Part shown: piece by piece, positions 1 to 64,000 of the stretch
Layout of the letters: each line of letters starts with the position of its first letter
How positions within the stretch are numbered: position 1 is the first letter of the stretch
Assembly: GCA_002838205.1 (NCBI GenBank)
Contig: CP017950.1
Span: 1,928,858 to 1,992,857 of the forward strand
Source of the DNA: Tenericutes bacterium MZ-XQ
GTDB lineage: Bacteria > Bacillota_I > Bacilli_A > Acholeplasmatales > Acholeplasmataceae
Direction: 5' to 3'
DNA: 64,000 nucleotides
Translations under genes and position numbers: made by a program
The notes under the pieces: generated by a model
Told to the model about the DNA's origin: nothing
What the model saw: the letters and a program-made list of their open reading frames with translations, nothing else
The model's database searches: none

Positions 1-428
1 TCCATCACCCATTTCTGATTCGGATAAAGGGTTTTAAAGTCTTGATTCATGATATTTTCTTTATCATCAGGCGCTTTAGAAGTTGACCCAGGTTTATATT
101 TTTTAGTAATGATAGATCTAAGCTCTAATCGCCTCATATAGACGCTGACGCGCTTAAGTGAAGCGTAGTAGCCCTGTTTTATTAGCTCCCTACGAATCTT
201 TGGTGCACCGTAGATGCTATCAAACTCATTATAGATTTCAATAATCTTGGATTCGAGTTCTAATCGTCTGATTTCTCTATCAGACATCTTGTGTTTGAAT
301 ATCTTATAGACTGTGCTGCGGTTTAGATGAAGCACTTTACACATTATCTTAATTGGATAGATATGCTTGAATAATTTGATAAAGTCGACTTTTTCTTTTA
401 GGGTTTTCGTGCGAATATGGCGGTCGCT
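1..428 (-). CDS. IS3-family transposase OrfB, N-terminal part (runs off left edge)
   Basis: This frame stays open from the edge to about 428. It contains a second HTH region, then the HTH_21-type stretch with SIYGAPKIRREL and RVSVYMRRLELRSI, and reaches the start of the integrase core at NQKWVMD, where the window ends. It lies in the -1 frame relative to orfA. A run of seven A (minus strand, 434-428) followed by GCG near the end of orfA is a slippery site, so the active transposase is probably an OrfAB fusion made by programmed frameshifting, as known for IS3 elements. The catalytic DDE residues cannot be seen because the gene is cut. Confidence 0.8.
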
Positions 429-703
429 TTTTTTAGGATTTCATTTTCCATTTCAAGTTCCCTAATTCTCTTTTCTAATGCTTTTACTTCTTTAGGTGTA
501 ACAGTCTTACCATCCTCAGTGATCACAGGTGTAAGTTCTTTTGTCCATTTATAGATTGTCCCGGTGGGTATGCCATACTCACGGGACAACTTAGATACTG
601 ATTGCCCGCTTTGAAATAATTCGACGATTTGTTGTTTAAATTCGTTTGAATAACGATTGCCTGTTGAAGACATGAGATCAACTCCTTCCTTATATTCTAT
701 CAT
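398..703 (-). CDS. IS3-family transposase OrfA
   Basis: A 101-residue protein. Residues about 15-55 form a HTH_Tnp_1 domain (SNEFKQQIVELFQSGQSVSK, then REYGIPTGTIYKW), and residues 70-93 form a charged leucine-zipper-like helix (ALEKRIRELEMENEILKKA). It binds the insertion sequence ends and supplies the N-terminus of the OrfAB fusion. The -1 slippery A-run lies at the codons for LKK near the C-terminus and leads into orfB. The first Met is preceded by AGAATATAAGG-like sequence; the Met at residue 11 (start 673), preceded by AAGGAGTTGATCTC, has the better ribosome binding site and is probably the real start. Confidence 0.85.
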   Translation of the reverse strand: MIEYKEGVDLMSSTGNRYSNEFKQQIVELFQSGQSVSKLSREYGIPTGTIYKWTKELTPVITEDGKTVTPKEVKALEKRIRELEMENEILKKATAIFARKP

Positions 704-727
704 AAGAAGGATTCTTACTCTTTGTGT

Positions 728-805
728 CTACTGTTCTATATTAACAGCACAAGCACTTAAAGTAAACAATCCTACAACCATCCATAACACTAACATTTTT
801 CTCAT
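728..805 (-). pseudogene. Lipoprotein gene truncated by the IS3 element
   Basis: A 25-codon remnant that starts with MRKMLVLWMVVGLFTLSAC, a clean lipoprotein signal peptide with lipobox LSAC and Cys at residue 19. Only a few codons follow before a TAG within the predicted IS end (746 and below). The start codon overlaps the stop of the 24-codon frame upstream (ATGA) and AGGG lies at a suitable distance. What I infer: the insertion sequence landed immediately after the lipobox, so the mature lipoprotein is lost or lies beyond the left edge. The original function cannot be known from this stub. Confidence 0.7.
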
Positions 806-876
806 ACATTTTCCCTCACTATAGATAACAATGCAATCAGTAATGTTATGATAATAATACTTTTTTTTATTTCCAT
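802..876 (-). CDS. Tiny hydrophobic membrane peptide (24 aa)
   Basis: This frame begins directly after the stop of the preceding gene (TAAATG) and ends in ATGA overlap with the truncated lipoprotein gene. The product starts MEIKKSIIIITLLIALLS and consists of a short charged N-terminus and one hydrophobic segment of about 15 residues. A GGAGAGGG-like purine run precedes the start at about 10 nt. No family is recognised. Tight coupling on both sides argues for real translation, either as a functional membrane peptide or only to carry ribosomes to the next gene. Confidence 0.45.
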   Translation of the reverse strand: MEIKKSIIIITLLIALLSIVRENV

Positions 877-1319
877 TTAAGAACCCTCTCCTTCTACTAC
901 TTGTTGATTAATAGTGATACTTCCAGATGTATAGTCTCCAACCATTTTTATTCGATATTCACCTATGATTGTGGAGATCTTATTGATACCATTTGTTAAA
1001 TCGATAATTTGATTATTTGGATCAATTAATACGACTTTAAAACGACCTTGTTTGATTTGAATACTCAAATCTATCTCAATCCGGATCCATCAGCAAATGA
1101 ATCTAATAAGTACGTCCCACTAAATTTTTCAAACTGTAATTGATCATCACTTCCTGTTTTACTAAAGAAACTAAATGAAGTCCCTTCTGCGATGATATAC
1201 TGATCATCATCAAATAACTTACCTTTATCATCAATTTTTAAACTAAGTCTTATGACTGCAGATATTGCTAAGATGAAAATAATGGCAACACCCATGATAA
1301 TTATTACTTTATTTCTCAT
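877..1319 (-). pseudogene. Membrane-anchored beta-domain protein, frameshifted
   Basis: Two frames make up one protein. The first (1071-1319) begins with one transmembrane segment (VIIIMGVAIIFILAISAVI) and ends at FEKFSGTYLLDSFADGSGLR before a TAG. The second (877-1068 with a TTG, open further upstream to about 1087) continues as IEIDLSIQIKQGRFKVVLID and ends in GEYRIKMVGDYTSGSITI. The joined sequence resembles small Firmicute membrane proteins with one extracytoplasmic beta domain (FxGTY..., KxGKFKVVLVDP..., YRIKIVGxxAxGSF). A one-base change around 1075-1090 explains the split. It follows the TetR gene by 31 nt and is probably in its transcript. Two separate overlapping genes are less likely. 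Confidence 0.65.
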
Positions 1320-1350
1320 ACTTGTTCCTTTTGTTTTACTTAATTAGTAT

Positions 1351-1923
1351 TTAATTCAGTTTCAATACATTATCTACAATTTGCTTAATAATATCTGCTC
1401 TTTTTTCTTTATCAAACAAGTCAGTAAATAAAAACTCATTGTATGTATCACTATTAAGAAAAATCACCTGTAATGGAGTAATTATTTGCAAAGCATATAG
1501 TTTTAACTCCGTATCGCTTTTTTTACCTTTAAAAAACTCGTTTAACACTGGTAAAATTAATGAAATTGTATCTGTGCTACCACGTTTCATCTCATTTGAT
1601 ACGCCTATTACAGATAGATGATAAGTACCAAAAACAAAATCTCCAATATCAGTCATGGTCTTTAGTAAACGGTCATAAGCTGACATTCCTGTCAAATCAT
1701 CTGATGTCATATGTAATTGATTTGTAATATGATCTAAAATATTTCCTGTGGCAATGTAAATTAGGTTTTCTTTTGAACCAAAATGATAGTTAATCAGTGC
1801 AAGATTCACTTTTGCTTTTTCTGCAATATCTCTTACTGTAATTTGTTCGGGATCCATATGATTGTTTAACATCTTCATAGTTACTTCTAAAATTTTATCT
1901 TTTGCCTTCATAATATCCTCCAT
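1351..1923 (-). CDS. TetR/AcrR family transcriptional regulator (autoregulated)
   Basis: A 190-residue protein with the N-terminal three-helix DNA-binding domain of TetR regulators at residues about 7-53: ITVRDIAEKAKVNLALINYH followed by FGSKENLIYIA. The C-terminal ligand and dimer domain is divergent, so the inducer is unknown. Its start (MEDIMKAKD) overlaps a GGAGGATATT ribosome binding site, which favours the internal Met at residue 5 (start 1911). The promoter carries two near-palindromic sites TTAAACGTGTTTAA; variants TTAAACATGTTTAA lie in two other promoters, so this protein probably represses itself, the CPBP protease gene and the gene pair near 12.6 kb. Confidence 0.85.
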   Translation of the reverse strand: MEDIMKAKDKILEVTMKMLNNHMDPEQITVRDIAEKAKVNLALINYHFGSKENLIYIATGNILDHITNQLHMTSDDLTGMSAYDRLLKTMTDIGDFVFGTYHLSVIGVSNEMKRGSTDTISLILPVLNEFFKGKKSDTELKLYALQIITPLQVIFLNSDTYNEFLFTDLFDKEKRADIIKQIVDNVLKLN

Positions 1924-1926
1924 TTT

Positions 1927-2002
1927 TTAAACGTGTTTAACCTTTAAACTTATTATATCATAGTAAACTTATATATGTCAATATTTTTTTAAACGTGTTT
2001 AA
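1927..2002 (-). promoter_or_regulatory. TetR gene promoter with two operator palindromes
   Basis: On the minus strand TTGACA (1976-1981) and TATAAT (1952-1957) are separated by 18 bp. TTAAACGTGTTTAA occurs twice: at 1927-1940, between the -10 box and the ribosome binding site, and at 1989-2002, just upstream of the -35 box. The two sites bracket the promoter, as expected for repression by a bound TetR-family dimer. Confidence 0.75.
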
Positions 2003-2049
2003 TTATTATTGGACATATACATATCATATGTCTTATTAAATTAAAGATT

Positions 2050-2784
2050 CTAAAATAAGTACCCTATCAGTAATGGTGCAAAAGTTAACATCAAGTTCGA
2101 TATATTATGAATGAGTATTGGTATAATTATATTTCTAGATTTGTAAAAAGCGTAGCCCTCAATCATGCCCAATATCAAAGCTGTAAACAACTGATAAGAA
2201 TCATAAGTCATCGAAAATGGATGAAATCTATAACTGACATGTGCTGCTGAAAAAATCAAAGAAATCAGAATCAATGATCCAAAAACTTTTCTTTTTGAAA
2301 CCTTTTTACCATATATAAAATAACCATTTAAAAGAAGGGTAAGTCCAAAACCTCTAAATAAAACTTCTTCACCAAGCCCTGGAAAAACACTTTGGAAGAT
2401 AACAGTATCTCTTAATCGACTCATATCACTGATCTGATAGTTCGTGAGTGTTAACCAAGTTTGAGTATCAAAAAGATAAACTAAAAGATATACAACTGAT
2501 AACCCAATAGGAAAAAGTAGAACAAAATAAAATACATATTTCAAGTTATCTTTAAGTCCCTTGAATACTTGATAAGGTACGCTTTTAAAACAAACTAACG
2601 TCAATATCACACCTGTTACAAACATAATAAGCTGTTGATAAATGCCTGTAAGTAAATATGAATCAAGAACAATCATATCTCTTGTAAAGATCAAGAACAA
2701 TTCAAACAAAAAATCAAATACAGCAAGTATGAGTATACCAATAATTACAGTTTTTGTTTGAAATTCTTTTTTCAATTCTTTCAT
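2050..2784 (-). CDS. CPBP family intramembrane metalloprotease
   Basis: A 244-residue integral membrane protein with about seven or eight hydrophobic segments. The CPBP (CAAX protease and bacteriocin-processing) motifs are present: EExxxR as GLGEEVLFRG at residues 137-145, FSAAHVS with the first metal or catalytic His at about 182, and IPILIHNISN with the second at about 228. Family members cleave peptides within the membrane; several act in bacteriocin self-immunity. Its promoter carries a perfect TTAAACATGTTTAA palindrome overlapping the -10 box, linking it to the neighbouring TetR regulator. The substrate is unknown. Confidence 0.88.
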   Translation of the reverse strand: MKELKKEFQTKTVIIGILILAVFDFLFELFLIFTRDMIVLDSYLLTGIYQQLIMFVTGVILTLVCFKSVPYQVFKGLKDNLKYVFYFVLLFPIGLSVVYLLVYLFDTQTWLTLTNYQISDMSRLRDTVIFQSVFPGLGEEVLFRGFGLTLLLNGYFIYGKKVSKRKVFGSLILISLIFSAAHVSYRFHPFSMTYDSYQLFTALILGMIEGYAFYKSRNIIIPILIHNISNLMLTFAPLLIGYLF

Positions 2785-2818
2785 TTATAGATTTCCTCGT
2801 TTTTTTTATTCTGATTAT

Positions 2819-2860
2819 TTAAACATGTTTAATATATCATAATCAAATGATATCTGTCAA
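2819..2860 (-). promoter_or_regulatory. CPBP gene promoter with TetR operator
   Basis: Minus-strand TTGACA (2855-2860), 18 bp spacer and TATATT (2831-2836). The perfect 14 bp palindrome TTAAACATGTTTAA (2819-2832) overlaps the end of the -10 box. Same operator family as in front of the TetR gene. Confidence 0.72.
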
Positions 2861-2965
2861 TGATATCTGTTTTTTTTACTGTTTTTACAATAAAAATTGT
2901 ATAAACGTATTCTTCTATGTCTTTAAACTGTTAAAAAAGTCACCTCTACTTCTACTTATAATCTA

Positions 2966-2994
2966 TTGACAAAAACAAAACCTTAACATAAAAT
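2966..2994 (+). promoter_or_regulatory. Promoter of the nucleotidyltransferase gene
   Basis: TTGACA (2966-2971), 17 bp spacer and TAAAAT (2989-2994) lie 42 bp before the start codon. GAAAGGA precedes the ATG as ribosome binding site. Confidence 0.7.
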
Positions 2995-3035
2995 ACTAGA
3001 TAAACAAAAAACGCGACATAACGAAAGGACATATT

Positions 3036-3806
3036 ATGCTATATAATCGAAAAGACCTGGTTAAACTTATAAGACCGTGGGTTGAACATCAATCTAAAAT
3101 CATCGCAGCATGGGAAGGGGGATCAGCAGCAACTAATCGTATGGACGAGTACTCAGATTTAGACTTATCGCTTGTTGTATCTGATGATCAAGTTGAGCAT
3201 ACATTTGATCTTTTTGAAGCATTTTTAAAAGATCACTTTACCATCATTCGCAAATATCGTGTACCAGAACCGACATGGCACGGATTATCACAGTGTTTCT
3301 TTCAAATTAGTGATGTTACAGATCATCTATACTTAGATATCGCTGTGATCAAGGAAAGCTTACCAGATAAACTTATGGAAAAAGACCGTCATGGCATCGC
3401 AAATGTATGGTTTGATCGAAAGCACATCTATGATGGTTCACCATCAAGCGAAAAAGATATGCGTATTAGAGGAAAAAAACTGTATGAAAGTGTCACTCAA
3501 AGTGATTTTTTAATGATTTTAGAGATCAACAAAGGTATTGCAAGGAAACAATTTATAGATGTTTTTCCAACATACTTTACTTTCATATCAAGACATTTAG
3601 GTATCATGCTTAATTTAAAGCATCGTCCAGAAAGAGCTGATTTCAATTTAAGATACGGACGTCTAGACTATTCTAAGGAAGATGTCAAACTCATTGAAGA
3701 TAGTTTTAAAGTATCTGATATAGAATCATTATCAATCCAGTTCTCAAAAATCCAAGCACGTTATCAAGAGCTAAAAACTGAGCTATTTGATCTATGGTCT
3801 AAGTAA
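3036..3806 (+). CDS. Aminoglycoside 6-adenylyltransferase-like nucleotidyltransferase
   Basis: A 256-residue protein with the polymerase-beta-type nucleotidyltransferase signature: GGS at residues 28-30, then EYSDLDLSLVV with Asp41 and Asp43, and a third acidic strand YLDIAVI with Asp101. This is the metal triad that transfers an NMP group from a nucleotide. Size and layout resemble the streptomycin/aminoglycoside 6-adenylyltransferase-like group that is widespread in Firmicutes and often has no proven antibiotic substrate. The gene is alone between its own promoter and a strong terminator. A resistance role is possible but not shown. Confidence 0.75.
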   Translation: MLYNRKDLVKLIRPWVEHQSKIIAAWEGGSAATNRMDEYSDLDLSLVVSDDQVEHTFDLFEAFLKDHFTIIRKYRVPEPTWHGLSQCFFQISDVTDHLYLDIAVIKESLPDKLMEKDRHGIANVWFDRKHIYDGSPSSEKDMRIRGKKLYESVTQSDFLMILEINKGIARKQFIDVFPTYFTFISRHLGIMLNLKHRPERADFNLRYGRLDYSKEDVKLIEDSFKVSDIESLSIQFSKIQARYQELKTELFDLWSK

Positions 3807-3827
3807 TATTAAATAACAATATATAAT

Positions 3828-3858
3828 AGTATCGATTCCTGCTATCGATACTTTTTTT
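3828..3858 (+). terminator. Intrinsic terminator after the nucleotidyltransferase gene
   Basis: Nine-bp stem AGTATCGAT (3828-3836) pairing with ATCGATACT (3844-3852), a 7 nt loop and a T-run. Confidence 0.85.
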
Positions 3859-3879
3859 AATGAAAACGTCTTCATCATA

Positions 3880-3907
3880 TTGTACATTTAAAAGAAAGGT
3901 GTATAAT
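3880..3907 (+). promoter_or_regulatory. Promoter of the TetR/nitroreductase pair
   Basis: TTGTAC (3880-3885), 16 bp spacer and a consensus TATAAT (3902-3907), 38 bp before the start of the regulator gene. Confidence 0.55.
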
Positions 3908-3945
3908 ATAAGTAGAACGACAGTTTACTTTTATAAGGAGAGTTT

Positions 3946-4551
3946 ATGAAACGAGAAGAAAAAAAACAAAGATTATACCAACATATACTAGATCAAACGC
4001 TTAAATTATTAGAGCATAAATCTTGGTCAGCAATTACCGCAGAAGATATTGTTAAACAAGCTGAAGTAAGTAAAAGAACGCTATATGCTTATTTTCCTAG
4101 TATACATCTCATTTATTTAGCTCTTATCAAAAAGTCATTCGAACAGAGAAATGCATATTTAGATGCTCACATGGATTTAGATCAAGAGATTAAAACCTTA
4201 TTATATAATCTTGCAAAGCATATTATGACTTTTTCTTTGAGTTCAAGTATTGAAGCAAACCTCATCAATCAATACGATGAAAATCTTTATATTGAACAAT
4301 ATCCAGTTCATGTAAAAGAAATCAGTGATATTGCTAATAAATATGAGTTAAGCCAATTATTCATCAATAAGGAACTAGACACAAATATATACAACAAATA
4401 TCTAGCTATTTTTTTGTGGAGTTCGATTACAGGATGGATAGATATTATCAAAAGCAAAAAAAACTGGCTAACAACTTACTTTCAAAGTGACATAGATAAA
4501 CTCTATGAAGAACACTTAAACATATTAAATAAATTTTTGGAGACATTATGA
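3946..4551 (+). CDS. TetR/AcrR family transcriptional regulator
   Basis: A 201-residue protein. Residues about 8-55 are a TetR N-terminal domain (SAITAEDIVKQAEVSKRTLY followed by AYFPSIHLIYLALI). The C-terminal part is helical and not assignable to a ligand class. It follows a GGAGAG ribosome binding site. The stop (TGA) overlaps the start codon of the nitroreductase-like gene, so the two are translated together; the simplest inference is that the regulator controls this two-gene transcript in response to a substrate of the enzyme. No palindrome as clear as those of the other TetR genes was found in its promoter. Confidence 0.85.
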   Translation: MKREEKKQRLYQHILDQTLKLLEHKSWSAITAEDIVKQAEVSKRTLYAYFPSIHLIYLALIKKSFEQRNAYLDAHMDLDQEIKTLLYNLAKHIMTFSLSSSIEANLINQYDENLYIEQYPVHVKEISDIANKYELSQLFINKELDTNIYNKYLAIFLWSSITGWIDIIKSKKNWLTTYFQSDIDKLYEEHLNILNKFLETL

Positions 4552-5678
4552 AAAAAAGAACGATTAAAAGCATTGTAATGGTAGTGCTCATTGCAATGAT
4601 AACAACATTAGCACTTATTCCAGTTATCAATGGTGCACTTGAACCAGTCAAATATGACCTATCAAAAGATATCTATGATGACGAAAGCGCATATATGACT
4701 GAAGACCAATTCCATTTGATAAAAGCAGGTATGTCATCTGCTAGTAGTCATAACATGCAGCCATGGTTAGTTAAGATTGTAGATGAAAGCACGTTTGAGG
4801 TATATATCGATCAAAGTAAATTGTTACCCGTTGTTGATCCAAACAATTATCAAACATTGATGAGTATCGGCGGATTTCTCGCAAACATAGATGATGAGGC
4901 TTCATCAAGAGGTATGATGATTGAAATATCATATGCTGAGAATATTGACTTCGAACTTGAAAGTCCAAAGGTTGCTACCATTTCAATCATCCAAGGTACT
5001 ACAATGAACCCAACAGACATAAGATCAGGTTCAACATATCAAAATGATGGTGATAGTTTAAATCAACAGACTTCATTTAACCCTCAACAAGAAATGGATA
5101 GATTTTTTGAACAAGGATATACCATTGATCTTATCAAAGATGAACAATTAGAAACATTCAAAGCATTTTTATTAGAAGGAACCACAATTGAATCTACGGA
5201 TCAAGCTGCAATGGATGAACTCTTATCGATTTTTAGATTTTCTCGACATTCAAAAAATGTGTTTAGATATGGTCTATCACTTAACACAATCTCAAGACCA
5301 ATGCAATTCTACATTGAATCATTAGTTGGCATGACATCAAACTGGGAGTCTTTTGGAAAATCTTCAATAACAACATTTGAAAAAAGATTAGCTTCTGAGT
5401 TTTCGTACTTCGTTATTTCGAAAGAGCAACCATCTCAACTTGATTACCTTCATGTTGGCTACTTATCACAATGGTTATCATTAGAACTCTCATATGTAAA
5501 TCTAAGACCTGCAGTACAACTGATAGAACCATTACATGGCATGAATCAAGTCTTAACAGACGCAAAAGAACAATTAAACATAACAAATGAAGTTATGCTG
5601 ATTATTGGTGTCAAATGGTCAGAACCATCAAAAGCATATGAATCCATTCGCCATCAAGTCATGGACATAATCTTGTAG
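4548..5678 (+). CDS. Membrane-anchored nitroreductase-family (Acg-like) flavoprotein
   Basis: A 376-residue protein. Residues 8-28 are one hydrophobic segment that acts as a signal or membrane anchor. Residues about 60-75 carry AGMSSASSHNMQPWLVKI, which matches the nitroreductase/Acg-type FMN-binding motif (A.SSHNxQPW). MSIGGFLANI corresponds to the helix contacting the flavin in this family. The family reduces nitro, quinone or flavin substrates with NAD(P)H, or only stores FMN (Acg). An anchored form is less usual and suggests action at the outer face of the membrane. It overlaps its TetR gene by 4 nt (ATGA). The substrate is unknown. Confidence 0.72.
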   Translation: MKKRTIKSIVMVVLIAMITTLALIPVINGALEPVKYDLSKDIYDDESAYMTEDQFHLIKAGMSSASSHNMQPWLVKIVDESTFEVYIDQSKLLPVVDPNNYQTLMSIGGFLANIDDEASSRGMMIEISYAENIDFELESPKVATISIIQGTTMNPTDIRSGSTYQNDGDSLNQQTSFNPQQEMDRFFEQGYTIDLIKDEQLETFKAFLLEGTTIESTDQAAMDELLSIFRFSRHSKNVFRYGLSLNTISRPMQFYIESLVGMTSNWESFGKSSITTFEKRLASEFSYFVISKEQPSQLDYLHVGYLSQWLSLELSYVNLRPAVQLIEPLHGMNQVLTDAKEQLNITNEVMLIIGVKWSEPSKAYESIRHQVMDIIL

Positions 5679-5738
5679 TGTAGAATCTATATTTAAAAAT
5701 CTTAAATATTATAGAACATTAGTTGATTCCTATAAATC

Positions 5739-5767
5739 AAAAAGCATCCTATTTATGGATGCTTTTT
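5739..5767 (+). terminator. Intrinsic terminator, probably bidirectional
   Basis: Eleven-bp stem AAAAAGCATCC (5739-5749) with GGATGCTTTTT (5757-5767) and loop TATTTAT. The A-run and T-run on either side allow use from both the nitroreductase gene and the opposing DUF3788 gene. Confidence 0.85.
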
Positions 5768-5829
5768 CATATATTAAGTTCTTATCAAATTACACGAATT
5801 ATACTTTGATTCGTTTAAGTTATAGAGAA

Positions 5830-6255
5830 TCAAAAGTTAATCTTTATTTCAATAAGTTTTTGAAGCAAAGCCATATCTTGATGACTATGAATCTCATACT
5901 GAAAAGACTTTCCTTCAGCATATTGTTTAGATTCTTTTAGTGTTTCACTCACTTGACTCAGCATGATATCATCTTCGATTTGCATGATTGCTTTAGTTCC
6001 AAATACTAAAACACACGTAAAAAATCCTTGATTCGGATAAAGAAATATAAGGTTGCGCTCAACTTTTCCATTGATTAAAATAATTTTTTTGCACCAACCG
6101 GTTTTTTTTGAATAAAATTTCCATTCAACTCGGATAGTACCATAGTCCATAATTAATGATTCAATCGCTGTCCAAAAAATGTGATTTTCATTCAATGTTG
6201 TTTGGACTTCTTCTTCAGTTGGATGTTTACTTTTATCTGTATATACACTTAACAT
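5830..6255 (-). CDS. DUF3788 family protein
   Basis: A 141-residue soluble protein. The segment VEWKFYSKKTGWCKKII followed by RNLIFLYPNQGFFTCVLVFG matches the conserved core of DUF3788 (WKxYxKKxGW..., L.P..G.F...FVFG). The family is common in Firmicutes and Bacteroidetes and its biochemical function is unknown. The start is preceded by GGAGGAAGCATA. It converges with the nitroreductase gene and shares the terminator at 5739-5767. Confidence 0.75.
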   Translation of the reverse strand: MLSVYTDKSKHPTEEEVQTTLNENHIFWTAIESLIMDYGTIRVEWKFYSKKTGWCKKIILINGKVERNLIFLYPNQGFFTCVLVFGTKAIMQIEDDIMLSQVSETLKESKQYAEGKSFQYEIHSHQDMALLQKLIEIKINF

Positions 6256-6500
6256 TATGCTTCCTCCAAAAATAGGCTTTTTTAATGAATTAGAAAATCT
6301 GTAAATGATCCATTATATGAATCATTTTTTGTAAAAAATATTTGCACAGTCAATACAAAAAATACATTTTCATCTTTACTTCAGATTGTCAAACTAATTC
6401 TTATGAACCCTATTCTAAAAAATATCACAAAATTTATTTATATAAATTAACTGTTGTTTATAATAAACATATTTTTATTTTATAATCTTTATCGATTTTT

Positions 6501-6529
6501 TTGACTTCACTTAAGCATTTATATAAAAT
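6501..6529 (+). promoter_or_regulatory. Promoter of the iron-type ABC importer
   Basis: TTGACT (6501-6506), 17 bp spacer and TAAAAT (6524-6529). The -10 box runs into GATAATC, which is one half of a Fur-box-like repeat; no full palindrome is present, so iron control is only a suggestion. The rest of 6256-6500 shows no other recognisable element. Confidence 0.65.
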
Positions 6530-6568
6530 GATAATCGCATAACAACTATAGCAAAGGAGAAAGAGAAT

Positions 6569-7600
6569 ATGCACAAAATTTTTGCATTATCATTAATGCT
6601 TGTTGTGATTTTCACACTATCCGCTTGTCAACTAAACCAAGCAGGTGAAGAATCATTAACTATATACACTGAGCGTCATTACGACACCGATCAAATTTTA
6701 TATGATCAGTTCACTGAAGAAACTGGCATAAAGATTAATCTTGTTCGTGATGAAGCAGATAAGTTGATTACTCGTCTTGAAAATGAAGGCGAAGACACAG
6801 AAGCTGATCTATTAATTATTGTAGATGCTGGTCGATTAGGAAGAGCAAAAGAACTTGATTTATTGCAACCAGTTGAATCAACGATTATAGATGAAAATGT
6901 ACCCGAGAGTTATCAAGATCCAGAAAACTATTGGTATGCTTTAACCATGAGAGCAAGAGTGTTTGTTTATCATCCAGATCGCGTATCTGAAAACGAGTTA
7001 TCAACATATGAAGATTTAACAGATCCTAAATGGGAAGGTCGTATTGTAACACGTTCATCAACTAACATCTACAATCAATCTCTTATGTCTTCATTTATTG
7101 AACTATGGGGTGAAGATGAAGCATTATCATGGGCACAAGGTCTAACTGCTAACTTCGCAAGAAGTCCTCAAGGTAATGACAGAGATCAAGCAAAAGCAGT
7201 CGTTGCTGGTGAAGCAGACCTTGCAATCATGAACACATATTATATCGGTAAAATGTTATACTCAAGTGATCCACTTGAAGTTGAAGTTGCTGAAACTGTA
7301 CGTGTGTTTTTCCCAAATCAAGAGACTACAGGCACACACGTTAATGTCAGCGGTATTGGTGTTGTTAAGCATTCTGAAAAACAAGAAAACGCAATCAAAC
7401 TCATTGAATACCTAACATCAGTTGATGCTCAATCATCTTATGCAAACGCAAATTATGAATTTCCTGTAAACCCATTAGTTGCTCCACATGAATTACTTGC
7501 ATCATGGGGTACATTTAATAAGCAAAACATTACTCTAGATACATTACGTGAACATGCAACTTTAGCTGCAATGCTCATGAATCAAGCAGGTTGGGTATAA
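6569..7600 (+). CDS. Iron(III)-type ABC transporter substrate-binding lipoprotein
   Basis: A 343-residue lipoprotein: signal peptide with lipobox LSAC and Cys20, then a periplasmic-binding fold. SLTIYTERHYDTDQILYDQF, DLLIIVDAGRLGRAK and a late NTYYIGKM (around residue 230) are characteristic of the FbpA/FutA ferric-iron binding group, where a Tyr pair and residues of the YTERHY region bind the metal. It captures substrate outside the membrane and delivers it to the permease encoded 18 nt downstream. A strong AAAGGAGAAAG ribosome binding site precedes the start. Specificity for iron is from family resemblance; other trivalent or sugar-phosphate substrates occur in this superfamily. Confidence 0.83.
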   Translation: MHKIFALSLMLVVIFTLSACQLNQAGEESLTIYTERHYDTDQILYDQFTEETGIKINLVRDEADKLITRLENEGEDTEADLLIIVDAGRLGRAKELDLLQPVESTIIDENVPESYQDPENYWYALTMRARVFVYHPDRVSENELSTYEDLTDPKWEGRIVTRSSTNIYNQSLMSSFIELWGEDEALSWAQGLTANFARSPQGNDRDQAKAVVAGEADLAIMNTYYIGKMLYSSDPLEVEVAETVRVFFPNQETTGTHVNVSGIGVVKHSEKQENAIKLIEYLTSVDAQSSYANANYEFPVNPLVAPHELLASWGTFNKQNITLDTLREHATLAAMLMNQAGWV

Positions 7601-7618
7601 GAAAAAAAGGTGGCATCT

Positions 7619-9253
7619 GTGAAGAAATATATCAAATATAAAACAGATATATTTACCATATTAAGTATTATAAGTGGCATACTCATATTATTGCCGCTTT
7701 TTAATATTTTAGTTGAACTTTTTAGTCCAACAACTCCAGAGTGGATCCACATTAAAACATATTTACTAAGGACATATATTACAAACACAGTCGTATTAGT
7801 TCTATTGGTATCTGTCATCGCAATCACTTTAGGTTTATTTTCAGCATATTTTATATCTAGATTTGAATTTAAAGGTAGAAAACTACTGAGTTGGTTACTC
7901 GTCTTACCGCTAGCTGTTCCAGCATATATCGCAGGTTATATCTATGCAGATATGACAAGTTATACTGGCACACTCACTCGACTACTTGGTTTTCTTGGTA
8001 TTGATCATTCTATAAACATCATGCATACTTTTGGAGCATCCGTCATCTTTGCGTTCACCTTATATCCATATGTATATCTTCTGTCTTTATCAAGTTTATC
8101 TAGACAAAGTTCTAATTATAATGACTCAGCTAAACTTTTAGGTGCTAACTCCTTTAGACGTTTTATGACAGTCACTTTACCTCTGCTTAGACCAGCACTT
8201 GTTGCTGGTAGTCTACTTGTTATTCTTGAGACATTAAATGATTATGGACTTGTCCAATATTTTAATATTCGAGTGTTTAGTTTTGCGATATTTAATGCCT
8301 GGTTTCAACTAGGAGATGTCACATCTGCCATAAGACTTTCAGCCTATTTAATGCTTACAGTCTTCATGATCATCCTTATCGAAAGAGCCTTAAGAGGTAA
8401 AAAGAAATACCATATGCCAAGCAAATCAAAACTTATCTCAAGACAAAAGCCGAAATTACCATTAAAGATTTTTATATACTTCTTTTTACTCACAATTCTT
8501 TTCATTGGATTTTTCATTCCTGTTTTACAGATGCTGTATTATTTATTCTTAACAATAAAAACAACTTTAACAGAAGGTTTACTCATTATCACTTTACAAA
8601 CGATCATTTCCGCAATCATTGCGACTTCAGCAATCGTCATCATCGCAGTAATCATGGTAAACTTTAATCGTTTGAAAAAAAGAAAACCACTGCATAAATA
8701 CTGGGTGAAAATCTCTAACTTAGGCTATGCGATCCCCGGAGCTGTTATCGCTGTATCCATTCATATCTTTTTTGTGGATTTAGATCGTTTATTATCACCT
8801 ATTTATAGGTTCTTCAATCCAGATAGTCCAACCTTAATCATTACAATGAGTGTATTTACACTACTATTTGCCTATGTCATTAGATTTCTAAGCATTGGAT
8901 TTAATGCAGTTGAAAGTCAATATGAAAAAGTTGGTACACATTTTACAGAATCAGCTTACATGCTTGGGTCATCAAAACTAAAAGCTCTCATCACAGTTGA
9001 CATACCGATGATTTATCCAGGATTAATTACAGCATTTATATTAGTGTTTGTTGATGTCATAAAAGAACTACCATTAACATTAATATTAAGACCCACAAAT
9101 TACGATACTTTAGCTACAAGTGCTTATGTCTATGCGAGTAACGAGATGATTCAAGAAACATCAATGCCATCACTCATTCTCATATTAATCGCATCAACAT
9201 TGATATTTATCATAACACATTATAAAAAAGGGGTGTTTAGCAATGTCCATTAA
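7619..9253 (+). CDS. Iron-type ABC transporter permease (fused two-domain)
   Basis: A membrane protein of about 544 residues with some twelve hydrophobic segments arranged as two consecutive permease domains, as in FbpB/AfuB/SfuB. Two EAA-loop-like motifs are visible: SAKLLGANSFRRFMTVTLPL in the first half and SAYMLGSSKLKALITVDIPM in the second. The GTG at 7619 is chosen over the in-frame GTG at 7610 because AAAGGTGG lies just upstream at normal distance; the 7610 codon is part of that binding site. It forms the membrane channel for the importer together with the ATPase encoded next, whose start overlaps its end by 11 nt. Confidence 0.85.
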   Translation: MKKYIKYKTDIFTILSIISGILILLPLFNILVELFSPTTPEWIHIKTYLLRTYITNTVVLVLLVSVIAITLGLFSAYFISRFEFKGRKLLSWLLVLPLAVPAYIAGYIYADMTSYTGTLTRLLGFLGIDHSINIMHTFGASVIFAFTLYPYVYLLSLSSLSRQSSNYNDSAKLLGANSFRRFMTVTLPLLRPALVAGSLLVILETLNDYGLVQYFNIRVFSFAIFNAWFQLGDVTSAIRLSAYLMLTVFMIILIERALRGKKKYHMPSKSKLISRQKPKLPLKIFIYFFLLTILFIGFFIPVLQMLYYLFLTIKTTLTEGLLIITLQTIISAIIATSAIVIIAVIMVNFNRLKKRKPLHKYWVKISNLGYAIPGAVIAVSIHIFFVDLDRLLSPIYRFFNPDSPTLIITMSVFTLLFAYVIRFLSIGFNAVESQYEKVGTHFTESAYMLGSSKLKALITVDIPMIYPGLITAFILVFVDVIKELPLTLILRPTNYDTLATSAYVYASNEMIQETSMPSLILILIASTLIFIITHYKKGVFSNVH

Positions 9254-9908
9254 ATTAGAAAACATACATTTTAAATATGAAAAAGAACACCCTATTCTTA
9301 CAGGATGTTCATTAACAGTAACAAACGGAGATATCGTTGCAATCCTTGGTCAAAGCGGATCTGGAAAAAGCACATTACTTAGAGTTTTGGCTGGACTTGA
9401 AAAACCGGACGCAGGTATAATCACTTTAGATGATGTTGTTTTAAATGATATTCATCACTTTGTTGATCCTAGCCTTAGAAAGATTGGTATGGTCTTTCAA
9501 GATTATGCATTATTCCCACATTTAAACATCGAAAAAAACATTGCATATAGTTTATCGAAAAAATCAACTATAGAAAAAAACAAAATCGTTGATGAGTTAC
9601 TCGAACTCATAGAGCTCAAAGAAAAAAAGGGCTATTATCCTCACGAGTTATCAGGAGGACAACAGCAACGTGTTGCGCTAGCAAGAAGTTTAGCAGCAAA
9701 TCCTAAAGTACTTCTTCTTGATGAACCATTTAGCAACTTAGACGCTGATCTAAGAGCTCAAATAAGACAAGATTTAAAACGTATTTTAAAGGAAAAAAAT
9801 ATAACCTGTATATTCGCAACCCACGATTTAGCAGATGCAATTGATATTGCAGATCATATTTATCAAGTTAAAAATGGAATCATAGAATATATGAAAAACA
9901 CGGAATAG
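9243..9908 (+). CDS. Iron-type ABC transporter ATP-binding protein
   Basis: A 221-residue ABC ATPase: Walker A GQSGSGKST at residues 36-44, Q-loop VFQDYALF, signature LSGGQQQRVALARSL, Walker B VLLLDEPFS and the switch His in IFATHDLADAID. At 221 residues it lacks the regulatory C-terminal extension of the 340-residue FbpC/PotA proteins, so it is a minimal nucleotide-binding subunit. It energises the importer encoded by the two preceding genes. The last codons form part of the terminator hairpin. Confidence 0.88.
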   Translation: MSIKLENIHFKYEKEHPILTGCSLTVTNGDIVAILGQSGSGKSTLLRVLAGLEKPDAGIITLDDVVLNDIHHFVDPSLRKIGMVFQDYALFPHLNIEKNIAYSLSKKSTIEKNKIVDELLELIELKEKKGYYPHELSGGQQQRVALARSLAANPKVLLLDEPFSNLDADLRAQIRQDLKRILKEKNITCIFATHDLADAIDIADHIYQVKNGIIEYMKNTE

Positions 9909-9923
9909 TACCCGTGTTTTTTT
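9895..9923 (+). terminator. Terminator overlapping the ATPase stop codon
   Basis: AAACACGG (9896-9903) pairs with CCGTGTTT (9912-9919), followed by a T-run to 9923. The stop codon TAG lies in the loop, and the end of the opposing DUF2785 gene overlaps the T-run. Confidence 0.75.
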
Positions 9924-10731
9924 ATTTGACTAAAACCGATTCAAGTTGATCAGTTATATCTTTTAAAGACTGATCTTTGAGACATTTAAAATATAACGAT
10001 CTTAGTAATTGCTTCACATTATTTTTACATATAATATCATTTGGGAGAGGTAATTGTTCATCCATATGCAGCATATCATCAATCCACTTAAACACAAACT
10101 CATTTGACAATATCTTTCGATCAAGTCCGGTCTTTAGTGCTATTGCCAAACGCTCATCTTCATTAAACATATAAAAATGATGTTGATCTTTTATTTTCTT
10201 GCTAACTGCATGAAACATCAACTCAAGTTTCGATGCATCAAACCATGATAACCCCATAAACATTTTAATTAAATCAGCACTATGTGCTATCGCATGAACC
10301 CATCCAAGTTTACTGTCATATCCTGTTAACATCTCTTCTTTTGAGAAATATAACATAAACCTATCAAAAGTTTCATGGATCAACTGTTTAGATATGACAT
10401 CATCTCTTTGATGAACATAAACGAAAATAACAAGTTGCAAAACTGTAAAACTTCTTTTTAAAACACTATTTTGATGTTGATTACTCATATCATAGAACAA
10501 GAAATTATCACTGATCAACCGAGAAAGGTATTTTTCTAAAGTTTTATCATCTAGTAATTGATCATGAAACACATGTGCGAGCACTTCATAGACAAGATGA
10601 TCTCTAATATAAGGATCTTCATGTCCTATGTTTTCTAACAATGCTTTTATAAGTGCTTGAATATCCACTTTAGAAAAATCAAATTTGCTTTCTTTAATAT
10701 TCTCTAAATGTTTAATCATTTGTTTTTCCAT
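9922..10731 (-). CDS. DUF2785 family protein
   Basis: A 269-residue, mostly helical protein without signal peptide or membrane segment. It contains YIRDHLVYEVLAHVF in the first third and SKLGWVHAIAHSADLIKMFM in the middle, matching the DUF2785 pattern (IRD..ay..l..w and GWaHAvAHgADll..l). No biochemical function is established for the family. It stands alone, converging on the iron-type importer, and starts after GGAGAGTAAAG. Confidence 0.75.
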   Translation of the reverse strand: MEKQMIKHLENIKESKFDFSKVDIQALIKALLENIGHEDPYIRDHLVYEVLAHVFHDQLLDDKTLEKYLSRLISDNFLFYDMSNQHQNSVLKRSFTVLQLVIFVYVHQRDDVISKQLIHETFDRFMLYFSKEEMLTGYDSKLGWVHAIAHSADLIKMFMGLSWFDASKLELMFHAVSKKIKDQHHFYMFNEDERLAIALKTGLDRKILSNEFVFKWIDDMLHMDEQLPLPNDIICKNNVKQLLRSLYFKCLKDQSLKDITDQLESVLVK

Positions 10732-10764
10732 CTTTACTCTCCTCGTAAAAATTTATTTTCATGA

Positions 10765-11553
10765 CTATTTTAGAACATGCTTCTTCATTGCTTTTGTAAA
10801 ACCTTCATTGTCATAAGTGTCAGTAATATCATCTGCAACTTTTTTTAAATCTACATGTCCATTGCCCATAGAAATACCTAAACCTGCAGTTTTTATCATC
10901 GTAATATCATTTTCTTGATCACCGATTGCAAGCACATCTTTAATATCAACATGTAGCAAATCGGAAAGTTTTAAAACTGTTCTTCCTTTATGAGATAAGT
11001 GATGTCCTATATCTAAAAAGAAAGGTCGACTTTGAACCATTGATATACCTTTTGTATCTAACAAAAACTGTTTAAGTGTTTTGATCTTCTCAATCGTATC
11101 ATCAATGACAAGTATTTTAAAAACACCTGTTTTGATATAGTCTTTAAGTTCACATTTCTCTACAATATGCGTATCAAACACACCAATTTTTTCATGGATT
11201 TTGATTGCTGCTTGTTTGGTTGTAACTACATCTTTGGTTGTATACATTAAGAAGTCAAGATCTTCTTCAAAACATCTATCTATGATTCGATGAAGTATGC
11301 CTTCAGGTAGAACTTCTTTATGTATAATTTTATTATTTTTAAAATCATAGATAATCGCACCATTACCGCAAATCACAGGTAAATCAATTTCTAATCTTTC
11401 TACGAGTTCTTTAGTTGCTACCATATGTCTACCTGTTGCGATTGTAAACATAATGCCTTGTTCTCTTAATTTTTTTATTGTTCTTAATGTCTGATTTGAT
11501 ACATATTGCTTATGTACCAAAGTTCCATCTAAATCTGCGATTACTAGTTTCAT
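10765..11553 (-). CDS. Cof-type HAD-superfamily sugar-phosphate phosphatase
   Basis: A protein of about 262 residues. HAD motif I is KLVIADLDGTL (nucleophile Asp7, acid Asp9), motif II is FTIATGR, the conserved Lys lies in the SHKGRTVLKL region and motif III/IV is AIGDQENDITMI. The large cap between motifs II and III places it with Cof/YidA-type IIB hydrolases that dephosphorylate sugar phosphates or flavin precursors. The frame extends 13 codons upstream (to 11592), but the protein that starts MKLVIADLDG fits the family; no convincing ribosome binding site decides this. Exact substrate unknown. Confidence 0.82.
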   Translation of the reverse strand: MKLVIADLDGTLVHKQYVSNQTLRTIKKLREQGIMFTIATGRHMVATKELVERLEIDLPVICGNGAIIYDFKNNKIIHKEVLPEGILHRIIDRCFEEDLDFLMYTTKDVVTTKQAAIKIHEKIGVFDTHIVEKCELKDYIKTGVFKILVIDDTIEKIKTLKQFLLDTKGISMVQSRPFFLDIGHHLSHKGRTVLKLSDLLHVDIKDVLAIGDQENDITMIKTAGLGISMGNGHVDLKKVADDITDTYDNEGFTKAMKKHVLK

Positions 11554-11640
11554 GTTTTCACCCACATGTAGTTTATATATTATACTTTTCAAAAAATGTC
11601 ATTTTTACTTTATCTATACCATTTCAGACAATCATTATCT

Positions 11641-12237
11641 TTAGATAAACAAAGTGATTAGATACTGAATAACACCGATGAAAGCTCCAAGGAATAACCC
11701 AACGATTTCAACAAAACGTAACTCTTTATTCATAAGTCCAAAAATTATTTTCTCAAACTCAACGAAATCTAATGTGTCAATTTTTTCTTTAACCATTTGA
11801 TAAATATTTAAATGATCAAAACTTGCTTTCTTAAATTCCTCGAGCATTTGATTAAACATTTCATCACTATGTTTGTTCATGTATTTTTCTATAAACGGTC
11901 TAACTTCTCCACCCATAAACATTGCGATCGCTGGTGGGATTGCTTCTGCCAATTTATCAATAATAACTTTTTTCAACTTTTCTTTGATTACATCCATATG
12001 TGCTTCATTGAGTAATTGATCCATCATAGCCTCTTTTGACAACAACTCTTGTTCAATAATTTCAGCTAACGAGACAGCGATTTGGTCTTTTCTCTTTGGA
12101 AAAACCCCTTGAATCTTAAACCCTAAAACATGATGTGGATTGATTGGTCTAAAAAGCATCTTAATAGCGATTTTGTTTGTTAGCCATCCGATAAGTCCAC
12201 CAATAAAGATAAATAATAATAATTTCTCAATTTCCAT
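11641..12237 (-). CDS. DUF445 family membrane protein
   Basis: A protein of 198 residues. The N-terminal segment LLLFIFIGGLIGWLTNKIAI with KMLFRPINPHHVLGFKIQ followed by GVFPKRKDQIA is the hallmark of DUF445/YheB proteins, and the last 20 residues form a second transmembrane helix. The ends therefore lie in the membrane and the central helical part between them. Known members are about 370-400 residues, so this is a short version. The start is set at the Met (12237) preceded by GAGGTG, which itself lies inside the longer frame. Function unknown; a B. subtilis relative is linked to sporulation. Confidence 0.8.
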   Translation of the reverse strand: MEIEKLLLFIFIGGLIGWLTNKIAIKMLFRPINPHHVLGFKIQGVFPKRKDQIAVSLAEIIEQELLSKEAMMDQLLNEAHMDVIKEKLKKVIIDKLAEAIPPAIAMFMGGEVRPFIEKYMNKHSDEMFNQMLEEFKKASFDHLNIYQMVKEKIDTLDFVEFEKIIFGLMNKELRFVEIVGLFLGAFIGVIQYLITLFI

Positions 12238-12465
12238 AATACACCTCATCTTAAATCATTTATCAATAAAATAATCCTAAATCATTATAGCATAATTTGT
12301 ATAGTTTTTCTCTATAATAGAAGATATCTGTTTTCAACTAAAATCTATAATGCTTTATATACTACTATGATAACAACATCTTCACATAGGAATCACGACA
12401 AGTCTCAAATTGCTTGGTTTATATATAGTGTTTTTTAAATTCAATAATTAAATATCGATAACCTA

Positions 12466-12507
12466 TTGACACACAATGACTAATTATGATAAATTAAACA
12501 TGTTTAA
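12466..12507 (+). promoter_or_regulatory. Promoter with TetR operator in front of the acetyltransferase/SnoaL pair
   Basis: TTGACA (12466-12471) with GATAAA (12488-12493) as -10 at 16 bp. The perfect palindrome TTAAACATGTTTAA (12494-12507) follows immediately and is identical to the operator of the CPBP gene at 2819-2832. The rest of the 12238-12465 stretch shows no clear element. Confidence 0.7.
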
Positions 12508-12573
12508 ATATCTACATATGTGGTCTTTAACACAATAATTTTTTAAATATATACAATGAATGGATGGACTCAA

Positions 12574-13080
12574 ATGATCAATTACAAAAATATCACATTA
12601 AAAAGACTTACAAAAGATGACAAACACATCTATTATGAATCTGGATTTAAACATCCTGACGAACAAGTAGACTATCTAACAGGCACAGATAAATCATATT
12701 CATATAGTCAAATATCAGATTATGTTGATCATGTGGTCGACCAAAATGATCGCATAGATTTTTTAATTTTTTCTGAGACAAGACTTGTCGGTGAAATTGT
12801 GTTTAGTCACATAGACACATTAACTAAACATTGTGATTTTAGAATTGCGATATTTAATCAAAGTGACTTCAGTAAAAAGTACGGATCTCATGCCATGAAA
12901 GCTGGTCTAGATTATATGATCTCAAAACATGAAATAGTGTCATTCTCTCTAGAAGTTTACACATTTAATCTTCGAGCTATTCATGTTTATGAAAAATTTG
13001 GATTTAAAATAATAAGTCGACACAAAGATGCTAAAAATAGAGATTATTACATCATGAGACTTACAACAGAAAAGCATTAA
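12574..13080 (+). CDS. GNAT family N-acetyltransferase
   Basis: A protein of 168 residues with the GNAT fold of the RimJ/RimL-like group: strand pair DFLIFSETRLVGEIVFS, then DFRIAIFNQSDFSKKYGSHA as the acetyl-CoA binding loop (normally QxxGxG/A; here degenerate KKYGSHA) and the final NLRAIHVYEKFGFK helix-strand. It transfers an acetyl group from acetyl-CoA to an amine; the acceptor is unknown. The Met at 12574 is chosen because GGATGG lies 6 nt upstream; an ATG at 12556 has no binding site. A TetR operator in its promoter links it to the regulator at 1.4-1.9 kb. Confidence 0.8.
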   Translation: MINYKNITLKRLTKDDKHIYYESGFKHPDEQVDYLTGTDKSYSYSQISDYVDHVVDQNDRIDFLIFSETRLVGEIVFSHIDTLTKHCDFRIAIFNQSDFSKKYGSHAMKAGLDYMISKHEIVSFSLEVYTFNLRAIHVYEKFGFKIISRHKDAKNRDYYIMRLTTEKH

Positions 13081-13111
13081 CATATATAAATAATACTCAA
13101 AGGAGAACAAA

Positions 13112-13852
13112 ATGCATCAAAATCAACTCACTCAAAAACAAAAAGAAACTATATATACTGACCTTGACAATATAAACCTTAAGTGGAAAACCACGTTTTC
13201 TTCAAATCCTAAAGCATTAAAAGACTATTACCACCCACAAGCAATCATCTTTTATGAGAACGAGACTCACAAAATAGGCGATGAACATATCATCAACACT
13301 TATCTTAGAATGAATAATAATCAAAAAACGATTGATAACCTATCAGTATCTTATCGAGCGGTACTCAATGGCAATCAAGATATTGTTTATGAGTCAGGAC
13401 ACTTCTTATTATCCACCAAAGAGATATATCAATATATGGTCATATGGTCAAAAAAAGATTCTATATGGTACCGTGAACTTGAAGTCCTAGCAAGATATAA
13501 CCCTCAAGAAATCAATGAAGATCCTCTTAAACCTTTAAGAGATCAGTGGGGTATCATAGCAAGCAATCAAGGTTGCAAAGCTTTGATTGAAAATTTATAT
13601 ACAAAAGACTGTGTCTATTACAATCAGGGTAATGTTTATACTGGTCACGAGCAGTTAAATCAAATGTATTCTTATATGAATCAACCAGAATATACTGTTC
13701 ATTTAAAAAAAGATTTCAGCGTTGTTGTAAATGCATCCTTAGCATATGAAATAGGAACATGGATCCTCCCAAACTATCAAGACAAATACTTTGTGATTTG
13801 GATTAAAGATCGTGATGGTTTATGGAAAATGAAATTAGATTCAAACTGGTAA
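13112..13852 (+). CDS. Tandem SnoaL/NTF2-like domain protein
   Basis: A 246-residue protein of two similar halves. Residues about 10-120 contain LKDYYHPQAIIFYENETHKI, then YESGHFLLS and YMVIWSKKDSIWYRELEVL; residues about 145-246 repeat the order with LIENLYTKDCVYYNQGNVYT, YEIGTWILP and YFVIWIKDRDGLWKMKLD. This is the cone-shaped NTF2/SnoaL fold, used for small-molecule binding or isomerase-type chemistry. AAGGAGAAC precedes the start, 31 nt after the acetyltransferase gene, so both belong to one TetR-controlled transcript. Ligand unknown. Confidence 0.7.
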   Translation: MHQNQLTQKQKETIYTDLDNINLKWKTTFSSNPKALKDYYHPQAIIFYENETHKIGDEHIINTYLRMNNNQKTIDNLSVSYRAVLNGNQDIVYESGHFLLSTKEIYQYMVIWSKKDSIWYRELEVLARYNPQEINEDPLKPLRDQWGIIASNQGCKALIENLYTKDCVYYNQGNVYTGHEQLNQMYSYMNQPEYTVHLKKDFSVVVNASLAYEIGTWILPNYQDKYFVIWIKDRDGLWKMKLDSNW

Positions 13853-13886
13853 ATAATAATTCACATCTACAACTCATGTTTTTAAT

Positions 13887-13907
13887 AAGCGGTTTACCGC
13901 TTTTTTT
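13887..13907 (+). terminator. Terminator after the SnoaL-like gene
   Basis: AAGCGG (13887-13892), loop TTTA, CCGCTT (13897-13902) and T-run. The hairpin covers the stop codon of the opposing membrane protein gene. Confidence 0.75.
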
Positions 13908-14556
13908 CTTGTTTTTTTAGTGAGAGTAACACCCCAAGAACAATCGATAAATAACTTGCCATGAGTACTCTATATGTAGAAGGCAACATAAATGTAATCG
14001 TATGTGCAGGAATCCAAAATAACGGTATAGTTTTCATAATCACGAATGAAAAGAAAAAATGATAATCTATCTTTTTCACAACATCATCAAAACGAACAGT
14101 TACTATTTTTTTAATTGATCCTTCTCCTAAGTCAATATATGTATCTGTGAATCTATGAAACATCATAAATGTAGGTGCAAATATGACATTCATTGAAAAA
14201 CTAATCATAAATGCATAAATAAGTTTATTTAGAAACTCATTTTCGAAAATAATTTGATTGTTAAATATTGTTTTTATACCTCCATCAAATAGTGGAAACA
14301 CAAAAACAAATACCATCCCTAAAAAGCCCCAGATGATTGCTTTAATATAAACTCCAGGATCTCTAAAATAATATCCAGTTCTAATTCTTTTAACTAAAAT
14401 CTCACCCATACTGGCTAGAATCATCGTTTTTAGAAAACCCATAGCATAAGGAAAACGCGTTGTTAGTTCTACAAAAATTTGATTTGTCCTCGGTAAAAAT
14501 ACAAACAATGATATGAAAAGCAAAATACATCCCCAAATAAAATCTTTAATTTTCAT
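13894..14556 (-). CDS. Conserved Mpv17/PMP22-like membrane protein
   Basis: A 220-residue membrane protein with five or six hydrophobic segments. PYAMGFLKTMILASMGEIL near residue 37, WGFLGMVFVFVFPLF in the middle and the late FAPTFMMFHRFTDTYIDLG, with TIPLFWIPAHTITFMLPSTY near the end, are conserved in a bacterial family annotated as Mpv17/PMP22-like. The function in bacteria is unknown. GAGGTGA precedes the start. It lies between the SnoaL-like gene and the his operon and appears to be monocistronic. Confidence 0.68.
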   Translation of the reverse strand: MKIKDFIWGCILLFISLFVFLPRTNQIFVELTTRFPYAMGFLKTMILASMGEILVKRIRTGYYFRDPGVYIKAIIWGFLGMVFVFVFPLFDGGIKTIFNNQIIFENEFLNKLIYAFMISFSMNVIFAPTFMMFHRFTDTYIDLGEGSIKKIVTVRFDDVVKKIDYHFFFSFVIMKTIPLFWIPAHTITFMLPSTYRVLMASYLSIVLGVLLSLKKQEKKR

Positions 14557-14610
14557 AAGTCACCTCGAATATATCTATACTCATGATAACTTATAAATAA
14601 AAATTTCACA

Positions 14611-14632
14611 AGAAAAAAAGGCACTAGGCCTT
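14611..14632 (-). terminator. Terminator of the his operon
   Basis: On the minus strand AAGGC-loop-GCCTT (14618-14632) followed by seven T. It overlaps the last bases of the phosphatase gene. Confidence 0.65.
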
Positions 14633-15440
14633 ATATCTTTATAAATATGGGTTTTCTTTTTTCAAATACAGTGATTTCATCAAATCCTGCTTTTTTAAGT
14701 AATGCAATCGCTTCATCAAATCCAAAATAGTAATCTTTAACATAATGAGCATCAGACCCAAAAGTCACAATCTTTCCACCAAGTCTTTTATATGCTTTCA
14801 TAATATCTAAAGAAGGATGAACAGAACCTAATCCATATCTAATACCTGAGGTATTAATCTCCAACCCTTTACCTTTTTCAATTAATACCTTTAAAAACAT
14901 CTCAATCGTATCCTTGTGATCTTCATAGTTATACTTACGCTCATCATATGTTCCCCATCTAATAATATAATCGATATGTCCAAACACATCAAAATTTTCG
15001 TAGTTTTGTACCGTCTCTAAGCAGATTTCAAAGTATCTTTGATAAGCTTCTTTTTGAGATTTTCCTCTATAAAAATCTAGGTTATAAAAATCCAATCCAT
15101 CTCCTGAATGAATCGAGCAAACAACAAACTCAAAGGGGTATCTGTTTAAAAACTCATTAAGTCGATCATTTAAATGGGGTCTATATCCAATTTCAACACC
15201 TACCGCAAGTGGAAAGTTTTCCTCTTTTTCGACTTTCTTCAAATCGATCATGTATCTATCATAATCAATTAAGTCGTCAAAAAGTTCTGCTACACTATCA
15301 AAATCTACATGATCTGTAAACATAAGTTTTGAAATACCCATCGATTTAGCTTTTTTAACATATGCTTTAAATGTCGCATTTGGATCTGCGTCAGGTGAAT
15401 AATTGGTATGCATGTGTTGATCAATGATTTTCGGATTCAT
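14631..15440 (-). CDS. hisJ: Histidinol-phosphatase, PHP family
   Basis: A 269-residue PHP-domain metallohydrolase: [15 protein letters not shown] with His9 and His11, [33 protein letters not shown] and [11 protein letters not shown] give the ligands of the trinuclear metal site. It removes phosphate from L-histidinol phosphate, the step before histidinol dehydrogenase. It is the last gene of the operon and overlaps hisIE by 4 nt. Firmicutes use this PHP enzyme (HisK/HisJ) in place of the HAD-type domain fused to HisB in enterobacteria; here HisB is single-domain, which fits. Confidence 0.88.
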
Positions 15441-16054
15441 TTTTTATTCTGTCTCCTTTTTAACTCATTTTTAATATCATCTGGTTTAATGCCTTGTTCA
15501 ACCATTAGCACTAAACTGTGATAAACAAGATCTGATAACTCATAAATCAGTTCATCTTTATCTCTATTTTTGGCTCCAATGATGACCTCAGCAGTTTCTT
15601 CTCCAACTTTCTTTAATATCTTATCCAAACCTTTATCAAATAAATAGTTAGTATATGAACCTTCAACAGGATGCTTTCTTCTTTCTTCAATGGTTGCGTA
15701 AACCTCATCAATGATATAAGATGAATCACTTAACTGAGTTGTTTCAAAAACAGGTTCAAAAAAACATGATCGATGCATCGTGTGACAAGCAACACCTTTT
15801 TGATCAACCATCAACAACAATGCATCTTGATCACAATCATAATACATGGCTTTTACATATTGGATATGACCTGTTGTCTCACCTTTTTTCCATAGTTCTT
15901 TTCTACTTCTGCTATAATAGTGAGCAACCTTTTCATCTACTGTTCTTTGATAAGCTTCCTCATTCATATAGGCAAGCATTAATACTTCTTTCGTATCATA
16001 AGCTTGAGTGATTACAGGAACTAGTCCTTGTTCATTAAATTGAATTGGTTTCAT
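15437..16054 (-). CDS. hisI: Bifunctional phosphoribosyl-AMP cyclohydrolase / phosphoribosyl-ATP pyrophosphatase
   Basis: A 205-residue HisIE fusion. Residues 1-100 are the PRA-CH domain: [15 protein letters not shown], metal-binding [10 protein letters not shown] and the [11 protein letters not shown] zinc motif (usual ACHTGxxSCF with Met in place of Gly). Residues about 115-205 are the PRA-PH domain with [20 protein letters not shown] and [16 protein letters not shown]. It catalyses the second and third steps, pyrophosphate removal from PR-ATP and ring opening of PR-AMP. It overlaps hisF by 4 nt and hisJ by 4 nt. Confidence 0.93.
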
Positions 16055-16824
16055 TGTTTGCTCCCTTCGATGCGTACATTGATTCCTGCATCTTTAAGAT
16101 ATGATTTTAAATCGTTAATCATAATTTCTTTATAGTGAAATACTGATGCAGCAAGTACTGCATCTGTATCAGTTTTTGCTAACGCTTCTAAAAAATGTTC
16201 TTTTATACCTGCACCACCAGATGCAATGATTGGCACTTTAACTGATTTTGCTAACAAGGTCAATAACTCTAAATCATACCCGTTTTTCATACCGTCTTCA
16301 TCAATTGAGTTGATACATATTTCTCCTGCACCTAATCCTACTCCTTTAATTGCCCATTCGATCACATCTAAATCGGTTTTATTTCTACCACCATGTGTAT
16401 AAACTTTATAAGTCCCATCTAAATCTTTTTTCGCATCAATGGATAAGACAACACATTGATTACCAAACTTCTGAGCTGCTTCCTTGATTAACAAAGGATT
16501 TTTGATTGCTCCTGAGTTAACAGATATCTTATCAGCACCTCTTCTAAGAATATTTGTAAAATCATCAATCGTATTGACACCACCACCAACACAAAAAGGT
16601 ATATTGATTTCTTTTGCAACATCAGATATGAAATCTAAAGATATTTCTCTTGCTTCGTGTGATGCTGTAATATCATAAAATATAATTTCATCTGCACCCT
16701 CTAAGCTATAGTACTTTGCTAAGGCAACCGGATCATCAACATCTTTAATATCTTCAAATTTTTTGCCTTTGACAACTCTTCCATTTTTAACATCTAAACA
16801 CGGAATGATTCTTTTTGTAAGCAT
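16051..16824 (-). CDS. hisF: Imidazole glycerol phosphate synthase cyclase subunit
   Basis: A 257-residue TIM barrel: [16 protein letters not shown] with catalytic Asp11, [23 protein letters not shown] with the second catalytic Asp, [18 protein letters not shown] and [13 protein letters not shown] for phosphate binding. It uses ammonia delivered by HisH to convert PRFAR into imidazole glycerol phosphate and AICAR. It overlaps hisA by 31 nt, the longest overlap in this operon. Confidence 0.95.
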
Positions 16825-17525
16825 GTGATTGCCTCCTTTAAATCAATTCTTTTCTCATATAATGCTTTACCAATAATCGCTCCATATAGCGACATCCTAT
16901 TTAACTCAAGGATATCATCCACTGATGAAACACCACCAGAAGCTATGATCATCAGCTTCGTTTCATTAAGCAATTGCTGATAGTCCTTAAAACTAGGACC
17001 TTCTAACATCCCATCTTTTGAAACATCTGTGTATACAATCTTTTTAATACCTATTTCTTCCATCTGTTTTGCAAAGTCAATGGTTTTAATCTTACTATTT
17101 TTTTGCCATCCTCTGGTAAGTACATATCCGTTTTTAGAATCTATTGAAACAACTATTTTCCCAGGAAAAGCACTGATCATTTGTTTTAATAGTTTTGTGT
17201 CTTCAACAGCAACAGAACCAACAATCACTTCAGAAACACCTATAGAAAAAAGATCTTCCATTTGTTTTAATGACCTAATCCCACCACCTACTTCAACTTG
17301 AAGAGTTGTTTGATCAACAATTTGTTTAATGATTTCTAAATGATTCATGTTTCCATTTTTTGCACCATCTAGATCAACCACATGAAGATAGGTTGCACCT
17401 GCTTTTTCAAAGCTCTTTGCTAATGTAACCGGTTCGTCACTATAGACAGTTTCTTGATTAAAATCTCCTTGTACAAGTCTAATAGCTTTTTGATTTTTCA
17501 AATCAATTGCTGGCAATATAATCAT
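16794..17525 (-). CDS. hisA: ProFAR isomerase
   Basis: A 243-residue TIM barrel related to His[21 protein letters not shown] with catalytic Asp8, [30 protein letters not shown] with the second catalytic Asp, and [12 protein letters not shown]. It performs the Amadori rearrangement of ProFAR to PRFAR. Its start lies inside hisH (23 nt overlap). Confidence 0.95.
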
Positions 17526-18123
17526 CTAATATCTCCTTGTATGCTTTTAATATATTTGCACCAACCAATCCAGATTTTTCTGGGTGAAACTGTGTTGCAT
17601 ATATATTGTCTTTTCTAATAATCGCAGATATCTCTTCTTCATATGTTGTAAAACTTAAGACTTCATTACTATTAGCACTTACGTAATAAGAATGCACAAA
17701 ATATACATAGTCTTTTTCACTAATATATTTTAGAATAGGGTCTTTTTTCTTAAAATAAAGTTCATTCCATCCCATATGTGGAACCTTCAAATCAATGTCT
17801 AAGTATTTAACATCGCCTTTTAAAAATCCTAAACCTTCATGTCTACCATACTCATATCCAAACTCATAAAGCAGTTGCATTCCTAGACAAATACCAAATA
17901 AATATTTCTTCTGATTGACGTGTTTTTTGATAAGAGGTATAAGACCTGATGTTTTAAGTGCATCCATAGCATCTCTAAAAGCTCCGACTCCTGGTAAAAC
18001 TAATGAAGTTGCTTGCTCAATAATATCTTTATCCTTAGATATGATGGTTTTTATACCAGCCTCATTAAAGGCTTTTAATACTGATTCCAAATTCCCTGAA
18101 TCATAATCTAAAATCACATTCAT
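17503..18123 (-). CDS. hisH: Imidazole glycerol phosphate synthase glutaminase subunit
   Basis: A 206-residue class I glutamine amidotransferase: LVLPGVGAFRDAM forms the oxyanion strand, FGICLGMQLLYE holds nucleophile Cys79, and YATQFHPEKSG supplies His and Glu of the triad. It hydrolyses glutamine and channels ammonia to HisF. The ATG overlaps the hisB stop by one base. Confidence 0.95.
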   Translation of the reverse strand: MNVILDYDSGNLESVLKAFNEAGIKTIISKDKDIIEQATSLVLPGVGAFRDAMDALKTSGLIPLIKKHVNQKKYLFGICLGMQLLYEFGYEYGRHEGLGFLKGDVKYLDIDLKVPHMGWNELYFKKKDPILKYISEKDYVYFVHSYYVSANSNEVLSFTTYEEEISAIIRKDNIYATQFHPEKSGLVGANILKAYKEILDDYIASN

Positions 18124-18701
18124 TACAGTAACCCCTTAGTCGATGGACATTCATTTGATATGACTTTGCTAGCTTCACTTAGGGCTCTTCCAAAACCTTT
18201 AAATATAGATTCAGCTTTATGATGATCATTTGAACCATATAAGTTTTCTATATGTAGATTTATTCTTGCTTCTTGGACAAAAGCTTTGAAAAACTCTTCT
18301 ACATTTTCAGTAGATAGTGTTCCTAATTTGTCTTGTTTGAACAAAGCATTAAAAACTAGATATGGTCGATTAGAGACATCTACAACTACTCTTGATAAAC
18401 TTTCATCCATAGGCAGATATACTTGTCCATATCGGTTAATACCTTTATAATTACCAATAGCTTCTTTAAATGCCATACCTAAAAGGATTCCTACGTCTTC
18501 AACTGTATGATGATCATCTACCTTTAAATCTCCAGATGCTTTTATCTTTAAATCTAGGTTTCCATGAAATGCAAACAGTTCTAACATGTGATCGAAAAAA
18601 GCAATACCGGTATCAACGATAATATCTTTTTTCCCGTCTAAAGTTAATTCTATTTCTATTTCGGTTTCTTTCGTTTTTCTAGATAATTTACTTTGTCTCA
18701 T
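18123..18701 (-). CDS. hisB: Imidazoleglycerol-phosphate dehydratase
   Basis: A 192-residue single-function IGPD: FFDHMLELFAFHG, the manganese-binding DDHHTVEDVGI, DESLSRVVVDVSNRP and the second metal motif SNDHHKAESIFKGF. It dehydrates imidazole glycerol phosphate to the acetol phosphate. Unlike the E. coli protein it has no phosphatase domain; the PHP phosphatase at the operon end supplies that step. It overlaps hisC by 14 nt. Confidence 0.95.
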   Translation of the reverse strand: MRQSKLSRKTKETEIEIELTLDGKKDIIVDTGIAFFDHMLELFAFHGNLDLKIKASGDLKVDDHHTVEDVGILLGMAFKEAIGNYKGINRYGQVYLPMDESLSRVVVDVSNRPYLVFNALFKQDKLGTLSTENVEEFFKAFVQEARINLHIENLYGSNDHHKAESIFKGFGRALSEASKVISNECPSTKGLL

Positions 18702-19716
18702 TGATAATCTCCTCTATACTTGATATCAAGATATCCATATCATTTTGTTGCTTAATTGTGATTCTATAAAACTCACTTTGATCCTTTGAAAAATCTCTAA
18801 TCAAAATACCTTTCTCATTAAGTCTTATGCCTAAAGCTTTGATTGGTGACTTAACCCACAAAAAATTTCCCTGTGACTTATAAACTTTAAATCCTAAATC
18901 GATTAAAGTTTTCAACGTTTTTTCTCTAACTCGTTTAATCTCATCTATATTATTGAATATGAGATCTCTTTTTGACAATGCCATAAGTCCAGCTTTTTGT
19001 GATAAGGCATTTACATGATAAGGAGATCGTACTTTATTCATGATTGACGTAATATCCTTTGAACTTACCATATAGCCTAGTCTTGCGCCAGCAAGTCCAT
19101 ATGCTTTTGAAAATGTTCTTAAAACTGCAATTTGATTATATATAAGTATGTCTTTAATCATGGATTCATTTTGATCTGAAAACTCAATATAGGCCTCATC
19201 AATGACCACTAAAGCTTGTGTCAAATTTAATAATTTTAATATATCTTTTCTAGGTATTTGAAAACCTGTTGGATTATTAGGTGTACATAATAAAATCATC
19301 TTAGGATTAAGTGATAACTGGCTAATCATTAAATCCATATTTAAAGTAAAATCATCATTTGATGGTACTTTAATATAGTTAGCACCATAAATGTTTGCAT
19401 AAATTTCATACATTGAAAACGTTGGATCAAAAGATAATACCACGTCACCGGGTTCTATGTATGCTTTAAAGAGTAAATCCAAAAGTTCACTTGACCCATT
19501 GCCAATCGTCATCAAACTAGAATCAATGCCTATATACTTGGATAAGGCTTGTTTAAGGGATTTTGATTGATGATCAGGATAATACTCTACGCCTTGTAAT
19601 GATAAACTTATGTCGTCCAAGTAATTGTTCGATTCATTCGCATCAAGCTTTAAAAGATATGGTTGATCTATAACTTGATATGGTTTCAAACTGATAATAT
19701 TTTTCTTTGCTTTCAT
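18688..19716 (-). CDS. hisC: Histidinol-phosphate aminotransferase
   Basis: A 342-residue PLP enzyme of aminotransferase class I/II: KLDANESNNY near the N-terminus, NGSSELLDLLF, CTPNNPTGFQI, VVIDEAYIEFS and the PLP-binding Lys in LRTFSKAYGLAGARLGYM. It transfers an amino group from glutamate to imidazole acetol phosphate. It lies 7 nt after hisD. Confidence 0.94.
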   Translation of the reverse strand: MKAKKNIISLKPYQVIDQPYLLKLDANESNNYLDDISLSLQGVEYYPDHQSKSLKQALSKYIGIDSSLMTIGNGSSELLDLLFKAYIEPGDVVLSFDPTFSMYEIYANIYGANYIKVPSNDDFTLNMDLMISQLSLNPKMILLCTPNNPTGFQIPRKDILKLLNLTQALVVIDEAYIEFSDQNESMIKDILIYNQIAVLRTFSKAYGLAGARLGYMVSSKDITSIMNKVRSPYHVNALSQKAGLMALSKRDLIFNNIDEIKRVREKTLKTLIDLGFKVYKSQGNFLWVKSPIKALGIRLNEKGILIRDFSKDQSEFYRITIKQQNDMDILISSIEEIINETK

Positions 19717-19723
19717 ATCTTTG

Positions 19724-21007
19724 TTACTTCCTAAATCTTGATTCTATTGATCTAGCATGTGCGCTTAATCCTTCTGATTCAGCAATTCTAATAATGCTAT
19801 TTTTAGCCTTTTCTAAAGCTTTTTTTGAATAATAAACATAAGAACTTTTTTTGATGAAATCTAAGACAGATAGACCAGAAGAAAATGTTGCTGTTCCACT
19901 TGTAGGTAATGTATGATTTGGTCCTGCAAAATAATCACCTACAGGTTCTGGACTATATGGTCCTATGAATATTGAGCCTGCATGTTCAATATCCTTAAAA
20001 ATAGCACTCGGATTATTTGTCATTATTTCTAAATGTTCAGGTGCAATCCTATTAGATATTTCAGCTGCTTGATCTATCGAATCAACTAAAATGATAGCAC
20101 CATAATTTTTTAAAGAAGATTCAATGATCTCTCTTCTAGATAATGTCTTGATCTCTTTTTCAAGTGCTTCATTGACTTTGTCAGCTAAAGTTTTACTATT
20201 AGTGATAAGCATTGCAGCTGCTTTAGGATCGTGTTCTGCTTGAGCCATTAAGTCACATGCTATATAGTTTGGATCAGCAAACTCATCTGCAATGATTAAA
20301 ACTTCTGATGGACCGGCTATCATATCAATACCTACAGAACCTGATACAATCTTTTTTGCAATAGCAACATATATATTGCCAGGTCCTACTATTTTTGAAA
20401 CTTTAGGGATGGATTCCGTTCCATATGCGAGTGCAGCAATCCCTTGTGCTCCACCAACTTTATAAATTTCATCTACACCTACCAATTTTGCTGCAGCTAA
20501 AATATGATCATTAATCTTACCCTCTTTATTTGGTGGAGTAATCATCACGATTTTTTTAACACCGGCAATCTTTGCTGGTAATGCATTCATTAGAACTGTC
20601 GATGGATATGCTGCTCTTCCACCAGGTACATAAATGCCAACACTTTGGATTGGACTCACCTTTTGTCCAATGATTACACCGTCTTCTTTTTCATATTCAA
20701 AAGAATCAATCAATTGTTTTTGATGATAAAACTTGATGTTTTCAATTGCTTTTTTTAGATCCTCAATTAATAATGCATCTACACGACTATAGGCATCATC
20801 AATTTCCTCTTGAGTGACTTTAAAACTCATCACACCAACACCATCAAATGCTTTTGTGTAATTAAAAACTGCTTCATCTCTAAATGATTTAACTTCTTTA
20901 ACAATCGTTTCAACTGTTTGTGTTATTTTTATGTCGTTGATACTCGATCTTAACATCAATTTTTCTATCAAATCCTTTTGATTGATTTGATTTATAATTT
21001 TTAACAT
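19724..21007 (-). CDS. hisD: Histidinol dehydrogenase
   Basis: A 427-residue protein of full length: GIYVPGGRAAYPSTVLMNA, IVGPGNIYVAIAKK, the IAGPSEVLIIADE segment, zinc-binding MAQAEHDPKAAA, PEHLEIM with the catalytic Glu-His pair and the C-terminal SAHARSIESR with another zinc His. It oxidises L-histidinol in two NAD-dependent steps to histidine. It lies 4 nt after hisG. Confidence 0.95.
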   Translation of the reverse strand: MLKIINQINQKDLIEKLMLRSSINDIKITQTVETIVKEVKSFRDEAVFNYTKAFDGVGVMSFKVTQEEIDDAYSRVDALLIEDLKKAIENIKFYHQKQLIDSFEYEKEDGVIIGQKVSPIQSVGIYVPGGRAAYPSTVLMNALPAKIAGVKKIVMITPPNKEGKINDHILAAAKLVGVDEIYKVGGAQGIAALAYGTESIPKVSKIVGPGNIYVAIAKKIVSGSVGIDMIAGPSEVLIIADEFADPNYIACDLMAQAEHDPKAAAMLITNSKTLADKVNEALEKEIKTLSRREIIESSLKNYGAIILVDSIDQAAEISNRIAPEHLEIMTNNPSAIFKDIEHAGSIFIGPYSPEPVGDYFAGPNHTLPTSGTATFSSGLSVLDFIKKSSYVYYSKKALEKAKNSIIRIAESEGLSAHARSIESRFRK

Positions 21008-21011
21008 GCGA

Positions 21012-21644
21012 CTAACCTACCTTTTCCATCTCATCCATTAAACTTGTAATAAGTTTATACTTAAATCGATAACTAACAGGATTTGAGATGAGTCTTGCAC
21101 TTACATCCATCATCTCTTCTAAAATCTCTAAACCATTAGCTTTCAAAGTCTTTCCAGTTTCAACAATATCAACAATCACATCAGAAAGACCTACTAAAGG
21201 AGCTAATTCCACAGAGCCATTGAGTTTAATCACTTCAATGGTTTGATTTTTTTGTTTGAAATACGCTTTTGTAATATTCGGATATTTTGTTGCTATCCTT
21301 AAGACATCTTCTCTTTGATGAATAACTTCTTCTTTTTTTCCTGCAATCGCAAACTTACAATATCCAAAACCCAACGGTAGTAATTCATATAAGTTTTTCT
21401 CTTCTTCTAAAAGTGTATCTGAACCGATAATGCCAAGATCTGCAACACCATTTTCAACATAAGTTATGACATCGCTTGGTTTAATCAGCATAAATCTCAT
21501 CTTCTTCGCATCGTCAATAAAAACTAATTTTCGAGAGTTTTCTAAGATTGAATCTCCATACCCAATCATTTTAAACTTCTTTATAGCTTCATCCCCTAAT
21601 CGACCTTTAGGCAGTGCAATGGTCAAATATTGATCATTATTCAT
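21012..21644 (-). CDS. hisG: ATP phosphoribosyltransferase, short catalytic form
   Basis: A 210-residue protein: YLTIALPKGRLGDEAIKKF at the N-terminus, NGVADLGIIGSDTLLEE, LRIATKYPNITKAYF and VVDIVETGKTLKANGLE, which binds PRPP. The short form lacks the C-terminal regulatory domain of the 300-residue enzymes and works as a hetero-octamer with HisZ, encoded immediately upstream. The start (21644) is fixed by a perfect AAGGAGGTG ribosome binding site; a longer frame to 21746 is a shadow inside hisZ. Catalyses the first committed step. Confidence 0.93.
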   Translation of the reverse strand: MNNDQYLTIALPKGRLGDEAIKKFKMIGYGDSILENSRKLVFIDDAKKMRFMLIKPSDVITYVENGVADLGIIGSDTLLEEEKNLYELLPLGFGYCKFAIAGKKEEVIHQREDVLRIATKYPNITKAYFKQKNQTIEVIKLNGSVELAPLVGLSDVIVDIVETGKTLKANGLEILEEMMDVSARLISNPVSYRFKYKLITSLMDEMEKVG

Positions 21645-22584
21645 ATGACAACACCTCCTTGATGATCTCTTGTGTATTAAGTGTAAATCCAATTGCGGGT
21701 ATTCTTCTTCCATAATTTTCAGTAAGTGGATCATATCTTCCTCCACTTAAAATTTCTTCTTTACTGCCTTTGATGTAGCCCTTAAAGAGAATGCCATCAT
21801 AATAATCATAAGTAGACACTAAGGATAAATCAATCATCACTTGGTCTTGATTAGATATGTTTTTAAGTCTTTCCTTTAATCCTTCAAAAGCTATTTGAAT
21901 CTTTTCATTGACACTATATTGAATCAACTTGGCTTCTACCTCTTTGATATTCCCTTGAAACAAAAAAAATTGATTCAAAAAGACTTTCATTTGTGGAATC
22001 ATTGGTTTTTTTTCAATGAACTTTTTTAAATCATATAAACTTTTTCTAAATAAAATATCTTTGAACTGATTTTGTTCTTGATCATTAAGTTCAAGTACTT
22101 CAATTATGCTATCTAATATTTTTGTGTCAGAGATTTCAATGATGTAATCTAAATTGAATAAGTTTAATATATTCGAGGCTAAGTTAATAATCTCTAAATC
22201 TGCATTCGTACCCTCTTCACCAATAAACTCAACTCCAAACTGTCTAACAGTATCTATTTGATTTGACGAAGACTTTGTAAATATTGTAGAGTTGTAGAAT
22301 ACCTTTAACATCATTTGATCTTGAATTCTAGGAATGATTTGTCTCATTAATGAGGTTGTTATATCTGGTCTTAAAACAAGAATTCTTCCATCAGCATCAA
22401 TGAGTTTAATCATACGTTCTTTTTTAACTCTACGATTTTTTAAAATAAATGACTCGTAATCTTCAAAAAAAGAGGGTTCAAATAATTGATATCCTTCTTT
22501 TATAATAAGGCTTTGAAGTTTTTGAGTTACTTCAAATTTCACTTTTTGATATTTTAACTCATCAGAAATATTTAAAAATGTCAT
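21637..22584 (-). CDS. hisZ: ATP phosphoribosyltransferase regulatory subunit
   Basis: A 315-residue paralogue of histidyl-tRNA synthetase: LVLRPDITTSLMRQI (class II motif 2-like), TVRQFGVEFIGEEGTNADLE and SGGRYDPLTENYG near the C-terminus. It lacks the anticodon-binding domain and does not charge tRNA; in known systems it carries the histidine feedback site for the short HisG. It is the first gene of the operon and overlaps hisG by 8 nt. Confidence 0.9.
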   Translation of the reverse strand: MTFLNISDELKYQKVKFEVTQKLQSLIIKEGYQLFEPSFFEDYESFILKNRRVKKERMIKLIDADGRILVLRPDITTSLMRQIIPRIQDQMMLKVFYNSTIFTKSSSNQIDTVRQFGVEFIGEEGTNADLEIINLASNILNLFNLDYIIEISDTKILDSIIEVLELNDQEQNQFKDILFRKSLYDLKKFIEKKPMIPQMKVFLNQFFLFQGNIKEVEAKLIQYSVNEKIQIAFEGLKERLKNISNQDQVMIDLSLVSTYDYYDGILFKGYIKGSKEEILSGGRYDPLTENYGRRIPAIGFTLNTQEIIKEVLSYE

Positions 22585-22655
22585 GTAATAAATCTCCTTT
22601 GATAATAATTCTAAATATAAAAACTGGCTAGTATATGTAAATAAATTACTTTATC

Positions 22656-22711
22656 ACTTTATCATAATAAAGTTATGAATTGATTGTATCACAAAAACAT
22701 CCACATGACAA
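22656..22711 (-). promoter_or_regulatory. Promoter and leader palindrome of the his operon
   Basis: Minus-strand TTGTCA (22706-22711), 17 bp spacer and TACAAT (22683-22688). About ten bases downstream lies the inverted repeat ACTTTAT-CATA-ATAAAGT (22656-22673), next to a direct copy of ACTTTATC at 22648-22655. The leader of about 90 nt contains no T-box core, specifier loop or terminator that I can see, so control by a DNA-binding repressor at this repeat is more likely than attenuation. Confidence 0.6.
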
Positions 22712-22917
22712 GAAAATAACACTATTTTTTTATATTTAGTTCATGATAACGCCTATAATTTTGATAAACTTATTTTAATGGGTAATACTTAACCTTGTTA
22801 TATACCTATCCATTCGTTGATTGTGTTTAATTTAATCAGAAAAAAACAAAAGATCGCATCTCAAAATAACTGCTGTCAAGTAGTTTTCCTATTTTTTTAA
22901 AAGCTATTAAGTACTGG

Positions 22918-23078
22918 GAAAACGTTTTCGTTATTTTTTACGAAAACTTATTTTTTTATTATTTTTAACGCTATATAAAGGCTTTTTATTATGGTATAAT
23001 TAAGAAAACGTTTTCTCACTTTCTATTTTTTGAGACTTTTTTCGATGTTATAATAACGGTAGCGGAAAGCGCTATCAA
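22918..23078 (+). promoter_or_regulatory. Tandem promoters and operators of the starch locus
   Basis: Two extended -10 boxes are present: TATGGTATAAT (TATAAT at 22995-23000) and ATGTTATAAT (TATAAT at 23049-23054). Each is followed by a palindrome: AGAAAACGTTTTCT at 23003-23016 and TAGCGGAAAGCGCTA at about 23060-23074. A third palindrome, GAAAACGTTTTC, lies upstream at 22918-22929. The CG-centred form fits LacI-family operators; the last one (GGAAAGCGCTATCA) resembles a CcpA cre box. The likely local ligand is the LacI regulator encoded at 29379. The upstream part (22740-22910) holds nothing certain. Confidence 0.65.
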
Positions 23079-23104
23079 AAAATCTTAGAAAGAGGAAATA
23101 AATT

Positions 23105-24616
23105 ATGAAGTATCTTAAATTAATTATCTTAGGACTCATGATCAGTATTGCATACGCCTCAATAGCAAACATAAACGTAAATGCTGCTGAAACTGATGAT
23201 GTCATTTTGATTTATGCAGAAACTCCAAATACATTTACTGCACCACACATATGGACATGGGATGATGACGGCACAGGTGCATTTGCTGATCTTGGATGGC
23301 CAGGAAAAGAAATGATCAGCGATCCTAATAATCCAGGTTGGTATTATTTATATATCCCATCTACAATGACAAACGTAATTGTCAATGGCAATGATGGTAC
23401 TGTACAAGGAGAAGCGTTTGCTGTTAATGGACAAAACGTATGGGTTACATTTACTGAAGGCTTAAATGCAGAAAATGAAACCATTTATGAACCAACGTTA
23501 TCATTAGCTCAGTTAACTGTTGGCGATCTCCCAACATATGTACCAACAAAATACGTTTATGCTTATGTTCCAGTTGAATGGGATACTGCTGGCGTTTGGG
23601 CATGGTCACATCCTGATGGAACAAATGTTTTCCCATCATGGCCAGGACAAGAAATGACTCTATTAGATGATGGTTGGTTTAGAATTGAAATACCAACATC
23701 TGCAAACAGAGTGATTATTAATGACATGGGTGATCCAGTTGTTCAAACAATCGATATTGATATTCCAACTGAAAATGTCTATATCGTATTAAAAGAATTA
23801 AATAATGATGGAAAATATGAAGTTGAACTTTTCAACGAAAAACCAATTTTCATGGAAGACGCATTCGAAGTCTATATTACAGTTCCAGATACATGGACAA
23901 CACCTCATGTGTGGGCATGGTCACATCCTGATGGAACAAATTTATTTACCACATGGCCAGGTGAACCACTAGTTTTTGATGATGAATCACAGACATATAA
24001 AGTTATAGTTCCAGATTGGGTAAATCGTATCATAATTAACAATGGCGTTGTTGGCGATGGTGCTGCACAAACCATTGATACAGTACTTGAAATGACTGAA
24101 ACTACTTATATAAGTGTTGGTGATCAGGATACTGAAGGTAAATATCTAACTACTGTAACTTATGATGAAGAACCAAATGAAGAAACCTTTGATTTATATA
24201 TTTATTTAGATGAATCTTGGGAAACCCCAACAATTTGGGCATGGTCTCATCCTGATGGAACAAACCTATTTCCTACATGGCCAGGCGAATCATTAGTTTA
24301 TGATGATGAAGCTGAAGCTTATAAAATCTCATTACCAGTTAGTATAAATCGAGTGATTATTACAAACGGTTTAGAAGGAGATGCTTTAGTTCAAACCATT
24401 GATACTGTCATAGATCAAACAGATGATACTTATATCGTTATTGGCGAACTAGATGAAGATGGTAAGTATACGACCACAGTTACATATGGTCAAGTGCCAT
24501 CATTTGATGAACCTGTTGAAGACGAACCATCAAATACACCTCTCATTATTGGAGGTATTATAGTAGGTACTTTAGTTATTGGTGCTGCTATATTCTTTGT
24601 AGTCAAAAAGAAATAA
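23105..24616 (+). CDS. Cell-surface starch-binding protein with four CBM26-like repeats
   Basis: A 503-residue protein: signal peptide with probable cleavage near residue 27, four repeats of about 100 residues and a C-terminal membrane anchor (IIGGIIVGTLVIGAAIFFVV plus KKK). Repeats 2-4 contain the near-identical WAWSHPDGTN, then WPG, a hydrophobic ...YKI segment and NRVIINxG; the first repeat has WTWDDDGTGAF and WPGKEM. This is the pattern of starch-binding CBM26/CBM25-type modules, where exposed Trp residues stack on glucose rings. No catalytic domain is present. It probably holds starch or maltodextrin at the membrane for the importer encoded downstream. No LPXTG motif. Confidence 0.8.
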   Translation: MKYLKLIILGLMISIAYASIANINVNAAETDDVILIYAETPNTFTAPHIWTWDDDGTGAFADLGWPGKEMISDPNNPGWYYLYIPSTMTNVIVNGNDGTVQGEAFAVNGQNVWVTFTEGLNAENETIYEPTLSLAQLTVGDLPTYVPTKYVYAYVPVEWDTAGVWAWSHPDGTNVFPSWPGQEMTLLDDGWFRIEIPTSANRVIINDMGDPVVQTIDIDIPTENVYIVLKELNNDGKYEVELFNEKPIFMEDAFEVYITVPDTWTTPHVWAWSHPDGTNLFTTWPGEPLVFDDESQTYKVIVPDWVNRIIINNGVVGDGAAQTIDTVLEMTETTYISVGDQDTEGKYLTTVTYDEEPNEETFDLYIYLDESWETPTIWAWSHPDGTNLFPTWPGESLVYDDEAEAYKISLPVSINRVIITNGLEGDALVQTIDTVIDQTDDTYIVIGELDEDGKYTTTVTYGQVPSFDEPVEDEPSNTPLIIGGIIVGTLVIGAAIFFVVKKK

Positions 24617-24623
24617 TAAAAAT

Positions 24624-24655
24624 GAAAGTCGAAGATGTTAAACATCTTCGCTTTC
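24624..24655 (+). other. Strong intercistronic hairpin without T-run
   Basis: GAAAG and CGAAGATGT (24624-24638, one bulged T) pair with ACATCTTCG and CTTTC (24642-24655) around a 3 nt loop. No T-run follows, so it is not a classical terminator. It lies between the surface protein gene and the binding-protein gene, where it could protect the upstream mRNA 3' end or lower downstream expression. Confidence 0.65.
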
Positions 24656-24676
24656 AACGCTTTTAAAGGAGGCTAT

Positions 24677-25885
24677 ATGAAAAGACTATTATGGATACTT
24701 TCGCTTGCTACAACTTTAGTTCTTCTTTCAGCGTGTCAAAACCAAGAAGTGGATAATACTATTGTCATTTGGCACGATAAAGAGGAAGTTATTGCTGATG
24801 TGATACAAAACCAAATCAATACCAATTTACCAGAAGTACAGATTGAACTTATCAGAAAGGAATCGCTTACTGATACACTAAAACTTGTTGGAAATAACGA
24901 ATCTGCTGCACCTGATATGTATATATTTGCTCATGATAAAATCGGACTGTTTGCAGAGATAGATATTTTAACACCTATCACAGATCTAATCGCTCCTTCT
25001 GTGTTTGATGATTACTTACCTCTTACGAAAGATGCCATCACTTACAAAAACACAATATATCAGCTTCCATTTTATTTTGAAACACTTCTCTTTATGTATA
25101 ATAAAGATCGTTTATCAACTGAAGAAGTTCCTGAAACGACAGAAGAGTTATATCAATATATGAAAGAAACAACAAATTCTAGACGATATGGATTTGTAGA
25201 ACAACATTCTAATGCTTATTACAGCGCAGGCTGGATTCATGGTTTTGGTGGATCTATTCTAAAGTCTGATGGAACTCCTGCACTGAATGACGAAAAAACC
25301 ATTCAAGCATTAACTTATCATAAAAAATTTATCGAATATATGCCAAGTGGTCAAGCTGAATATGCCACAGTAAATGCACTTTTTCTTGAGAAAGTCGCAA
25401 ACTCAATTATCTCTGGTCCATGGTTAGTGCCACAAGCAAGAGACAATGATATTAATCTTGGATTCGCAAATATGCCCGTTGTTGATGAAACTGGATTGCC
25501 AATATCCCCATATGCAGGTGTACAAGGGATACACGTTTTAAAAGTTGCAGTACAAAATCCCGAGAAAAAAGCTATCATTTCAAATATACTTAATGTTTTA
25601 TCTTCCCCTAATATCGGTATAGAGATGGCTTTATCTAGTGCTGTAGCACCTGCACATGTGCAGGCATACCTAGACCAAGAAATCCTAGAGGATGAACTTG
25701 TTATGGCAATGAAAGCCGCTGCAGAAAAAGCAATTCCGATGCCAAATCTTCCTGAAATGGATGTTATGTGGTTAACAACATCCGAGATGCTTGTAAATAT
25801 CAATTTAGTCGGTAATGATATTCTAGATTCCGCGAACAGTGCTCAAAGAAAATCTGAAGAACTTATCGATTTGATGAGATCTTAA
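24677..25885 (+). CDS. Maltodextrin-type ABC transporter substrate-binding lipoprotein
   Basis: A 402-residue lipoprotein: lipobox LSAC with Cys20, then a family 1 solute-binding fold (TIVIWHDKEEVIADVIQNQI, PDMYIFAHDKIGLFAE, YGFVEQHSNAYYSAGWIHGF, ANSIISGPWLVPQA). MalE/MdxE-like proteins bind maltose or maltodextrins with aromatic residues. The start at 24677 is set by AAAGGAGGCTAT; a longer frame begins inside the hairpin. Context with CBM repeats, GH13 and LacI supports alpha-glucan specificity. Confidence 0.87.
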   Translation: MKRLLWILSLATTLVLLSACQNQEVDNTIVIWHDKEEVIADVIQNQINTNLPEVQIELIRKESLTDTLKLVGNNESAAPDMYIFAHDKIGLFAEIDILTPITDLIAPSVFDDYLPLTKDAITYKNTIYQLPFYFETLLFMYNKDRLSTEEVPETTEELYQYMKETTNSRRYGFVEQHSNAYYSAGWIHGFGGSILKSDGTPALNDEKTIQALTYHKKFIEYMPSGQAEYATVNALFLEKVANSIISGPWLVPQARDNDINLGFANMPVVDETGLPISPYAGVQGIHVLKVAVQNPEKKAIISNILNVLSSPNIGIEMALSSAVAPAHVQAYLDQEILEDELVMAMKAAAEKAIPMPNLPEMDVMWLTTSEMLVNINLVGNDILDSANSAQRKSEELIDLMRS

Positions 25886-25888
25886 ACT

Positions 25889-26797
25889 ATGAGAAAAGAT
25901 AGAACTTTCATCAAAAAAGCTTACCCTTACTTAACAAGTGCCCCAGCTTTAACGCTCATTGGTTTAATCGTTTTATTCCCTATACTATATACATTCTATA
26001 TTTCATTTACAAATATGAATATATATAATTGGTTTACATTTAATTTTATTGGGTTTAGCAACTATCAAAGAGCTATATTTGTTATAGATTCAGGGTTCAT
26101 TAAAGCATTAATATTTACTATCGTTTGGACGACTGTAAATATGGTATTACAACTGATTATTGCATTTATCATCGCATTCTTATTGAATAACAAACTATTA
26201 AAAGGCAAAGGTATATACAAAACAATCTTACTCATTCCTTGGGCAATCCCAGGATATGTCTCTATTCTAATTTGGCGCACTGGCATGTTTAACACAGAAT
26301 TCGGTCTACTTAATCAGTGGTTAAACGCTATGGGTTTAGAATCTATAAAATGGTTAGGATCTAGTGGGATTGCTTTTATAAGCCTAGTTGTTGTTAATTT
26401 ATGGTTAGCTCTTCCATTTATGGTTATGATCATGGATGGGGCTCTTCAAAGTATTGATCAATCTTATTATGAAGCTGCTGATATGGAATCAGCAAATATT
26501 TTTCATAAGATTCTATTCATTACAGTCCCACTTATTAAACCCGTCATTGGTCCCGCTGTAATCATCACTTTATTTACAACTTTTAAGCAATTTGATATCG
26601 TATTTTTGCTAACACTTCAACCGGGTTCCAGAACTGGTGCTAATCTGCATACGATTATCACATATGCATACGAGAATGCATTTATTACAAATAATTACGG
26701 GTATAGTTCTGCTATCTCAATCATTATTTTTATATTACTTATAGTTTTTGTCATACTAACGAATAAGCGATTAAAGAGAGGAAAAGACAATGTCTAG
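25889..26797 (+). CDS. Maltodextrin-type ABC transporter permease (MalF-like)
   Basis: A 302-residue protein with six hydrophobic segments. The cytoplasmic EAA loop reads YYEAADMESANIFHKILFIT. PYLTSAPALTLIGLIVLFPI at the N-terminus is typical of MalF/UgpA-type proteins from Gram-positive bacteria, which lack the large periplasmic loop of E. coli MalF. It follows the binding-protein gene by 3 nt and overlaps the next permease gene by 8 nt. Confidence 0.9.
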   Translation: MRKDRTFIKKAYPYLTSAPALTLIGLIVLFPILYTFYISFTNMNIYNWFTFNFIGFSNYQRAIFVIDSGFIKALIFTIVWTTVNMVLQLIIAFIIAFLLNNKLLKGKGIYKTILLIPWAIPGYVSILIWRTGMFNTEFGLLNQWLNAMGLESIKWLGSSGIAFISLVVVNLWLALPFMVMIMDGALQSIDQSYYEAADMESANIFHKILFITVPLIKPVIGPAVIITLFTTFKQFDIVFLLTLQPGSRTGANLHTIITYAYENAFITNNYGYSSAISIIIFILLIVFVILTNKRLKRGKDNV

Positions 26798-27641
26798 AAA
26801 AAAAAGAAAGCAAATCATCATCAAAAAAATACTTTTGCATTCTTTTTTCGTTTGTTTGTCTTTCATAACACTTATCCCGATACTATACACATTATCCGTT
26901 TCTTTAAATGCCCAAAATGAGTTGGTATCTTCTAATTTTTCATTTTTACCAAGTGCATTAACACTAAAACACTACATAAACCTATTTACAGAAAAACCAT
27001 TACTGCTTTGGTTTAAAAACTCTTTGATTCTTGCTATATCAACACTAGGATTATCCTTAAGTATAGCAATACCAACAGCTTATGCCTTTTCAAGGTTAAA
27101 ATTCAAAGGTAATCGTTCTATATTTCAAGGTTTAATTTTGCTTAATGCATTCCCTGCAATCTTGTCAATGTTTGCCATCTGGAAGTTAATGTCCGGTCCA
27201 GTATCTTTAGTTAACACAAGATTAGGCTTAGTTTTAATTTATGCTGGAACTATGGCTATATTTGGCATTATGAACATGAAAGGATATTTTGATACAATAC
27301 CTAAAGAAATTGAGGAAGCTGCACGTATAGATGGTAGTTCAGAATTTCAAGTAATCACAAAAATTGTATTACCACTAGCAAAACCTTCAATTATTGTAAC
27401 ATCTGTCCTTGTGCTTATATATGTTTGGAATGAATATATATTTAGCATCACTTTTATGACAGGTTTAGAAAAATTTACACTTGCTGTAGGATTATATAGT
27501 CTACAAGCTGGTGAAATGAGTGGATCATGGCCACTGTTTGCTGCAGCTGCACTCTTAACATCTTTACCTGTACTTATCGTATTTTTAACCATTCAAAAAC
27601 ACATGGAATCAGGACTAACTGTCGGAGGTGTAAAAGCATAA
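26790..27641 (+). CDS. Maltodextrin-type ABC transporter permease (MalG-like)
   Basis: A 283-residue protein with six hydrophobic segments and the EAA loop EIEEAARIDGSSEFQVITKI. It pairs with the preceding permease. The C-terminus KHMESGLTVGGVKA is the conserved MalG/MsmG tail (QKYFVxGLTxGAVKG). No ATPase gene follows; in Gram-positive sugar importers a shared MsmK/MsmX-type ATPase encoded elsewhere is common, which I infer here. Its stop overlaps the GH13 start by one base. Confidence 0.9.
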   Translation: MSRKKRKQIIIKKILLHSFFVCLSFITLIPILYTLSVSLNAQNELVSSNFSFLPSALTLKHYINLFTEKPLLLWFKNSLILAISTLGLSLSIAIPTAYAFSRLKFKGNRSIFQGLILLNAFPAILSMFAIWKLMSGPVSLVNTRLGLVLIYAGTMAIFGIMNMKGYFDTIPKEIEEAARIDGSSEFQVITKIVLPLAKPSIIVTSVLVLIYVWNEYIFSITFMTGLEKFTLAVGLYSLQAGEMSGSWPLFAAAALLTSLPVLIVFLTIQKHMESGLTVGGVKA

Positions 27642-29374
27642 TGAATAAAAGTTTAGTTTCCCATTATCCAATGTCAGAAGATGCATTTGCAATCAGTGAA
27701 CAAGAAGCTGTTTTTAGACTAAAAACTGGTAAAGAAGGTATTAGTGCAGTTTACTTTTGTTACGGAGATACTGCATTTAAAGGTAATCCAGTCATATTTA
27801 CAAAATTGCTTATGAACAAGATTGCATCTGACTTATATAAAGATTATTATGAGGTTCATGTCACTGAACCTTACCTTAGAATGGTCTACTATTTTGAAAT
27901 AATCGACGAAAATCAACAAAGTTATTACTATTATGCAGATCACTTCTACGATTCTATCTCAATAGATAGAAACGATTTATACAAACTCCCTTATTTAAGA
28001 AAAGAAGATATAGCAAAGGTTCCGAGTTGGTTATCTAAAAGTACTGTTTATAATATTTTTCCAGATAGTTTTGCGACAAGAAAAAACTATATATCCAAAT
28101 CAGCTTCAGAAGTCTTTTATAGAGGCTTGTCTTGTAAATCTAAGTTAGGTGGTACACTTAAGGGTATAACAGAAAACTTAGATTATATTCAGAATCTAGG
28201 CTTTAATACAGTATACTTAAATCCAATTTTTACAGCCGGAGAGTATCATAAATACGACTTAATCGATTACTATACAATCGATCCAAATTTTGGAACTAAT
28301 GAAGATTTTTTAACACTTGTTAATGAAGTCCATAAAAGAAACATGAAAATCGTTATTGACGGCGTCTTTAATCACTCCGGATGGAACTTTTTTGCATTTA
28401 AAGATGTGCTTAAAAATCAAAAAGATTCCATATATAGAGACTGGTTCTATCGTTTAGATTTCCCTATATATTCGCCCGATAACTATGATGACATACCTCC
28501 TTACGCGTGTTTTGGTTATGAAAGACATATGCCAAAACTAAACACTTCCAATGAGACTGTCATTGCATATTTTATTGGAGTCGTTAGGTACTGGACAGAA
28601 AAATATCATATCGACGGCTGGAGATTAGACGTTGCTGATGAAGTAGACATGAATTTTTGGAGAGCCATAAGGAAAGCTATTAAATCCGTTAATCCAAACT
28701 GTGCAATCATAGGTGAAGTATGGCAAAATGCTCATGCATTCTTAGATGGTTCTATGTTTGATTCTGTTATGAACTATGATTTTAGAAAACATTCAATCGA
28801 GTTCTTTGCGAATCAGCACGTTACTGCTCACGTGTTCGATAGTCGTATATCAACACTGAGAATGCGTTATCAATCTCAATTTAACTTTGCGCAATTTAAT
28901 CTTCTTGATAGCCATGATGTGCCAAGGTTTTTATCACTATGTAAAAACAACTTATCTATCTATAAACTTGCTGTAGTATGCTTATTTACTCAACAAGGTG
29001 TTCCTATGATACTTTATGGAGATGAGCAAGGTCTTACTGGAATTAAGGAAGACGATTATCGACAAGCCATGGTATTTAATAACAATCATGAATTGTTTGA
29101 ATTCTATCAACAAATTTCTGCTATAAGAGCTTCTCATAAAGCTTTAATGACTGGTAGTTATCAAACAGTCCATGCGAGTGAAGATCATGGATTATATGTC
29201 TATAAAAGAGCAGATGAAATAGAAGAAATTACAGTGATTTTAAATCATGCGAATGAAACATCAAATATTACAAGCTTCACGCAAGGAAATGTTATTATTC
29301 AAGAAGGTCTTTCTCATGGAGAAATCGCACCTTATGGTTTTGCTATTTTTCATAAAAAATTAAGAAAAGAGTGA
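27641..29374 (+). CDS. GH13 alpha-glucanase (neopullulanase/cyclomaltodextrinase type)
   Basis: A 577-residue cytoplasmic enzyme without signal peptide. Residues 1-125 form an N-terminal beta domain like CBM34, then PSWLSKSTVYNIFPDSFA opens the barrel. GH13 regions: DGVFNHSG (region I), DGWRLDVADEVD with nucleophile Asp330, IGEVWQN with acid Glu359 and LLDSHDVPR with transition-state Asp426. The N-terminal domain and VYNIFPDSF are typical of subfamily 20 (maltogenic amylase/neopullulanase/cyclomaltodextrinase), which hydrolyses imported maltodextrins. The ATG at 27641 after GGAGGTG is used; a longer frame to 27527 lies inside the permease gene. Ends in TGA. Confidence 0.9.
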   Translation: MNKSLVSHYPMSEDAFAISEQEAVFRLKTGKEGISAVYFCYGDTAFKGNPVIFTKLLMNKIASDLYKDYYEVHVTEPYLRMVYYFEIIDENQQSYYYYADHFYDSISIDRNDLYKLPYLRKEDIAKVPSWLSKSTVYNIFPDSFATRKNYISKSASEVFYRGLSCKSKLGGTLKGITENLDYIQNLGFNTVYLNPIFTAGEYHKYDLIDYYTIDPNFGTNEDFLTLVNEVHKRNMKIVIDGVFNHSGWNFFAFKDVLKNQKDSIYRDWFYRLDFPIYSPDNYDDIPPYACFGYERHMPKLNTSNETVIAYFIGVVRYWTEKYHIDGWRLDVADEVDMNFWRAIRKAIKSVNPNCAIIGEVWQNAHAFLDGSMFDSVMNYDFRKHSIEFFANQHVTAHVFDSRISTLRMRYQSQFNFAQFNLLDSHDVPRFLSLCKNNLSIYKLAVVCLFTQQGVPMILYGDEQGLTGIKEDDYRQAMVFNNNHELFEFYQQISAIRASHKALMTGSYQTVHASEDHGLYVYKRADEIEEITVILNHANETSNITSFTQGNVIIQEGLSHGEIAPYGFAIFHKKLRKE

Positions 29375-29378
29375 TTTT

Positions 29379-30395
29379 ATGTCCGCAACGATTAAAGATG
29401 TCGCACGTATAGCAGGAACATCTATATCAACAGTTTCAAAAGTAATCAATGGATCTCCTACCATTTCACTACCAACTGTTGAAAAAGTGCAATCGGCTAT
29501 CAAAAGTCTAAATTATACCCCTAACAAAAGAGCTCAGAATCTTGCTAAAAAAAACACAAATATTATATCATTCATTACGAAGGCAAAAAGAGATTCAGCC
29601 TTTGTCAATCCTCATTTATTTGAAGTGATGACAGGTGCCCAACGCACTCTATTTCAGCGTGGATATACCATGTCGTTTATTGGACTAAAAAACTCAGATC
29701 TTTCAGTCATTAAAGATTTAGTTGAAAACAAAAGTGTGGATGGCATGCTTATACATGCATCGGTAATTACACAAGAAATAGCTAAATATCTATCTAAAAT
29801 CAATTATCCACATATCATCATAGGGATGCCAGATTTTCCGACATCCGCTTCTTGGGTAGATACCAACAATGAGCTATCAGGACATCTTGTTGCTAAACAT
29901 CTCATCGGTTTAGGTAGAGAAAAAATTGCTTTTATCGCTGGAGAAAAGAAAGACTTAATCTCAGAGCATAGATTACAAGGTGTCAAGAAAGAGTTAACTG
30001 ATAATTTGGTTGCTATTAATGAAGATTATTTTATAAATACTAATTCTTCCATATCTGCTAGTTATCAAGTAACAATGGATCTCCTAAAAATGGATCCTCG
30101 TCCTAATGCCATTGTTTGTGCAAATAATACGATTGATTTAGGCTGTATTGCAGCATTAAATGATGCTAAAGTAATCATCCCTGATGAAATGGCTGTAGTT
30201 ACTTTTGATGATTATCCATATGCTGCGATAACCAATCCACCAACTACAGCAATTAATATTGATGTATACGATTTAGGACAGCAAGCTGCAAAATTACTTT
30301 TAGAGAAAATCAGAAAACCAAACTCTAGTTTTCAAACTTTTATGACCGTTCCTTTACTCGTCATTAGAAAATCGACACGAAAAGATCCAAGCTAA
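29379..30395 (+). CDS. LacI family transcriptional regulator
   Basis: A 338-residue regulator. Residues 2-50: ATIKDVARIAGTSISTVSKV followed by INGSPTIS, the LacI helix-turn-helix, and the hinge LNYTPNKRAQNLA. The rest is a periplasmic-binding-like sugar domain (HLIGLGREKIAFIAGEKK, AIVCANNTIDLGCI, VTFDDYPYAAITNPPTTAI). It is the last gene of the starch operon, 4 nt after the GH13 gene. Probable target: the CG-centred palindromes at 22918-23016. MalR-type regulators release DNA on binding maltose or maltodextrin; this is inferred. Confidence 0.9.
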   Translation: MSATIKDVARIAGTSISTVSKVINGSPTISLPTVEKVQSAIKSLNYTPNKRAQNLAKKNTNIISFITKAKRDSAFVNPHLFEVMTGAQRTLFQRGYTMSFIGLKNSDLSVIKDLVENKSVDGMLIHASVITQEIAKYLSKINYPHIIIGMPDFPTSASWVDTNNELSGHLVAKHLIGLGREKIAFIAGEKKDLISEHRLQGVKKELTDNLVAINEDYFINTNSSISASYQVTMDLLKMDPRPNAIVCANNTIDLGCIAALNDAKVIIPDEMAVVTFDDYPYAAITNPPTTAINIDVYDLGQQAAKLLLEKIRKPNSSFQTFMTVPLLVIRKSTRKDPS

Positions 30396-30433
30396 GCATG
30401 TTGATTCAAAATGAAATGACTTTCCTATTATAA

Positions 30434-30478
30434 TAAAAAAGGATTGAGTCTTCTATTTGATAGAATCAATCCTTTTTC
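30434..30478 (+). terminator. Bidirectional terminator after the starch operon
   Basis: AAAAAAGGATTGA pairs with TCAATCCTTTTT; an inner TTCTA/TAGAA pair extends the stem. A- and T-runs on both sides also allow it to end the transcript of the opposing membrane-protein gene. Confidence 0.8.
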
Positions 30479-30563
30479 ATTTATAACCAATAAATATTCT
30501 ATGTTATAGTCTAATTACTAAAAAAATTACTTAATTTTGCTTATTTATTTCCTTTCGGCAAAA

Positions 30564-30941
30564 TCAAATCGCAAGAATTAACAGCAAAATAAATGTAATC
30601 AAATTAATTGGACCAAACAGGTTACGCTCTTTTTTGCTTTGAGATGATAAGTTCATCACCGTGCCAAAAAAGAAAAATACCACAACAAACCATAAAAGCA
30701 CATCAGTCACAAATGCAGGTTGATTTATGATCAATTCTGAACTCGCAGAAACGATATAGACAAACCCCCACAATATAAAGACTTGAATGATTGCCGCAAT
30801 TCTTAGTGGTTTAGGTAAAACCCCTTCATATTTACCCCCCATTGTATAACTACCTAAAGGTGCCTTAAGCGCAAGTGCAATTTGAAGAGCACTCACAAAA
30901 ACAGCTACAACTATAAAATAAATGCCAATAAAAGTATTCAT
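30564..30941 (-). CDS. Small four-helix membrane protein
   Basis: A 125-residue protein with four hydrophobic segments (about residues 3-25, 48-66, 78-96, 108-124). Between the first two is LKAPLGSYTMGGKYEGVLPK, a motif seen in conserved hypothetical membrane proteins of Firmicutes and actinobacteria. No function is known. It follows the TetR gene by 45 nt on the same strand and is likely in the same transcript, so it may be regulated by it. GGAGGAATT precedes the start. Confidence 0.6.
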   Translation of the reverse strand: MNTFIGIYFIVVAVFVSALQIALALKAPLGSYTMGGKYEGVLPKPLRIAAIIQVFILWGFVYIVSASSELIINQPAFVTDVLLWFVVVFFFFGTVMNLSSQSKKERNLFGPINLITFILLLILAI

Positions 30942-30986
30942 AATTCCTCCATTTTATATTTTTATCTAATTTAATGATTACTTCAT

Positions 30987-31553
30987 TTACTTTTTCAATA
31001 AGTAATCCATAAGTGCTTCACCATTGTTATCAATAAGTTTGATGACAGCTTCATCTTCTAAGTAGGGTTTGTAATAACTCTTTTTAGCCATAATGGCTAA
31101 CCCAACTTGTAAAGCCTGCATAGAAATAATGAAACGCATGAGTGCTTCTTTACTAAGGTTCTTATATTGTTCGTTTTCTAAAACTGCATCCATCATTTTT
31201 TTAACATTTTTCTCACTTGTTTCTGGATCATCCTCTTCAAGAAGAAAAACCTTGTAAAGCTTTGGATATTTTTTATTAAACTCTATCGAAGCAATCGCAT
31301 ATCGTAAAAACGGATCTTCATGCTTAGATGATTGAATCATGTGATGATAGACATGTTGCGCTTTTTCCATAACTGCTTGTTTTAATTCTTCAACGCGTTT
31401 AAAGTTAACGTATATTGGTGCAATCGATGAGCCCATATGTTTGGCTATATTTCTTATTGTCATATGATCAATACCTTCTTCACATGCTACATTAAAGGCT
31501 GCATCGACAATCATTTCTTTTGAAAACACTGTATTAGCTGGCATAAAATTCAA
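30987..31553 (-). CDS. TetR/AcrR family transcriptional regulator
   Basis: A 188-residue protein. Residues about 10-58 are the DNA-binding domain (DHMTIRNIAKHMGSSIAPIY then VNFKRVEELKQAVMEKA). The C-terminal half is helical and resembles the WHG-type TetR C-terminal domain only loosely. GAGGAGTT precedes the start. Two adjacent 14 bp palindromes in the divergent promoter region suggest that it represses itself, the membrane protein gene downstream and the acetyltransferase gene opposite. Confidence 0.85.
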   Translation of the reverse strand: MNFMPANTVFSKEMIVDAAFNVACEEGIDHMTIRNIAKHMGSSIAPIYVNFKRVEELKQAVMEKAQHVYHHMIQSSKHEDPFLRYAIASIEFNKKYPKLYKVFLLEEDDPETSEKNVKKMMDAVLENEQYKNLSKEALMRFIISMQALQVGLAIMAKKSYYKPYLEDEAVIKLIDNNGEALMDYLLKK

Positions 31554-31563
31554 CTCCTCATAG

Positions 31564-31620
31564 ATATCACTTGATATATATCACATGATATATTATAATA
31601 GAAGTGTATCTTAAAGTCAA
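31564..31620. promoter_or_regulatory. Face-to-face promoters with two tandem operators
   Basis: Rightward: TTGATA (31571-31576), 17 bp, TATAAT (31594-31599). Leftward: TTGACT (31615-31620 on the complement), 17 bp, TATAAT (31592-31597). The -10 boxes share the same bases. Two contiguous palindromes, ATATCACTTGATAT (31564-31577) and ATATCACATGATAT (31578-31591), cover the rightward -35 and spacer and lie just downstream of the leftward -10. Confidence 0.78.
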
Positions 31621-31644
31621 CTAAAATTAGTTTGTGGAGGAAAA

Positions 31645-32178
31645 ATGGCTCATATAACATACAAAAAAATGAACATAAATGATGTTCCCAAGTTGTCAGA
31701 AATCGACGCTTCTATATATATCAAAAACGCTTGGAGAGATGTAGAAGGCATCAAAAAATTGGTTTCAATTGATTATGATGAAAAAGGATTCCCTAATGGC
31801 ATAGATGAACACAAAAAGGAGTTAGAACATACCATCTTGAATCATGGTTATGCGGTTGGCGCATATAACGATCAAGATCTATTGGTTGGATTTGCAACAC
31901 TCAATCGACCGATATTTGGAAAATCATATCGCTATGTTTTACTTGATCAATTGTTTATATCCAAACCTTTTCGAAAACATGGCATTGGTAAAACTCTTAT
32001 GAAGCTATGCATGGATGAAGCCAGATTATGGGGTGCTAATAAATTATATATCTGTGCAGGTTCTTCTGAAGATACCATCGCTTTTTATCGATCTATTGGA
32101 TGTAGAAATGCTATGGAGATTAATCAAGAACTCTATGAAAGCGACCCAAGGGATTTTCAACTTGAATGTGAACTCTAA
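31645..32178 (+). CDS. GNAT family N-acetyltransferase
   Basis: A 177-residue protein: YRYVLLDQLFISKPFRKHGI then GKTLMKLCMDEARLWGANKL contain the acetyl-CoA pyrophosphate loop (R-K-H-G-I-G-K, matching Q/RxxGxG/A), and EDTIAFYRSIGC is the last helix. TGGAGGAAA precedes the start. It is divergent from the TetR gene and shares its operator region, so expression is probably induced by the ligand of that regulator. Acceptor substrate unknown; detoxification or antibiotic acetylation would fit such a pairing, without proof. Confidence 0.85.
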   Translation: MAHITYKKMNINDVPKLSEIDASIYIKNAWRDVEGIKKLVSIDYDEKGFPNGIDEHKKELEHTILNHGYAVGAYNDQDLLVGFATLNRPIFGKSYRYVLLDQLFISKPFRKHGIGKTLMKLCMDEARLWGANKLYICAGSSEDTIAFYRSIGCRNAMEINQELYESDPRDFQLECEL

Positions 32179-32182
32179 GTAA

Positions 32183-32223
32183 AAAGCTCGAATCTCGAAT
32201 AAGAGATTTGAGCTTTATTATTT
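32183..32223. terminator. Bidirectional terminator
   Basis: Fourteen-bp stem AAAGCTCGAATCTC (32183-32196) with GAGATTTGAGCTTT (32203-32216), one mismatch, A-rich and T-rich on the two sides. Ends the acetyltransferase and the opposing glycohydrolase-like genes. Confidence 0.8.
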
Positions 32224-32232
32224 TTCTACATC

Positions 32233-33297
32233 TTATAAGTGTTCGGTTAAACTATCAGCTAACTTCAATAGTTCTTCTTTTTCATTTAGTCCTTCAATAA
32301 ATCTTTTGGGGATCCCTGAAAGTCCCACTTGTGCACCAATTAATGCACCAGTCAACATGGCACGAACTTGGTTTTGTCCACCACCATTGATAGCATGTAA
32401 AACACCAGATTCAAAATCACCACCAAATTTCGCAGCCAAATAATAAACAGCTGGCATCATATGATAAAAAGCACATGGCATTCCGTAAACTAAAGAAACT
32501 TTCCAAGCTGGTTCAATAACAATATTTGGATCAAATGCTGCTCTAATCATATAACTTGGAGAAAGCAGTGCATCAGGAGATGCAAATAACCCTTCATTAG
32601 ATTTTGCTTTTTCTCCTTTTTCAGGTACACCTAAATTTGAAGATGTCACTGCATGAAAAGGTAATTCTTTTTGATACACTTTTTTCATGAGTTTCGAACT
32701 TATATCTTGATTAAATGGTTCTCCTTGAATGATCAAAGCAAGTAAAACATTAAATGCAACTGATACTGATCCAGTTACATTATCACTTTGCGTTAAGCAT
32801 GTGTTTTCTGTAACGATCTCAGCTACTTTTGCTAAATCTTTTGCATAATAAATTGCAGTTGGAATATTTCTTTCAAGTGATTCTGTTGTATCACTAATAC
32901 TTGCTAAATGATCCCAATCTACCTTTTCAATGACTCTTTTTTGATAGATATGTCTCATGACTTGTGATGTATATCCACCATAACCACCCATAGGTGTACC
33001 ATCTAACTGAGGTAGTATTTCCTCATCAAAAAGCTTAATAAATCCAGATTTTTTGTAGCCATTATCTTTAATGTATTGTTCAGCAACTTTCTTTATGATC
33101 CAACCTTGTTGAGATATATCTCCTCTTTTCATTTGTCCATGATATCTATGCGCTAAAGGAGTCGTATAATCATCAATCCATGTTCCATAGTGTTTATGTT
33201 GCTCATCTAGATTATAAAACCAATGTGGACCAACACCCAAAGCTTCTCCAATTAAAGCACCTATAAAAGCACCTTGTGCCCTATCTTTTATGTTCAT
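32233..33297 (-). CDS. Divergent ADP-ribosylglycohydrolase-family protein
   Basis: A 354-residue helical protein with the ADPRH frame: RAQGAFIGALIGEALGVGPH at the N-terminus and AINGGGQNQVRAMLTGALIG AQVG near the end. Functional ADPRH/DraG enzymes have GDALG, a TDDT motif and a late GxDxDT that together hold two magnesium ions. Here these read GEALG, TWIDDYTT and GGGQNQ, so most metal Asp residues of the late motif are absent. It may use a different metal set or substrate, or only bind. GAGGTGTGTC precedes the start. The gene is alone. Confidence 0.7.
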   Translation of the reverse strand: MNIKDRAQGAFIGALIGEALGVGPHWFYNLDEQHKHYGTWIDDYTTPLAHRYHGQMKRGDISQQGWIIKKVAEQYIKDNGYKKSGFIKLFDEEILPQLDGTPMGGYGGYTSQVMRHIYQKRVIEKVDWDHLASISDTTESLERNIPTAIYYAKDLAKVAEIVTENTCLTQSDNVTGSVSVAFNVLLALIIQGEPFNQDISSKLMKKVYQKELPFHAVTSSNLGVPEKGEKAKSNEGLFASPDALLSPSYMIRAAFDPNIVIEPAWKVSLVYGMPCAFYHMMPAVYYLAAKFGGDFESGVLHAINGGGQNQVRAMLTGALIGAQVGLSGIPKRFIEGLNEKEELLKLADSLTEHL

Positions 33298-33422
33298 GAC
33301 ACACCTCCACTAATTTAGTCTAATTATATCAAATTTAGAAACAATCATTGATCTATACGCCTTTACTTAATCAAAAAAATGGGACAGATATTCAATCAAA
33401 ACATCCATCCATATTTATAAAC

Positions 33423-34010
33423 TTAACTATCTTTTTTTAATATTATAATTGTTACTATTGTTATTGAAGAAATAACAGTAAAAACTAAAGTTGTAACAGC
33501 AATACCTTCCATAAGTGTTTTTAAATTGTATACATGTTCAGGTAAGTTTACAAAAACGATATCAATATCATCAGTAAAAGGATCATCATCGATCACTTCT
33601 AACATCATATGATACACGTGATTCTTTTTTAAATCTAGAATCACAAGATACTCACTCATTTCATCAATAAGAACTTTTTCATTTTCCATAAGCGATTTAA
33701 CTAGTGCTTTTTCGTGATTAATACCATCATATGATATCTGAAGGTGATAGCGATCGAGCATAACATAGTTATCTCTATATGTAATAATTTCAACATATTC
33801 ATCCAATAACGATACTTCTATATAAGAAGCAACTCCTGTTTGACCGATAATAGCTACATATTCGCCCTCATAAACAGTTGTTTTCGGTTCATTATTAACA
33901 TATAAATATCCGTACTCTAAACGTTTTGTTTGATTAAAAGCTATCACAGAAGCTATTACAGATACGACAATTAAAACCATTGGAATTATCCAAAGTTTTT
34001 TGATCTTCAT
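33423..34010 (-). CDS. Membrane protein with one large external domain, unknown function
   Basis: A 195-residue protein. A transmembrane helix at residues about 7-25 and another at about 168-190 enclose an extracytoplasmic domain of some 140 residues rich in beta-strands (YEGEYVAIIGQTGVASYIEV). No family was recognised. The start follows GGTGATACT. It lies between the glycohydrolase-like gene and the divergent opp operon. Confidence 0.6.
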   Translation of the reverse strand: MKIKKLWIIPMVLIVVSVIASVIAFNQTKRLEYGYLYVNNEPKTTVYEGEYVAIIGQTGVASYIEVSLLDEYVEIITYRDNYVMLDRYHLQISYDGINHEKALVKSLMENEKVLIDEMSEYLVILDLKKNHVYHMMLEVIDDDPFTDDIDIVFVNLPEHVYNLKTLMEGIAVTTLVFTVISSITIVTIIILKKDS

Positions 34011-34090
34011 AGTATCACCATTTTCAATTTTTTTATCTCATATCACACTTAATGAAAATCCTAGTTTCTTCCAGTTTATCACTTATTATA

Positions 34091-34119
34091 TTGACACAAT
34101 CTCACAATTGCTATATAAT
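34091..34119 (+). promoter_or_regulatory. Promoter of the opp operon
   Basis: Consensus TTGACA (34091-34096), 17 bp spacer and consensus TATAAT (34114-34119). The leader of about 90 nt contains no riboswitch fold that I recognise. Confidence 0.85.
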
Positions 34120-34212
34120 TTGCTTAAAGACGGCACTTATATATTAAATATAGCATAATTTTGTAGTAAATCCTCAATGAATCAGTATGATTTTAAATAG
34201 GAGGTAACTTTT

Positions 34213-35130
34213 ATGCATCGGTTTTTTATTAGAAAAACACTTTTTTCTATATTAACCCTCTTGATTGTCGTTACTCTTGTGTTCTTCATGTTAAGAGCAA
34301 TCCCCGGTGGACCTTTCACAAGAGAAAAGCCTTTGCCTGAGGCAACCCGCGAAAGACTTGAAGAAGCTTACGGCTTAAACGAACCATTGATGGTTCAGTA
34401 CTTTACTTACATGGGTAATCTTTTTACCGGCGACTTAGGACCATCCTTTAGAAAACCAGCTTATTCAGTTAATGAATTATTAGCAACAGGGATCCCCCAA
34501 ACCTTTCAAATTGGGCTATTAGCGGTAATAGTTATTATTGTTGTAGGCATCCCTTTAGGCGTCATTTCAGCGTTAAAAGCAAATACATATATCGATTACG
34601 GAGTCATGATCTTGGCCACGGTAGGCATTACTGTCCCGAGCTTTGTCATTGGCTCTTTGTTTATTTTATTGGCCCAAAATACTTCTTGGATGCCAGTAGG
34701 AGGGCTCACCCAACCCATATCTTACCTTGGTCCTGTGGTTGCACTTAGCGGCTATTCTTTAGCATTTGTTTCTAGACTTACTAGATCTAGTATGCTTGAA
34801 GTTTTAAGACAAGATTATATTAGAACTGCACGTGCCAAAGGATTATCTGAATCAAAAGTTATTTTCAAGCATGCATTAAAAAATGGACTTATTCCAGTCA
34901 TCACTTATATTGGTCCAATGATTGCAGCTATTATGACTGGTAGTTTTGTCGTTGAAAGAATCTTTGTCATCAATGGTATTGGTAAATACTTTACTGAATC
35001 CATTGGCGCTAGAGATTATACCCTTGTTATCGGTGTCACATTATTTTATGCATCATTTTATATCATCATGGTTTTATTAGTTGACCTAGCTTATTCAATA
35101 ATCGATCCTAGAATTAGGGTTTCTAAGTAG
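34213..35130 (+). CDS. oppB: Oligopeptide ABC transporter permease OppB
   Basis: A 305-residue protein with six hydrophobic segments. RAIPGGPFTREKPLPEATRE is the conserved periplasmic region after helix 1, YIRTARAKGLSESKVIFKHA is the EAA loop, and VERIFVINGIGKYF follows. It forms the channel with OppC. TAGGAGGTAACTTTT precedes the start. First gene of oppBCDFA. Confidence 0.93.
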   Translation: MHRFFIRKTLFSILTLLIVVTLVFFMLRAIPGGPFTREKPLPEATRERLEEAYGLNEPLMVQYFTYMGNLFTGDLGPSFRKPAYSVNELLATGIPQTFQIGLLAVIVIIVVGIPLGVISALKANTYIDYGVMILATVGITVPSFVIGSLFILLAQNTSWMPVGGLTQPISYLGPVVALSGYSLAFVSRLTRSSMLEVLRQDYIRTARAKGLSESKVIFKHALKNGLIPVITYIGPMIAAIMTGSFVVERIFVINGIGKYFTESIGARDYTLVIGVTLFYASFYIIMVLLVDLAYSIIDPRIRVSK

Positions 35131-35138
35131 GTGATGTT

Positions 35139-36392
35139 ATGGATAAAAATCAATTTAAGTTTCTTGATAAAGATCAAAAATTAGATAAAGAGCAAACACG
35201 AAAAAGCTTAACTTACTGGCAAGATGTTTGGCGAAGATTAAAGAAAAACCATCTAGCTCTTGTTGGTCTTGTTTGTGTTATACTTATCATACTTTTTGCT
35301 ACCATAGGTCCATTTATCAATCCTCACGATTATAGTAGTCAAGAACTAGATTATAAAAATATTCCACCAAAATTAGAAATTTATAAATTAGATGACGATT
35401 TATATGTATACCTGAGTGAAATGCTCGATTTAATACTCGTCTCAGAAGATGGTCATCTGATTGAGCGATTTAGTCTAGCAGAGGCAGATAAAGATTTAGT
35501 AAACCGAACAAGAACTTACAGATTATACGATGAACAAGATAACGAAATTGCTGCTATTCTTGTAGACTTCTCTTATCAAACAGACCCTATTAAAAAGCTA
35601 GAAGGTATTCGCTATAGCTTTACATATGAAGGTGTTGAATATAAAGAAGCTTACGATAATGTTTGGAATAAAACATATATTTTGGGAACCGATTTAAATG
35701 GTAGAGACATGCTTGCAAGACTGATGTATGGAACTGGAATATCATTAGTTATTGCTTTCATTGCAGCAATCATCAACTTCTTTATCGGTGTTATTTATGG
35801 TAGCATCTCTGGGTTTTTTGGAAAAAATACCGATATGATTATGATGCGCATTGTAGATATCATAAACTCAATACCTCTACTTCTATATGTTATCTTACTT
35901 ATGGTTGTATTAAAAGAGAGTTGGTTTGAGCAAAACATACTAGATAAACTGTTTGGTACAGGTGGCTTAGGTACAATCATTATCACTCTCATTAGTGTCT
36001 ACTGGGTAGGTATGGCGAGACTCGTAAGAGCTCAAGTGTTAAGTCTTAAAGAACAAGAATATGTTTTAGCTGCAAGAACAATGGGTGTATCTAATAAAAA
36101 GATCATTCAAAAACATTTAATTCCTAACGCTCTTGGTCCAATCATTGTTACTATGGCAATGATGATTCCTACTGCAGTTTTTACTGAAGCATTCTTAAGT
36201 TTTATTGGTTTAGGCATATCAGCACCCAAAGCATCACTTGGATCCCTTGCAAATGATGGTTCGAGATTTATGCAAACCTACCCATATCAACTGTTTATTC
36301 CATCAATCGCAATTGCGTTTATGATGCTTGCATTTAACTTTTTAGGTGATGGTCTTCGTGATGCACTTGATCCAAGACTTAGAAAAGGATAG
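35139..36392 (+). CDS. oppC: Oligopeptide ABC transporter permease OppC (with extra domain)
   Basis: A 417-residue protein; usual OppC is about 300. The first helix (residues about 42-62) is followed by IGPFINPHDYSSQ as usual, then by an insertion of about 110 residues (EIYKLDDDLYVYLSEM ... RYSFTYEGVEYKEAY) predicted to lie outside the membrane, before HxLGTD-like YILGTDLNGRDMLARLMYGT resumes the family sequence. The EAA loop is YVLAARTMGVSNKKIIQKHL. The insert has a small beta-rich look and might contact the binding protein or peptide. It follows oppB by 8 nt. Confidence 0.9.
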   Translation: MDKNQFKFLDKDQKLDKEQTRKSLTYWQDVWRRLKKNHLALVGLVCVILIILFATIGPFINPHDYSSQELDYKNIPPKLEIYKLDDDLYVYLSEMLDLILVSEDGHLIERFSLAEADKDLVNRTRTYRLYDEQDNEIAAILVDFSYQTDPIKKLEGIRYSFTYEGVEYKEAYDNVWNKTYILGTDLNGRDMLARLMYGTGISLVIAFIAAIINFFIGVIYGSISGFFGKNTDMIMMRIVDIINSIPLLLYVILLMVVLKESWFEQNILDKLFGTGGLGTIIITLISVYWVGMARLVRAQVLSLKEQEYVLAARTMGVSNKKIIQKHLIPNALGPIIVTMAMMIPTAVFTEAFLSFIGLGISAPKASLGSLANDGSRFMQTYPYQLFIPSIAIAFMMLAFNFLGDGLRDALDPRLRKG

Positions 36393-36400
36393 GTGGGAAA

Positions 36401-37525
36401 ATGAAAAAAGATAACATACTAGAAGTTAAAAACCTAAGAACTTCATTTTTCACCCATCTTGGAGAAGTTCAGGCAGTTAGAGGTATAAGCTTCGAACTCA
36501 AAAGAGGTGGCATCTTAGGCATTGTTGGAGAGTCTGGCAGTGGCAAGAGTGTATCTAGTCTATCCATTATGCGCTTAGTCGATGATCCAGGAAAAATCAC
36601 TGAAGGTGAAATCATTTTTGATGGTGTAGATCTAGTCAAACTGTCAAACAAAGATATACAAGATTATAGAGGAAAAGAAATCGCCATGATTTTCCAAGAT
36701 CCCATGACTTCATTAAATCCTGTATATACGATTAAAAATCAAATGATTGAAGTTATCTTAAGACATGTTCATATTACATCTGAACAAGCAGTTAAAGAAG
36801 CTCAAGACATTAAAGATCTAAAAGAAAGAGAAAAAACATTAAAAAACCTTGAAAAAGGGATTACAAGAAAACTAAATAAAAATGAAGCATTAGACCGTGC
36901 AATACACTACTTAAAACTAGTAGGCATACCCGAACCAGAAACAAGAATTAAAGAATATCCTCATCAATTTTCTGGTGGTATGAGACAAAGAGCACTGGTT
37001 GCTATGGCTTTAGCTTGTGAACCAAAACTTATCATTGCAGATGAACCAACAACAGCACTAGACGTAACTATTCAAGCACAAATACTAGATTTACTAAAAA
37101 CCATTAAAAAAGATTTAGATACATCCATTATCTTCATCACACATGATTTAGGAGTTATTGCAGAACTTTGTCAAGATGTTATTGTCATGTATGGTGGTAT
37201 GATCATGGAAAAAGGGACTGTTGATGAAATATTTTATAATCCTCAGCATCCTTATACCAAAGGACTTCATCAATCCATTCCAAAAGATGTTGTTGGTCAA
37301 AAAAATAGACTCATACCTATTCCTGGATCCCCACCAGATCTCATGAGCCCACCTAAAGGATGTCCATTTAGCCCAAGATGTCCATTTGCTATGGAGGCAT
37401 GTATCAAAGAAGCTCCACCTTTATATAAAATCAGTGAGACTCAAGTATCTGCTTGTTGGCTTCAAGACCCAAATGCTCCAGATGTTGAAGGCTTTACAAA
37501 GTCAGAGGTGAGAAATCATGAATAA
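36401..37525 (+). CDS. oppD: Oligopeptide ABC transporter ATP-binding protein OppD
   Basis: A 374-residue ABC ATPase: Walker A GESGSGKS, Q-loop IFQDPMTSLNP, signature FSGGMRQRALVAMAL, Walker B LIIADEPTTALD and the C-terminal oligopeptide domain CPFSPRCPFAMEAC, whose Cys residues can bind an Fe-S cluster in relatives. An insertion of about 45 charged residues follows the Q-loop (QDIKDLKEREKTLKNLEKGI). It overlaps oppF by 8 nt. Confidence 0.92.
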   Translation: MKKDNILEVKNLRTSFFTHLGEVQAVRGISFELKRGGILGIVGESGSGKSVSSLSIMRLVDDPGKITEGEIIFDGVDLVKLSNKDIQDYRGKEIAMIFQDPMTSLNPVYTIKNQMIEVILRHVHITSEQAVKEAQDIKDLKEREKTLKNLEKGITRKLNKNEALDRAIHYLKLVGIPEPETRIKEYPHQFSGGMRQRALVAMALACEPKLIIADEPTTALDVTIQAQILDLLKTIKKDLDTSIIFITHDLGVIAELCQDVIVMYGGMIMEKGTVDEIFYNPQHPYTKGLHQSIPKDVVGQKNRLIPIPGSPPDLMSPPKGCPFSPRCPFAMEACIKEAPPLYKISETQVSACWLQDPNAPDVEGFTKSEVRNHE

Positions 37526-38675
37526 AGATAAAGTTTTGTTACGGGTGAGCAACCTTAAAAAGCACTTCTATATTAAACACTCACTTTTAGGTAGAGTTAC
37601 TAAAACGTTAAAAGCGGTTGATGGTGTCAGTTTTGATATCTATGAGGGTGAAACATTTGGACTTGTTGGTGAAAGTGGATGTGGTAAAACAACATGTGGT
37701 AGAACCATCATTGGTCTATACGAGAACACTGGTGGAGAAGTATACTTTGAAGGTAAACTCATTTCTATTGGTACAGATGAGTTTGATCAAAACATCCATG
37801 AAATCCTGGATGAACTTAAAGAAAATGTACAAAAGATACCAAAAAGTCGCATAGATGAAATAACGACTTTAAAAAAACTATATAAAGAAAAAGTTGATCA
37901 AGAAATGCATAAGAAACATGAGGCTCTGCAAAAACAAAAGGACATCAAACGCAATCCTCGTGACATTCAAATGATATTCCAAGACCCATTTACTTCTCTT
38001 AATCCTAGAATGACTGTTTCTGAAATCATCTCTGAAGGAATAAAAACACATCAATTACTAGAAGGTAAGGCCATAGAAGAAAGAGTCTTTAGTCTATTAG
38101 AAACTGTTGGATTAAAAAAAGAACATGCCTCAAGATATCCACATGAATTTAGTGGGGGTCAACGCCAAAGAATTGGTATTGCTAGATCTTTAGCAATGAA
38201 CTCAAAAATGATTATATGTGATGAACCAATCAGTGCACTTGATGTTTCAATTCAAGCACAAGTTGTTAATATGCTTGAAGATCTCCAAGAACAATTCGGA
38301 TTAACATATTTGTTTATTGCACATGATTTATCCATGGTTAAACACATCAGTGATCGCATTGGAGTTATGTATTTAGGAAAAATGATGGAACTTGCGTCTA
38401 GTGATGCACTTTATGAAGAACCTTTACATCCCTATACAAAGAGTTTGTTATCATCGATTCCACTACCTGATCCACAAGCAAATAAAAAAAGTAAACGAAT
38501 GATACTAAAAGGTGAAGTCACATCACCAATTAATCCAAAACCTGGTTGTAGATTTGCAGGACGCTGTCCATATGCAAAAGATAGATGTTTCACAGAAGAT
38601 CCAGTCTTTGAAGAAATCAAAAAAGACCATTATGCAGCTTGCCACTTCGTCAAAGATATCAATGATTTGAAATAA
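37518..38675 (+). CDS. oppF: Oligopeptide ABC transporter ATP-binding protein OppF
   Basis: A 385-residue ABC ATPase: Walker A GESGCGKTT, Q-loop IFQDPFTSLNPRM, signature FSGGQRQRIGIARSL, Walker B MIICDEPISALD and C-terminal CRFAGRCPYAKDRC. Between Walker A and the Q-loop an insertion of about 60 residues (EFDQNIHEILDELKENVQKI and a helical KKHEALQKQKD region) makes it longer than the usual 310-330. OppD has a helical insertion at a comparable place, so the two may interact through these parts. Confidence 0.92.
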   Translation: MNKDKVLLRVSNLKKHFYIKHSLLGRVTKTLKAVDGVSFDIYEGETFGLVGESGCGKTTCGRTIIGLYENTGGEVYFEGKLISIGTDEFDQNIHEILDELKENVQKIPKSRIDEITTLKKLYKEKVDQEMHKKHEALQKQKDIKRNPRDIQMIFQDPFTSLNPRMTVSEIISEGIKTHQLLEGKAIEERVFSLLETVGLKKEHASRYPHEFSGGQRQRIGIARSLAMNSKMIICDEPISALDVSIQAQVVNMLEDLQEQFGLTYLFIAHDLSMVKHISDRIGVMYLGKMMELASSDALYEEPLHPYTKSLLSSIPLPDPQANKKSKRMILKGEVTSPINPKPGCRFAGRCPYAKDRCFTEDPVFEEIKKDHYAACHFVKDINDLK

Positions 38676-38730
38676 CCATATCAGATTATGATTATTTGAA
38701 ATAAATAAAAAATGGAGGAGATTTAGAGTT

Positions 38731-40440
38731 ATGAGAAAAATGTTGTTAGTTTTAGTCGCTATCGCAACCTTGTTCACACTCATCGCTTGTGGTGGCGGAG
38801 TCGATGCCAATACACTTAATTGGAATATCGGCGCTGATCCAAAAACTTTGGATCCAGGTCTAAACGGTGCTAGTGATGGTGGGGACGTCATCAACAACAC
38901 GTTTGAAGGTCTAGTTAGAGAAAAAAATGGTGTTGTCTATCCTGGTATGGCGGAATCTTGGGAAATGTCTTCAGATGGTCTAACGTATACATTTAACATT
39001 AGAGAAGATGCTAAATGGTCAGATGGAACAGCTTTAACTGCTGACGATTTTGTTAGATCTTGGTTAAGAGGCATGGATCCACGAAATGCTTCTGAATACT
39101 CATGGATTTGGGAATACACTAATGTTGTAGGTGCTAATGAATTTGCATTTGCTGATTCAGAAAGTACAGATGCCGAACTTGATGCACTTGCTGATGATGT
39201 TGGTATTAAATCGCTAAATGATGGTGCTCAATTCGAAGTTACATTAACTGCGCCAACAAACTGGTTTGTATCACTGATGGCATTTTATCATTTCATGCCA
39301 GTTCCTGAAAGTGCTACAATCGCAGGTGAAGGTGCATGGGCTAAAGATCCTGAAAAAGCTATTTCTAATGGACCTTTTAAATTGACTTATTATGAAGTTG
39401 GAGATCATCTTGAACTTGAAAAGAATGAACACTATTGGAATGAAGATGAAGTTGGTATTCAAAAAATCAATGGATATTTCATCGATTTAGCAACAACTTC
39501 TTATGCAAGATATTATGCAGGTGAACTTGATGTATTAAATGATGTTCCATCTGATTTAATACCAAATCTATCTGTAACATCAGATGAGTTCTATACTTTT
39601 GCTTTACTAGGAACTTATTATGTGAATTTCAACTTATCTGGTACGCCTATTGGAGGTACTAGAGATATCGGTAATCGTGATGTTGAAATATTCGGTAATC
39701 AAAATCTACGTTATGCTTTAACTTTATCTATTGACCGTACAGCAATCACTGAAGCGATTGGTACAGGTGCAGTTCCAGCTGCTGGATTTATTCCTCCTGG
39801 ATTTAAAGATCATAACGAAGAAGATTTCTACGAAAACAGTAAAGATGATTCTGAAATTGCTGTTGATGACAGCATGTACGACGAAGCTGTCGCTTACTTT
39901 GAGGATGCTGCTGATGAACTATATCCAAACTCATCAACCCCACTTGCTGACTTAAGAGCAGAACTTGAAACTAAGACATACTTATATAACACAAGTGAAG
40001 CACATGCTCAAGTTGGTGTACTGATTCAAGAAATGTGGTCTGAAAACCTAGGCTTTGAAATTAAACTAGGTAACGAAGAATGGGCAACATTCCAAGACAC
40101 AAGAACTGATGGTGCTTACGATCTATCTCGTGGCGGATGGTTAACAGACTTCATGGACCCATCAGGTATGATTGGTATCTTCACTCAAGGTAATGCCTAT
40201 AATGACCCTGATTATTATAATCCTGATTTTGAAGATGCATTAGAAGATGCTAGAGACGCAACTACTGCTGCTGCTCACTTTAATGCTTTATATGCAGCTC
40301 ATGAAATCTTTATGGAAGATATGCCAGTGATTCCAATTTATCACTATAGTGATGTACTCATGGTAAGTTCTATAGTAACTGGTTGGTCAAGATCAGTATT
40401 GGGAACTATTGATTTCTCAACTGCTAGTGTAGACAAATAA
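38731..40440 (+). CDS. oppA: Oligopeptide-binding lipoprotein OppA
   Basis: A 569-residue lipoprotein: lipobox LIAC with Cys20, then family 5 solute-binding protein motifs (NWNIGADPKTLDPGLNGA, FEGLVREKNGVVYPGMAESW, KWSDGTALTADDFVRSW, QNLRYALTLSIDR). It captures peptides for OppBCDF. TGGAGGAGATTTAGAG precedes the start. It is encoded last, 55 bp after oppF, and is probably made in excess from the same transcript or from a weak local promoter not resolved here. Confidence 0.92.
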   Translation: MRKMLLVLVAIATLFTLIACGGGVDANTLNWNIGADPKTLDPGLNGASDGGDVINNTFEGLVREKNGVVYPGMAESWEMSSDGLTYTFNIREDAKWSDGTALTADDFVRSWLRGMDPRNASEYSWIWEYTNVVGANEFAFADSESTDAELDALADDVGIKSLNDGAQFEVTLTAPTNWFVSLMAFYHFMPVPESATIAGEGAWAKDPEKAISNGPFKLTYYEVGDHLELEKNEHYWNEDEVGIQKINGYFIDLATTSYARYYAGELDVLNDVPSDLIPNLSVTSDEFYTFALLGTYYVNFNLSGTPIGGTRDIGNRDVEIFGNQNLRYALTLSIDRTAITEAIGTGAVPAAGFIPPGFKDHNEEDFYENSKDDSEIAVDDSMYDEAVAYFEDAADELYPNSSTPLADLRAELETKTYLYNTSEAHAQVGVLIQEMWSENLGFEIKLGNEEWATFQDTRTDGAYDLSRGGWLTDFMDPSGMIGIFTQGNAYNDPDYYNPDFEDALEDARDATTAAAHFNALYAAHEIFMEDMPVIPIYHYSDVLMVSSIVTGWSRSVLGTIDFSTASVDK

Positions 40441-40455
40441 TATTTAACTCAAGCA

Positions 40456-40498
40456 AAAGAGTTTAAAGTGTACTCATCACTTTAAACTCTTTTTTTTG
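40456..40498 (+). terminator. Terminator of the opp operon
   Basis: Fifteen-bp perfect stem AAAGAGTTTAAAGTG (40456-40470) with CACTTTAAACTCTTT (40478-40492), then a run of T. Confidence 0.92.
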
Positions 40499-40527
40499 TC
40501 TATTTAATTAGACTAAAATCTCATAGA

Positions 40528-41016
40528 TCATTTGTGTTTAATAGGAAGTAGTTCTTCTGGTGCATAGGTATTAACAACTTCCAATATTTGATCATTACTT
40601 GCTATAAATATATTAGCTTTCTTCAATCGATATTTTGATATCTCCCAAAATCCACTACCTTTAATCACAATCTCGGACTCAGAAAAGAATAACCATCCTT
40701 GTGTTGGTGTATGAATCATCGTGATTTCTTTAACTTCTTTCCAAGACACACTCTTTTTCATCCAAAGTAGTTTTCTATCTATACCTTTCTCACTAATTTT
40801 AACTTGGGGTAGCAAATACAGAAAAGCCCAGATCCATAATCCAAGTGGGAAAATTAAAAACATTAAAACCCCTATAATGATGACACCTGTCGTAACACTA
40901 TCATTTCTACCTACTGTCATCATCAATATGTACATACTTACTGAAACAACCGTGAGTACTGTTATAAAAATATAAACCGGTAAAAACACAATGAATGTAT
41001 CTTTCTTCTTTTTCAT
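40528..41016 (-). CDS. Two-helix membrane protein with PH-like domain
   Basis: A protein of 162 residues. Two transmembrane helices (about residues 8-33 and 43-66) are followed by a cytoplasmic domain with VKISEKGIDRKLLWMKKSVS, WKEVKEITMI and IFIASNDQILEVVN, which resembles the bacterial PH-like domains of YdbT/YcxB-type proteins. Function unknown. The start is set at the second Met, since GGAGTTAATT lies just upstream and inside the longer frame. Confidence 0.6.
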   Translation of the reverse strand: MKKKKDTFIVFLPVYIFITVLTVVSVSMYILMMTVGRNDSVTTGVIIIGVLMFLIFPLGLWIWAFLYLLPQVKISEKGIDRKLLWMKKSVSWKEVKEITMIHTPTQGWLFFSESEIVIKGSGFWEISKYRLKKANIFIASNDQILEVVNTYAPEELLPIKHK

Positions 41017-41037
41017 AATTAACTCCATCGTTCGTAT

Positions 41038-41841
41038 TTATTTCAACCCATGACCTTTTTCAATCAGTTCAACCATTTTTGAAAGAGCTCTAATCGCTGG
41101 TGCACCATCGATGACATCATGATCAACTAGTACAGTCACATACAAATAATCTCTAATTTCGATATTGCCTTTAACAATACCTGGCTTTTTAATAATAGAA
41201 CCAATCGCAAAAGAAAGCGGATGAACACTTTTAGGAATGACCCATCCATTAATTCTACCAATCATACCTACAGAAGTAATCATCACTGTTCCCATGTTCG
41301 ATTTTGTTAAAAATGGACTATGTAAAATTCTCTTCCATATAAACCTTCTTAAAAACCTAGGAGCTCTAGCATAAATATTCATCATACGAGCATTTTTCTT
41401 TTCACCTAAGACATAATCGCCTTCGTTGTTTATAGCTTGATTTTGAGCATTAGCAATCTCTAAAGCAATATCACTAATCGATTTTTCATTAGTCTTTCGA
41501 ATGAGATAAGGTAGCGGTACTTTGATGCCATCAGCTTCTCTTTCAATCATGATTGTTATATCAATATCATCGAATATAACAATTTTTTTCTTACCTTTTC
41601 TAATGCCATGAATCGATTTGTTTTCTTCAACTGCTTTACTGATGCATTTAATCATCCATGCATTAAAAGATAGGCCTTTATTTTCCTTTTTAAGTTCTCT
41701 TAACATTTTTCTTGCTTCAGTTACATCTAGTTCTATGAGTGATGTTATTTGATGCTTCATCTTACTTGCATAACCAATATCAACTGTTCCTACTCTGCTT
41801 TTTGCAAAGTCTTCTAGTTTATAATTGCCCAAATTTTTCAT
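41038..41841 (-). CDS. Stand-alone 2-oxoacid dehydrogenase acyltransferase (E2-like) domain protein
   Basis: A protein of 267 residues with the CoA-dependent acyltransferase fold shared by E2 catalytic cores and chloramphenicol acetyltransferase. The active site VLVDHDVIDGAPA corresponds to the family H-x-x-x-D-G motif, and GTVMITSVGMIGRINGWVIP to the substrate channel. There is no lipoyl or subunit-binding domain, so it is not part of a classical dehydrogenase complex; it may acylate a small molecule. GGAGAGATAGT precedes the chosen start (41841). Confidence 0.78.
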   Translation of the reverse strand: MKNLGNYKLEDFAKSRVGTVDIGYASKMKHQITSLIELDVTEARKMLRELKKENKGLSFNAWMIKCISKAVEENKSIHGIRKGKKKIVIFDDIDITIMIEREADGIKVPLPYLIRKTNEKSISDIALEIANAQNQAINNEGDYVLGEKKNARMMNIYARAPRFLRRFIWKRILHSPFLTKSNMGTVMITSVGMIGRINGWVIPKSVHPLSFAIGSIIKKPGIVKGNIEIRDYLYVTVLVDHDVIDGAPAIRALSKMVELIEKGHGLK

Positions 41842-41888
41842 ACTATCTCTCCATTCATACAATTACAATATCGATGTGATTATTATCG

Positions 41889-42842
41889 TTAATCATGGAT
41901 TTTATCAAAAAATTGGTGTATCAAACCTGAAAGCCATCCATTGATTCGACGTATTCTATCTTCTATTTGATTTCCTTGATTCCATATGATTTGATTGATC
42001 TCATGTTCTAACTGATAAATTGTAAATCTTTCGGCTAACATCGGAATCGTCCAAAAGTGATCATAGTGATCAAGTATCGATTTTAATAGTGTTTCAAAAC
42101 TTCTATCTAAATCCATAGGATATATACACCAATGAATTAAGTTGGTAAATTCGAAATCATATGATCCATATTGTGAACACTCCCAATCTATCATACCAAC
42201 ATATCTATTTTGATTAATGATAATATTTTTGGGGTGCAAGTCATTGTGGAGTATTACTGGACCTTCTTCAAAATTTAAACTATCTATATGATGATACATA
42301 TATTTAAAAGCTAATGCTATCGTTTGTTGATCATCAGCAGAAAGATCTACTTGTTTGATTTGATTATGTAATAAACTTATATATTTTTGATGACCTGATT
42401 TCCAGCTTCCTCTGTGCTTTGGAATTGTTGGAATATAATGCCCAATATCATATTGATCACCTTTTATTTGATGTAATTGTTTTAGTGCTTTAGCAATATC
42501 TTTTCCTATTTCAATAGCATTGTCAGTCGATAAAGCAGGTATGGTATCATATAAATTTGACCCATGAAAAAAATCTAAGAGCATATAGTTTATCTTATTC
42601 TTTTGATGTATTATGCAACCATGTCCATATACTCTTTGAGTACCCTGCAAAACATTTAATCTTAAAAGCTTATGAACTTCATCTAATGTATGTTCTGAAA
42701 TTCTTAGCATCAAACTTTGATTAACTAGATAATCGCATACCCGATCATTACTCTGAAACACTTCAATCTCTTTAGCATCTAAATTGCACTCACTTAAAAT
42801 TTGATTGATGATATGTTCACTGTGATTTATATTGATTTTCAT
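41889..42842 (-). CDS. Aminoglycoside phosphotransferase (APH)-family kinase
   Basis: A protein of 317 residues with the APH/choline kinase fold: DRVCDYLVNQSLMLRISEHT in the N-lobe, the catalytic loop VILHNDLHPKNIII (Asp as base, Asn for metal) and the DFG-like VGMIDWECSQYGSYDFEF. Such proteins phosphorylate small molecules such as aminoglycosides, choline, sugars or homoserine; the substrate is not evident. It starts after AAAAGGGAAATA at 42842. It is upstream of the E2-like gene on the same strand (47 bp gap). Confidence 0.82.
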   Translation of the reverse strand: MKININHSEHIINQILSECNLDAKEIEVFQSNDRVCDYLVNQSLMLRISEHTLDEVHKLLRLNVLQGTQRVYGHGCIIHQKNKINYMLLDFFHGSNLYDTIPALSTDNAIEIGKDIAKALKQLHQIKGDQYDIGHYIPTIPKHRGSWKSGHQKYISLLHNQIKQVDLSADDQQTIALAFKYMYHHIDSLNFEEGPVILHNDLHPKNIIINQNRYVGMIDWECSQYGSYDFEFTNLIHWCIYPMDLDRSFETLLKSILDHYDHFWTIPMLAERFTIYQLEHEINQIIWNQGNQIEDRIRRINGWLSGLIHQFFDKIHD

Positions 42843-42947
42843 TATTTCCCTTTTGAGCAGTATAAGACATATCAATCCTTAAACATTGCCCATTCCTTTT
42901 CTTTAACAACTAAGCATTATTTCTTGTAAAATCAATGTTAGCCTTTT

Positions 42948-42961
42948 ATAACATTTGTTAT
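42948..42961. promoter_or_regulatory. Inverted repeat in the APH/S66 intergenic region
   Basis: ATAACA-TT-TGTTAT lies between the divergent kinase and peptidase genes, five bases before a TATAAT (42967-42972). It could be an operator. The remainder of 42843-43110 holds no other clear element. Confidence 0.35.
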
Positions 42962-43145
42962 CATTATATAATTTTTACACGCAATCGGCCAGTAGTGATT
43001 TGAATTTTGTTTTTCTTACCTTTGATACAATCCCTAAAAAGAAAGATTTTGCATATACTGAGGTTGTTTAATGCCTAAGAATAAAGTAAAATAATGATAA
43101 CTGTCAAGGAAAGGAGCACGTATTAAATACGTTTATAAAAACACT

Positions 43146-44189
43146 ATGAAACCCTTAATCAAACCTAAAAAGTTAAATCCAGGAGATACTGTAGCTTCAG
43201 TCAGTTTATCATGGGGTGGTGCAGGTGATCCAAACACTAGCTTTCGATATGACTTGGCTAAAAACCGATTAAAAGAAGTTTTTGGATTAAATCTTATAGA
43301 GATGCCTCACACATTAAAAAGTCCTGAATTCGTTTATAATCACCCGGAAAAACGTGCAGAAGATTTAATGGCTGCCTTTAAAGATCCAAACATAAAAGCA
43401 ATCTTTTCTACCATTGGTGGTGATGATAGTATCAGAATGTTACCATACATTGATTTTGATGTGATTAAAGACAATCCTAAAATCTTTATTGGTTATTCAG
43501 ATACGACTGTCGCTCATTTTATGTGTCTGAAGGCTGGTCTTAGTAGCTTTTATGGTCCTTCATTATTAGCAGAGTTTGCTGAGAATGTTGAGATGCATGA
43601 TTATACAGTAGAGCACTTAAAAAAGGCATTATTTAGCGATTTACCTATAGGAGAAATTAAACCAGCTTCCTATTGGGTTGATCAACACCTAAGATGGCAT
43701 CAAGAAACAAAAGATATCCAAAGACATCAAGCACCAAATGAAGGATATGAACTCTTACAAGGTAAAGGTATCGTCTCTGGTCATCTCATTGGTGGATGTA
43801 TCGAAGTCATGGAAATGATAAAAGCAACAACAATTTGGCCAAGTTTGGATCAGTGGAATGATGCAATCTTATTCTTTGAAACATCTGAAGATGTTCCTAC
43901 ACCTGATTATATTGAATACTGGCTTAGAAACTATGGTTCCATTGGTATTTTAAATCGTGTGAAAGGTATTGTCTTTGGGAAACCTTTCGATATGAAATAC
44001 TATGACGAATATAAAAACAGTATTTTAAAGATCGTACGTGACGAACTAAAACTTAAGGATTTGCCTATATTATATAATCTAAATTTCGGACACACAGCAC
44101 CTATGATCACGATTCCTTTTGGGGCAAAAGCAACCATTGATTGTGAACAAAGAACATTCATTATTGACGATTCTGGCGTGACAGCATAA
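43146..44189 (+). CDS. S66 family (MccF/LD-carboxypeptidase-like) serine peptidase
   Basis: A 347-residue protein: FSTIGGDDSIRMLPYIDFDV, then IFIGYSDTTVAHFM with the nucleophilic Ser, LFFETSEDVPTPDYIEYWLR with Glu and LNFGHTAPMITIPFG with His of the Ser-Glu-His triad. The length and the EDVP region point to the MccF-like branch, which cleaves toxic aminoacyl-nucleotides such as processed microcin C, rather than to the murein LD-carboxypeptidase branch. The initiation region is odd: AAAGGAG is 29 nt before the ATG with a small hairpin between. Confidence 0.82.
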   Translation: MKPLIKPKKLNPGDTVASVSLSWGGAGDPNTSFRYDLAKNRLKEVFGLNLIEMPHTLKSPEFVYNHPEKRAEDLMAAFKDPNIKAIFSTIGGDDSIRMLPYIDFDVIKDNPKIFIGYSDTTVAHFMCLKAGLSSFYGPSLLAEFAENVEMHDYTVEHLKKALFSDLPIGEIKPASYWVDQHLRWHQETKDIQRHQAPNEGYELLQGKGIVSGHLIGGCIEVMEMIKATTIWPSLDQWNDAILFFETSEDVPTPDYIEYWLRNYGSIGILNRVKGIVFGKPFDMKYYDEYKNSILKIVRDELKLKDLPILYNLNFGHTAPMITIPFGAKATIDCEQRTFIIDDSGVTA

Positions 44190-44206
44190 AACAAACACAT
44201 CATTAT

Positions 44207-44242
44207 AAAGAGGATACCCGATTAAGGATATCCTCTTTTTGT
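44207..44242 (+). terminator. Terminator after the S66 peptidase gene
   Basis: AAAGAGGATA (44207-44216) pairs with TATCCTCTTT (44229-44238), followed by T-rich sequence. The opposing LuxC-like gene ends just beyond. Confidence 0.8.
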
Positions 44243-44253
44243 TTTCGATTGAT

Positions 44254-45525
44254 CTACTTTTCTAATTCTACTACTTTCGTATAAAGTCTTAATGGAAAAC
44301 TACCATCATGACTTTCTCCAGTTATCATTCTAGACATGTTATTGGCTTTTGTTAATCTTGTAACACCTGCATGAATTAATAATGATGCATAAGTTTGATA
44401 GTCATTTCTAGACACCATGAGTCCAACAGTTTGTAAATGATTCTTATGTGGTTTTAAGGTGGTGATAATGTGTTCTTTTGGAAGCATTTTAATCCAAATA
44501 CTTCTAAAAAGCATGGATAATTCTAGATTTGAATCATCAGATGTCATTACACTGATGCCGTCTTGTTGCCAAATCTTTTTACGTGTTTCGTGTTGTTCTA
44601 GTTTTTCATTGTATAACTGTAATGCGTTTTTACTTTTCATACCAAATGGGATAGGCTTATGCTTACGATTTACGTCAATAAATATCTTGAAAAATCGATC
44701 AGCAAACTGATCAAGTTCTTCTCTCGAATCAGTATCAACAAATATACCTTGTGCAGACGAACATAAAACTTGATTGGTCATTGCCATGTGATTGGCAATG
44801 CCTATTAAGTCTTCATCGCTTGCATCCAGTGTCGCATAGCCAAATGACAGTTTGTGCCCCCATTCAATAATTTTGGTTGTCACAGAAGCCATTGATCGTG
44901 CTGCCTTAACGGCAACATCACCTCCCCAAACAATAATCGCATCTGCAATATCAGCAAACATCTTCAAAGTTTCAAGTTCAGTTGATGGCACATCAAAAAC
45001 ATATATGTATGGTTTTAATTTAGGTTCTATCTCGATTAGTTCAGATAACAGTTTAACCGACACACCTCTGTCACCTGAAGGTAGTTTTAAAATATTTATA
45101 TTTCCAGCGAGTAATCCTTCAATGACTGAATATGCAGGTAAAGCATCAACATTACCTGCTGCAATATGAAATAATATACCTAATGGATATATTTTTCTTT
45201 GGACATGCTCATTTAAACCTTCTAAAGATTGATAATCTTTACCTAACTCAATTTCCATTTTTTTGAATAATGCATCTTTTTCAAACATAGGCATGTGGTT
45301 CAAAAAATAATCATAAGGAATATCAAACTCTTCGAGTAATGGCAGTATCAAATCATCATATGCTCCTTGTTTAACTTTTTGAGCGAGCTTATCACATGCC
45401 ATAACAACATCATCAATATTCAAACGATCTTGAGCTTGTAATGTCTTATAACAATCATTTCTAAGTGACTTAAGTTTTTCTGATTGCTTATGATTTTCTA
45501 ATATTTCACCATGATATAAAATCAT
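44254..45525 (-). CDS. LuxC-like acyl-CoA/acyl-ACP reductase
   Basis: A 423-residue protein of the aldehyde-dehydrogenase superfamily: KIYPLGILFHIAAGNVDALP, LLAGNINILKLPSGDRGVSV for nucleotide binding, IIVWGGDVAVKA and the Cys motif NQVLCSSAQGIFVD. LuxC reduces activated fatty acids to aldehydes with NADPH. The neighbour upstream on the same strand is LuxE-like, the partner that activates the fatty acid. No luxA, luxB or luxD is present, so the product aldehyde serves another purpose. Start after GGTGATTAT. Confidence 0.82.
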   Translation of the reverse strand: MILYHGEILENHKQSEKLKSLRNDCYKTLQAQDRLNIDDVVMACDKLAQKVKQGAYDDLILPLLEEFDIPYDYFLNHMPMFEKDALFKKMEIELGKDYQSLEGLNEHVQRKIYPLGILFHIAAGNVDALPAYSVIEGLLAGNINILKLPSGDRGVSVKLLSELIEIEPKLKPYIYVFDVPSTELETLKMFADIADAIIVWGGDVAVKAARSMASVTTKIIEWGHKLSFGYATLDASDEDLIGIANHMAMTNQVLCSSAQGIFVDTDSREELDQFADRFFKIFIDVNRKHKPIPFGMKSKNALQLYNEKLEQHETRKKIWQQDGISVMTSDDSNLELSMLFRSIWIKMLPKEHIITTLKPHKNHLQTVGLMVSRNDYQTYASLLIHAGVTRLTKANNMSRMITGESHDGSFPLRLYTKVVELEK

Positions 45526-45534
45526 ATAATCACC

Positions 45535-46656
45535 TCAGCTCTTCAAGAGATCTTCTGCACCTTGTGCACAAGTCGTAATATCTTTTATACCTACACGTCC
45601 TATGATTTCCAGCCATGGTGATTGCGCACCACATGAACATCCTTCATCGTGTAAAATCCCCAAATCATCTGTCATGATCGATAAGAGTGGAGTACCTTCA
45701 ACCATAGGTGTCAATAAATTAATAAGTCCTATTTGTCCATTAGGCACTGGTTTAAATGTATCGGGATCTCTAATAATTACCCTTGCATAAGCAGGTACAT
45801 GAAAATGATGATGTTCACAATCAATGTATAAAATAGGATGTTCAACCGCACCAAAGAATTCAACACAGTTTTTCTCTTTAATGCCTAAGACATCATGCAC
45901 AAGTCGATAGAATTCTTGTTTATCTACTTTTTCTGCATAAAACTGTTTCCATCCACCACCTACAGTGATTTTGGATCCTTTAGGCATAGTGAGTTTGATA
46001 CCTTCAGCTTCCATTTCTTTAAGCAAAAAATATGTGTATGCTGGAAAACCTATGGTTCGAATCGGTGTTCTTTTTTTAGATGCAGAAATAAAAGCTTGTT
46101 TCATATGTTCTAAATCTACTTGATATCCCTTTTCTTTTGAATAGCGGATTGCATAGATTCTCTTCTTTGCAGGTGCAACATAAGTAAAACCATATGCAGT
46201 TTTCATGATACCCGCATCACTATGTTTTGTTGGCTCATATCCGAATATCAAATAAGTGACTGGTCTCATAGACCACAACTTATGCACCGCAAACAATCGC
46301 TTTATCATCTTAAAACCACGCCAAAGGTCACCTACACTTAAGGCAATCTTACTTTTAAAACCTGTCGAAGTACCTGAAGAAGTAGCTTTGATTGGCATTT
46401 TCCATAAAGGTTTTGAAAAAAGTTCATGGTGTTTAAAATATAAAGTTGGAATAAATGGTAGATCTATCAAATCATCGATAGATTCAATGTTTGTTGGGTC
46501 GAAATTTGCTTCATCTAATATCCGCTTATAATCTTCGCAGTTATTATAATGATACATTGCGTTTTCTCGCATCGCAAGACAAAATAGATCATCTGATTTT
46601 TTCAAATCATATGGTCTTTTCAAGTTAAACAGTTTTCTTGCATATCTTCTTTTCAT
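45535..46656 (-). CDS. LuxE-like acyl-protein synthetase
   Basis: A protein of 373 residues with LuxE/AMP-binding features: IDDLIDLPFIPTLYFKHHEL, the ATP loop KATSSGTSTGFKSKIALS, FGAVEHPILYIDCEHHHFHV and GQIGLINLLTPM with LSIMTDDLG near the C-terminus. LuxE adenylates a fatty acid and passes the acyl group to a Cys of its own and then to LuxC. The start is the ATG at 46656, five bases after GGAGG. It lies 9 nt upstream of the LuxC-like gene, so the pair is co-translated. Confidence 0.82.
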   Translation of the reverse strand: MKRRYARKLFNLKRPYDLKKSDDLFCLAMRENAMYHYNNCEDYKRILDEANFDPTNIESIDDLIDLPFIPTLYFKHHELFSKPLWKMPIKATSSGTSTGFKSKIALSVGDLWRGFKMIKRLFAVHKLWSMRPVTYLIFGYEPTKHSDAGIMKTAYGFTYVAPAKKRIYAIRYSKEKGYQVDLEHMKQAFISASKKRTPIRTIGFPAYTYFLLKEMEAEGIKLTMPKGSKITVGGGWKQFYAEKVDKQEFYRLVHDVLGIKEKNCVEFFGAVEHPILYIDCEHHHFHVPAYARVIIRDPDTFKPVPNGQIGLINLLTPMVEGTPLLSIMTDDLGILHDEGCSCGAQSPWLEIIGRVGIKDITTCAQGAEDLLKS

Positions 46657-46702
46657 CATGACCTCCAAAGATTTATTATATAGACTTACTAAACATTATT
46701 TA

Positions 46703-47527
46703 TTATCTGGAATATGACCTTATTGCGCCACAATTCGGACATTTAGTCTTATCTTTAGCAATCACAGAGCCACAATATAAACAATAGTCTTTTTTCTCCT
46801 GGGTATCATCATTAGTATATTGATCTAGACTTGATCTTTGCGAACTCGATGTCTTGAAGTAATATGTTAAAGATAGAATAATTGAGAAAATCAAAATCAA
46901 TCCAATGCCTAATGCAATCCTACTCAATCGAACTGCTTCAACATAACTTCCATCATCAGATAAATCAAAATTCATATAATCGGCATTGATAGAATCTGTA
47001 TCAGATGTTAATGGTAATCTATCAACAACAATTTGGATTTCTCCTCTTCTAAAAATCCGAGAAGCTTCTTCTACCGTGTAAATAGAATACGTATACCCAT
47101 CTTCATACCATAAATCAAAGTTAGAATCTTCTATATTATAAGTGATATAATACTTACCACCTTCACCTAGAAACTGATTTGTGACTTTTGCAGTGACATA
47201 TTGATTAGGTTCAGCTGTTTCAATCATATTGAAGTAGTATGACTGATCCCTTTTGATTTGGTTTATTTTAGAAAGTTGTGTAAAAAAGAAAACACTACAT
47301 ATGACAAGCCCAAAGACTAAAAAGGATATTAAAGGACCGATTTTTGGTCCTGAATTATATCCGGATGAACCTGTTGTGTATGATCTTCTGAAGAAAGGAT
47401 ATCTATATCGATGATAGTCATTATCTCGACGCTGAAAAGATCCAAATTTGATACCTTTAGAACTTCCAATTCTAGATCCTCCAAAGCTGTGACCGCCTCT
47501 TCTTCCACCGTGAGAACCTGATGGCAT
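46703..47527 (-). CDS. Membrane protein with C-terminal zinc ribbon, unknown function
   Basis: A protein of 274 residues. The N-terminal 50 residues are rich in Gly, Ser and Arg (GSHGGRRGGHSFGGSR), followed by a transmembrane helix (about 58-80), an external beta-rich domain, a second helix and a C-terminal zinc ribbon (YCLYCGSVIAKDKTKCPNCG). The layout suggests a two-pass protein with both ends in the cytoplasm. AAGGAGGGAACACAT precedes the start. Family not recognised. Confidence 0.65.
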   Translation of the reverse strand: MPSGSHGGRRGGHSFGGSRIGSSKGIKFGSFQRRDNDYHRYRYPFFRRSYTTGSSGYNSGPKIGPLISFLVFGLVICSVFFFTQLSKINQIKRDQSYYFNMIETAEPNQYVTAKVTNQFLGEGGKYYITYNIEDSNFDLWYEDGYTYSIYTVEEASRIFRRGEIQIVVDRLPLTSDTDSINADYMNFDLSDDGSYVEAVRLSRIALGIGLILIFSIILSLTYYFKTSSSQRSSLDQYTNDDTQEKKDYCLYCGSVIAKDKTKCPNCGAIRSYSR

Positions 47528-47615
47528 ATGTGTTCCCTCCTTAACGATTATTATGTGCACATTTAAACCTTAGAAAAAAATGATTTGTTGAAGTTAATGA
47601 TTTTTGAGATATTAT

Positions 47616-47861
47616 TTATTTAATAAACTCTTTTTCCTTTGCAAATTTCACTGAAAAAAGCAACCCAACAATTGCTATTAAACCAAATACAACACTTCCA
47701 AATATCATGACTCCATCAGTGGTATACGTATATGTCGCTACATCATCTGTATTTCCCGTTCGTGTATAAATATTTTTTATAACAGTGCTATTAATAAAGC
47801 ACAATATGACTCCCAAAAATCCTAAAACAAAAATTGAAATGCTTAATACAAACTTTTTCAT
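47616..47861 (-). CDS. Small two-helix membrane protein
   Basis: An 81-residue protein with hydrophobic segments at about residues 3-24 and 50-71 and an external loop between (NIYTRTGNTDDVATYTYTTD). GGAGGGGGTT precedes the start. Function unknown. Confidence 0.6.
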   Translation of the reverse strand: MKKFVLSISIFVLGFLGVILCFINSTVIKNIYTRTGNTDDVATYTYTTDGVMIFGSVVFGLIAIVGLLFSVKFAKEKEFIK

Positions 47862-47919
47862 AGTGAACCCCCTCCAACTCGGTTATATAACTAACTATTA
47901 TGATTACATCACTTTTACA

Positions 47920-49074
47920 TTACGAGCTTGGTACATCTAATAAATGTACTTCGTCAATTTTATAATGTATTATATACTCAAAATCCGAGCCATTAATGAT
48001 TTGTGATATAAATCCTGGACTAGTTTTAACAACTAAATATAGATCATCACCAAACTCATATATTTTTTTAACATGCGTTTTAATTTTGAAATCTAATACT
48101 ATGATTTCATCATCAGCATTCATTAATATAACTTGATTATTAAAGAAATCTGAAGACTCTGAAATGTCTGTATAATGTGAAGAGTTTGGTCTATAAACCT
48201 CATTTTCTTGTTTTTCCTCAATAAAATTAGATTCTGAATCATAGATATCAATTGTACCTTCATAAATGGAACTTTTACCATAGAATATTTGATGATCTTT
48301 TTTCCAAAAATCAATATACTCATCTTTATCATGAGTCACAACTTCTATTTCACCTGACTCAATATGATATATACTAGCTATGTGATTTCCAAATGTTCGA
48401 TTAAGCAAATCACCATAAACAATAATGTAATCATTTGTCAGCATAGGATGAACTTGATTTGCTATACCATATTGACTCGTTTGATCTAAATATCCAATAT
48501 GTTCTAAATCTAACAATTCACCTGCTAATGAGTGTTCAACATAATCTATTTGAATGTTTCCATTATCAAATAGTGTTACACCTTTTAAATGCTGATCAAT
48601 GATGAAATCTTCATAAAAATAAACTGTATCAATGATTTCGTATGTATTGCTTTTTGAATCGAATTTCACGAAAAAAGTATCTCCGTATACTTTCACACTT
48701 GTGTAGACATACTCATTATATTGTGCTGAAGTTGCCCTTACTTCTCCAGCTCTTATACCATCGCCATCATTATCTAAGGTAAGCGTCTCTGTAACTTCTT
48801 TTGAACTCATTATATTACCTTTTGAATCTGTAACGGCATAAACTAGCATATCATCATAGCAATCGTCATCATCTAAAGCATCAAAAGTCTGTTCATAATT
48901 TTTAAGAACAAAAATTAAATAATCTTCATGCTCAAACATATTTAAAACAGTTGAATTTTTATAATATCCTTTTGCTAAATTGAATTGATTATCGGGATAT
49001 CTTTCTATAAAATAAATAGCTACCATTAAAACTGCAATACAAGTAACTACAATCATTAGTATAATCTTTTTCAT
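47920..49074 (-). CDS. Membrane-anchored extracytoplasmic protein, unknown function
   Basis: A 384-residue protein. An N-terminal helix (about residues 3-22) anchors it; the remainder is beta-rich with many Asp and Tyr. LTLDNDGDGIRAGE at about residue 100 is a calcium-binding DxDxDG loop. Repeated strands such as YLIFVLKN, DTFFVKFD and NDYIIVYGD could form a beta-propeller, but the family is not recognised. GGGGGAGATTAA precedes the start. The fragment of an insertion sequence begins 23 bp upstream of the gene, inside its promoter region. Confidence 0.62.
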   Translation of the reverse strand: MKKIILMIVVTCIAVLMVAIYFIERYPDNQFNLAKGYYKNSTVLNMFEHEDYLIFVLKNYEQTFDALDDDDCYDDMLVYAVTDSKGNIMSSKEVTETLTLDNDGDGIRAGEVRATSAQYNEYVYTSVKVYGDTFFVKFDSKSNTYEIIDTVYFYEDFIIDQHLKGVTLFDNGNIQIDYVEHSLAGELLDLEHIGYLDQTSQYGIANQVHPMLTNDYIIVYGDLLNRTFGNHIASIYHIESGEIEVVTHDKDEYIDFWKKDHQIFYGKSSIYEGTIDIYDSESNFIEEKQENEVYRPNSSHYTDISESSDFFNNQVILMNADDEIIVLDFKIKTHVKKIYEFGDDLYLVVKTSPGFISQIINGSDFEYIIHYKIDEVHLLDVPSS

Positions 49075-49096
49075 TTAATCTCCCCCAATATTGTAT

Positions 49097-49406
49097 GGTA
49101 GTGTCAAAAGTTTAAAATTTCGACCTACTCTCTTTCTATTTTTAATACTCTTCTTATCAATAAAAAGAGTAGTCAATCCCATGTTATAATGAATGTGCGA
49201 ACATCACATAAAAGGAGATTAACTACCTATGCAAAGTTTACCACATTTCATTCAATCTTTAAAGAGTCTAGAGCAAAATATTTATCTTATATCAACACAT
49301 CTAGAACCTCTTATGTTGAATCATCGTGTATCTGATCAGTTAGAAGAAAAACTCACTACACCTGAGATTCATGATCATATATCACTCATCACCAATCATC
49401 TAGAAA
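49097..49406 (+). mobile_element. Truncated left end of the DDE insertion sequence
   Basis: These 310 bases match 50589-50898 with only a few differences (for example GTTGAATCAT against GTTAAATCAT, and CACCAATCAT against CACCAGTCAT). The copy includes the terminal repeat starting GGTAGTGTCAAAAGTTTAA, the promoter and the first 60 codons of the transposase. The match stops at CATCTAGAAA; the frame continues into foreign sequence and ends at 49489. Confidence 0.93.
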
Positions 49407-49489
49407 ACTGTCTTGTCATTATGGAGTTTTACTCTATTTCCAACGGAGTTGCTTTTTCTGAGTGTATTAGTTTAAGTGATTATAATTAA
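49229..49489 (+). pseudogene. Transposase fragment fused to unrelated codons
   Basis: The first 60 residues are the N-terminus of the transposase at 50721; the last 26 (starting CLVIMEF) come from the flanking sequence. The fragment carries none of the zinc-binding or catalytic parts. It keeps the intact IS promoter and ribosome binding site, so a short N-terminal peptide may still be made. Confidence 0.85.
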
Positions 49490-49923
49490 GTTTTGCTTAA
49501 TATCATATCCAACATTTTAAATGCACTTTCGTACTTAAATAATTTCCTAGCTTCTTCAACTTTGAAGAAGGAAATTCTACTGTCGGGTTCTCCTTCTTCT
49601 TTAATTGCATTTGGAAAGTCTCCATTCCAGTCTATTATTAGAAATACATAAAATAATACATTAATTTCAGGAATTACTAATTCTCCACAAAACACCTTGT
49701 CATTGATGTTAATTTGATTTCCGAATTCTTCACCAATTTCTCTATAAAGTGCGTTAATAATATAATTCTCATCATATTTATCTTTAAGTTCTATTTTTCC
49801 ATTTGGATAAAAGGCTTCTACATTAAAACCTTTCCCTCTATCCTCGAGTAACACTTCACCATTTCTATAAAAACAAAATGCTACTGCTTCTATTAATCCA
49901 TTTTTATATGAAACCTGATCCAT
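49486..49923 (-). CDS. Nudix hydrolase
   Basis: A protein of 145 residues with a Nudix box: the Gly of PNGKIEL followed by YREIGEEFG (RExxEExG). Nudix enzymes cleave nucleoside diphosphates linked to another group. GGAGGAGTGTTAATT precedes the ATG at 49923; the longer frame upstream is ignored. The gene lies between the two IS copies and may be a passenger of that segment. Confidence 0.83.
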   Translation of the reverse strand: MDQVSYKNGLIEAVAFCFYRNGEVLLEDRGKGFNVEAFYPNGKIELKDKYDENYIINALYREIGEEFGNQININDKVFCGELVIPEINVLFYVFLIIDWNGDFPNAIKEEGEPDSRISFFKVEEARKLFKYESAFKMLDMILSKT

Positions 49924-50200
49924 AATTAACACTCCTCCTATATTGAAACAGCTGATAAGTAAGAAGATTATTGACATTATAAATATAATAGATTTTGATT
50001 TTGTCGTACTCTTTTCACATTATCTGTGTTTAACTCTTTTTAATGATACTTATAGTAAGATGTCTTGTCTTTATGGACTTTATCTGTTTTTGTATTAATA
50101 GTGCATATTTAGATAAATTATGAAACATAAAGTGTTCATTATAATGATAGTACTTATTCATCACAAGTTCTTACCCGAAGTCCCTTTCCCCATAACACAT

Positions 50201-50566
50201 TTAATTATCAATATTTTTGATCTTTCTTACAACGACTATCACAGTAAACCATGTTGTAATTATATATATTAATAAATATATCAATGGAGTTATTACTTCA
50301 TCAACACTCTCAAATCCTTGAAAAGTTAATCCTAATGTAGATAATGAAGTAACTAATTCTATAACTCCAAAAAATATAAATAATTTACCAAATTCAACAT
50401 TTGCAATTATCCATATCTTTTCATTCGACAATGACTTTTCAGTTCTAAAGCCAAATATTCCATTTCTTTTCGGTGTGAATTTAAAAAATATAATTCCTAA
50501 AATAATCTTTAGAGCTAACATGGTTTCTAAGAAAATCCAAATACCAAGAATTGTCCAATATATCAT
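50201..50566 (-). CDS. SdpI/YhfL-like membrane protein
   Basis: A 121-residue protein with three hydrophobic segments. TPKRNGIFGFRTEKSLSNEK is followed by IWIIANVEFGK, matching the SdpI-family pattern (PxNxxxGxRTxxSxxxxxxWxxxN). In B. subtilis SdpI gives immunity to the cannibalism toxin SdpC, but most homologues are uncharacterised. GGAGGGGTTAG precedes the start. It lies between the two IS copies. The stretch 49978-50200 shows no gene. Confidence 0.72.
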   Translation of the reverse strand: MIYWTILGIWIFLETMLALKIILGIIFFKFTPKRNGIFGFRTEKSLSNEKIWIIANVEFGKLFIFFGVIELVTSLSTLGLTFQGFESVDEVITPLIYLLIYIITTWFTVIVVVRKIKNIDN

Positions 50567-50588
50567 TCTAACCCCTCCATTTTATATG

Positions 50589-52312
50589 GGTAGTGTCAAA
50601 AGTTTAAAATTTCGACCTACTCTCTTTCTATTTTTAATACTCTTCTTATCAATAAAAAGAGTAGTCAATCCCATGTTATAATGAATGTGCGAACATCACA
50701 TAAAAGGAGATTAACTACCTATGCAAAGTTTACCACATTTCATTCAATCTTTAAAGAGTCTAGAGCAAAATATTTATCTTATATCAACACATCTAGAACC
50801 TCTTATGTTAAATCATCGTGTATCTGATCAGTTAGAAGAAAAACTCACTACACCTGAGATTCATGATCATATATCACTCATCACCAGTCATCTAGAAACC
50901 CTTAATGATTTACTAACACCATTAATCAAACCCTTAAAACAACAAACAACGCCTAAGCATAAGCCATCTATGACTGGCTATGCTTCTTTTAAAATAGATG
51001 AGCCACCGATTGTTAAACAAAACCATTATAAGCAACTATCTTTTGAAGATATCCTCGCTCAATCAGAAGAGATCATTAAACCCATCAAAAGACAAAAACC
51101 ATTTTCTTATGAAGGTCTATGTCTTAACTGTGGTGCTCCAAATGAATATATCTACGCACATACAAAGACTCAAAATATGTGTAAAGTCTGTAAACAAACT
51201 TTCACTTTAAAGAAAACTTATCATGAAGAAATCACACATCATTGTCCACACTGTCATCAAAAACTTGAAGTTCAGCATATGCGTAAGGATTATGATGTTT
51301 TAATGTGTCATCATTATCAATGTCCTTTTTATCTTAAAAACAAGAAATCATTAACAGCGGGTGACGCTGATCATTTACTCATCAATGATTCTCAACACAA
51401 GCTTAGATATCACTTTAGATTGTTTAATTTCACATTGGCTTCTTTAAAGGATCTAAATCATTTGTCTATAAACTCTAAAGTAGATTTAGACAAGATCCAT
51501 CACTCTAAATATACACTAGGTTTAGTTTTGACTTATTATGTGAACTATGGATTATCCTCTAGAAAAACCGCTCAAATACTTAAGGAAGTACACGACTTAA
51601 AGTTAACACATCAAACCGTCGTTAACTACGCTGAAGCTGTCGCAGCTATCACTGAATCACTCAATGTTATTTATCCCTATAAACTATCAAACACTGTAAC
51701 TTTTGATGAAACTTATATCAAAGTCATGGGGAAATCTAATTATGTATTTTTCGGTTCAGATACCCACAATAAAATCATTACATCTTATCGGATATTTGAT
51801 CAAAGAACAACTAAAAATGCAGTCACTACACTTTTTGAAACATTTAATAAATATAGGCAATTACCTAAAAAACTTCATGTCGTTACGGATGGTAATCCTA
51901 TTTATAACGCTACACAAGTTTTCTTTAAAATGAATGATGTTAATTTCGATTTATATCAAGTCATTGGTGTAAAAAACAAAGACAGTATCTCTAAGAAATG
52001 GCGATCCTATAAACAAGCTGAAGAACGTTTAAATAGGACGTATAAGTTTAATTATCATGGTACTAATGGGTATGGAAGTTTAAGAAACGCGAACGTTTAC
52101 ATGAGTTTATTCGTCACATTTTATAATTTCTTAAGACGTCACTCATCTCTCAATTACAAGAGACCTATTGAACTTGACATCTTTTCTAAAGATGAATTGA
52201 TGCCTAATCAATGGCTCAAACTTATGGATTATACTAACTCGCTTTTTGAACAAGCAAGATATCAATCTTAATCACATTCTTCCATAACTTCCATTAAACT
52301 TTTGACACTACC
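50589..52312 (+). mobile_element. Complete DDE insertion sequence (1.7 kb)
   Basis: Terminal inverted repeats GGTAGTGTCAAAAGTTTAA (50589-50607) and TTAAACTTTTGACACTACC (52294-52312) enclose one transposase gene. No clear target duplication is seen: the left flank reads TTTATATG and the right TTATTTAA. The right end lies four bases from the stop codon of the lipid kinase gene. Family cannot be fixed without a database; the catalytic part is like IS6/IS240 transposases but the N-terminal domain is larger. Confidence 0.88.
50721..52271 (+). CDS. DDE transposase with N-terminal zinc ribbons
   Basis: A 516-residue protein. Residues about 130-200 contain two zinc ribbons (CLNCGAPNEYIYAHTKTQN with MCKVC, then HCPHCHQKLEVQ). 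Residues about 255-300 form a helix-turn-helix (YYVNYGLSSRKTAQILKEVH). The catalytic core has Asp in TVTFDETYIKVMGKS, Asp in LHVVTDGNPIYNA and probably Glu in YKQAEERLNRTYK, then a conserved FYNFLRRHSSLNYKRP. The promoter TATAAT lies at about 50680 and AAAAGGAGATTAACTACCT precedes the start. Confidence 0.88.
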   Translation: MQSLPHFIQSLKSLEQNIYLISTHLEPLMLNHRVSDQLEEKLTTPEIHDHISLITSHLETLNDLLTPLIKPLKQQTTPKHKPSMTGYASFKIDEPPIVKQNHYKQLSFEDILAQSEEIIKPIKRQKPFSYEGLCLNCGAPNEYIYAHTKTQNMCKVCKQTFTLKKTYHEEITHHCPHCHQKLEVQHMRKDYDVLMCHHYQCPFYLKNKKSLTAGDADHLLINDSQHKLRYHFRLFNFTLASLKDLNHLSINSKVDLDKIHHSKYTLGLVLTYYVNYGLSSRKTAQILKEVHDLKLTHQTVVNYAEAVAAITESLNVIYPYKLSNTVTFDETYIKVMGKSNYVFFGSDTHNKIITSYRIFDQRTTKNAVTTLFETFNKYRQLPKKLHVVTDGNPIYNATQVFFKMNDVNFDLYQVIGVKNKDSISKKWRSYKQAEERLNRTYKFNYHGTNGYGSLRNANVYMSLFVTFYNFLRRHSSLNYKRPIELDIFSKDELMPNQWLKLMDYTNSLFEQARYQS

Positions 52313-52316
52313 TTAT

Positions 52317-53216
52317 TTAAAGTTGTTTTTTCTTTCTTCTAGGATTTATATATACTTTTAACGCTTCTTTGATCGTTTTAATCTCAATACTTCCTTTTTC
52401 TGCTGATTCTCCATCTGCATTCCAAATCACATCTTTATTTGTTGTGATTTTAAAATGATCACTAACCAAATGAAAATCTTCTCTTAACTTCTTACCACCT
52501 CTAATGAATGAGGATAGCAGTCTAAACCTTCTAAACTTTCTTCTACTTGTAAAAATTCTGAGTTCAAACAATCCATCATTTAATTTACTTTGAGAAAAGT
52601 TAACTAATCTCATGCCGCCAACACGATTCGAGTTTAACCCTAAAACCATCATACAATCGGTTTCTAACACTTCACCATTATATTCGATTTTAATCGGATA
52701 GTTATAATCTTGTACAAAATCCTTCATCGCAGCAAACACATAAGCTAAATAACCGTATTTCTTAATCCGTCTTCTAGATACATCATAACTGACTCGAGAT
52801 AATACTCCACTTGCTGCTGTGTAAACAAAATATCGTTCGTTCATTTGATTAACATCAATCTTAACTGGATCATTTTTAATATACATTCTAAGTGCACACG
52901 TCAATATCCTGGGTATACCCAAAATAGATGCTATATCATTCGCTGTTCCACTTGGAAGAATTGCTAGTGCAGGTCTAATGTCAGATTTCATCATGCCATT
53001 AACGACTTCATTAACCGTTCCATCTCCGCCAGCTACAAAAAAAACATCATAATCTTTTGCTGCTTGAAAAGCTTTCTCCTTTAAATCTCCAGATTTCTTA
53101 GATTCATAGACATCAAGAGAAAAACCTCTCTTTTCAAAAAAAGATATGATGTGTTTTACTTTATGTTTAAATGTAGATCTACCACTGACGGGATTATACA
53201 TTAATAAATATCTCAT
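52317..53216 (-). CDS. Diacylglycerol kinase-family lipid kinase (YegS/BmrU-like)
   Basis: A 299-residue protein: YNPVSGRSTFKHKV at the N-terminus, the catalytic FFVAGGDGTVNEVVNGMM, ALAILPSGTANDIAS and FELRIFTSRRKFRRFRL. The family phosphorylates diacylglycerol, undecaprenol or related lipids with ATP. AAAGGGGCGAATCT precedes the start. The IS terminal repeat ends four bases beyond the stop, so the original terminator region has been displaced. Confidence 0.88.
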   Translation of the reverse strand: MRYLLMYNPVSGRSTFKHKVKHIISFFEKRGFSLDVYESKKSGDLKEKAFQAAKDYDVFFVAGGDGTVNEVVNGMMKSDIRPALAILPSGTANDIASILGIPRILTCALRMYIKNDPVKIDVNQMNERYFVYTAASGVLSRVSYDVSRRRIKKYGYLAYVFAAMKDFVQDYNYPIKIEYNGEVLETDCMMVLGLNSNRVGGMRLVNFSQSKLNDGLFELRIFTSRRKFRRFRLLSSFIRGGKKLREDFHLVSDHFKITTNKDVIWNADGESAEKGSIEIKTIKEALKVYINPRRKKKQL

Positions 53217-53256
53217 AGATTCGCCCCTTTATGGTATTTTATCATAAAAACAATAA

Positions 53257-53281
53257 GTAAAAAAGAGTCGTTAGACTCTTT
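53257..53281 (-). terminator. Terminator after the DUF6544-like gene
   Basis: Minus strand: AAAGAGTC, loop TAAC, GACTCTTT and T-run (53257-53264). Overlaps the last codons of the gene. Confidence 0.75.
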
Positions 53282-54116
53282 CATTAAAAACAACGTTTGT
53301 TACAATAAACTGATACCAATGATAATCTCCATCCTCTAACTTCCAGATCACTTTACCTTCAACAGGTAATTTGAATCCTTGAAAATCCTTGATGTTACAC
53401 ATCTCGATTCTCCATGGTTTTAACTGATAGACACCATCAAACTCTCCATATCTCAAAGCTTCAAATGAAATCATATGTCCTTGATCATTAAACTCAAAAA
53501 TGCCATCAGCTGTCACATCCTTATAACTCATAATAGCTCTTGCATGATGATCATCAATAGCTTCCCATTTAATATAATCTTTTAATGCAGCTGTTGGAAC
53601 CCAACATATTTCAGCTAAATATCTTAAAAGTGTGCCTTGATTCATTTCGACACCTTTACTATCTACTACTTTTAAAAAACTCATCACTTTAATCAGCATT
53701 TCACCTTGACCATGCATATATCTATCTCTACCAGAGATATGAACACCAGGCATCATTTTTACTAAAACCTTCCATATAAATCCTGGTTCTTGAGTTATAA
53801 CATATTGCTTAGCGGTTGCTTTCATCCATGGTTTATCTTGACCAAGTCTCATCTTTATGTCTTGAGTCATATAAGCTTGATATATGTTTTTCTGATTTTT
53901 GAAATCATGAAGATTTAACCATTTTTTGACTGGTTTAGGCAACTCATCAAACTTGCTTAAATCCATATCTTCATCACCTTTACTTAATGCCAAAAGTTCT
54001 TGAACTTCTTTCTTAAATTTAGAAACAAAGATAACTCTAGAAATAAAACCAATGATCCATATCACAACTAATAATCCTAAGATACTTAACACAATATATA
54101 AAGCAATATCTAACAT
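53271..54116 (-). CDS. DUF6544 (DUF6920)-like membrane-anchored protein
   Basis: A protein of 281 residues with an N-terminal transmembrane helix (about residues 5-28) and a soluble domain: LPKPVKKWLNLHDF, MKATAKQYVITQEPGFIWKV, GEMLIKVMSFLKVVDSKGVE and LRYLAEICWVPTAAL. These match the DUF6544 family (formerly DUF6920), of unknown function; a lipid-binding-like fold is likely. The ATG at 54116 follows AAAGGAGTTGTAGTC. Confidence 0.75.
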   Translation of the reverse strand: MLDIALYIVLSILGLLVVIWIIGFISRVIFVSKFKKEVQELLALSKGDEDMDLSKFDELPKPVKKWLNLHDFKNQKNIYQAYMTQDIKMRLGQDKPWMKATAKQYVITQEPGFIWKVLVKMMPGVHISGRDRYMHGQGEMLIKVMSFLKVVDSKGVEMNQGTLLRYLAEICWVPTAALKDYIKWEAIDDHHARAIMSYKDVTADGIFEFNDQGHMISFEALRYGEFDGVYQLKPWRIEMCNIKDFQGFKLPVEGKVIWKLEDGDYHWYQFIVTNVVFNERV

Positions 54117-54153
54117 GACTACAACTCCTTTCAATACTCAACCTTATTATATC

Positions 54154-54175
54154 AAAAAAAGGCATTACTGCCTTT
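54154..54175 (-). terminator. Terminator after prephenate dehydratase
   Basis: Minus strand AAAGGC, loop AGTAAT, GCCTTT and T-run. Overlaps the stop codon region. Confidence 0.65.
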
Positions 54176-54992
54176 ATTTTTTATAAACTGAATAAACACC
54201 CAAAGATATCACTGGAAACTCCTGTTGTAGTTTTTCAATTACTTGATCAATCATCTTAAAATCTTGATTGATGCCTTCTAACTCTAAGTAAAAGTGGTAT
54301 GTTCCTAACTTCTTCTTTGTCGGTCTCGAAATAATCGATGTCATATTCACCTGATATTCTTTAAAAACTTTGATGATATCAAATAAAAGACCAGGTCGAT
54401 CAATCTTTGGACTAATAACTAATGATACTTTAAATGTTTCTTTCATTTCATGTTTTGGATGGTCACGTTTATGCGTCATGACTAAAAATCTGGTATAATT
54501 ATCCTTCTCATCTTGAATCTTATCATCAATAATCTCATTTTCTTTTACCAAATGATTTGGAACAATTGCTGCACTAGATGGATCCTCTACATATGCTTGA
54601 TAAGCGTACACATTAGAATCCATAACCATAATCTCTTTATCTTTAAAACCATCAAGAAAATCAAGACACTGATTTTTTGCAGCATATTGAACATAAACCC
54701 TTTGAATATTATCTTTTTCTGCATGGCTTACAAAACAAAAAGAGATTGGTATATGAATCTCTGAAACTATTTTTAAATGATGTTTGATAATCAAATCCAT
54801 ATGTATGCCGATATATCCATCGATCGTATTTTCTACAGGACAAATCATCACATCAACTTGATCTTTAATATCCATCATTTCTTTGATGTGCTTCACATAT
54901 ACAAATTCAACTGACGCTCCTAAATCTTTTTCATAAACTTTACCTGCTAAATAAGAATACGTACCTATCGGACCTAAAACTGCTATTTTCAT
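54174..54992 (-). CDS. pheA: Prephenate dehydratase with ACT domain
   Basis: A protein of 272 residues. Residues about 1-180 are the dehydratase domain (MKIAVLGPIGTYSYLAGKVY, VMICPVENTIDGYIG, AAIVPNHLVKEN and DNYTRFLVM with the conserved Thr-Arg-Phe). Residues about 195-270 are an ACT domain (VSLVISPKIDRPGLLFDIIK and MTSIISRPTKKKLGTYHFYL). It converts prephenate to phenylpyruvate for phenylalanine. The feedback motif ESRP reads ISRP and GALV is replaced, so inhibition by phenylalanine may be altered. The start is set by AAGGAGCACAAG. An IS91-like element sits directly upstream of its promoter. Confidence 0.87.
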   Translation of the reverse strand: MKIAVLGPIGTYSYLAGKVYEKDLGASVEFVYVKHIKEMMDIKDQVDVMICPVENTIDGYIGIHMDLIIKHHLKIVSEIHIPISFCFVSHAEKDNIQRVYVQYAAKNQCLDFLDGFKDKEIMVMDSNVYAYQAYVEDPSSAAIVPNHLVKENEIIDDKIQDEKDNYTRFLVMTHKRDHPKHEMKETFKVSLVISPKIDRPGLLFDIIKVFKEYQVNMTSIISRPTKKKLGTYHFYLELEGINQDFKMIDQVIEKLQQEFPVISLGVYSVYKK

Positions 54993-55020
54993 CTTGTGCT
55001 CCTTATACCAAATATGAAGT

Positions 55021-55049
55021 ATTGTAACAAAAACATCATCTGCTGTCAA
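55021..55049 (-). promoter_or_regulatory. Promoter of prephenate dehydratase
   Basis: Minus strand TTGACA (55044-55049), 17 bp spacer and TACAAT (55021-55026). The insertion element begins about 10-25 bp upstream of the -35 box, leaving the promoter intact. Confidence 0.8.
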
Positions 55050-55075
55050 GAACAAAAGTGAATAAATTCACTAGG

Positions 55076-55102
55076 GGCGATAAAAATCGCCTTTTTCTTT
55101 TT
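55076..55102 (+). terminator. Hairpin upstream of the IS91-like transposase
   Basis: GGCGAT (55076-55081), loop AAAA, ATCGCC (55086-55091), then TTTTTCTTTTT. A transcription-blocking hairpin ahead of the transposase promoter. Confidence 0.75.
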
Positions 55103-55126
55103 AAAGTCACATTGTATAATAGATTT

Positions 55127-56452
55127 ATGGAACCTATAGTGATTAAGTATAAATTTAAAGATCAATTAGAACTTGCTCTTAAACATGGTGAACATGTCTT
55201 TAACAATGAGCTTGTTAAACTATCTAATTTAAAAGTATATAGAGATAACTCCATTTCCATTCAATCTATATTTGCTACCTATTGGGATTCATTTAAACTT
55301 CATTTTGAAGATAAACTACGTCCCTCAATTATCGAAAATGTTGAAAAAATGATACATTGTCGTGATTTCAAATATGGCTACTTCTTCTATGAATGCCCAA
55401 CTTGTGATAACTTTCATATCCAAGGTCTTTCTTGTCATTCAAGGTTTTGTCCTTCTTGTAATCAAAGATATCGAGAAGCTCGAACACTTGCGATTGAATC
55501 CAAATTACTTAAGTGCCCTCATAGACATTTTGTCTTTTCAGTTGCTAAAGAGATGCGTAAATTCTTTTGGCTTTATAGAGACTTATTTGATATCTTATTT
55601 CAAACTGTAAATGAAGTTCTTCATAAAGCTGTTAAGAAAACGAAGGCTGACCACCAATTAGATAGAAGACTTGGCATCATTTGTTTTCTTCACACCTATG
55701 GCAGAGATATGAAGACCAATCCTCATATCCATGCTTTAGTTGCTGAACGCTTTATTGATGCTCATGGTCATCTATCCAACATGTCTTTCTTTCCTTTTGA
55801 GAGACTGCGTATGTTTTGGCAATATAGACTCTTAAGTAACATCTCAGCCTATTTGAAAACCCATGCGACAAATTCTATCTATAATGAGTTTAATCGCTTA
55901 AGAAGTTATCTCATTCATAAGTATAAAAAAGGCTTTTACACTTACGGGCCTCAATTAAAGAGAAAATCTAGCTTGTCTACAGCCAAAAAGATTGCTAAAT
56001 ACATCGCCAGATATGCTTCTCATCCAGCCATCTCTGAATCTAGAATTGATGACTTCGATGATATCAATCACCAAGTCACTTGGCATTTTGATCCTCATGA
56101 AGATGATCAAATTTCAGATAAACATCATAAACGAGGTACTCAAATCATCACTGATCATGTCTTTAAATTTATTGCACGTCTCATTAAACACATCCCTGAT
56201 AAAGGATTTCATCTGATTCGTTATTACGGTTTTTATTCAAATCGGACAAAACGAAAAATTGCCTCTGAGTTAAAGTTAGTTAACCCTAAATCTTTGACTT
56301 ATCTTAAACATCAACTTCACTTTCGAACTTTGTTGCTTAAGACTTATCACTATGACATCTTTAAATGTCAGTGTGGTTCTACTATGGTTTTAAATCTTGA
56401 TGCTTCATATCTACCAAATCACCGAAAAGAGAGGTTATTTAGCGATGCCTAA
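55127..56452 (+). CDS. IS91-family rolling-circle transposase
   Basis: A protein of 441 residues. The N-terminal zinc-binding region is ECPTCDNFHIQGLSCHSRFC followed by PSCNQRYRE. Next come CPHRHFVFSVAKEMRKFF, the HUH motif in TYGRDMKTNPHIHALV, and the tyrosine region KYIARYASHPAIS; IRYYGFYSNRTKR is conserved near the C-terminus. IS91-type enzymes nick one strand and move by a rolling-circle-like process. The ATG at 55127 lies only 6 bases after TATAAT (55115-55120), so the mRNA may be leaderless; no ribosome binding site is present. It overlaps the accessory gene by 8 nt. Confidence 0.87.
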   Translation: MEPIVIKYKFKDQLELALKHGEHVFNNELVKLSNLKVYRDNSISIQSIFATYWDSFKLHFEDKLRPSIIENVEKMIHCRDFKYGYFFYECPTCDNFHIQGLSCHSRFCPSCNQRYREARTLAIESKLLKCPHRHFVFSVAKEMRKFFWLYRDLFDILFQTVNEVLHKAVKKTKADHQLDRRLGIICFLHTYGRDMKTNPHIHALVAERFIDAHGHLSNMSFFPFERLRMFWQYRLLSNISAYLKTHATNSIYNEFNRLRSYLIHKYKKGFYTYGPQLKRKSSLSTAKKIAKYIARYASHPAISESRIDDFDDINHQVTWHFDPHEDDQISDKHHKRGTQIITDHVFKFIARLIKHIPDKGFHLIRYYGFYSNRTKRKIASELKLVNPKSLTYLKHQLHFRTLLLKTYHYDIFKCQCGSTMVLNLDASYLPNHRKERLFSDA

Positions 56453-56765
56453 ACTATTTAAAACTAAATCTGTGCATATGTCTTTTGTTCAAAAAAAGAA
56501 TTTGTATGCTGAATATAAATCAGCTGTTAAGCAGGGATTCATTGCTGGCCCTGCCGCTTCATTTAATGCATTTATATCGATGCCTAATTTTGATATCATG
56601 GTTGATATGAAATGTCTGCACTGTGGATTTGAACTTACTGTCAATTTTTCTGGTTATGCTCACTTTATGGAGACTGAAGGTGCTGCTTTTCCCGTTGATG
56701 TTTGTAGTCATTGTGGTAAGTTGCAGTTTGTGCCTTTAGATATTTATCATAAACTTATTGATTAA
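56445..56765 (+). CDS. IS91-associated small zinc-binding protein
   Basis: A protein of 106 residues with two CxxC pairs (MKCLHCGFELTV and VDVCSHCGKLQFV) that likely bind zinc. GAGAGG lies upstream and the start overlaps the end of the transposase gene, so it is translated with it. It has no recognised domain; its position suggests an accessory role in transposition. Confidence 0.65.
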   Translation: MPKLFKTKSVHMSFVQKKNLYAEYKSAVKQGFIAGPAASFNAFISMPNFDIMVDMKCLHCGFELTVNFSGYAHFMETEGAAFPVDVCSHCGKLQFVPLDIYHKLID

Positions 56766-56785
56766 TTTGTTGACTCGTTTTACAG

Positions 56786-56807
56786 ACTCATTTTAGATGA
56801 GTTTTTT
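56786..56807 (+). terminator. Hairpin at the right side of the IS91-like element
   Basis: ACTCAT (56786-56791), loop TTTAG, ATGAGT (56797-56802), T-run. Acts as a terminator and may be part of the transposon end. Confidence 0.65.
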
Positions 56808-56849
56808 CTGTTTGTTTTTATTTAAATTATCAATTAGAATTTCCTAGTT

Positions 56850-56892
56850 AATCAAGAAAAGAGACTGATTTATCCAAGGACAAATCAGTCTC
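56850..56892 (-). terminator. Terminator of the ato operon
   Basis: Minus strand GAGACTGATTT (56882-56892) pairs with AAATCAGTCTC (56861-56871), inner TCC/GGA pairs, then TTTTCTT. Confidence 0.8.
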
Positions 56893-56917
56893 CGCTTCAT
56901 ATCTCTTTATAGGGGAT

Positions 56918-58123
56918 TTAGATATTCTTAAATATAATAGCTGTACCCATACCGCCACCGATACATAAAGATGCTAAACCTAAATTTTCATTACGTTTTT
57001 TCATCTCATGAATGAGTGTAACAACAATACGTGCACCACTAGCGCCAACTGGATGACCGATTGCAATCGCTCCACCATTGACATTTGTTTTTTCTAATAA
57101 CTGATCATAGTCTACACCTAAATCAGATGATAAACACTTCATGACACCAATGCTTTGAGCAGCAAAAGCTTCATTAAGCTCTAATAATCCAATTTGATCT
57201 AGATTTAAACCTGATCTATTTAATACATTTTTAACTGCTCCAACAGGTCCTAATCCCATAAACTTAGGATCAACGCCTGCTTGATCAACTTCAATAATTT
57301 CAACAAGCGGTGTCAAATGATATTTCTTAACAGCTTCTTCACTAGCAAGCATAACATATGCAGCACCATCATTAATCCCTGATGCATTACCTGCAGTGAC
57401 ACTGCCATCTTTTTTAAACGCAGCTCTTAATGTACCCAATTTTTCTAAAGATGTTTTACGATTTGGATATTCATCTTTATTAAAATGAACAACATCTCTA
57501 CCAATTTTAACATCTAGACCTACAACTTCATCATCAAAACGACCTTCATCAACTGACTTAATCGCTTTAACTTGTGATTGATAAGCAAAAGCATCTTGTT
57601 CTTCTCTAGAAATTTGATATTTTTCTGCAATATTTTCTGCAGTAATGCCCATATGAATACCATCATAAGCATCAATTAATGCATCATAGATCATATGATC
57701 AATGACTTCTAAATTACCCATTTTATATCCACTTCTACCTTTAGAAGGCATCAAATGAGGAGCTTGACTCATGGACTCAGTACCACCAGCAACGACTAAA
57801 TGTTCCCATCCAGCCTTAATCTTTAAAAAGCCGTCCATAATTGCTTTCATACCTGAACCACAAACCATATTTACTGCATAACCAGGAACTTCAATAGGAA
57901 GACCAGCTTTAATCGCGACTTGTCGTCCAATCCCTTGTCCTTGACCAGCAGGCAAAATATTTCCAGAAATCACTTCATCGATATCTTTTGGATCTACTTT
58001 TGTATCTACTAATAATTGTTTAACGACTGCTGCCCCAAACTCAGATGGTGAAGTATTAGATAAAGATCCTAAAAAACTTCCAACTGCAGTTCTCTTAGCA
58101 GCAACTACATATACTTTTGACAT
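56918..58123 (-). CDS. atoB: Acetyl-CoA C-acetyltransferase (thiolase)
   Basis: A 401-residue thiolase: Cys88 in NMVCGSGMKAIM is the acyl-carrier nucleophile, GHPVGASGARI contains the His and CIGGGMGTAIIF the second Cys. It splits acetoacetyl-CoA into two acetyl-CoA, or forms it. Last gene of the operon, 15 bp after the transporter, in the order atoDAEB as in E. coli. Confidence 0.93.
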   Translation of the reverse strand: MSKVYVVAAKRTAVGSFLGSLSNTSPSEFGAAVVKQLLVDTKVDPKDIDEVISGNILPAGQGQGIGRQVAIKAGLPIEVPGYAVNMVCGSGMKAIMDGFLKIKAGWEHLVVAGGTESMSQAPHLMPSKGRSGYKMGNLEVIDHMIYDALIDAYDGIHMGITAENIAEKYQISREEQDAFAYQSQVKAIKSVDEGRFDDEVVGLDVKIGRDVVHFNKDEYPNRKTSLEKLGTLRAAFKKDGSVTAGNASGINDGAAYVMLASEEAVKKYHLTPLVEIIEVDQAGVDPKFMGLGPVGAVKNVLNRSGLNLDQIGLLELNEAFAAQSIGVMKCLSSDLGVDYDQLLEKTNVNGGAIAIGHPVGASGARIVVTLIHEMKKRNENLGLASLCIGGGMGTAIIFKNI

Positions 58124-58138
58124 ATATTTAATCCTCTA

Positions 58139-59503
58139 TTAAAGAAGAATTAAACCTAAACCGATGATAACGCCAGAGTATAATAAAACCATTAAACAGT
58201 AACCCATAATATTCTTAGCACCAAGCTTAGCGATACCTAATACTGGTAAAGCCCAGAATGGTTGAATCATATTTGTCCAAGCATCACCCCAAGCGATTGC
58301 CATAGCTGTTTTAGCAGTATCTACACCAAGTGTAACTGCAGCAGGCATCATAATTGGAGCTTGTACAGCCCATTGTCCACCACCTGATGGTACGAAGATA
58401 TTAACGATACCAGCAGATAAGAAACTAAATAATGGGAAAGTTGTACCATTTGATACATTTACGAAGAAGTCAGAAATAGCACCAGCAAGTGATACATTAT
58501 TTTCTAAACCTTTATAAGTCATCATACCCATAATACCAGCATAGAATGGGAATTGTAATAAGATTCCACCAACACTCTTAGCAGCACTGTTAACAGCTTT
58601 AACTGTATTAATTGGAGTACCATGTAATAATATTGCAGCAAATAAGAAAATGAAAATCACGATATTTAATCCTAAGTTAAATCCATTTTCAACGAAATAT
58701 AAAATAATGAAAGTAAAGCCCATTGCTGATAATACATAGTTAATAATTCTACTATTTTCTAATTTTTCAGCAGGAGTCATTTCAGATTTAGGTTTCATAG
58801 GAACTACTGGATCATCTTCTAATAAAGCTGGATCAACAGTCTTAACTTTGTCACCTTTTGGATGCATTAATGCAAGTAATATTGGTAATGTTACTAAAAT
58901 AACACCAACAATAATTAAGTTCATAGCTGAGAAAATTGTTTGGCTAGTTGGAATTGCATCAACAACTGCTCCACCAGTTTGTGTCACTAGATTTGCTCCA
59001 CCAGTTGCAAGAGTCAAAGGGATAGATCCTGACATACCAGCATGCCAAATTAGGAATCCTGAATAAGCAGCAGCGATTAATAAAGGATAGTCAACACCTT
59101 TAACACGTTTCGCTACTTCTTTAGCGAAAATCGCACCAATAACAAGACCAAAGCCCCAGTTGATAAATGATGCTACTAAACCAATAACAGATACCCAAAT
59201 GATTGCTTGAATCTTATTCTTTGGAATAGATGCTAGCTTACCTAAACCTTTTTTAAATAAAGGTGCAGTTGCTAAAATTGTACCTGTAACTAAAATCATT
59301 GCCATTTGCATAGAAAATTGCAATAAGCTCCAGAATCCACCATACCAAGCTTCAATAATTGTAAGAGGACCTGACTGAGTTGTAATCATTGCTACTAAAA
59401 ATACTACAAACGTTAAGATGATCGCAAAGATGTATGGATCTGGTAAAAATCTTTCAACAAGTTTTACAGAACCTTGAGTCATTTTATCAAAAATCTTTTT
59501 CAT
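58139..59503 (-). CDS. atoE: Short-chain fatty acid transporter AtoE
   Basis: A 454-residue membrane protein with about ten to twelve hydrophobic segments. FIVPSGGGQ-like NIFVPSGGGQWAVQAP, MTYKGLENNVSLAGAISDFF and AWGDAWTNMIQPFWALPVLG are conserved in the AtoE family, which imports acetoacetate, butyrate and similar acids. AAGGAGAAAGAAC precedes the start. It lies between the CoA-transferase and thiolase genes. Confidence 0.9.
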   Translation of the reverse strand: MKKIFDKMTQGSVKLVERFLPDPYIFAIILTFVVFLVAMITTQSGPLTIIEAWYGGFWSLLQFSMQMAMILVTGTILATAPLFKKGLGKLASIPKNKIQAIIWVSVIGLVASFINWGFGLVIGAIFAKEVAKRVKGVDYPLLIAAAYSGFLIWHAGMSGSIPLTLATGGANLVTQTGGAVVDAIPTSQTIFSAMNLIIVGVILVTLPILLALMHPKGDKVKTVDPALLEDDPVVPMKPKSEMTPAEKLENSRIINYVLSAMGFTFIILYFVENGFNLGLNIVIFIFLFAAILLHGTPINTVKAVNSAAKSVGGILLQFPFYAGIMGMMTYKGLENNVSLAGAISDFFVNVSNGTTFPLFSFLSAGIVNIFVPSGGGQWAVQAPIMMPAAVTLGVDTAKTAMAIAWGDAWTNMIQPFWALPVLGIAKLGAKNIMGYCLMVLLYSGVIIGLGLILL

Positions 59504-59514
59504 GTTCTTTCTCC

Positions 59515-60165
59515 TTAAATTTCCATTTCTTTTATATTTTCACTAATAATTAGTGTTGCTTCTGTGTTCTTTTGAACTTCTTCAGCAGTTACACCAGGTG
59601 CTAATTCTTTTAATACAATACCTTTGTCTGTCACTTCCATTACGCCTAATTCAGTCACGATCATATCGACTTCTTTAACAGCTGTAAATGGTAGTGTACA
59701 TCTTTTTAAAATCTTTGGAGTGTCTTTTGATGTGTGTTGCATCGCAACAATCACTTTTTTAGCTCCAACTAATAAATCCATCGCACCACCCATGCCAGGA
59801 ACCATTTTTCCTGGAATAATCCAGTTCGCGATATTACCTTCTTCATCTACTTGAAGTGATCCTAATACGGTGATATCCACATGACCACCACGAATAATTC
59901 CAAATGATGTTGCACTATCAAAGAATACGCCACCAGTTGTCATGGTTACAGGTTTTCCACCAGCATTTGTTAAATCCCAATCTTCGTTTTCAGCATCCGG
60001 TACAGGACCTAAACCTAACATGCCGTTTTCAGATTGGAATGTAATATCTAATCCATGGTCAACATAGTTTGCTACCATTGTAGGAAGACCAATACCTAAG
60101 TTAACAACATCTCCATCTTTGAGTTCTTTTGCTACACGTCTAGCAATCAGTTCTTTTGGATTCAT
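59515..60165 (-). CDS. atoA: 3-oxoacid/acetate CoA-transferase beta subunit
   Basis: A 216-residue CoA-transferase subunit: VNLGIGLPTMVANYV, the catalytic Glu46 in TFQSENGMLG, GGKPVTMTTGGVFFDSATSF and IIPGKMVPGMGGAMDLL. It forms the active site with the alpha subunit and transfers CoA to acetoacetate or short-chain acids. ATGA overlap with the alpha subunit gene. Confidence 0.92.
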   Translation of the reverse strand: MNPKELIARRVAKELKDGDVVNLGIGLPTMVANYVDHGLDITFQSENGMLGLGPVPDAENEDWDLTNAGGKPVTMTTGGVFFDSATSFGIIRGGHVDITVLGSLQVDEEGNIANWIIPGKMVPGMGGAMDLLVGAKKVIVAMQHTSKDTPKILKRCTLPFTAVKEVDMIVTELGVMEVTDKGIVLKELAPGVTAEEVQKNTEATLIISENIKEMEI

Positions 60166-60821
60166 TGTTTTCCTCCTTCAACGATATAATCAACGAAAAT
60201 ATGTGGTGTAACGATGTGATCAGGGTTAATATCCCCAGCCTCCACAATTTTTCTTGCTTGTACTACAACATGTTCACAAGCTGTAGCCATAAGTGGATTA
60301 AAATTTCTTATGGTTTTGTTATAAAGGATGTTACCTTTTTTATCTACAACATGCCCTAATAAAAATGCAAAATCAGCTTTAAGTGGTTTTTCTAAAAGAT
60401 ACTTCTTACCATCTACTTCTAACACTTCTTTGCCTTCTTCAACAATCGTTCCGATGCCTGTTGGTGTTAGAAACCCACCTAAACCAGCTCCACCTGCGCG
60501 TATACGCTCAGCTAAAGTTCCTTGCGGTACAAGATCAACAATCATCGAACCTTCAGTCATTTTTTGTCCTGCAATAGGATTTAAACCAATGTGCGATGCA
60601 ATGAGTTTTTTAACTTTACCTGCATCGATAAGTTTGCCAACACCTTTGCCTGGTAAACCTGCATCATTACAGATAATCGTTAAATCTTTAACATCAGTTT
60701 TAAGCAGTTCATCAATGATTTCTTCTGCTGTACCAATGTTCATAAACCCACCAACCATGATACTTGCGCCATCAAAAACTTTAGCAACAAAATCTTTTTT
60801 AGAGATTAGTTTATTCATCAC
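60162..60821 (-). CDS. atoD: 3-oxoacid/acetate CoA-transferase alpha subunit
   Basis: A 219-residue subunit: GASIMVGGFMNIGTAEEIID, DLTIICNDAGLPGKGVGKLI, IVDLVPQGTLAERIRAGGAG and LGGFLTPTGIGTIVEEGKE. It binds CoA for the beta subunit. AAAGGAAAAC precedes the region; either GTG at 60821 or ATG at 60818 is the start. First gene of the operon, behind a promoter with an operator. Confidence 0.92.
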   Translation of the reverse strand: MMNKLISKKDFVAKVFDGASIMVGGFMNIGTAEEIIDELLKTDVKDLTIICNDAGLPGKGVGKLIDAGKVKKLIASHIGLNPIAGQKMTEGSMIVDLVPQGTLAERIRAGGAGLGGFLTPTGIGTIVEEGKEVLEVDGKKYLLEKPLKADFAFLLGHVVDKKGNILYNKTIRNFNPLMATACEHVVVQARKIVEAGDINPDHIVTPHIFVDYIVEGGKQ

Positions 60822-60847
60822 TTAACGTTTTCCTTTCTTAAATTTAT

Positions 60848-60894
60848 ATGTAAGTACTTACTTACATTATAGAACTTTTTATTTTTGAATACAA
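60848..60894 (-). promoter_or_regulatory. Promoter and operator of the ato operon
   Basis: Minus strand TTGTAT (60889-60894), 17 bp spacer and TATAAT (60866-60871), followed immediately by the imperfect palindrome ATGTAAGTAAGTACTTACAT (60848-60867). The TetR protein encoded upstream is the likely ligand. Confidence 0.72.
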
Positions 60895-60904
60895 GCGTTT
60901 TCAG

Positions 60905-60943
60905 AAAAAAAGTTAAAAAAAGAACTGCTTGGCTAGCAGTTCT
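60905..60943 (-). terminator. Terminator after the TetR gene of the ato locus
   Basis: Minus strand AGAACTGCT, loop AGCCA, AGCAGTTCT (60921-60943) and T-rich tail. It separates the regulator transcript from the ato operon. Confidence 0.8.
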
Positions 60944-61511
60944 ACTCTTTAACATATAATCTGATCAGATCTTCTTCGAATGTTTCTATAAGTGTTTTAT
61001 AGTTAGCGTTATCATAAATTGAGTTCGCATGGACTTTAAGTGTAAATATACCCATGATCATAGAGACAATGGAAGTTGCTACTAAATACGGATCTCCAAC
61101 AAACTTTCCTTCTTCAACTTTTTTTACAAAATAGTCTTTCATAAACTCAGTATAGTCAATTGTATTGGTGAATTTCAATCCTTCTTCATCAATTTCTCTA
61201 ATTTGTATTAAATACATTTTGATATTATTTTGCAAAAACATATAATAAGTATCAGTAAAAATCTTAATATCTTTTTTGATATCCCCAGTAAGATCATGTG
61301 CTACTTTTTCAACAATATTACCTTCATAGGCGAAATGTCTAATCACTGCTTGTAATAAATTACTTTTACTTTTAAATGTCCTAAATAAAGTGAGTTCATT
61401 GACCCCAGCTTGTTCTGCAATCTTTCTCGTTGATACACCTGAATATCCATACTCAGAGAATAGTTTTGTTGCAGCAAGAAGAATTTTCTTTTCTGTCGCT
61501 CTCACTAGCAT
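60942..61511 (-). CDS. TetR/AcrR family regulator of the ato operon
   Basis: A 189-residue protein: KLFSEYGYSGVSTRKIAEQA and GVNELTLFRTFKSKSNLLQA form the DNA-binding domain (residues about 8-55). The C-terminal domain resembles those of fatty-acid-responsive TetR proteins only in general. It lies upstream of atoD on the same strand but behind its own terminator. The palindrome at 60848-60867 is its presumed site; inducing ligand probably a short-chain acyl compound, by context. Confidence 0.85.
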   Translation of the reverse strand: MLVRATEKKILLAATKLFSEYGYSGVSTRKIAEQAGVNELTLFRTFKSKSNLLQAVIRHFAYEGNIVEKVAHDLTGDIKKDIKIFTDTYYMFLQNNIKMYLIQIREIDEEGLKFTNTIDYTEFMKDYFVKKVEEGKFVGDPYLVATSIVSMIMGIFTLKVHANSIYDNANYKTLIETFEEDLIRLYVKE

Positions 61512-61693
61512 CCCTCTTTCTTGCGTAATGTTTATCTATATTATAACACTTATTTTTAAGGAAATATAGACTTGAAAGATAATACGAACTTATATATAGT
61601 AAAACGTTGATATTGAAATAAATACGAAATAATGTAGACAAATATTAGAAGTATATAAAAACATCATTTATAAATTTAATAATCTAAATCATT

Positions 61694-61752
61694 AAAACGT
61701 TTTCAAACAAAGAGAGGATTGATTGCCCATATTCCTTATGTTATTCTATACA
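61694..61752 (+). promoter_or_regulatory. Promoter region of the FMN-binding lipoprotein
   Basis: TTGCCC (61723-61728), 18 bp spacer and TATACA (61747-61752). Upstream, TTAAAACGTTTTCAAA (61692-61707) carries the CG-centred core AAAACGTTTT also found before the starch locus. Nothing else stands out in 61512-61690. Confidence 0.5.
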
Positions 61753-61778
61753 TAAATAAATACAAGGAGAAATTTAAT

Positions 61779-62552
61779 ATGAAGAAATTAGTACTACTAT
61801 TTTTGTGCGCTTTTTCGTTTGCCCTTCTTACTGCATGCGATGAAACTGATGATCAACCAGAGTCACCAGAAGTTCCACAACAAGAAACAACAAGTCCTTC
61901 TAGCTTTTTCGAAGTTATGGATTTTGAACCATCAGGGTATACACCAGGATATCGTTATTTCTTAGCAGGTAGTTTGAATGAAGATGGTGAAATCACTCAA
62001 ATACATTTTGATATGGTTTCAACGGCTAATATTTCAAAACGTAGTGAAAACTATCAAATGAATGTAACTTACATTATGATCGGTGGTTTACAAGATTATC
62101 AAACCATTGACATTTTTATTGGAGGATCAACCGAGAACATCCCTCAAGCTATGTATACGATTAGAGGACAAATCAAAGCTGATGGCTCGGATTTATTAAT
62201 GGGTCTTCCTTTATTAAGCTTTTTTGGAGCTCCAGTGAATCCAGAAAGTGTCCCTACAGACGAGATTTATCAATTGTTATCTACAGGATTCGATAATTTT
62301 AATATTACAGCAGAAACAACTGTTGCAGATTTGCTTGCGCAAGTAAGACTTTATGATAGTGAAAATAGTCTTGTAAAAAATGGTAGAAAAGTTATTGGTC
62401 TTACAGGAAAATGGGGTGGTGGAACATTCCACGAACAGCTCATGGCACTTGAGTCTTATATCGTGAGTGAAGCTCTAACTCTAGAAGAACTTTATACATT
62501 TTTAACTGAAACGAATCAAGCTGATGATCAACAAAGGGATACCATTGCATGA
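61779..62552 (+). CDS. FMN-binding lipoprotein, N-terminal part, ends at in-frame TGA
   Basis: A 257-residue lipoprotein: lipobox LTAC with Cys20, an acidic/Pro linker, then FEPSGYTPGYRYFLAGSLNE, QIHFDMVSTANISKR and HEQLMALESYIVSEALTLEE. It ends with QQRDTIA before TGA, after which the same frame continues with ATMMFEPK. DxIAGATM is the attachment motif of FMN_bind domains (Thr linked to FMN by ApbE), so the TGA stands where Gly (GGA) is expected. The whole resembles PplA-type flavin lipoproteins of extracellular electron transfer. AAGGAGAAATTTAAT sets the start at 61779. Confidence 0.72.
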   Translation: MKKLVLLFLCAFSFALLTACDETDDQPESPEVPQQETTSPSSFFEVMDFEPSGYTPGYRYFLAGSLNEDGEITQIHFDMVSTANISKRSENYQMNVTYIMIGGLQDYQTIDIFIGGSTENIPQAMYTIRGQIKADGSDLLMGLPLLSFFGAPVNPESVPTDEIYQLLSTGFDNFNITAETTVADLLAQVRLYDSENSLVKNGRKVIGLTGKWGGGTFHEQLMALESYIVSEALTLEELYTFLTETNQADDQQRDTIA

Positions 62553-62558
62553 GCGACT

Positions 62559-62927
62559 ATGATGTTTGAACCAAAAATGATAAAAATTGTCGCTAAAGCA
62601 GCTGGTATTGATTTATGGAACGGAGAACCTACAGTTGTAGATGCCAAAGTTGAAAACTCGAATCACATCATCACTGTGCGTATCATGGGTTATCATGAAA
62701 TGCTGATTGAAGTAGAACTTTCTACTGAAAAGGAACTGATTAATCTTACGGTTTTAGAACATACAGAAACTGCAGGATTCGGCAAAGACGTTATTGAAGG
62801 AGATTACATATCTCAACTCATTAGTGCTGATGACTTAGACCAAGTTCAAATAATCGCCGGATCTACAAAAACCTCTAATGCACTTGTTGATGCAATAAAA
62901 ACAGCAATTCAATATCTTAACGATTAA
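62559..62927 (+). CDS. FMN-binding domain, C-terminal part of the interrupted lipoprotein
   Basis: The frame is continuous with the preceding one across a single TGA (62550-62552). It holds the C-terminal FMN_bind-like domain: NLTVLEHTETAGFGKDVIEG, then IIAGSTKTSNALVDAIKTA, which corresponds to SGATxTSxAVxxAVxxA. An ATG follows six bases after the TGA, but there is no good ribosome binding site and the first 120 residues would lack a signal peptide. It is therefore more likely the lost half of a protein of about 382 residues than a separate gene. Downstream lies an IS3 end. Confidence 0.65.
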   Translation: MMFEPKMIKIVAKAAGIDLWNGEPTVVDAKVENSNHIITVRIMGYHEMLIEVELSTEKELINLTVLEHTETAGFGKDVIEGDYISQLISADDLDQVQIIAGSTKTSNALVDAIKTAIQYLND

Positions 62928-63013
62928 TAGAGTAGTACAAGCACAAAAAAGACCAAATATTGAACTGCCCCCTGTCAAGTAGACATCATAAATAAATAAA
63001 ATTTTATATTTTC

Positions 63014-63919
63014 TTAAATTGAGGCTTGATTCCTATATTGTATTGGAGTCAAGCCTTTTAATACGGGTTGGTATCTTTGATTATTGTAAAATATGATATA
63101 TTCTTTAATAGCCATTTTCAATTGATCAATTGAGTAAAACTTATTTAAATTATACATTTCGCACTTTAATGTTCCCCAAAAAGCTTCCATAGGTCCATTA
63201 TCAATACATTTTCCAACTCTTGACATACTTTGTATGAATTTTTTATCATCAAGTTTTTTCTTGAAAACTCGATTTGTATATTGAAATCCTCTATCACTAT
63301 GAAATAGGATGTTTTCAATGTTCGGATATTTGTTGATTGCTTGTTCAAATGTTTTAAAAACGAGATCATTATTATTTGATGTTCCTAATCTATATGTGAC
63401 AATACTATGATCATATAAGTCGATGATTGCACTTAAATATAACTTTATTGTTGATCCAATAATTTTAAATTCAGTAACGTCAGTTAACCACTTTTCATTT
63501 GGCTTGCTTGCTGTAAAATCACGGTTTAAAATGTTTTTTCCTACCTGCTCTGGTTTATATCTTAAATAGTTGGTTTTCTTTCTTCTAATTGCTGAAGAGA
63601 TTCCAAGAAGTCTCATGTGTCTTCTTATCCTTTTGATGTTATAAGTCGTTTTATATATGATATTGATGAACAATGTCATGCGACGATACCCTAAAATATG
63701 ATTAAACAGTTCATGTAGACTTAAAATCTGTTCTTCAATGATTTTATCTGTTTCATTGACAATATCTTTTCGCTTTAACCATTTATAATATGAACTACGA
63801 TTCATCTCATAGACAATACATAAGGCTTTTACTGAATAATCTTTACTTAACTCTAAGATAGCTTTGTAGATGTTTTCTTGTGTTTTTCTCTGATCGACCT
63901 CCTTTCGATCTCTTCGAGC
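63014..63919 (-). CDS. IS150-like transposase OrfB
   Basis: From the ATG at 63805 the protein has 263 residues; the frame is open upstream to about 63919, where the -1 shift from orfA joins. Residues near the start read NIYKAILELSKDYSVKALCI and SSYYKWLKR, followed by LGYRRMTLFIN and RRHMRLLGISSAIRRKK (HTH_21). The integrase core has Asp in KWLTDVTEF, Asp in LFHSDRGFQY and Glu in DNGPMEAFWGTLK, with the closing YIIFYNNQRYQPVLKGLTPI. All three catalytic residues are present, so it looks active. AGGAGG lies inside orfA before the shifted frame. Confidence 0.9.
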   Translation of the reverse strand, partial: ARRDRKEVDQRKTQENIYKAILELSKDYSVKALCIVYEMNRSSYYKWLKRKDIVNETDKIIEEQILSLHELFNHILGYRRMTLFINIIYKTTYNIKRIRRHMRLLGISSAIRRKKTNYLRYKPEQVGKNILNRDFTASKPNEKWLTDVTEFKIIGSTIKLYLSAIIDLYDHSIVTYRLGTSNNNDLVFKTFEQAINKYPNIENILFHSDRGFQYTNRVFKKKLDDKKFIQSMSRVGKCIDNGPMEAFWGTLKCEMYNLNKFYSIDQLKMAIKEYIIFYNNQRYQPVLKGLTPIQYRNQASI

Positions 63920-64000
63920 TTTTTTAGCGCTCTATTCTCCATTTCTAAGTAAACGTTCTTTGCCTCAAGCTTTTTTAAATGATGTCGAAGTTTATCTTCT
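63853..64000 (-). CDS. IS150-like transposase OrfA, C-terminal part
   Basis: The visible 48 residues read KLRHHLKKLEAKNVYLEMEN and RALKKLEEIERRS, the leucine-rich coil at the end of IS150-type OrfA. A_AAA_AAG (63925-63919 on the minus strand), at the codons LKK, is a canonical -1 slippery heptamer and leads into orfB. The N-terminal DNA-binding part is beyond the right edge. Confidence 0.82.
   Translation of the reverse strand, partial: EDKLRHHLKKLEAKNVYLEMENRALKKLEEIERRSIREKHKKTSTKLS

Follow-up and report, generated by a model that had tools for sequence, protein, structure and literature searches.

The window, which is the whole 64,000-nucleotide stretch of DNA analysed here from a complete genome of 2,157,199 bases, contains a luxE-like and a luxC-like gene that probably encode a two-protein acid reductase. 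The two proteins would use ATP and NADPH to convert an acyl chain to an aldehyde, which might then be taken over by general dehydrogenases, and the genes appear to form a mobile accessory module. The pair is located at 44254–46656 on the minus strand, where the sequence-only reading had placed a LuxC/LuxE fatty-acyl reductase pair, and both genes match their Pfam families far above the cut-offs.

The luxE-like gene (45535–46656, minus strand) encodes 373 amino acids and is predicted to be an acyl-adenylating, self-acylating acyl-protein synthetase. It is followed on the same strand, after a gap of 9 bases, by the luxC-like gene (44254–45525, minus strand), which encodes a predicted acyl-thioester reductase of 423 amino acids. 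Both reading frames are full length and contain no internal stops. Alternative upstream starts of luxE are available at 46659 and 46668, the longest frame beginning with the TTG at 46668; the ATG at 46656 was considered the better start because a ribosome-binding site read from the sequence, GGAGG (46662–46666, minus strand), sits 5 bases ahead of it. The putative luxC ribosome-binding site, GAGGTG (45531–45536, minus strand), was assigned in the same way and overlaps the luxE stop codon at 45535–45537, which suggests that translation of luxE and luxC is coupled. A gene encoding a membrane protein with a zinc ribbon (46703–47560, minus strand) lies 46 bases before luxE. Downstream, a gene for an S66 LD-carboxypeptidase (43146–44189, plus strand) converges with luxC, and a strong hairpin is positioned between the two at 44207–44238. 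The RNA fold of this hairpin gave -15.5 kcal/mol on the plus strand (z -4.2) and -19.2 kcal/mol on the minus strand (z -6.8); it was not called in a pattern scan for terminators, and is likely to be a terminator common to the luxC and S66-peptidase genes.

LuxC matched Pfam PF05893 over positions 5–396 of the 401 in the profile, with an E-value of 9.7e-55 and a score of 186.5 bits (cut-off 21). LuxE matched PF04443 with an E-value of 4.4e-44 and 151.4 bits (cut-off 24.9). When the sequences of the PDB were searched, the sole match to LuxC was chain A of the Photobacterium phosphoreum LuxC-LuxE structure (7xc6_A, E 1.9e-14), and the top match to LuxE was 7xc6_E (E 9.1e-26), the best PaaK-type ligase being a weaker match at 1.8e-6; searches with profiles likewise led to 7xc6 for both proteins. 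The AlphaFold model of LuxC had a pLDDT of 93.2 and superposed on 7xc6_A over 406 residues with a Z-score of 32.6 and an rmsd of 3.8 Å, compared to a Z-score of 25.5 for the second-best entry; as modelled, LuxC has the aldehyde-dehydrogenase-like LuxC fold. The LuxE model had a pLDDT of 87.5, with low confidence in the C-terminal tail that bears Cys363. The closest solved folds to this model were the PaaK-type phenylacetate-CoA ligases (2y27, 2y4o and 4r1l, Z 27–28), of which the best gave a Z-score of 28.1 over 319 residues at 3.2 Å; these ligases headed both fold-search lists, and the LuxE chain of 7xc6 was absent from both.

The catalytic cysteines of the Photobacterium proteins have aligned equivalents in the window pair. 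Cys255 of LuxC aligned with Cys285 of 7xc6_A, which we take to be the thioester-forming nucleophile of luminous LuxC, and Cys363 of LuxE aligned with Cys364 of 7xc6_E, presumably the acyl acceptor of LuxE. In alignments of relatives with redundancy reduced at 85% identity, Cys255 was invariant in all 59 LuxC sequences, as was Asn125, and Cys363 was invariant in all 58 LuxE sequences, together with Cys340 and Cys342. The sequence-only reading had proposed that the pair activates a fatty acid and reduces it to an aldehyde, unless the catalytic residues proved to be absent; they are present throughout, and the families, fold and cysteines support the predicted acid activation and thioester reduction. 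A route from acid activation through protein thioesters to an aldehyde is predicted because two enzyme families, paired cysteines and a fixed pairing of the genes occur together, and this acid-to-aldehyde chemistry is very likely to be that of the pair.

Despite the shared families, catalytic cysteines and LuxC fold, and the fact that the two genes belong together in both systems, there are clear differences between the window proteins and their luminous counterparts. The window proteins are only about 20% identical to those of 7xc6 (22% for LuxC over the structural alignment). A C340-x-C342-G motif, of a type that we take to be usual in PaaK-type ligases, was found in all 58 LuxE sequences and has no counterpart in Photobacterium LuxE. 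Both proteins also fall short of the NCBIfam equivalogs of the luminous proteins (NF052251 and NF052244), with LuxC scoring 63.5 bits against a cut-off of 750 and LuxE 112.9 bits against 550. With scores so far below these cut-offs, and such low identity to 7xc6, the substrate and partner specificity of the window proteins could differ from those of the luminous enzymes.

The window also differs from the luminous bacteria in its gene content. Neither a LuxA/B-like nor a LuxD-like protein was found among the 20 window proteins scanned, in two sets of 10 that included the pair, so the window pair has no adjoining luxD, luxA or luxB, as the sequence-only reading had observed, and its gene order, luxE-luxC, is unlike that of luminous lux. 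The bacterial-luciferase family PF00296 gave no match in the whole genome, while the control search was positive in 10 of 14 genomes; light production is therefore excluded as far as the PF00296 search reaches. The genome encodes AdhE, which scored 1278 bits (cut-off 951), as well as a class-3 aldehyde dehydrogenase with human fatty aldehyde dehydrogenase among its PDB relatives. With these two enzymes present, a dedicated gene for reduction or oxidation of the aldehyde would plausibly be unnecessary. Wax ester synthase (PF03007) had no match in the genome, though all 14 controls were silent too.

The general roles of luxC, luxD and luxE have been outlined previously (PMC3279237). In the mechanism proposed for the window pair, LuxE would adenylate a free carboxylic acid and move the acyl group onto its own Cys363; the acid most likely is a fatty acid that comes from membrane turnover or from the medium. 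The acyl group would then pass to Cys255 of LuxC, where LuxC and NADPH would reduce it to the free aldehyde. With a free fatty acid as the substrate, LuxD would not be needed. The aldehyde may be reduced to the alcohol or re-oxidised by general dehydrogenases such as AdhE and the class-3 aldehyde dehydrogenase. We infer the activity, the chain length, the cofactor, the acid source and the fate of the aldehyde. A long-chain fatty acid is the favoured substrate, if by no means a secure one, and the handling of the aldehyde by general dehydrogenases instead of a dedicated lipid enzyme is a tentative assignment.

The context of the pair was compared across public genome contigs. A search with the LuxE alignment found 238 stretches with relatives, whereas a contig search with the single LuxC protein as query found nothing. 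The best 80 of the 238 stretches, together with genomes G046 and G028 and the window, gave 83 loci spanning Acholeplasmatales, other Bacilli and Clostridia. In all 83 loci luxC directly followed luxE (77 by clustering and 6 by tblastn, two of these six ending at a contig edge), and in 72 of the 77 the two frames, taken from the first possible start, overlapped or were no more than 30 bases apart. Chance was excluded as the origin of the pair because of this constant adjacency and the profile scores. There was no conserved third gene in the 83 loci, for lipid or alcohol metabolism or otherwise, the commonest neighbour family besides luxC being present in 6. Genes for SDR proteins were located near the pair in 5 of the 83 loci, in two lineages. 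A profile built from these five neighbours found 5 SDRs among 1090 frames, all in its source genomes, and the SDR was rejected as a general partner and considered a local neighbour, since the matches were limited to the genomes from which the profile was built.

At the equivalent site of a congener, G001, three other genes (L164 5798–7162) are enclosed by the S66 peptidase (83% identity) and the zinc-ribbon gene (63–64%). They encode a DUF1801 protein, a protein of 135 aa that matched no family, and an RDD-like membrane protein scoring just under the cut-off. A tblastn search of this site revealed no remnant of luxE or luxC. The zinc-ribbon gene was considered a neighbour and not a partner of the pair, because it is kept in G001 without luxE and luxC. 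Because G001 holds three unrelated genes between the same flanks, the pair is accessory cargo at a variable site and a patchy module, which may have been gained in the window or replaced in G001.

The patchy occurrence was also seen in searches of related genomes. Of the 160 genomes of the order, 10 had a full-length LuxE relative. Among 61 near relatives, full-length LuxC was found in six, and the same six had LuxE over the cut-off; both proteins were absent from all four congeners searched. A phylum-wide draw gave LuxE at E <= 1e-30 in 13 of 392 genomes. Weak matches to the LuxC profile in another five relatives (E between 6.8e-6 and 9.9e-4, with three over the family cut-off) and short LuxE matches in 19 genomes (best E 1.1e-8 to 7.4e-4) were excluded as carriers, since their length and span resemble those of aldehyde dehydrogenase and PaaK-type proteins. 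The best 80 of the 238 contig stretches came from Acholeplasmataceae, Izemoplasma, Anaeroplasma, other Bacilli, Erysipelotrichaceae, Lachnospiraceae, Oscillospiraceae and others, and many were from gut and rumen, judged by their titles. The pair is also carried by Peloplasma aerotolerans, placed by NCBI in the Acholeplasmataceae, class Mollicutes, and of the same family as the window genome. Other organisms share the pair, and its occurrence across Acholeplasmatales, other Bacilli and Clostridia weakens the suggestion that its chemistry would be new to this type of organism.

A quick tree was calculated from 76 joined LuxE-LuxC pairs, using a short search and with long branches and unsure MAG labels. 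The window pair was positioned beside an Acholeplasmataceae MAG, a Tenericutes MAG and a MAG labelled Bacillales, within a mostly Mycoplasmatota/Izemoplasma group of 10 rows with an SH-aLRT of 99, and G028, which belongs to the window's own family, was placed elsewhere. The four classes needed 12 label changes where the minimum is 3, and this, together with the separate position of G028, fits some transfer, as far as a quick tree and unsure MAG labels allow. Such a distribution would be consistent with an accessory two-gene module carried between genomic sites and between anaerobic Bacilli and Clostridia lineages. Among viral contigs a LuxE relative was found in one of 53 candidate stretches. 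In this contig, from a viral collection, a broken LuxE frame (L165 1257–2218) is next to head and protease genes of Mu-like prophage type; the frame was rejected as a viral gene on this arrangement and taken as host DNA adjoining a prophage.

The main alternative concerns the substrate. The pair could reduce a non-fatty acid, such as an aromatic, branched or short-chain acid, and so be the equivalent of a split carboxylic acid reductase, perhaps serving fermentation as an electron sink or a detoxification step. This is unlikely, but some observations favour it: the LuxE model is nearest to the PaaK phenylacetate ligases at a Z-score of 28, the CxCG motif common to every LuxE relative is missing from the Photobacterium protein, the carriers are mostly anaerobic fermenters, judged by name, and the NCBIfam fatty-acid equivalog cut-offs are unmet. 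However, PaaK is a relative of the LuxE family as a whole, and the structural match therefore does not discriminate, and the best match to LuxC is a fatty acid reductase by both sequence and structure. In comparison with the PaaK ligases, the conserved Cys363 of the window LuxE and its fixed LuxC partner point to transfer of the acyl group to protein and not to CoA.

It is conceivable, though improbable, that a non-luminous LuxE-LuxC branch, found in anaerobic Bacilli and Clostridia and retaining the PaaK-type CxCG motif, makes a free long-chain aldehyde or alcohol for an undescribed membrane or secreted lipid in the wall-less Acholeplasmatales, and that this branch may resemble the non-luminous stock that supplied the aldehyde half of the lux operon.

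The sequence-only reading had also suggested plasmalogen-like lipids as a use for the aldehyde. Use of the aldehyde to build plasmalogens or other ether lipids would fit the origin of other pair-bearing genomes from anaerobes, such as the Anaeroplasma MAGs, and the SDR genes near the pair in a few loci. The distribution of PF09989, which we take to mark the anaerobic plasmalogen synthase, argues against it. This family was present in 58 of the 160 genomes of the order, but was absent from six of the ten luxE carriers, including the window genome; the four carriers that have it all belong to genus code g23, in which seven further genomes without luxE have it as well. Plasmalogens are known in anaerobic bacteria (PMC9131029), and the operon for anaerobic plasmalogen synthase in Clostridium perfringens, like the window pair, serves to reduce an acyl group in an anaerobe; however, as described there from Jackson 2021, the synthase acts on an intact diacyl lipid, forming the vinyl ether by reduction of an ester in the finished lipid, and a free aldehyde is not used. 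For Peloplasma aerotolerans, acid methanolysis gave mainly C16:0 and C18:0, and the main text of its description names no aldehyde derivative (PMC11122141). A precursor role is accordingly quite unlikely. Of the sequence-only reading as a whole, the enzyme families, the LuxC fold, the cysteines and the lack of a luciferase family were upheld, while the plasmalogen idea and the novelty for this type of organism were not.

Involvement of the pair in a surface-glycan or lipoglycan pathway was considered because of a published precedent, the flagellin glycosylation islands of Aeromonas, in which luxE and luxC are described outside a lux operon, as they are here (PMC7874193). In the Aeromonas islands an ACP, a 3-oxoacyl-ACP reductase and glycosyltransferases stand alongside (PMC7874193), whereas the window pair is stand-alone. 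Neither a glycosyltransferase nor an ACP appeared by name in the scan of 20 window proteins surrounding the pair, and the loci share no recurrent third family, making this pathway very improbable. Decay or inactivity of the pair, which its absence from the four congeners might indicate, is hardly credible given its uninterrupted full-length frames, intact catalytic residues, ribosome sites and likely terminator.

The presence of LuxC with LuxE is by itself ordinary for these families. If the acid reductase makes aldehyde as proposed, many gut and sediment anaerobes would carry an ATP-driven acid-to-aldehyde enzyme with no role described in the literature searched, cultivated hosts such as Peloplasma aerotolerans among them. 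Aldehydes, alcohols or their derivatives would then have been missed in routine fatty-acid profiles, and biocatalysis would gain a compact acid reductase made up of two genes. A literature search from which subscription titles were mostly absent gave no paper assigning a function to the luxE/luxC pair in Acholeplasmatales, Firmicutes or Clostridia, a weak negative.

Several other features were observed in the window. A DDE-type transposase is encoded at 50721–52271 (plus strand), and an 86-aa frame at 49229–49489 (plus strand) shares its first 25 residues with it; the shorter frame seems to be a truncated second copy of the same element. Positions 55058–56765 (plus strand) encode an IS91-like (Y2) transposase together with a small partner frame. 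In Peloplasma, relatives of this IS91-like pair occur approximately 4 kb away from luxE (L055 14922–16560), so the IS91-like pair might serve gene movement. The minus strand at 56918–60821 encodes two 3-oxoacid/acetate CoA-transferase subunits, a TIGR00366-family protein, which we take to be AtoE-like, and an acetyl-CoA acetyltransferase, a cluster resembling an operon for the use of acetoacetate or short-chain fatty acids.
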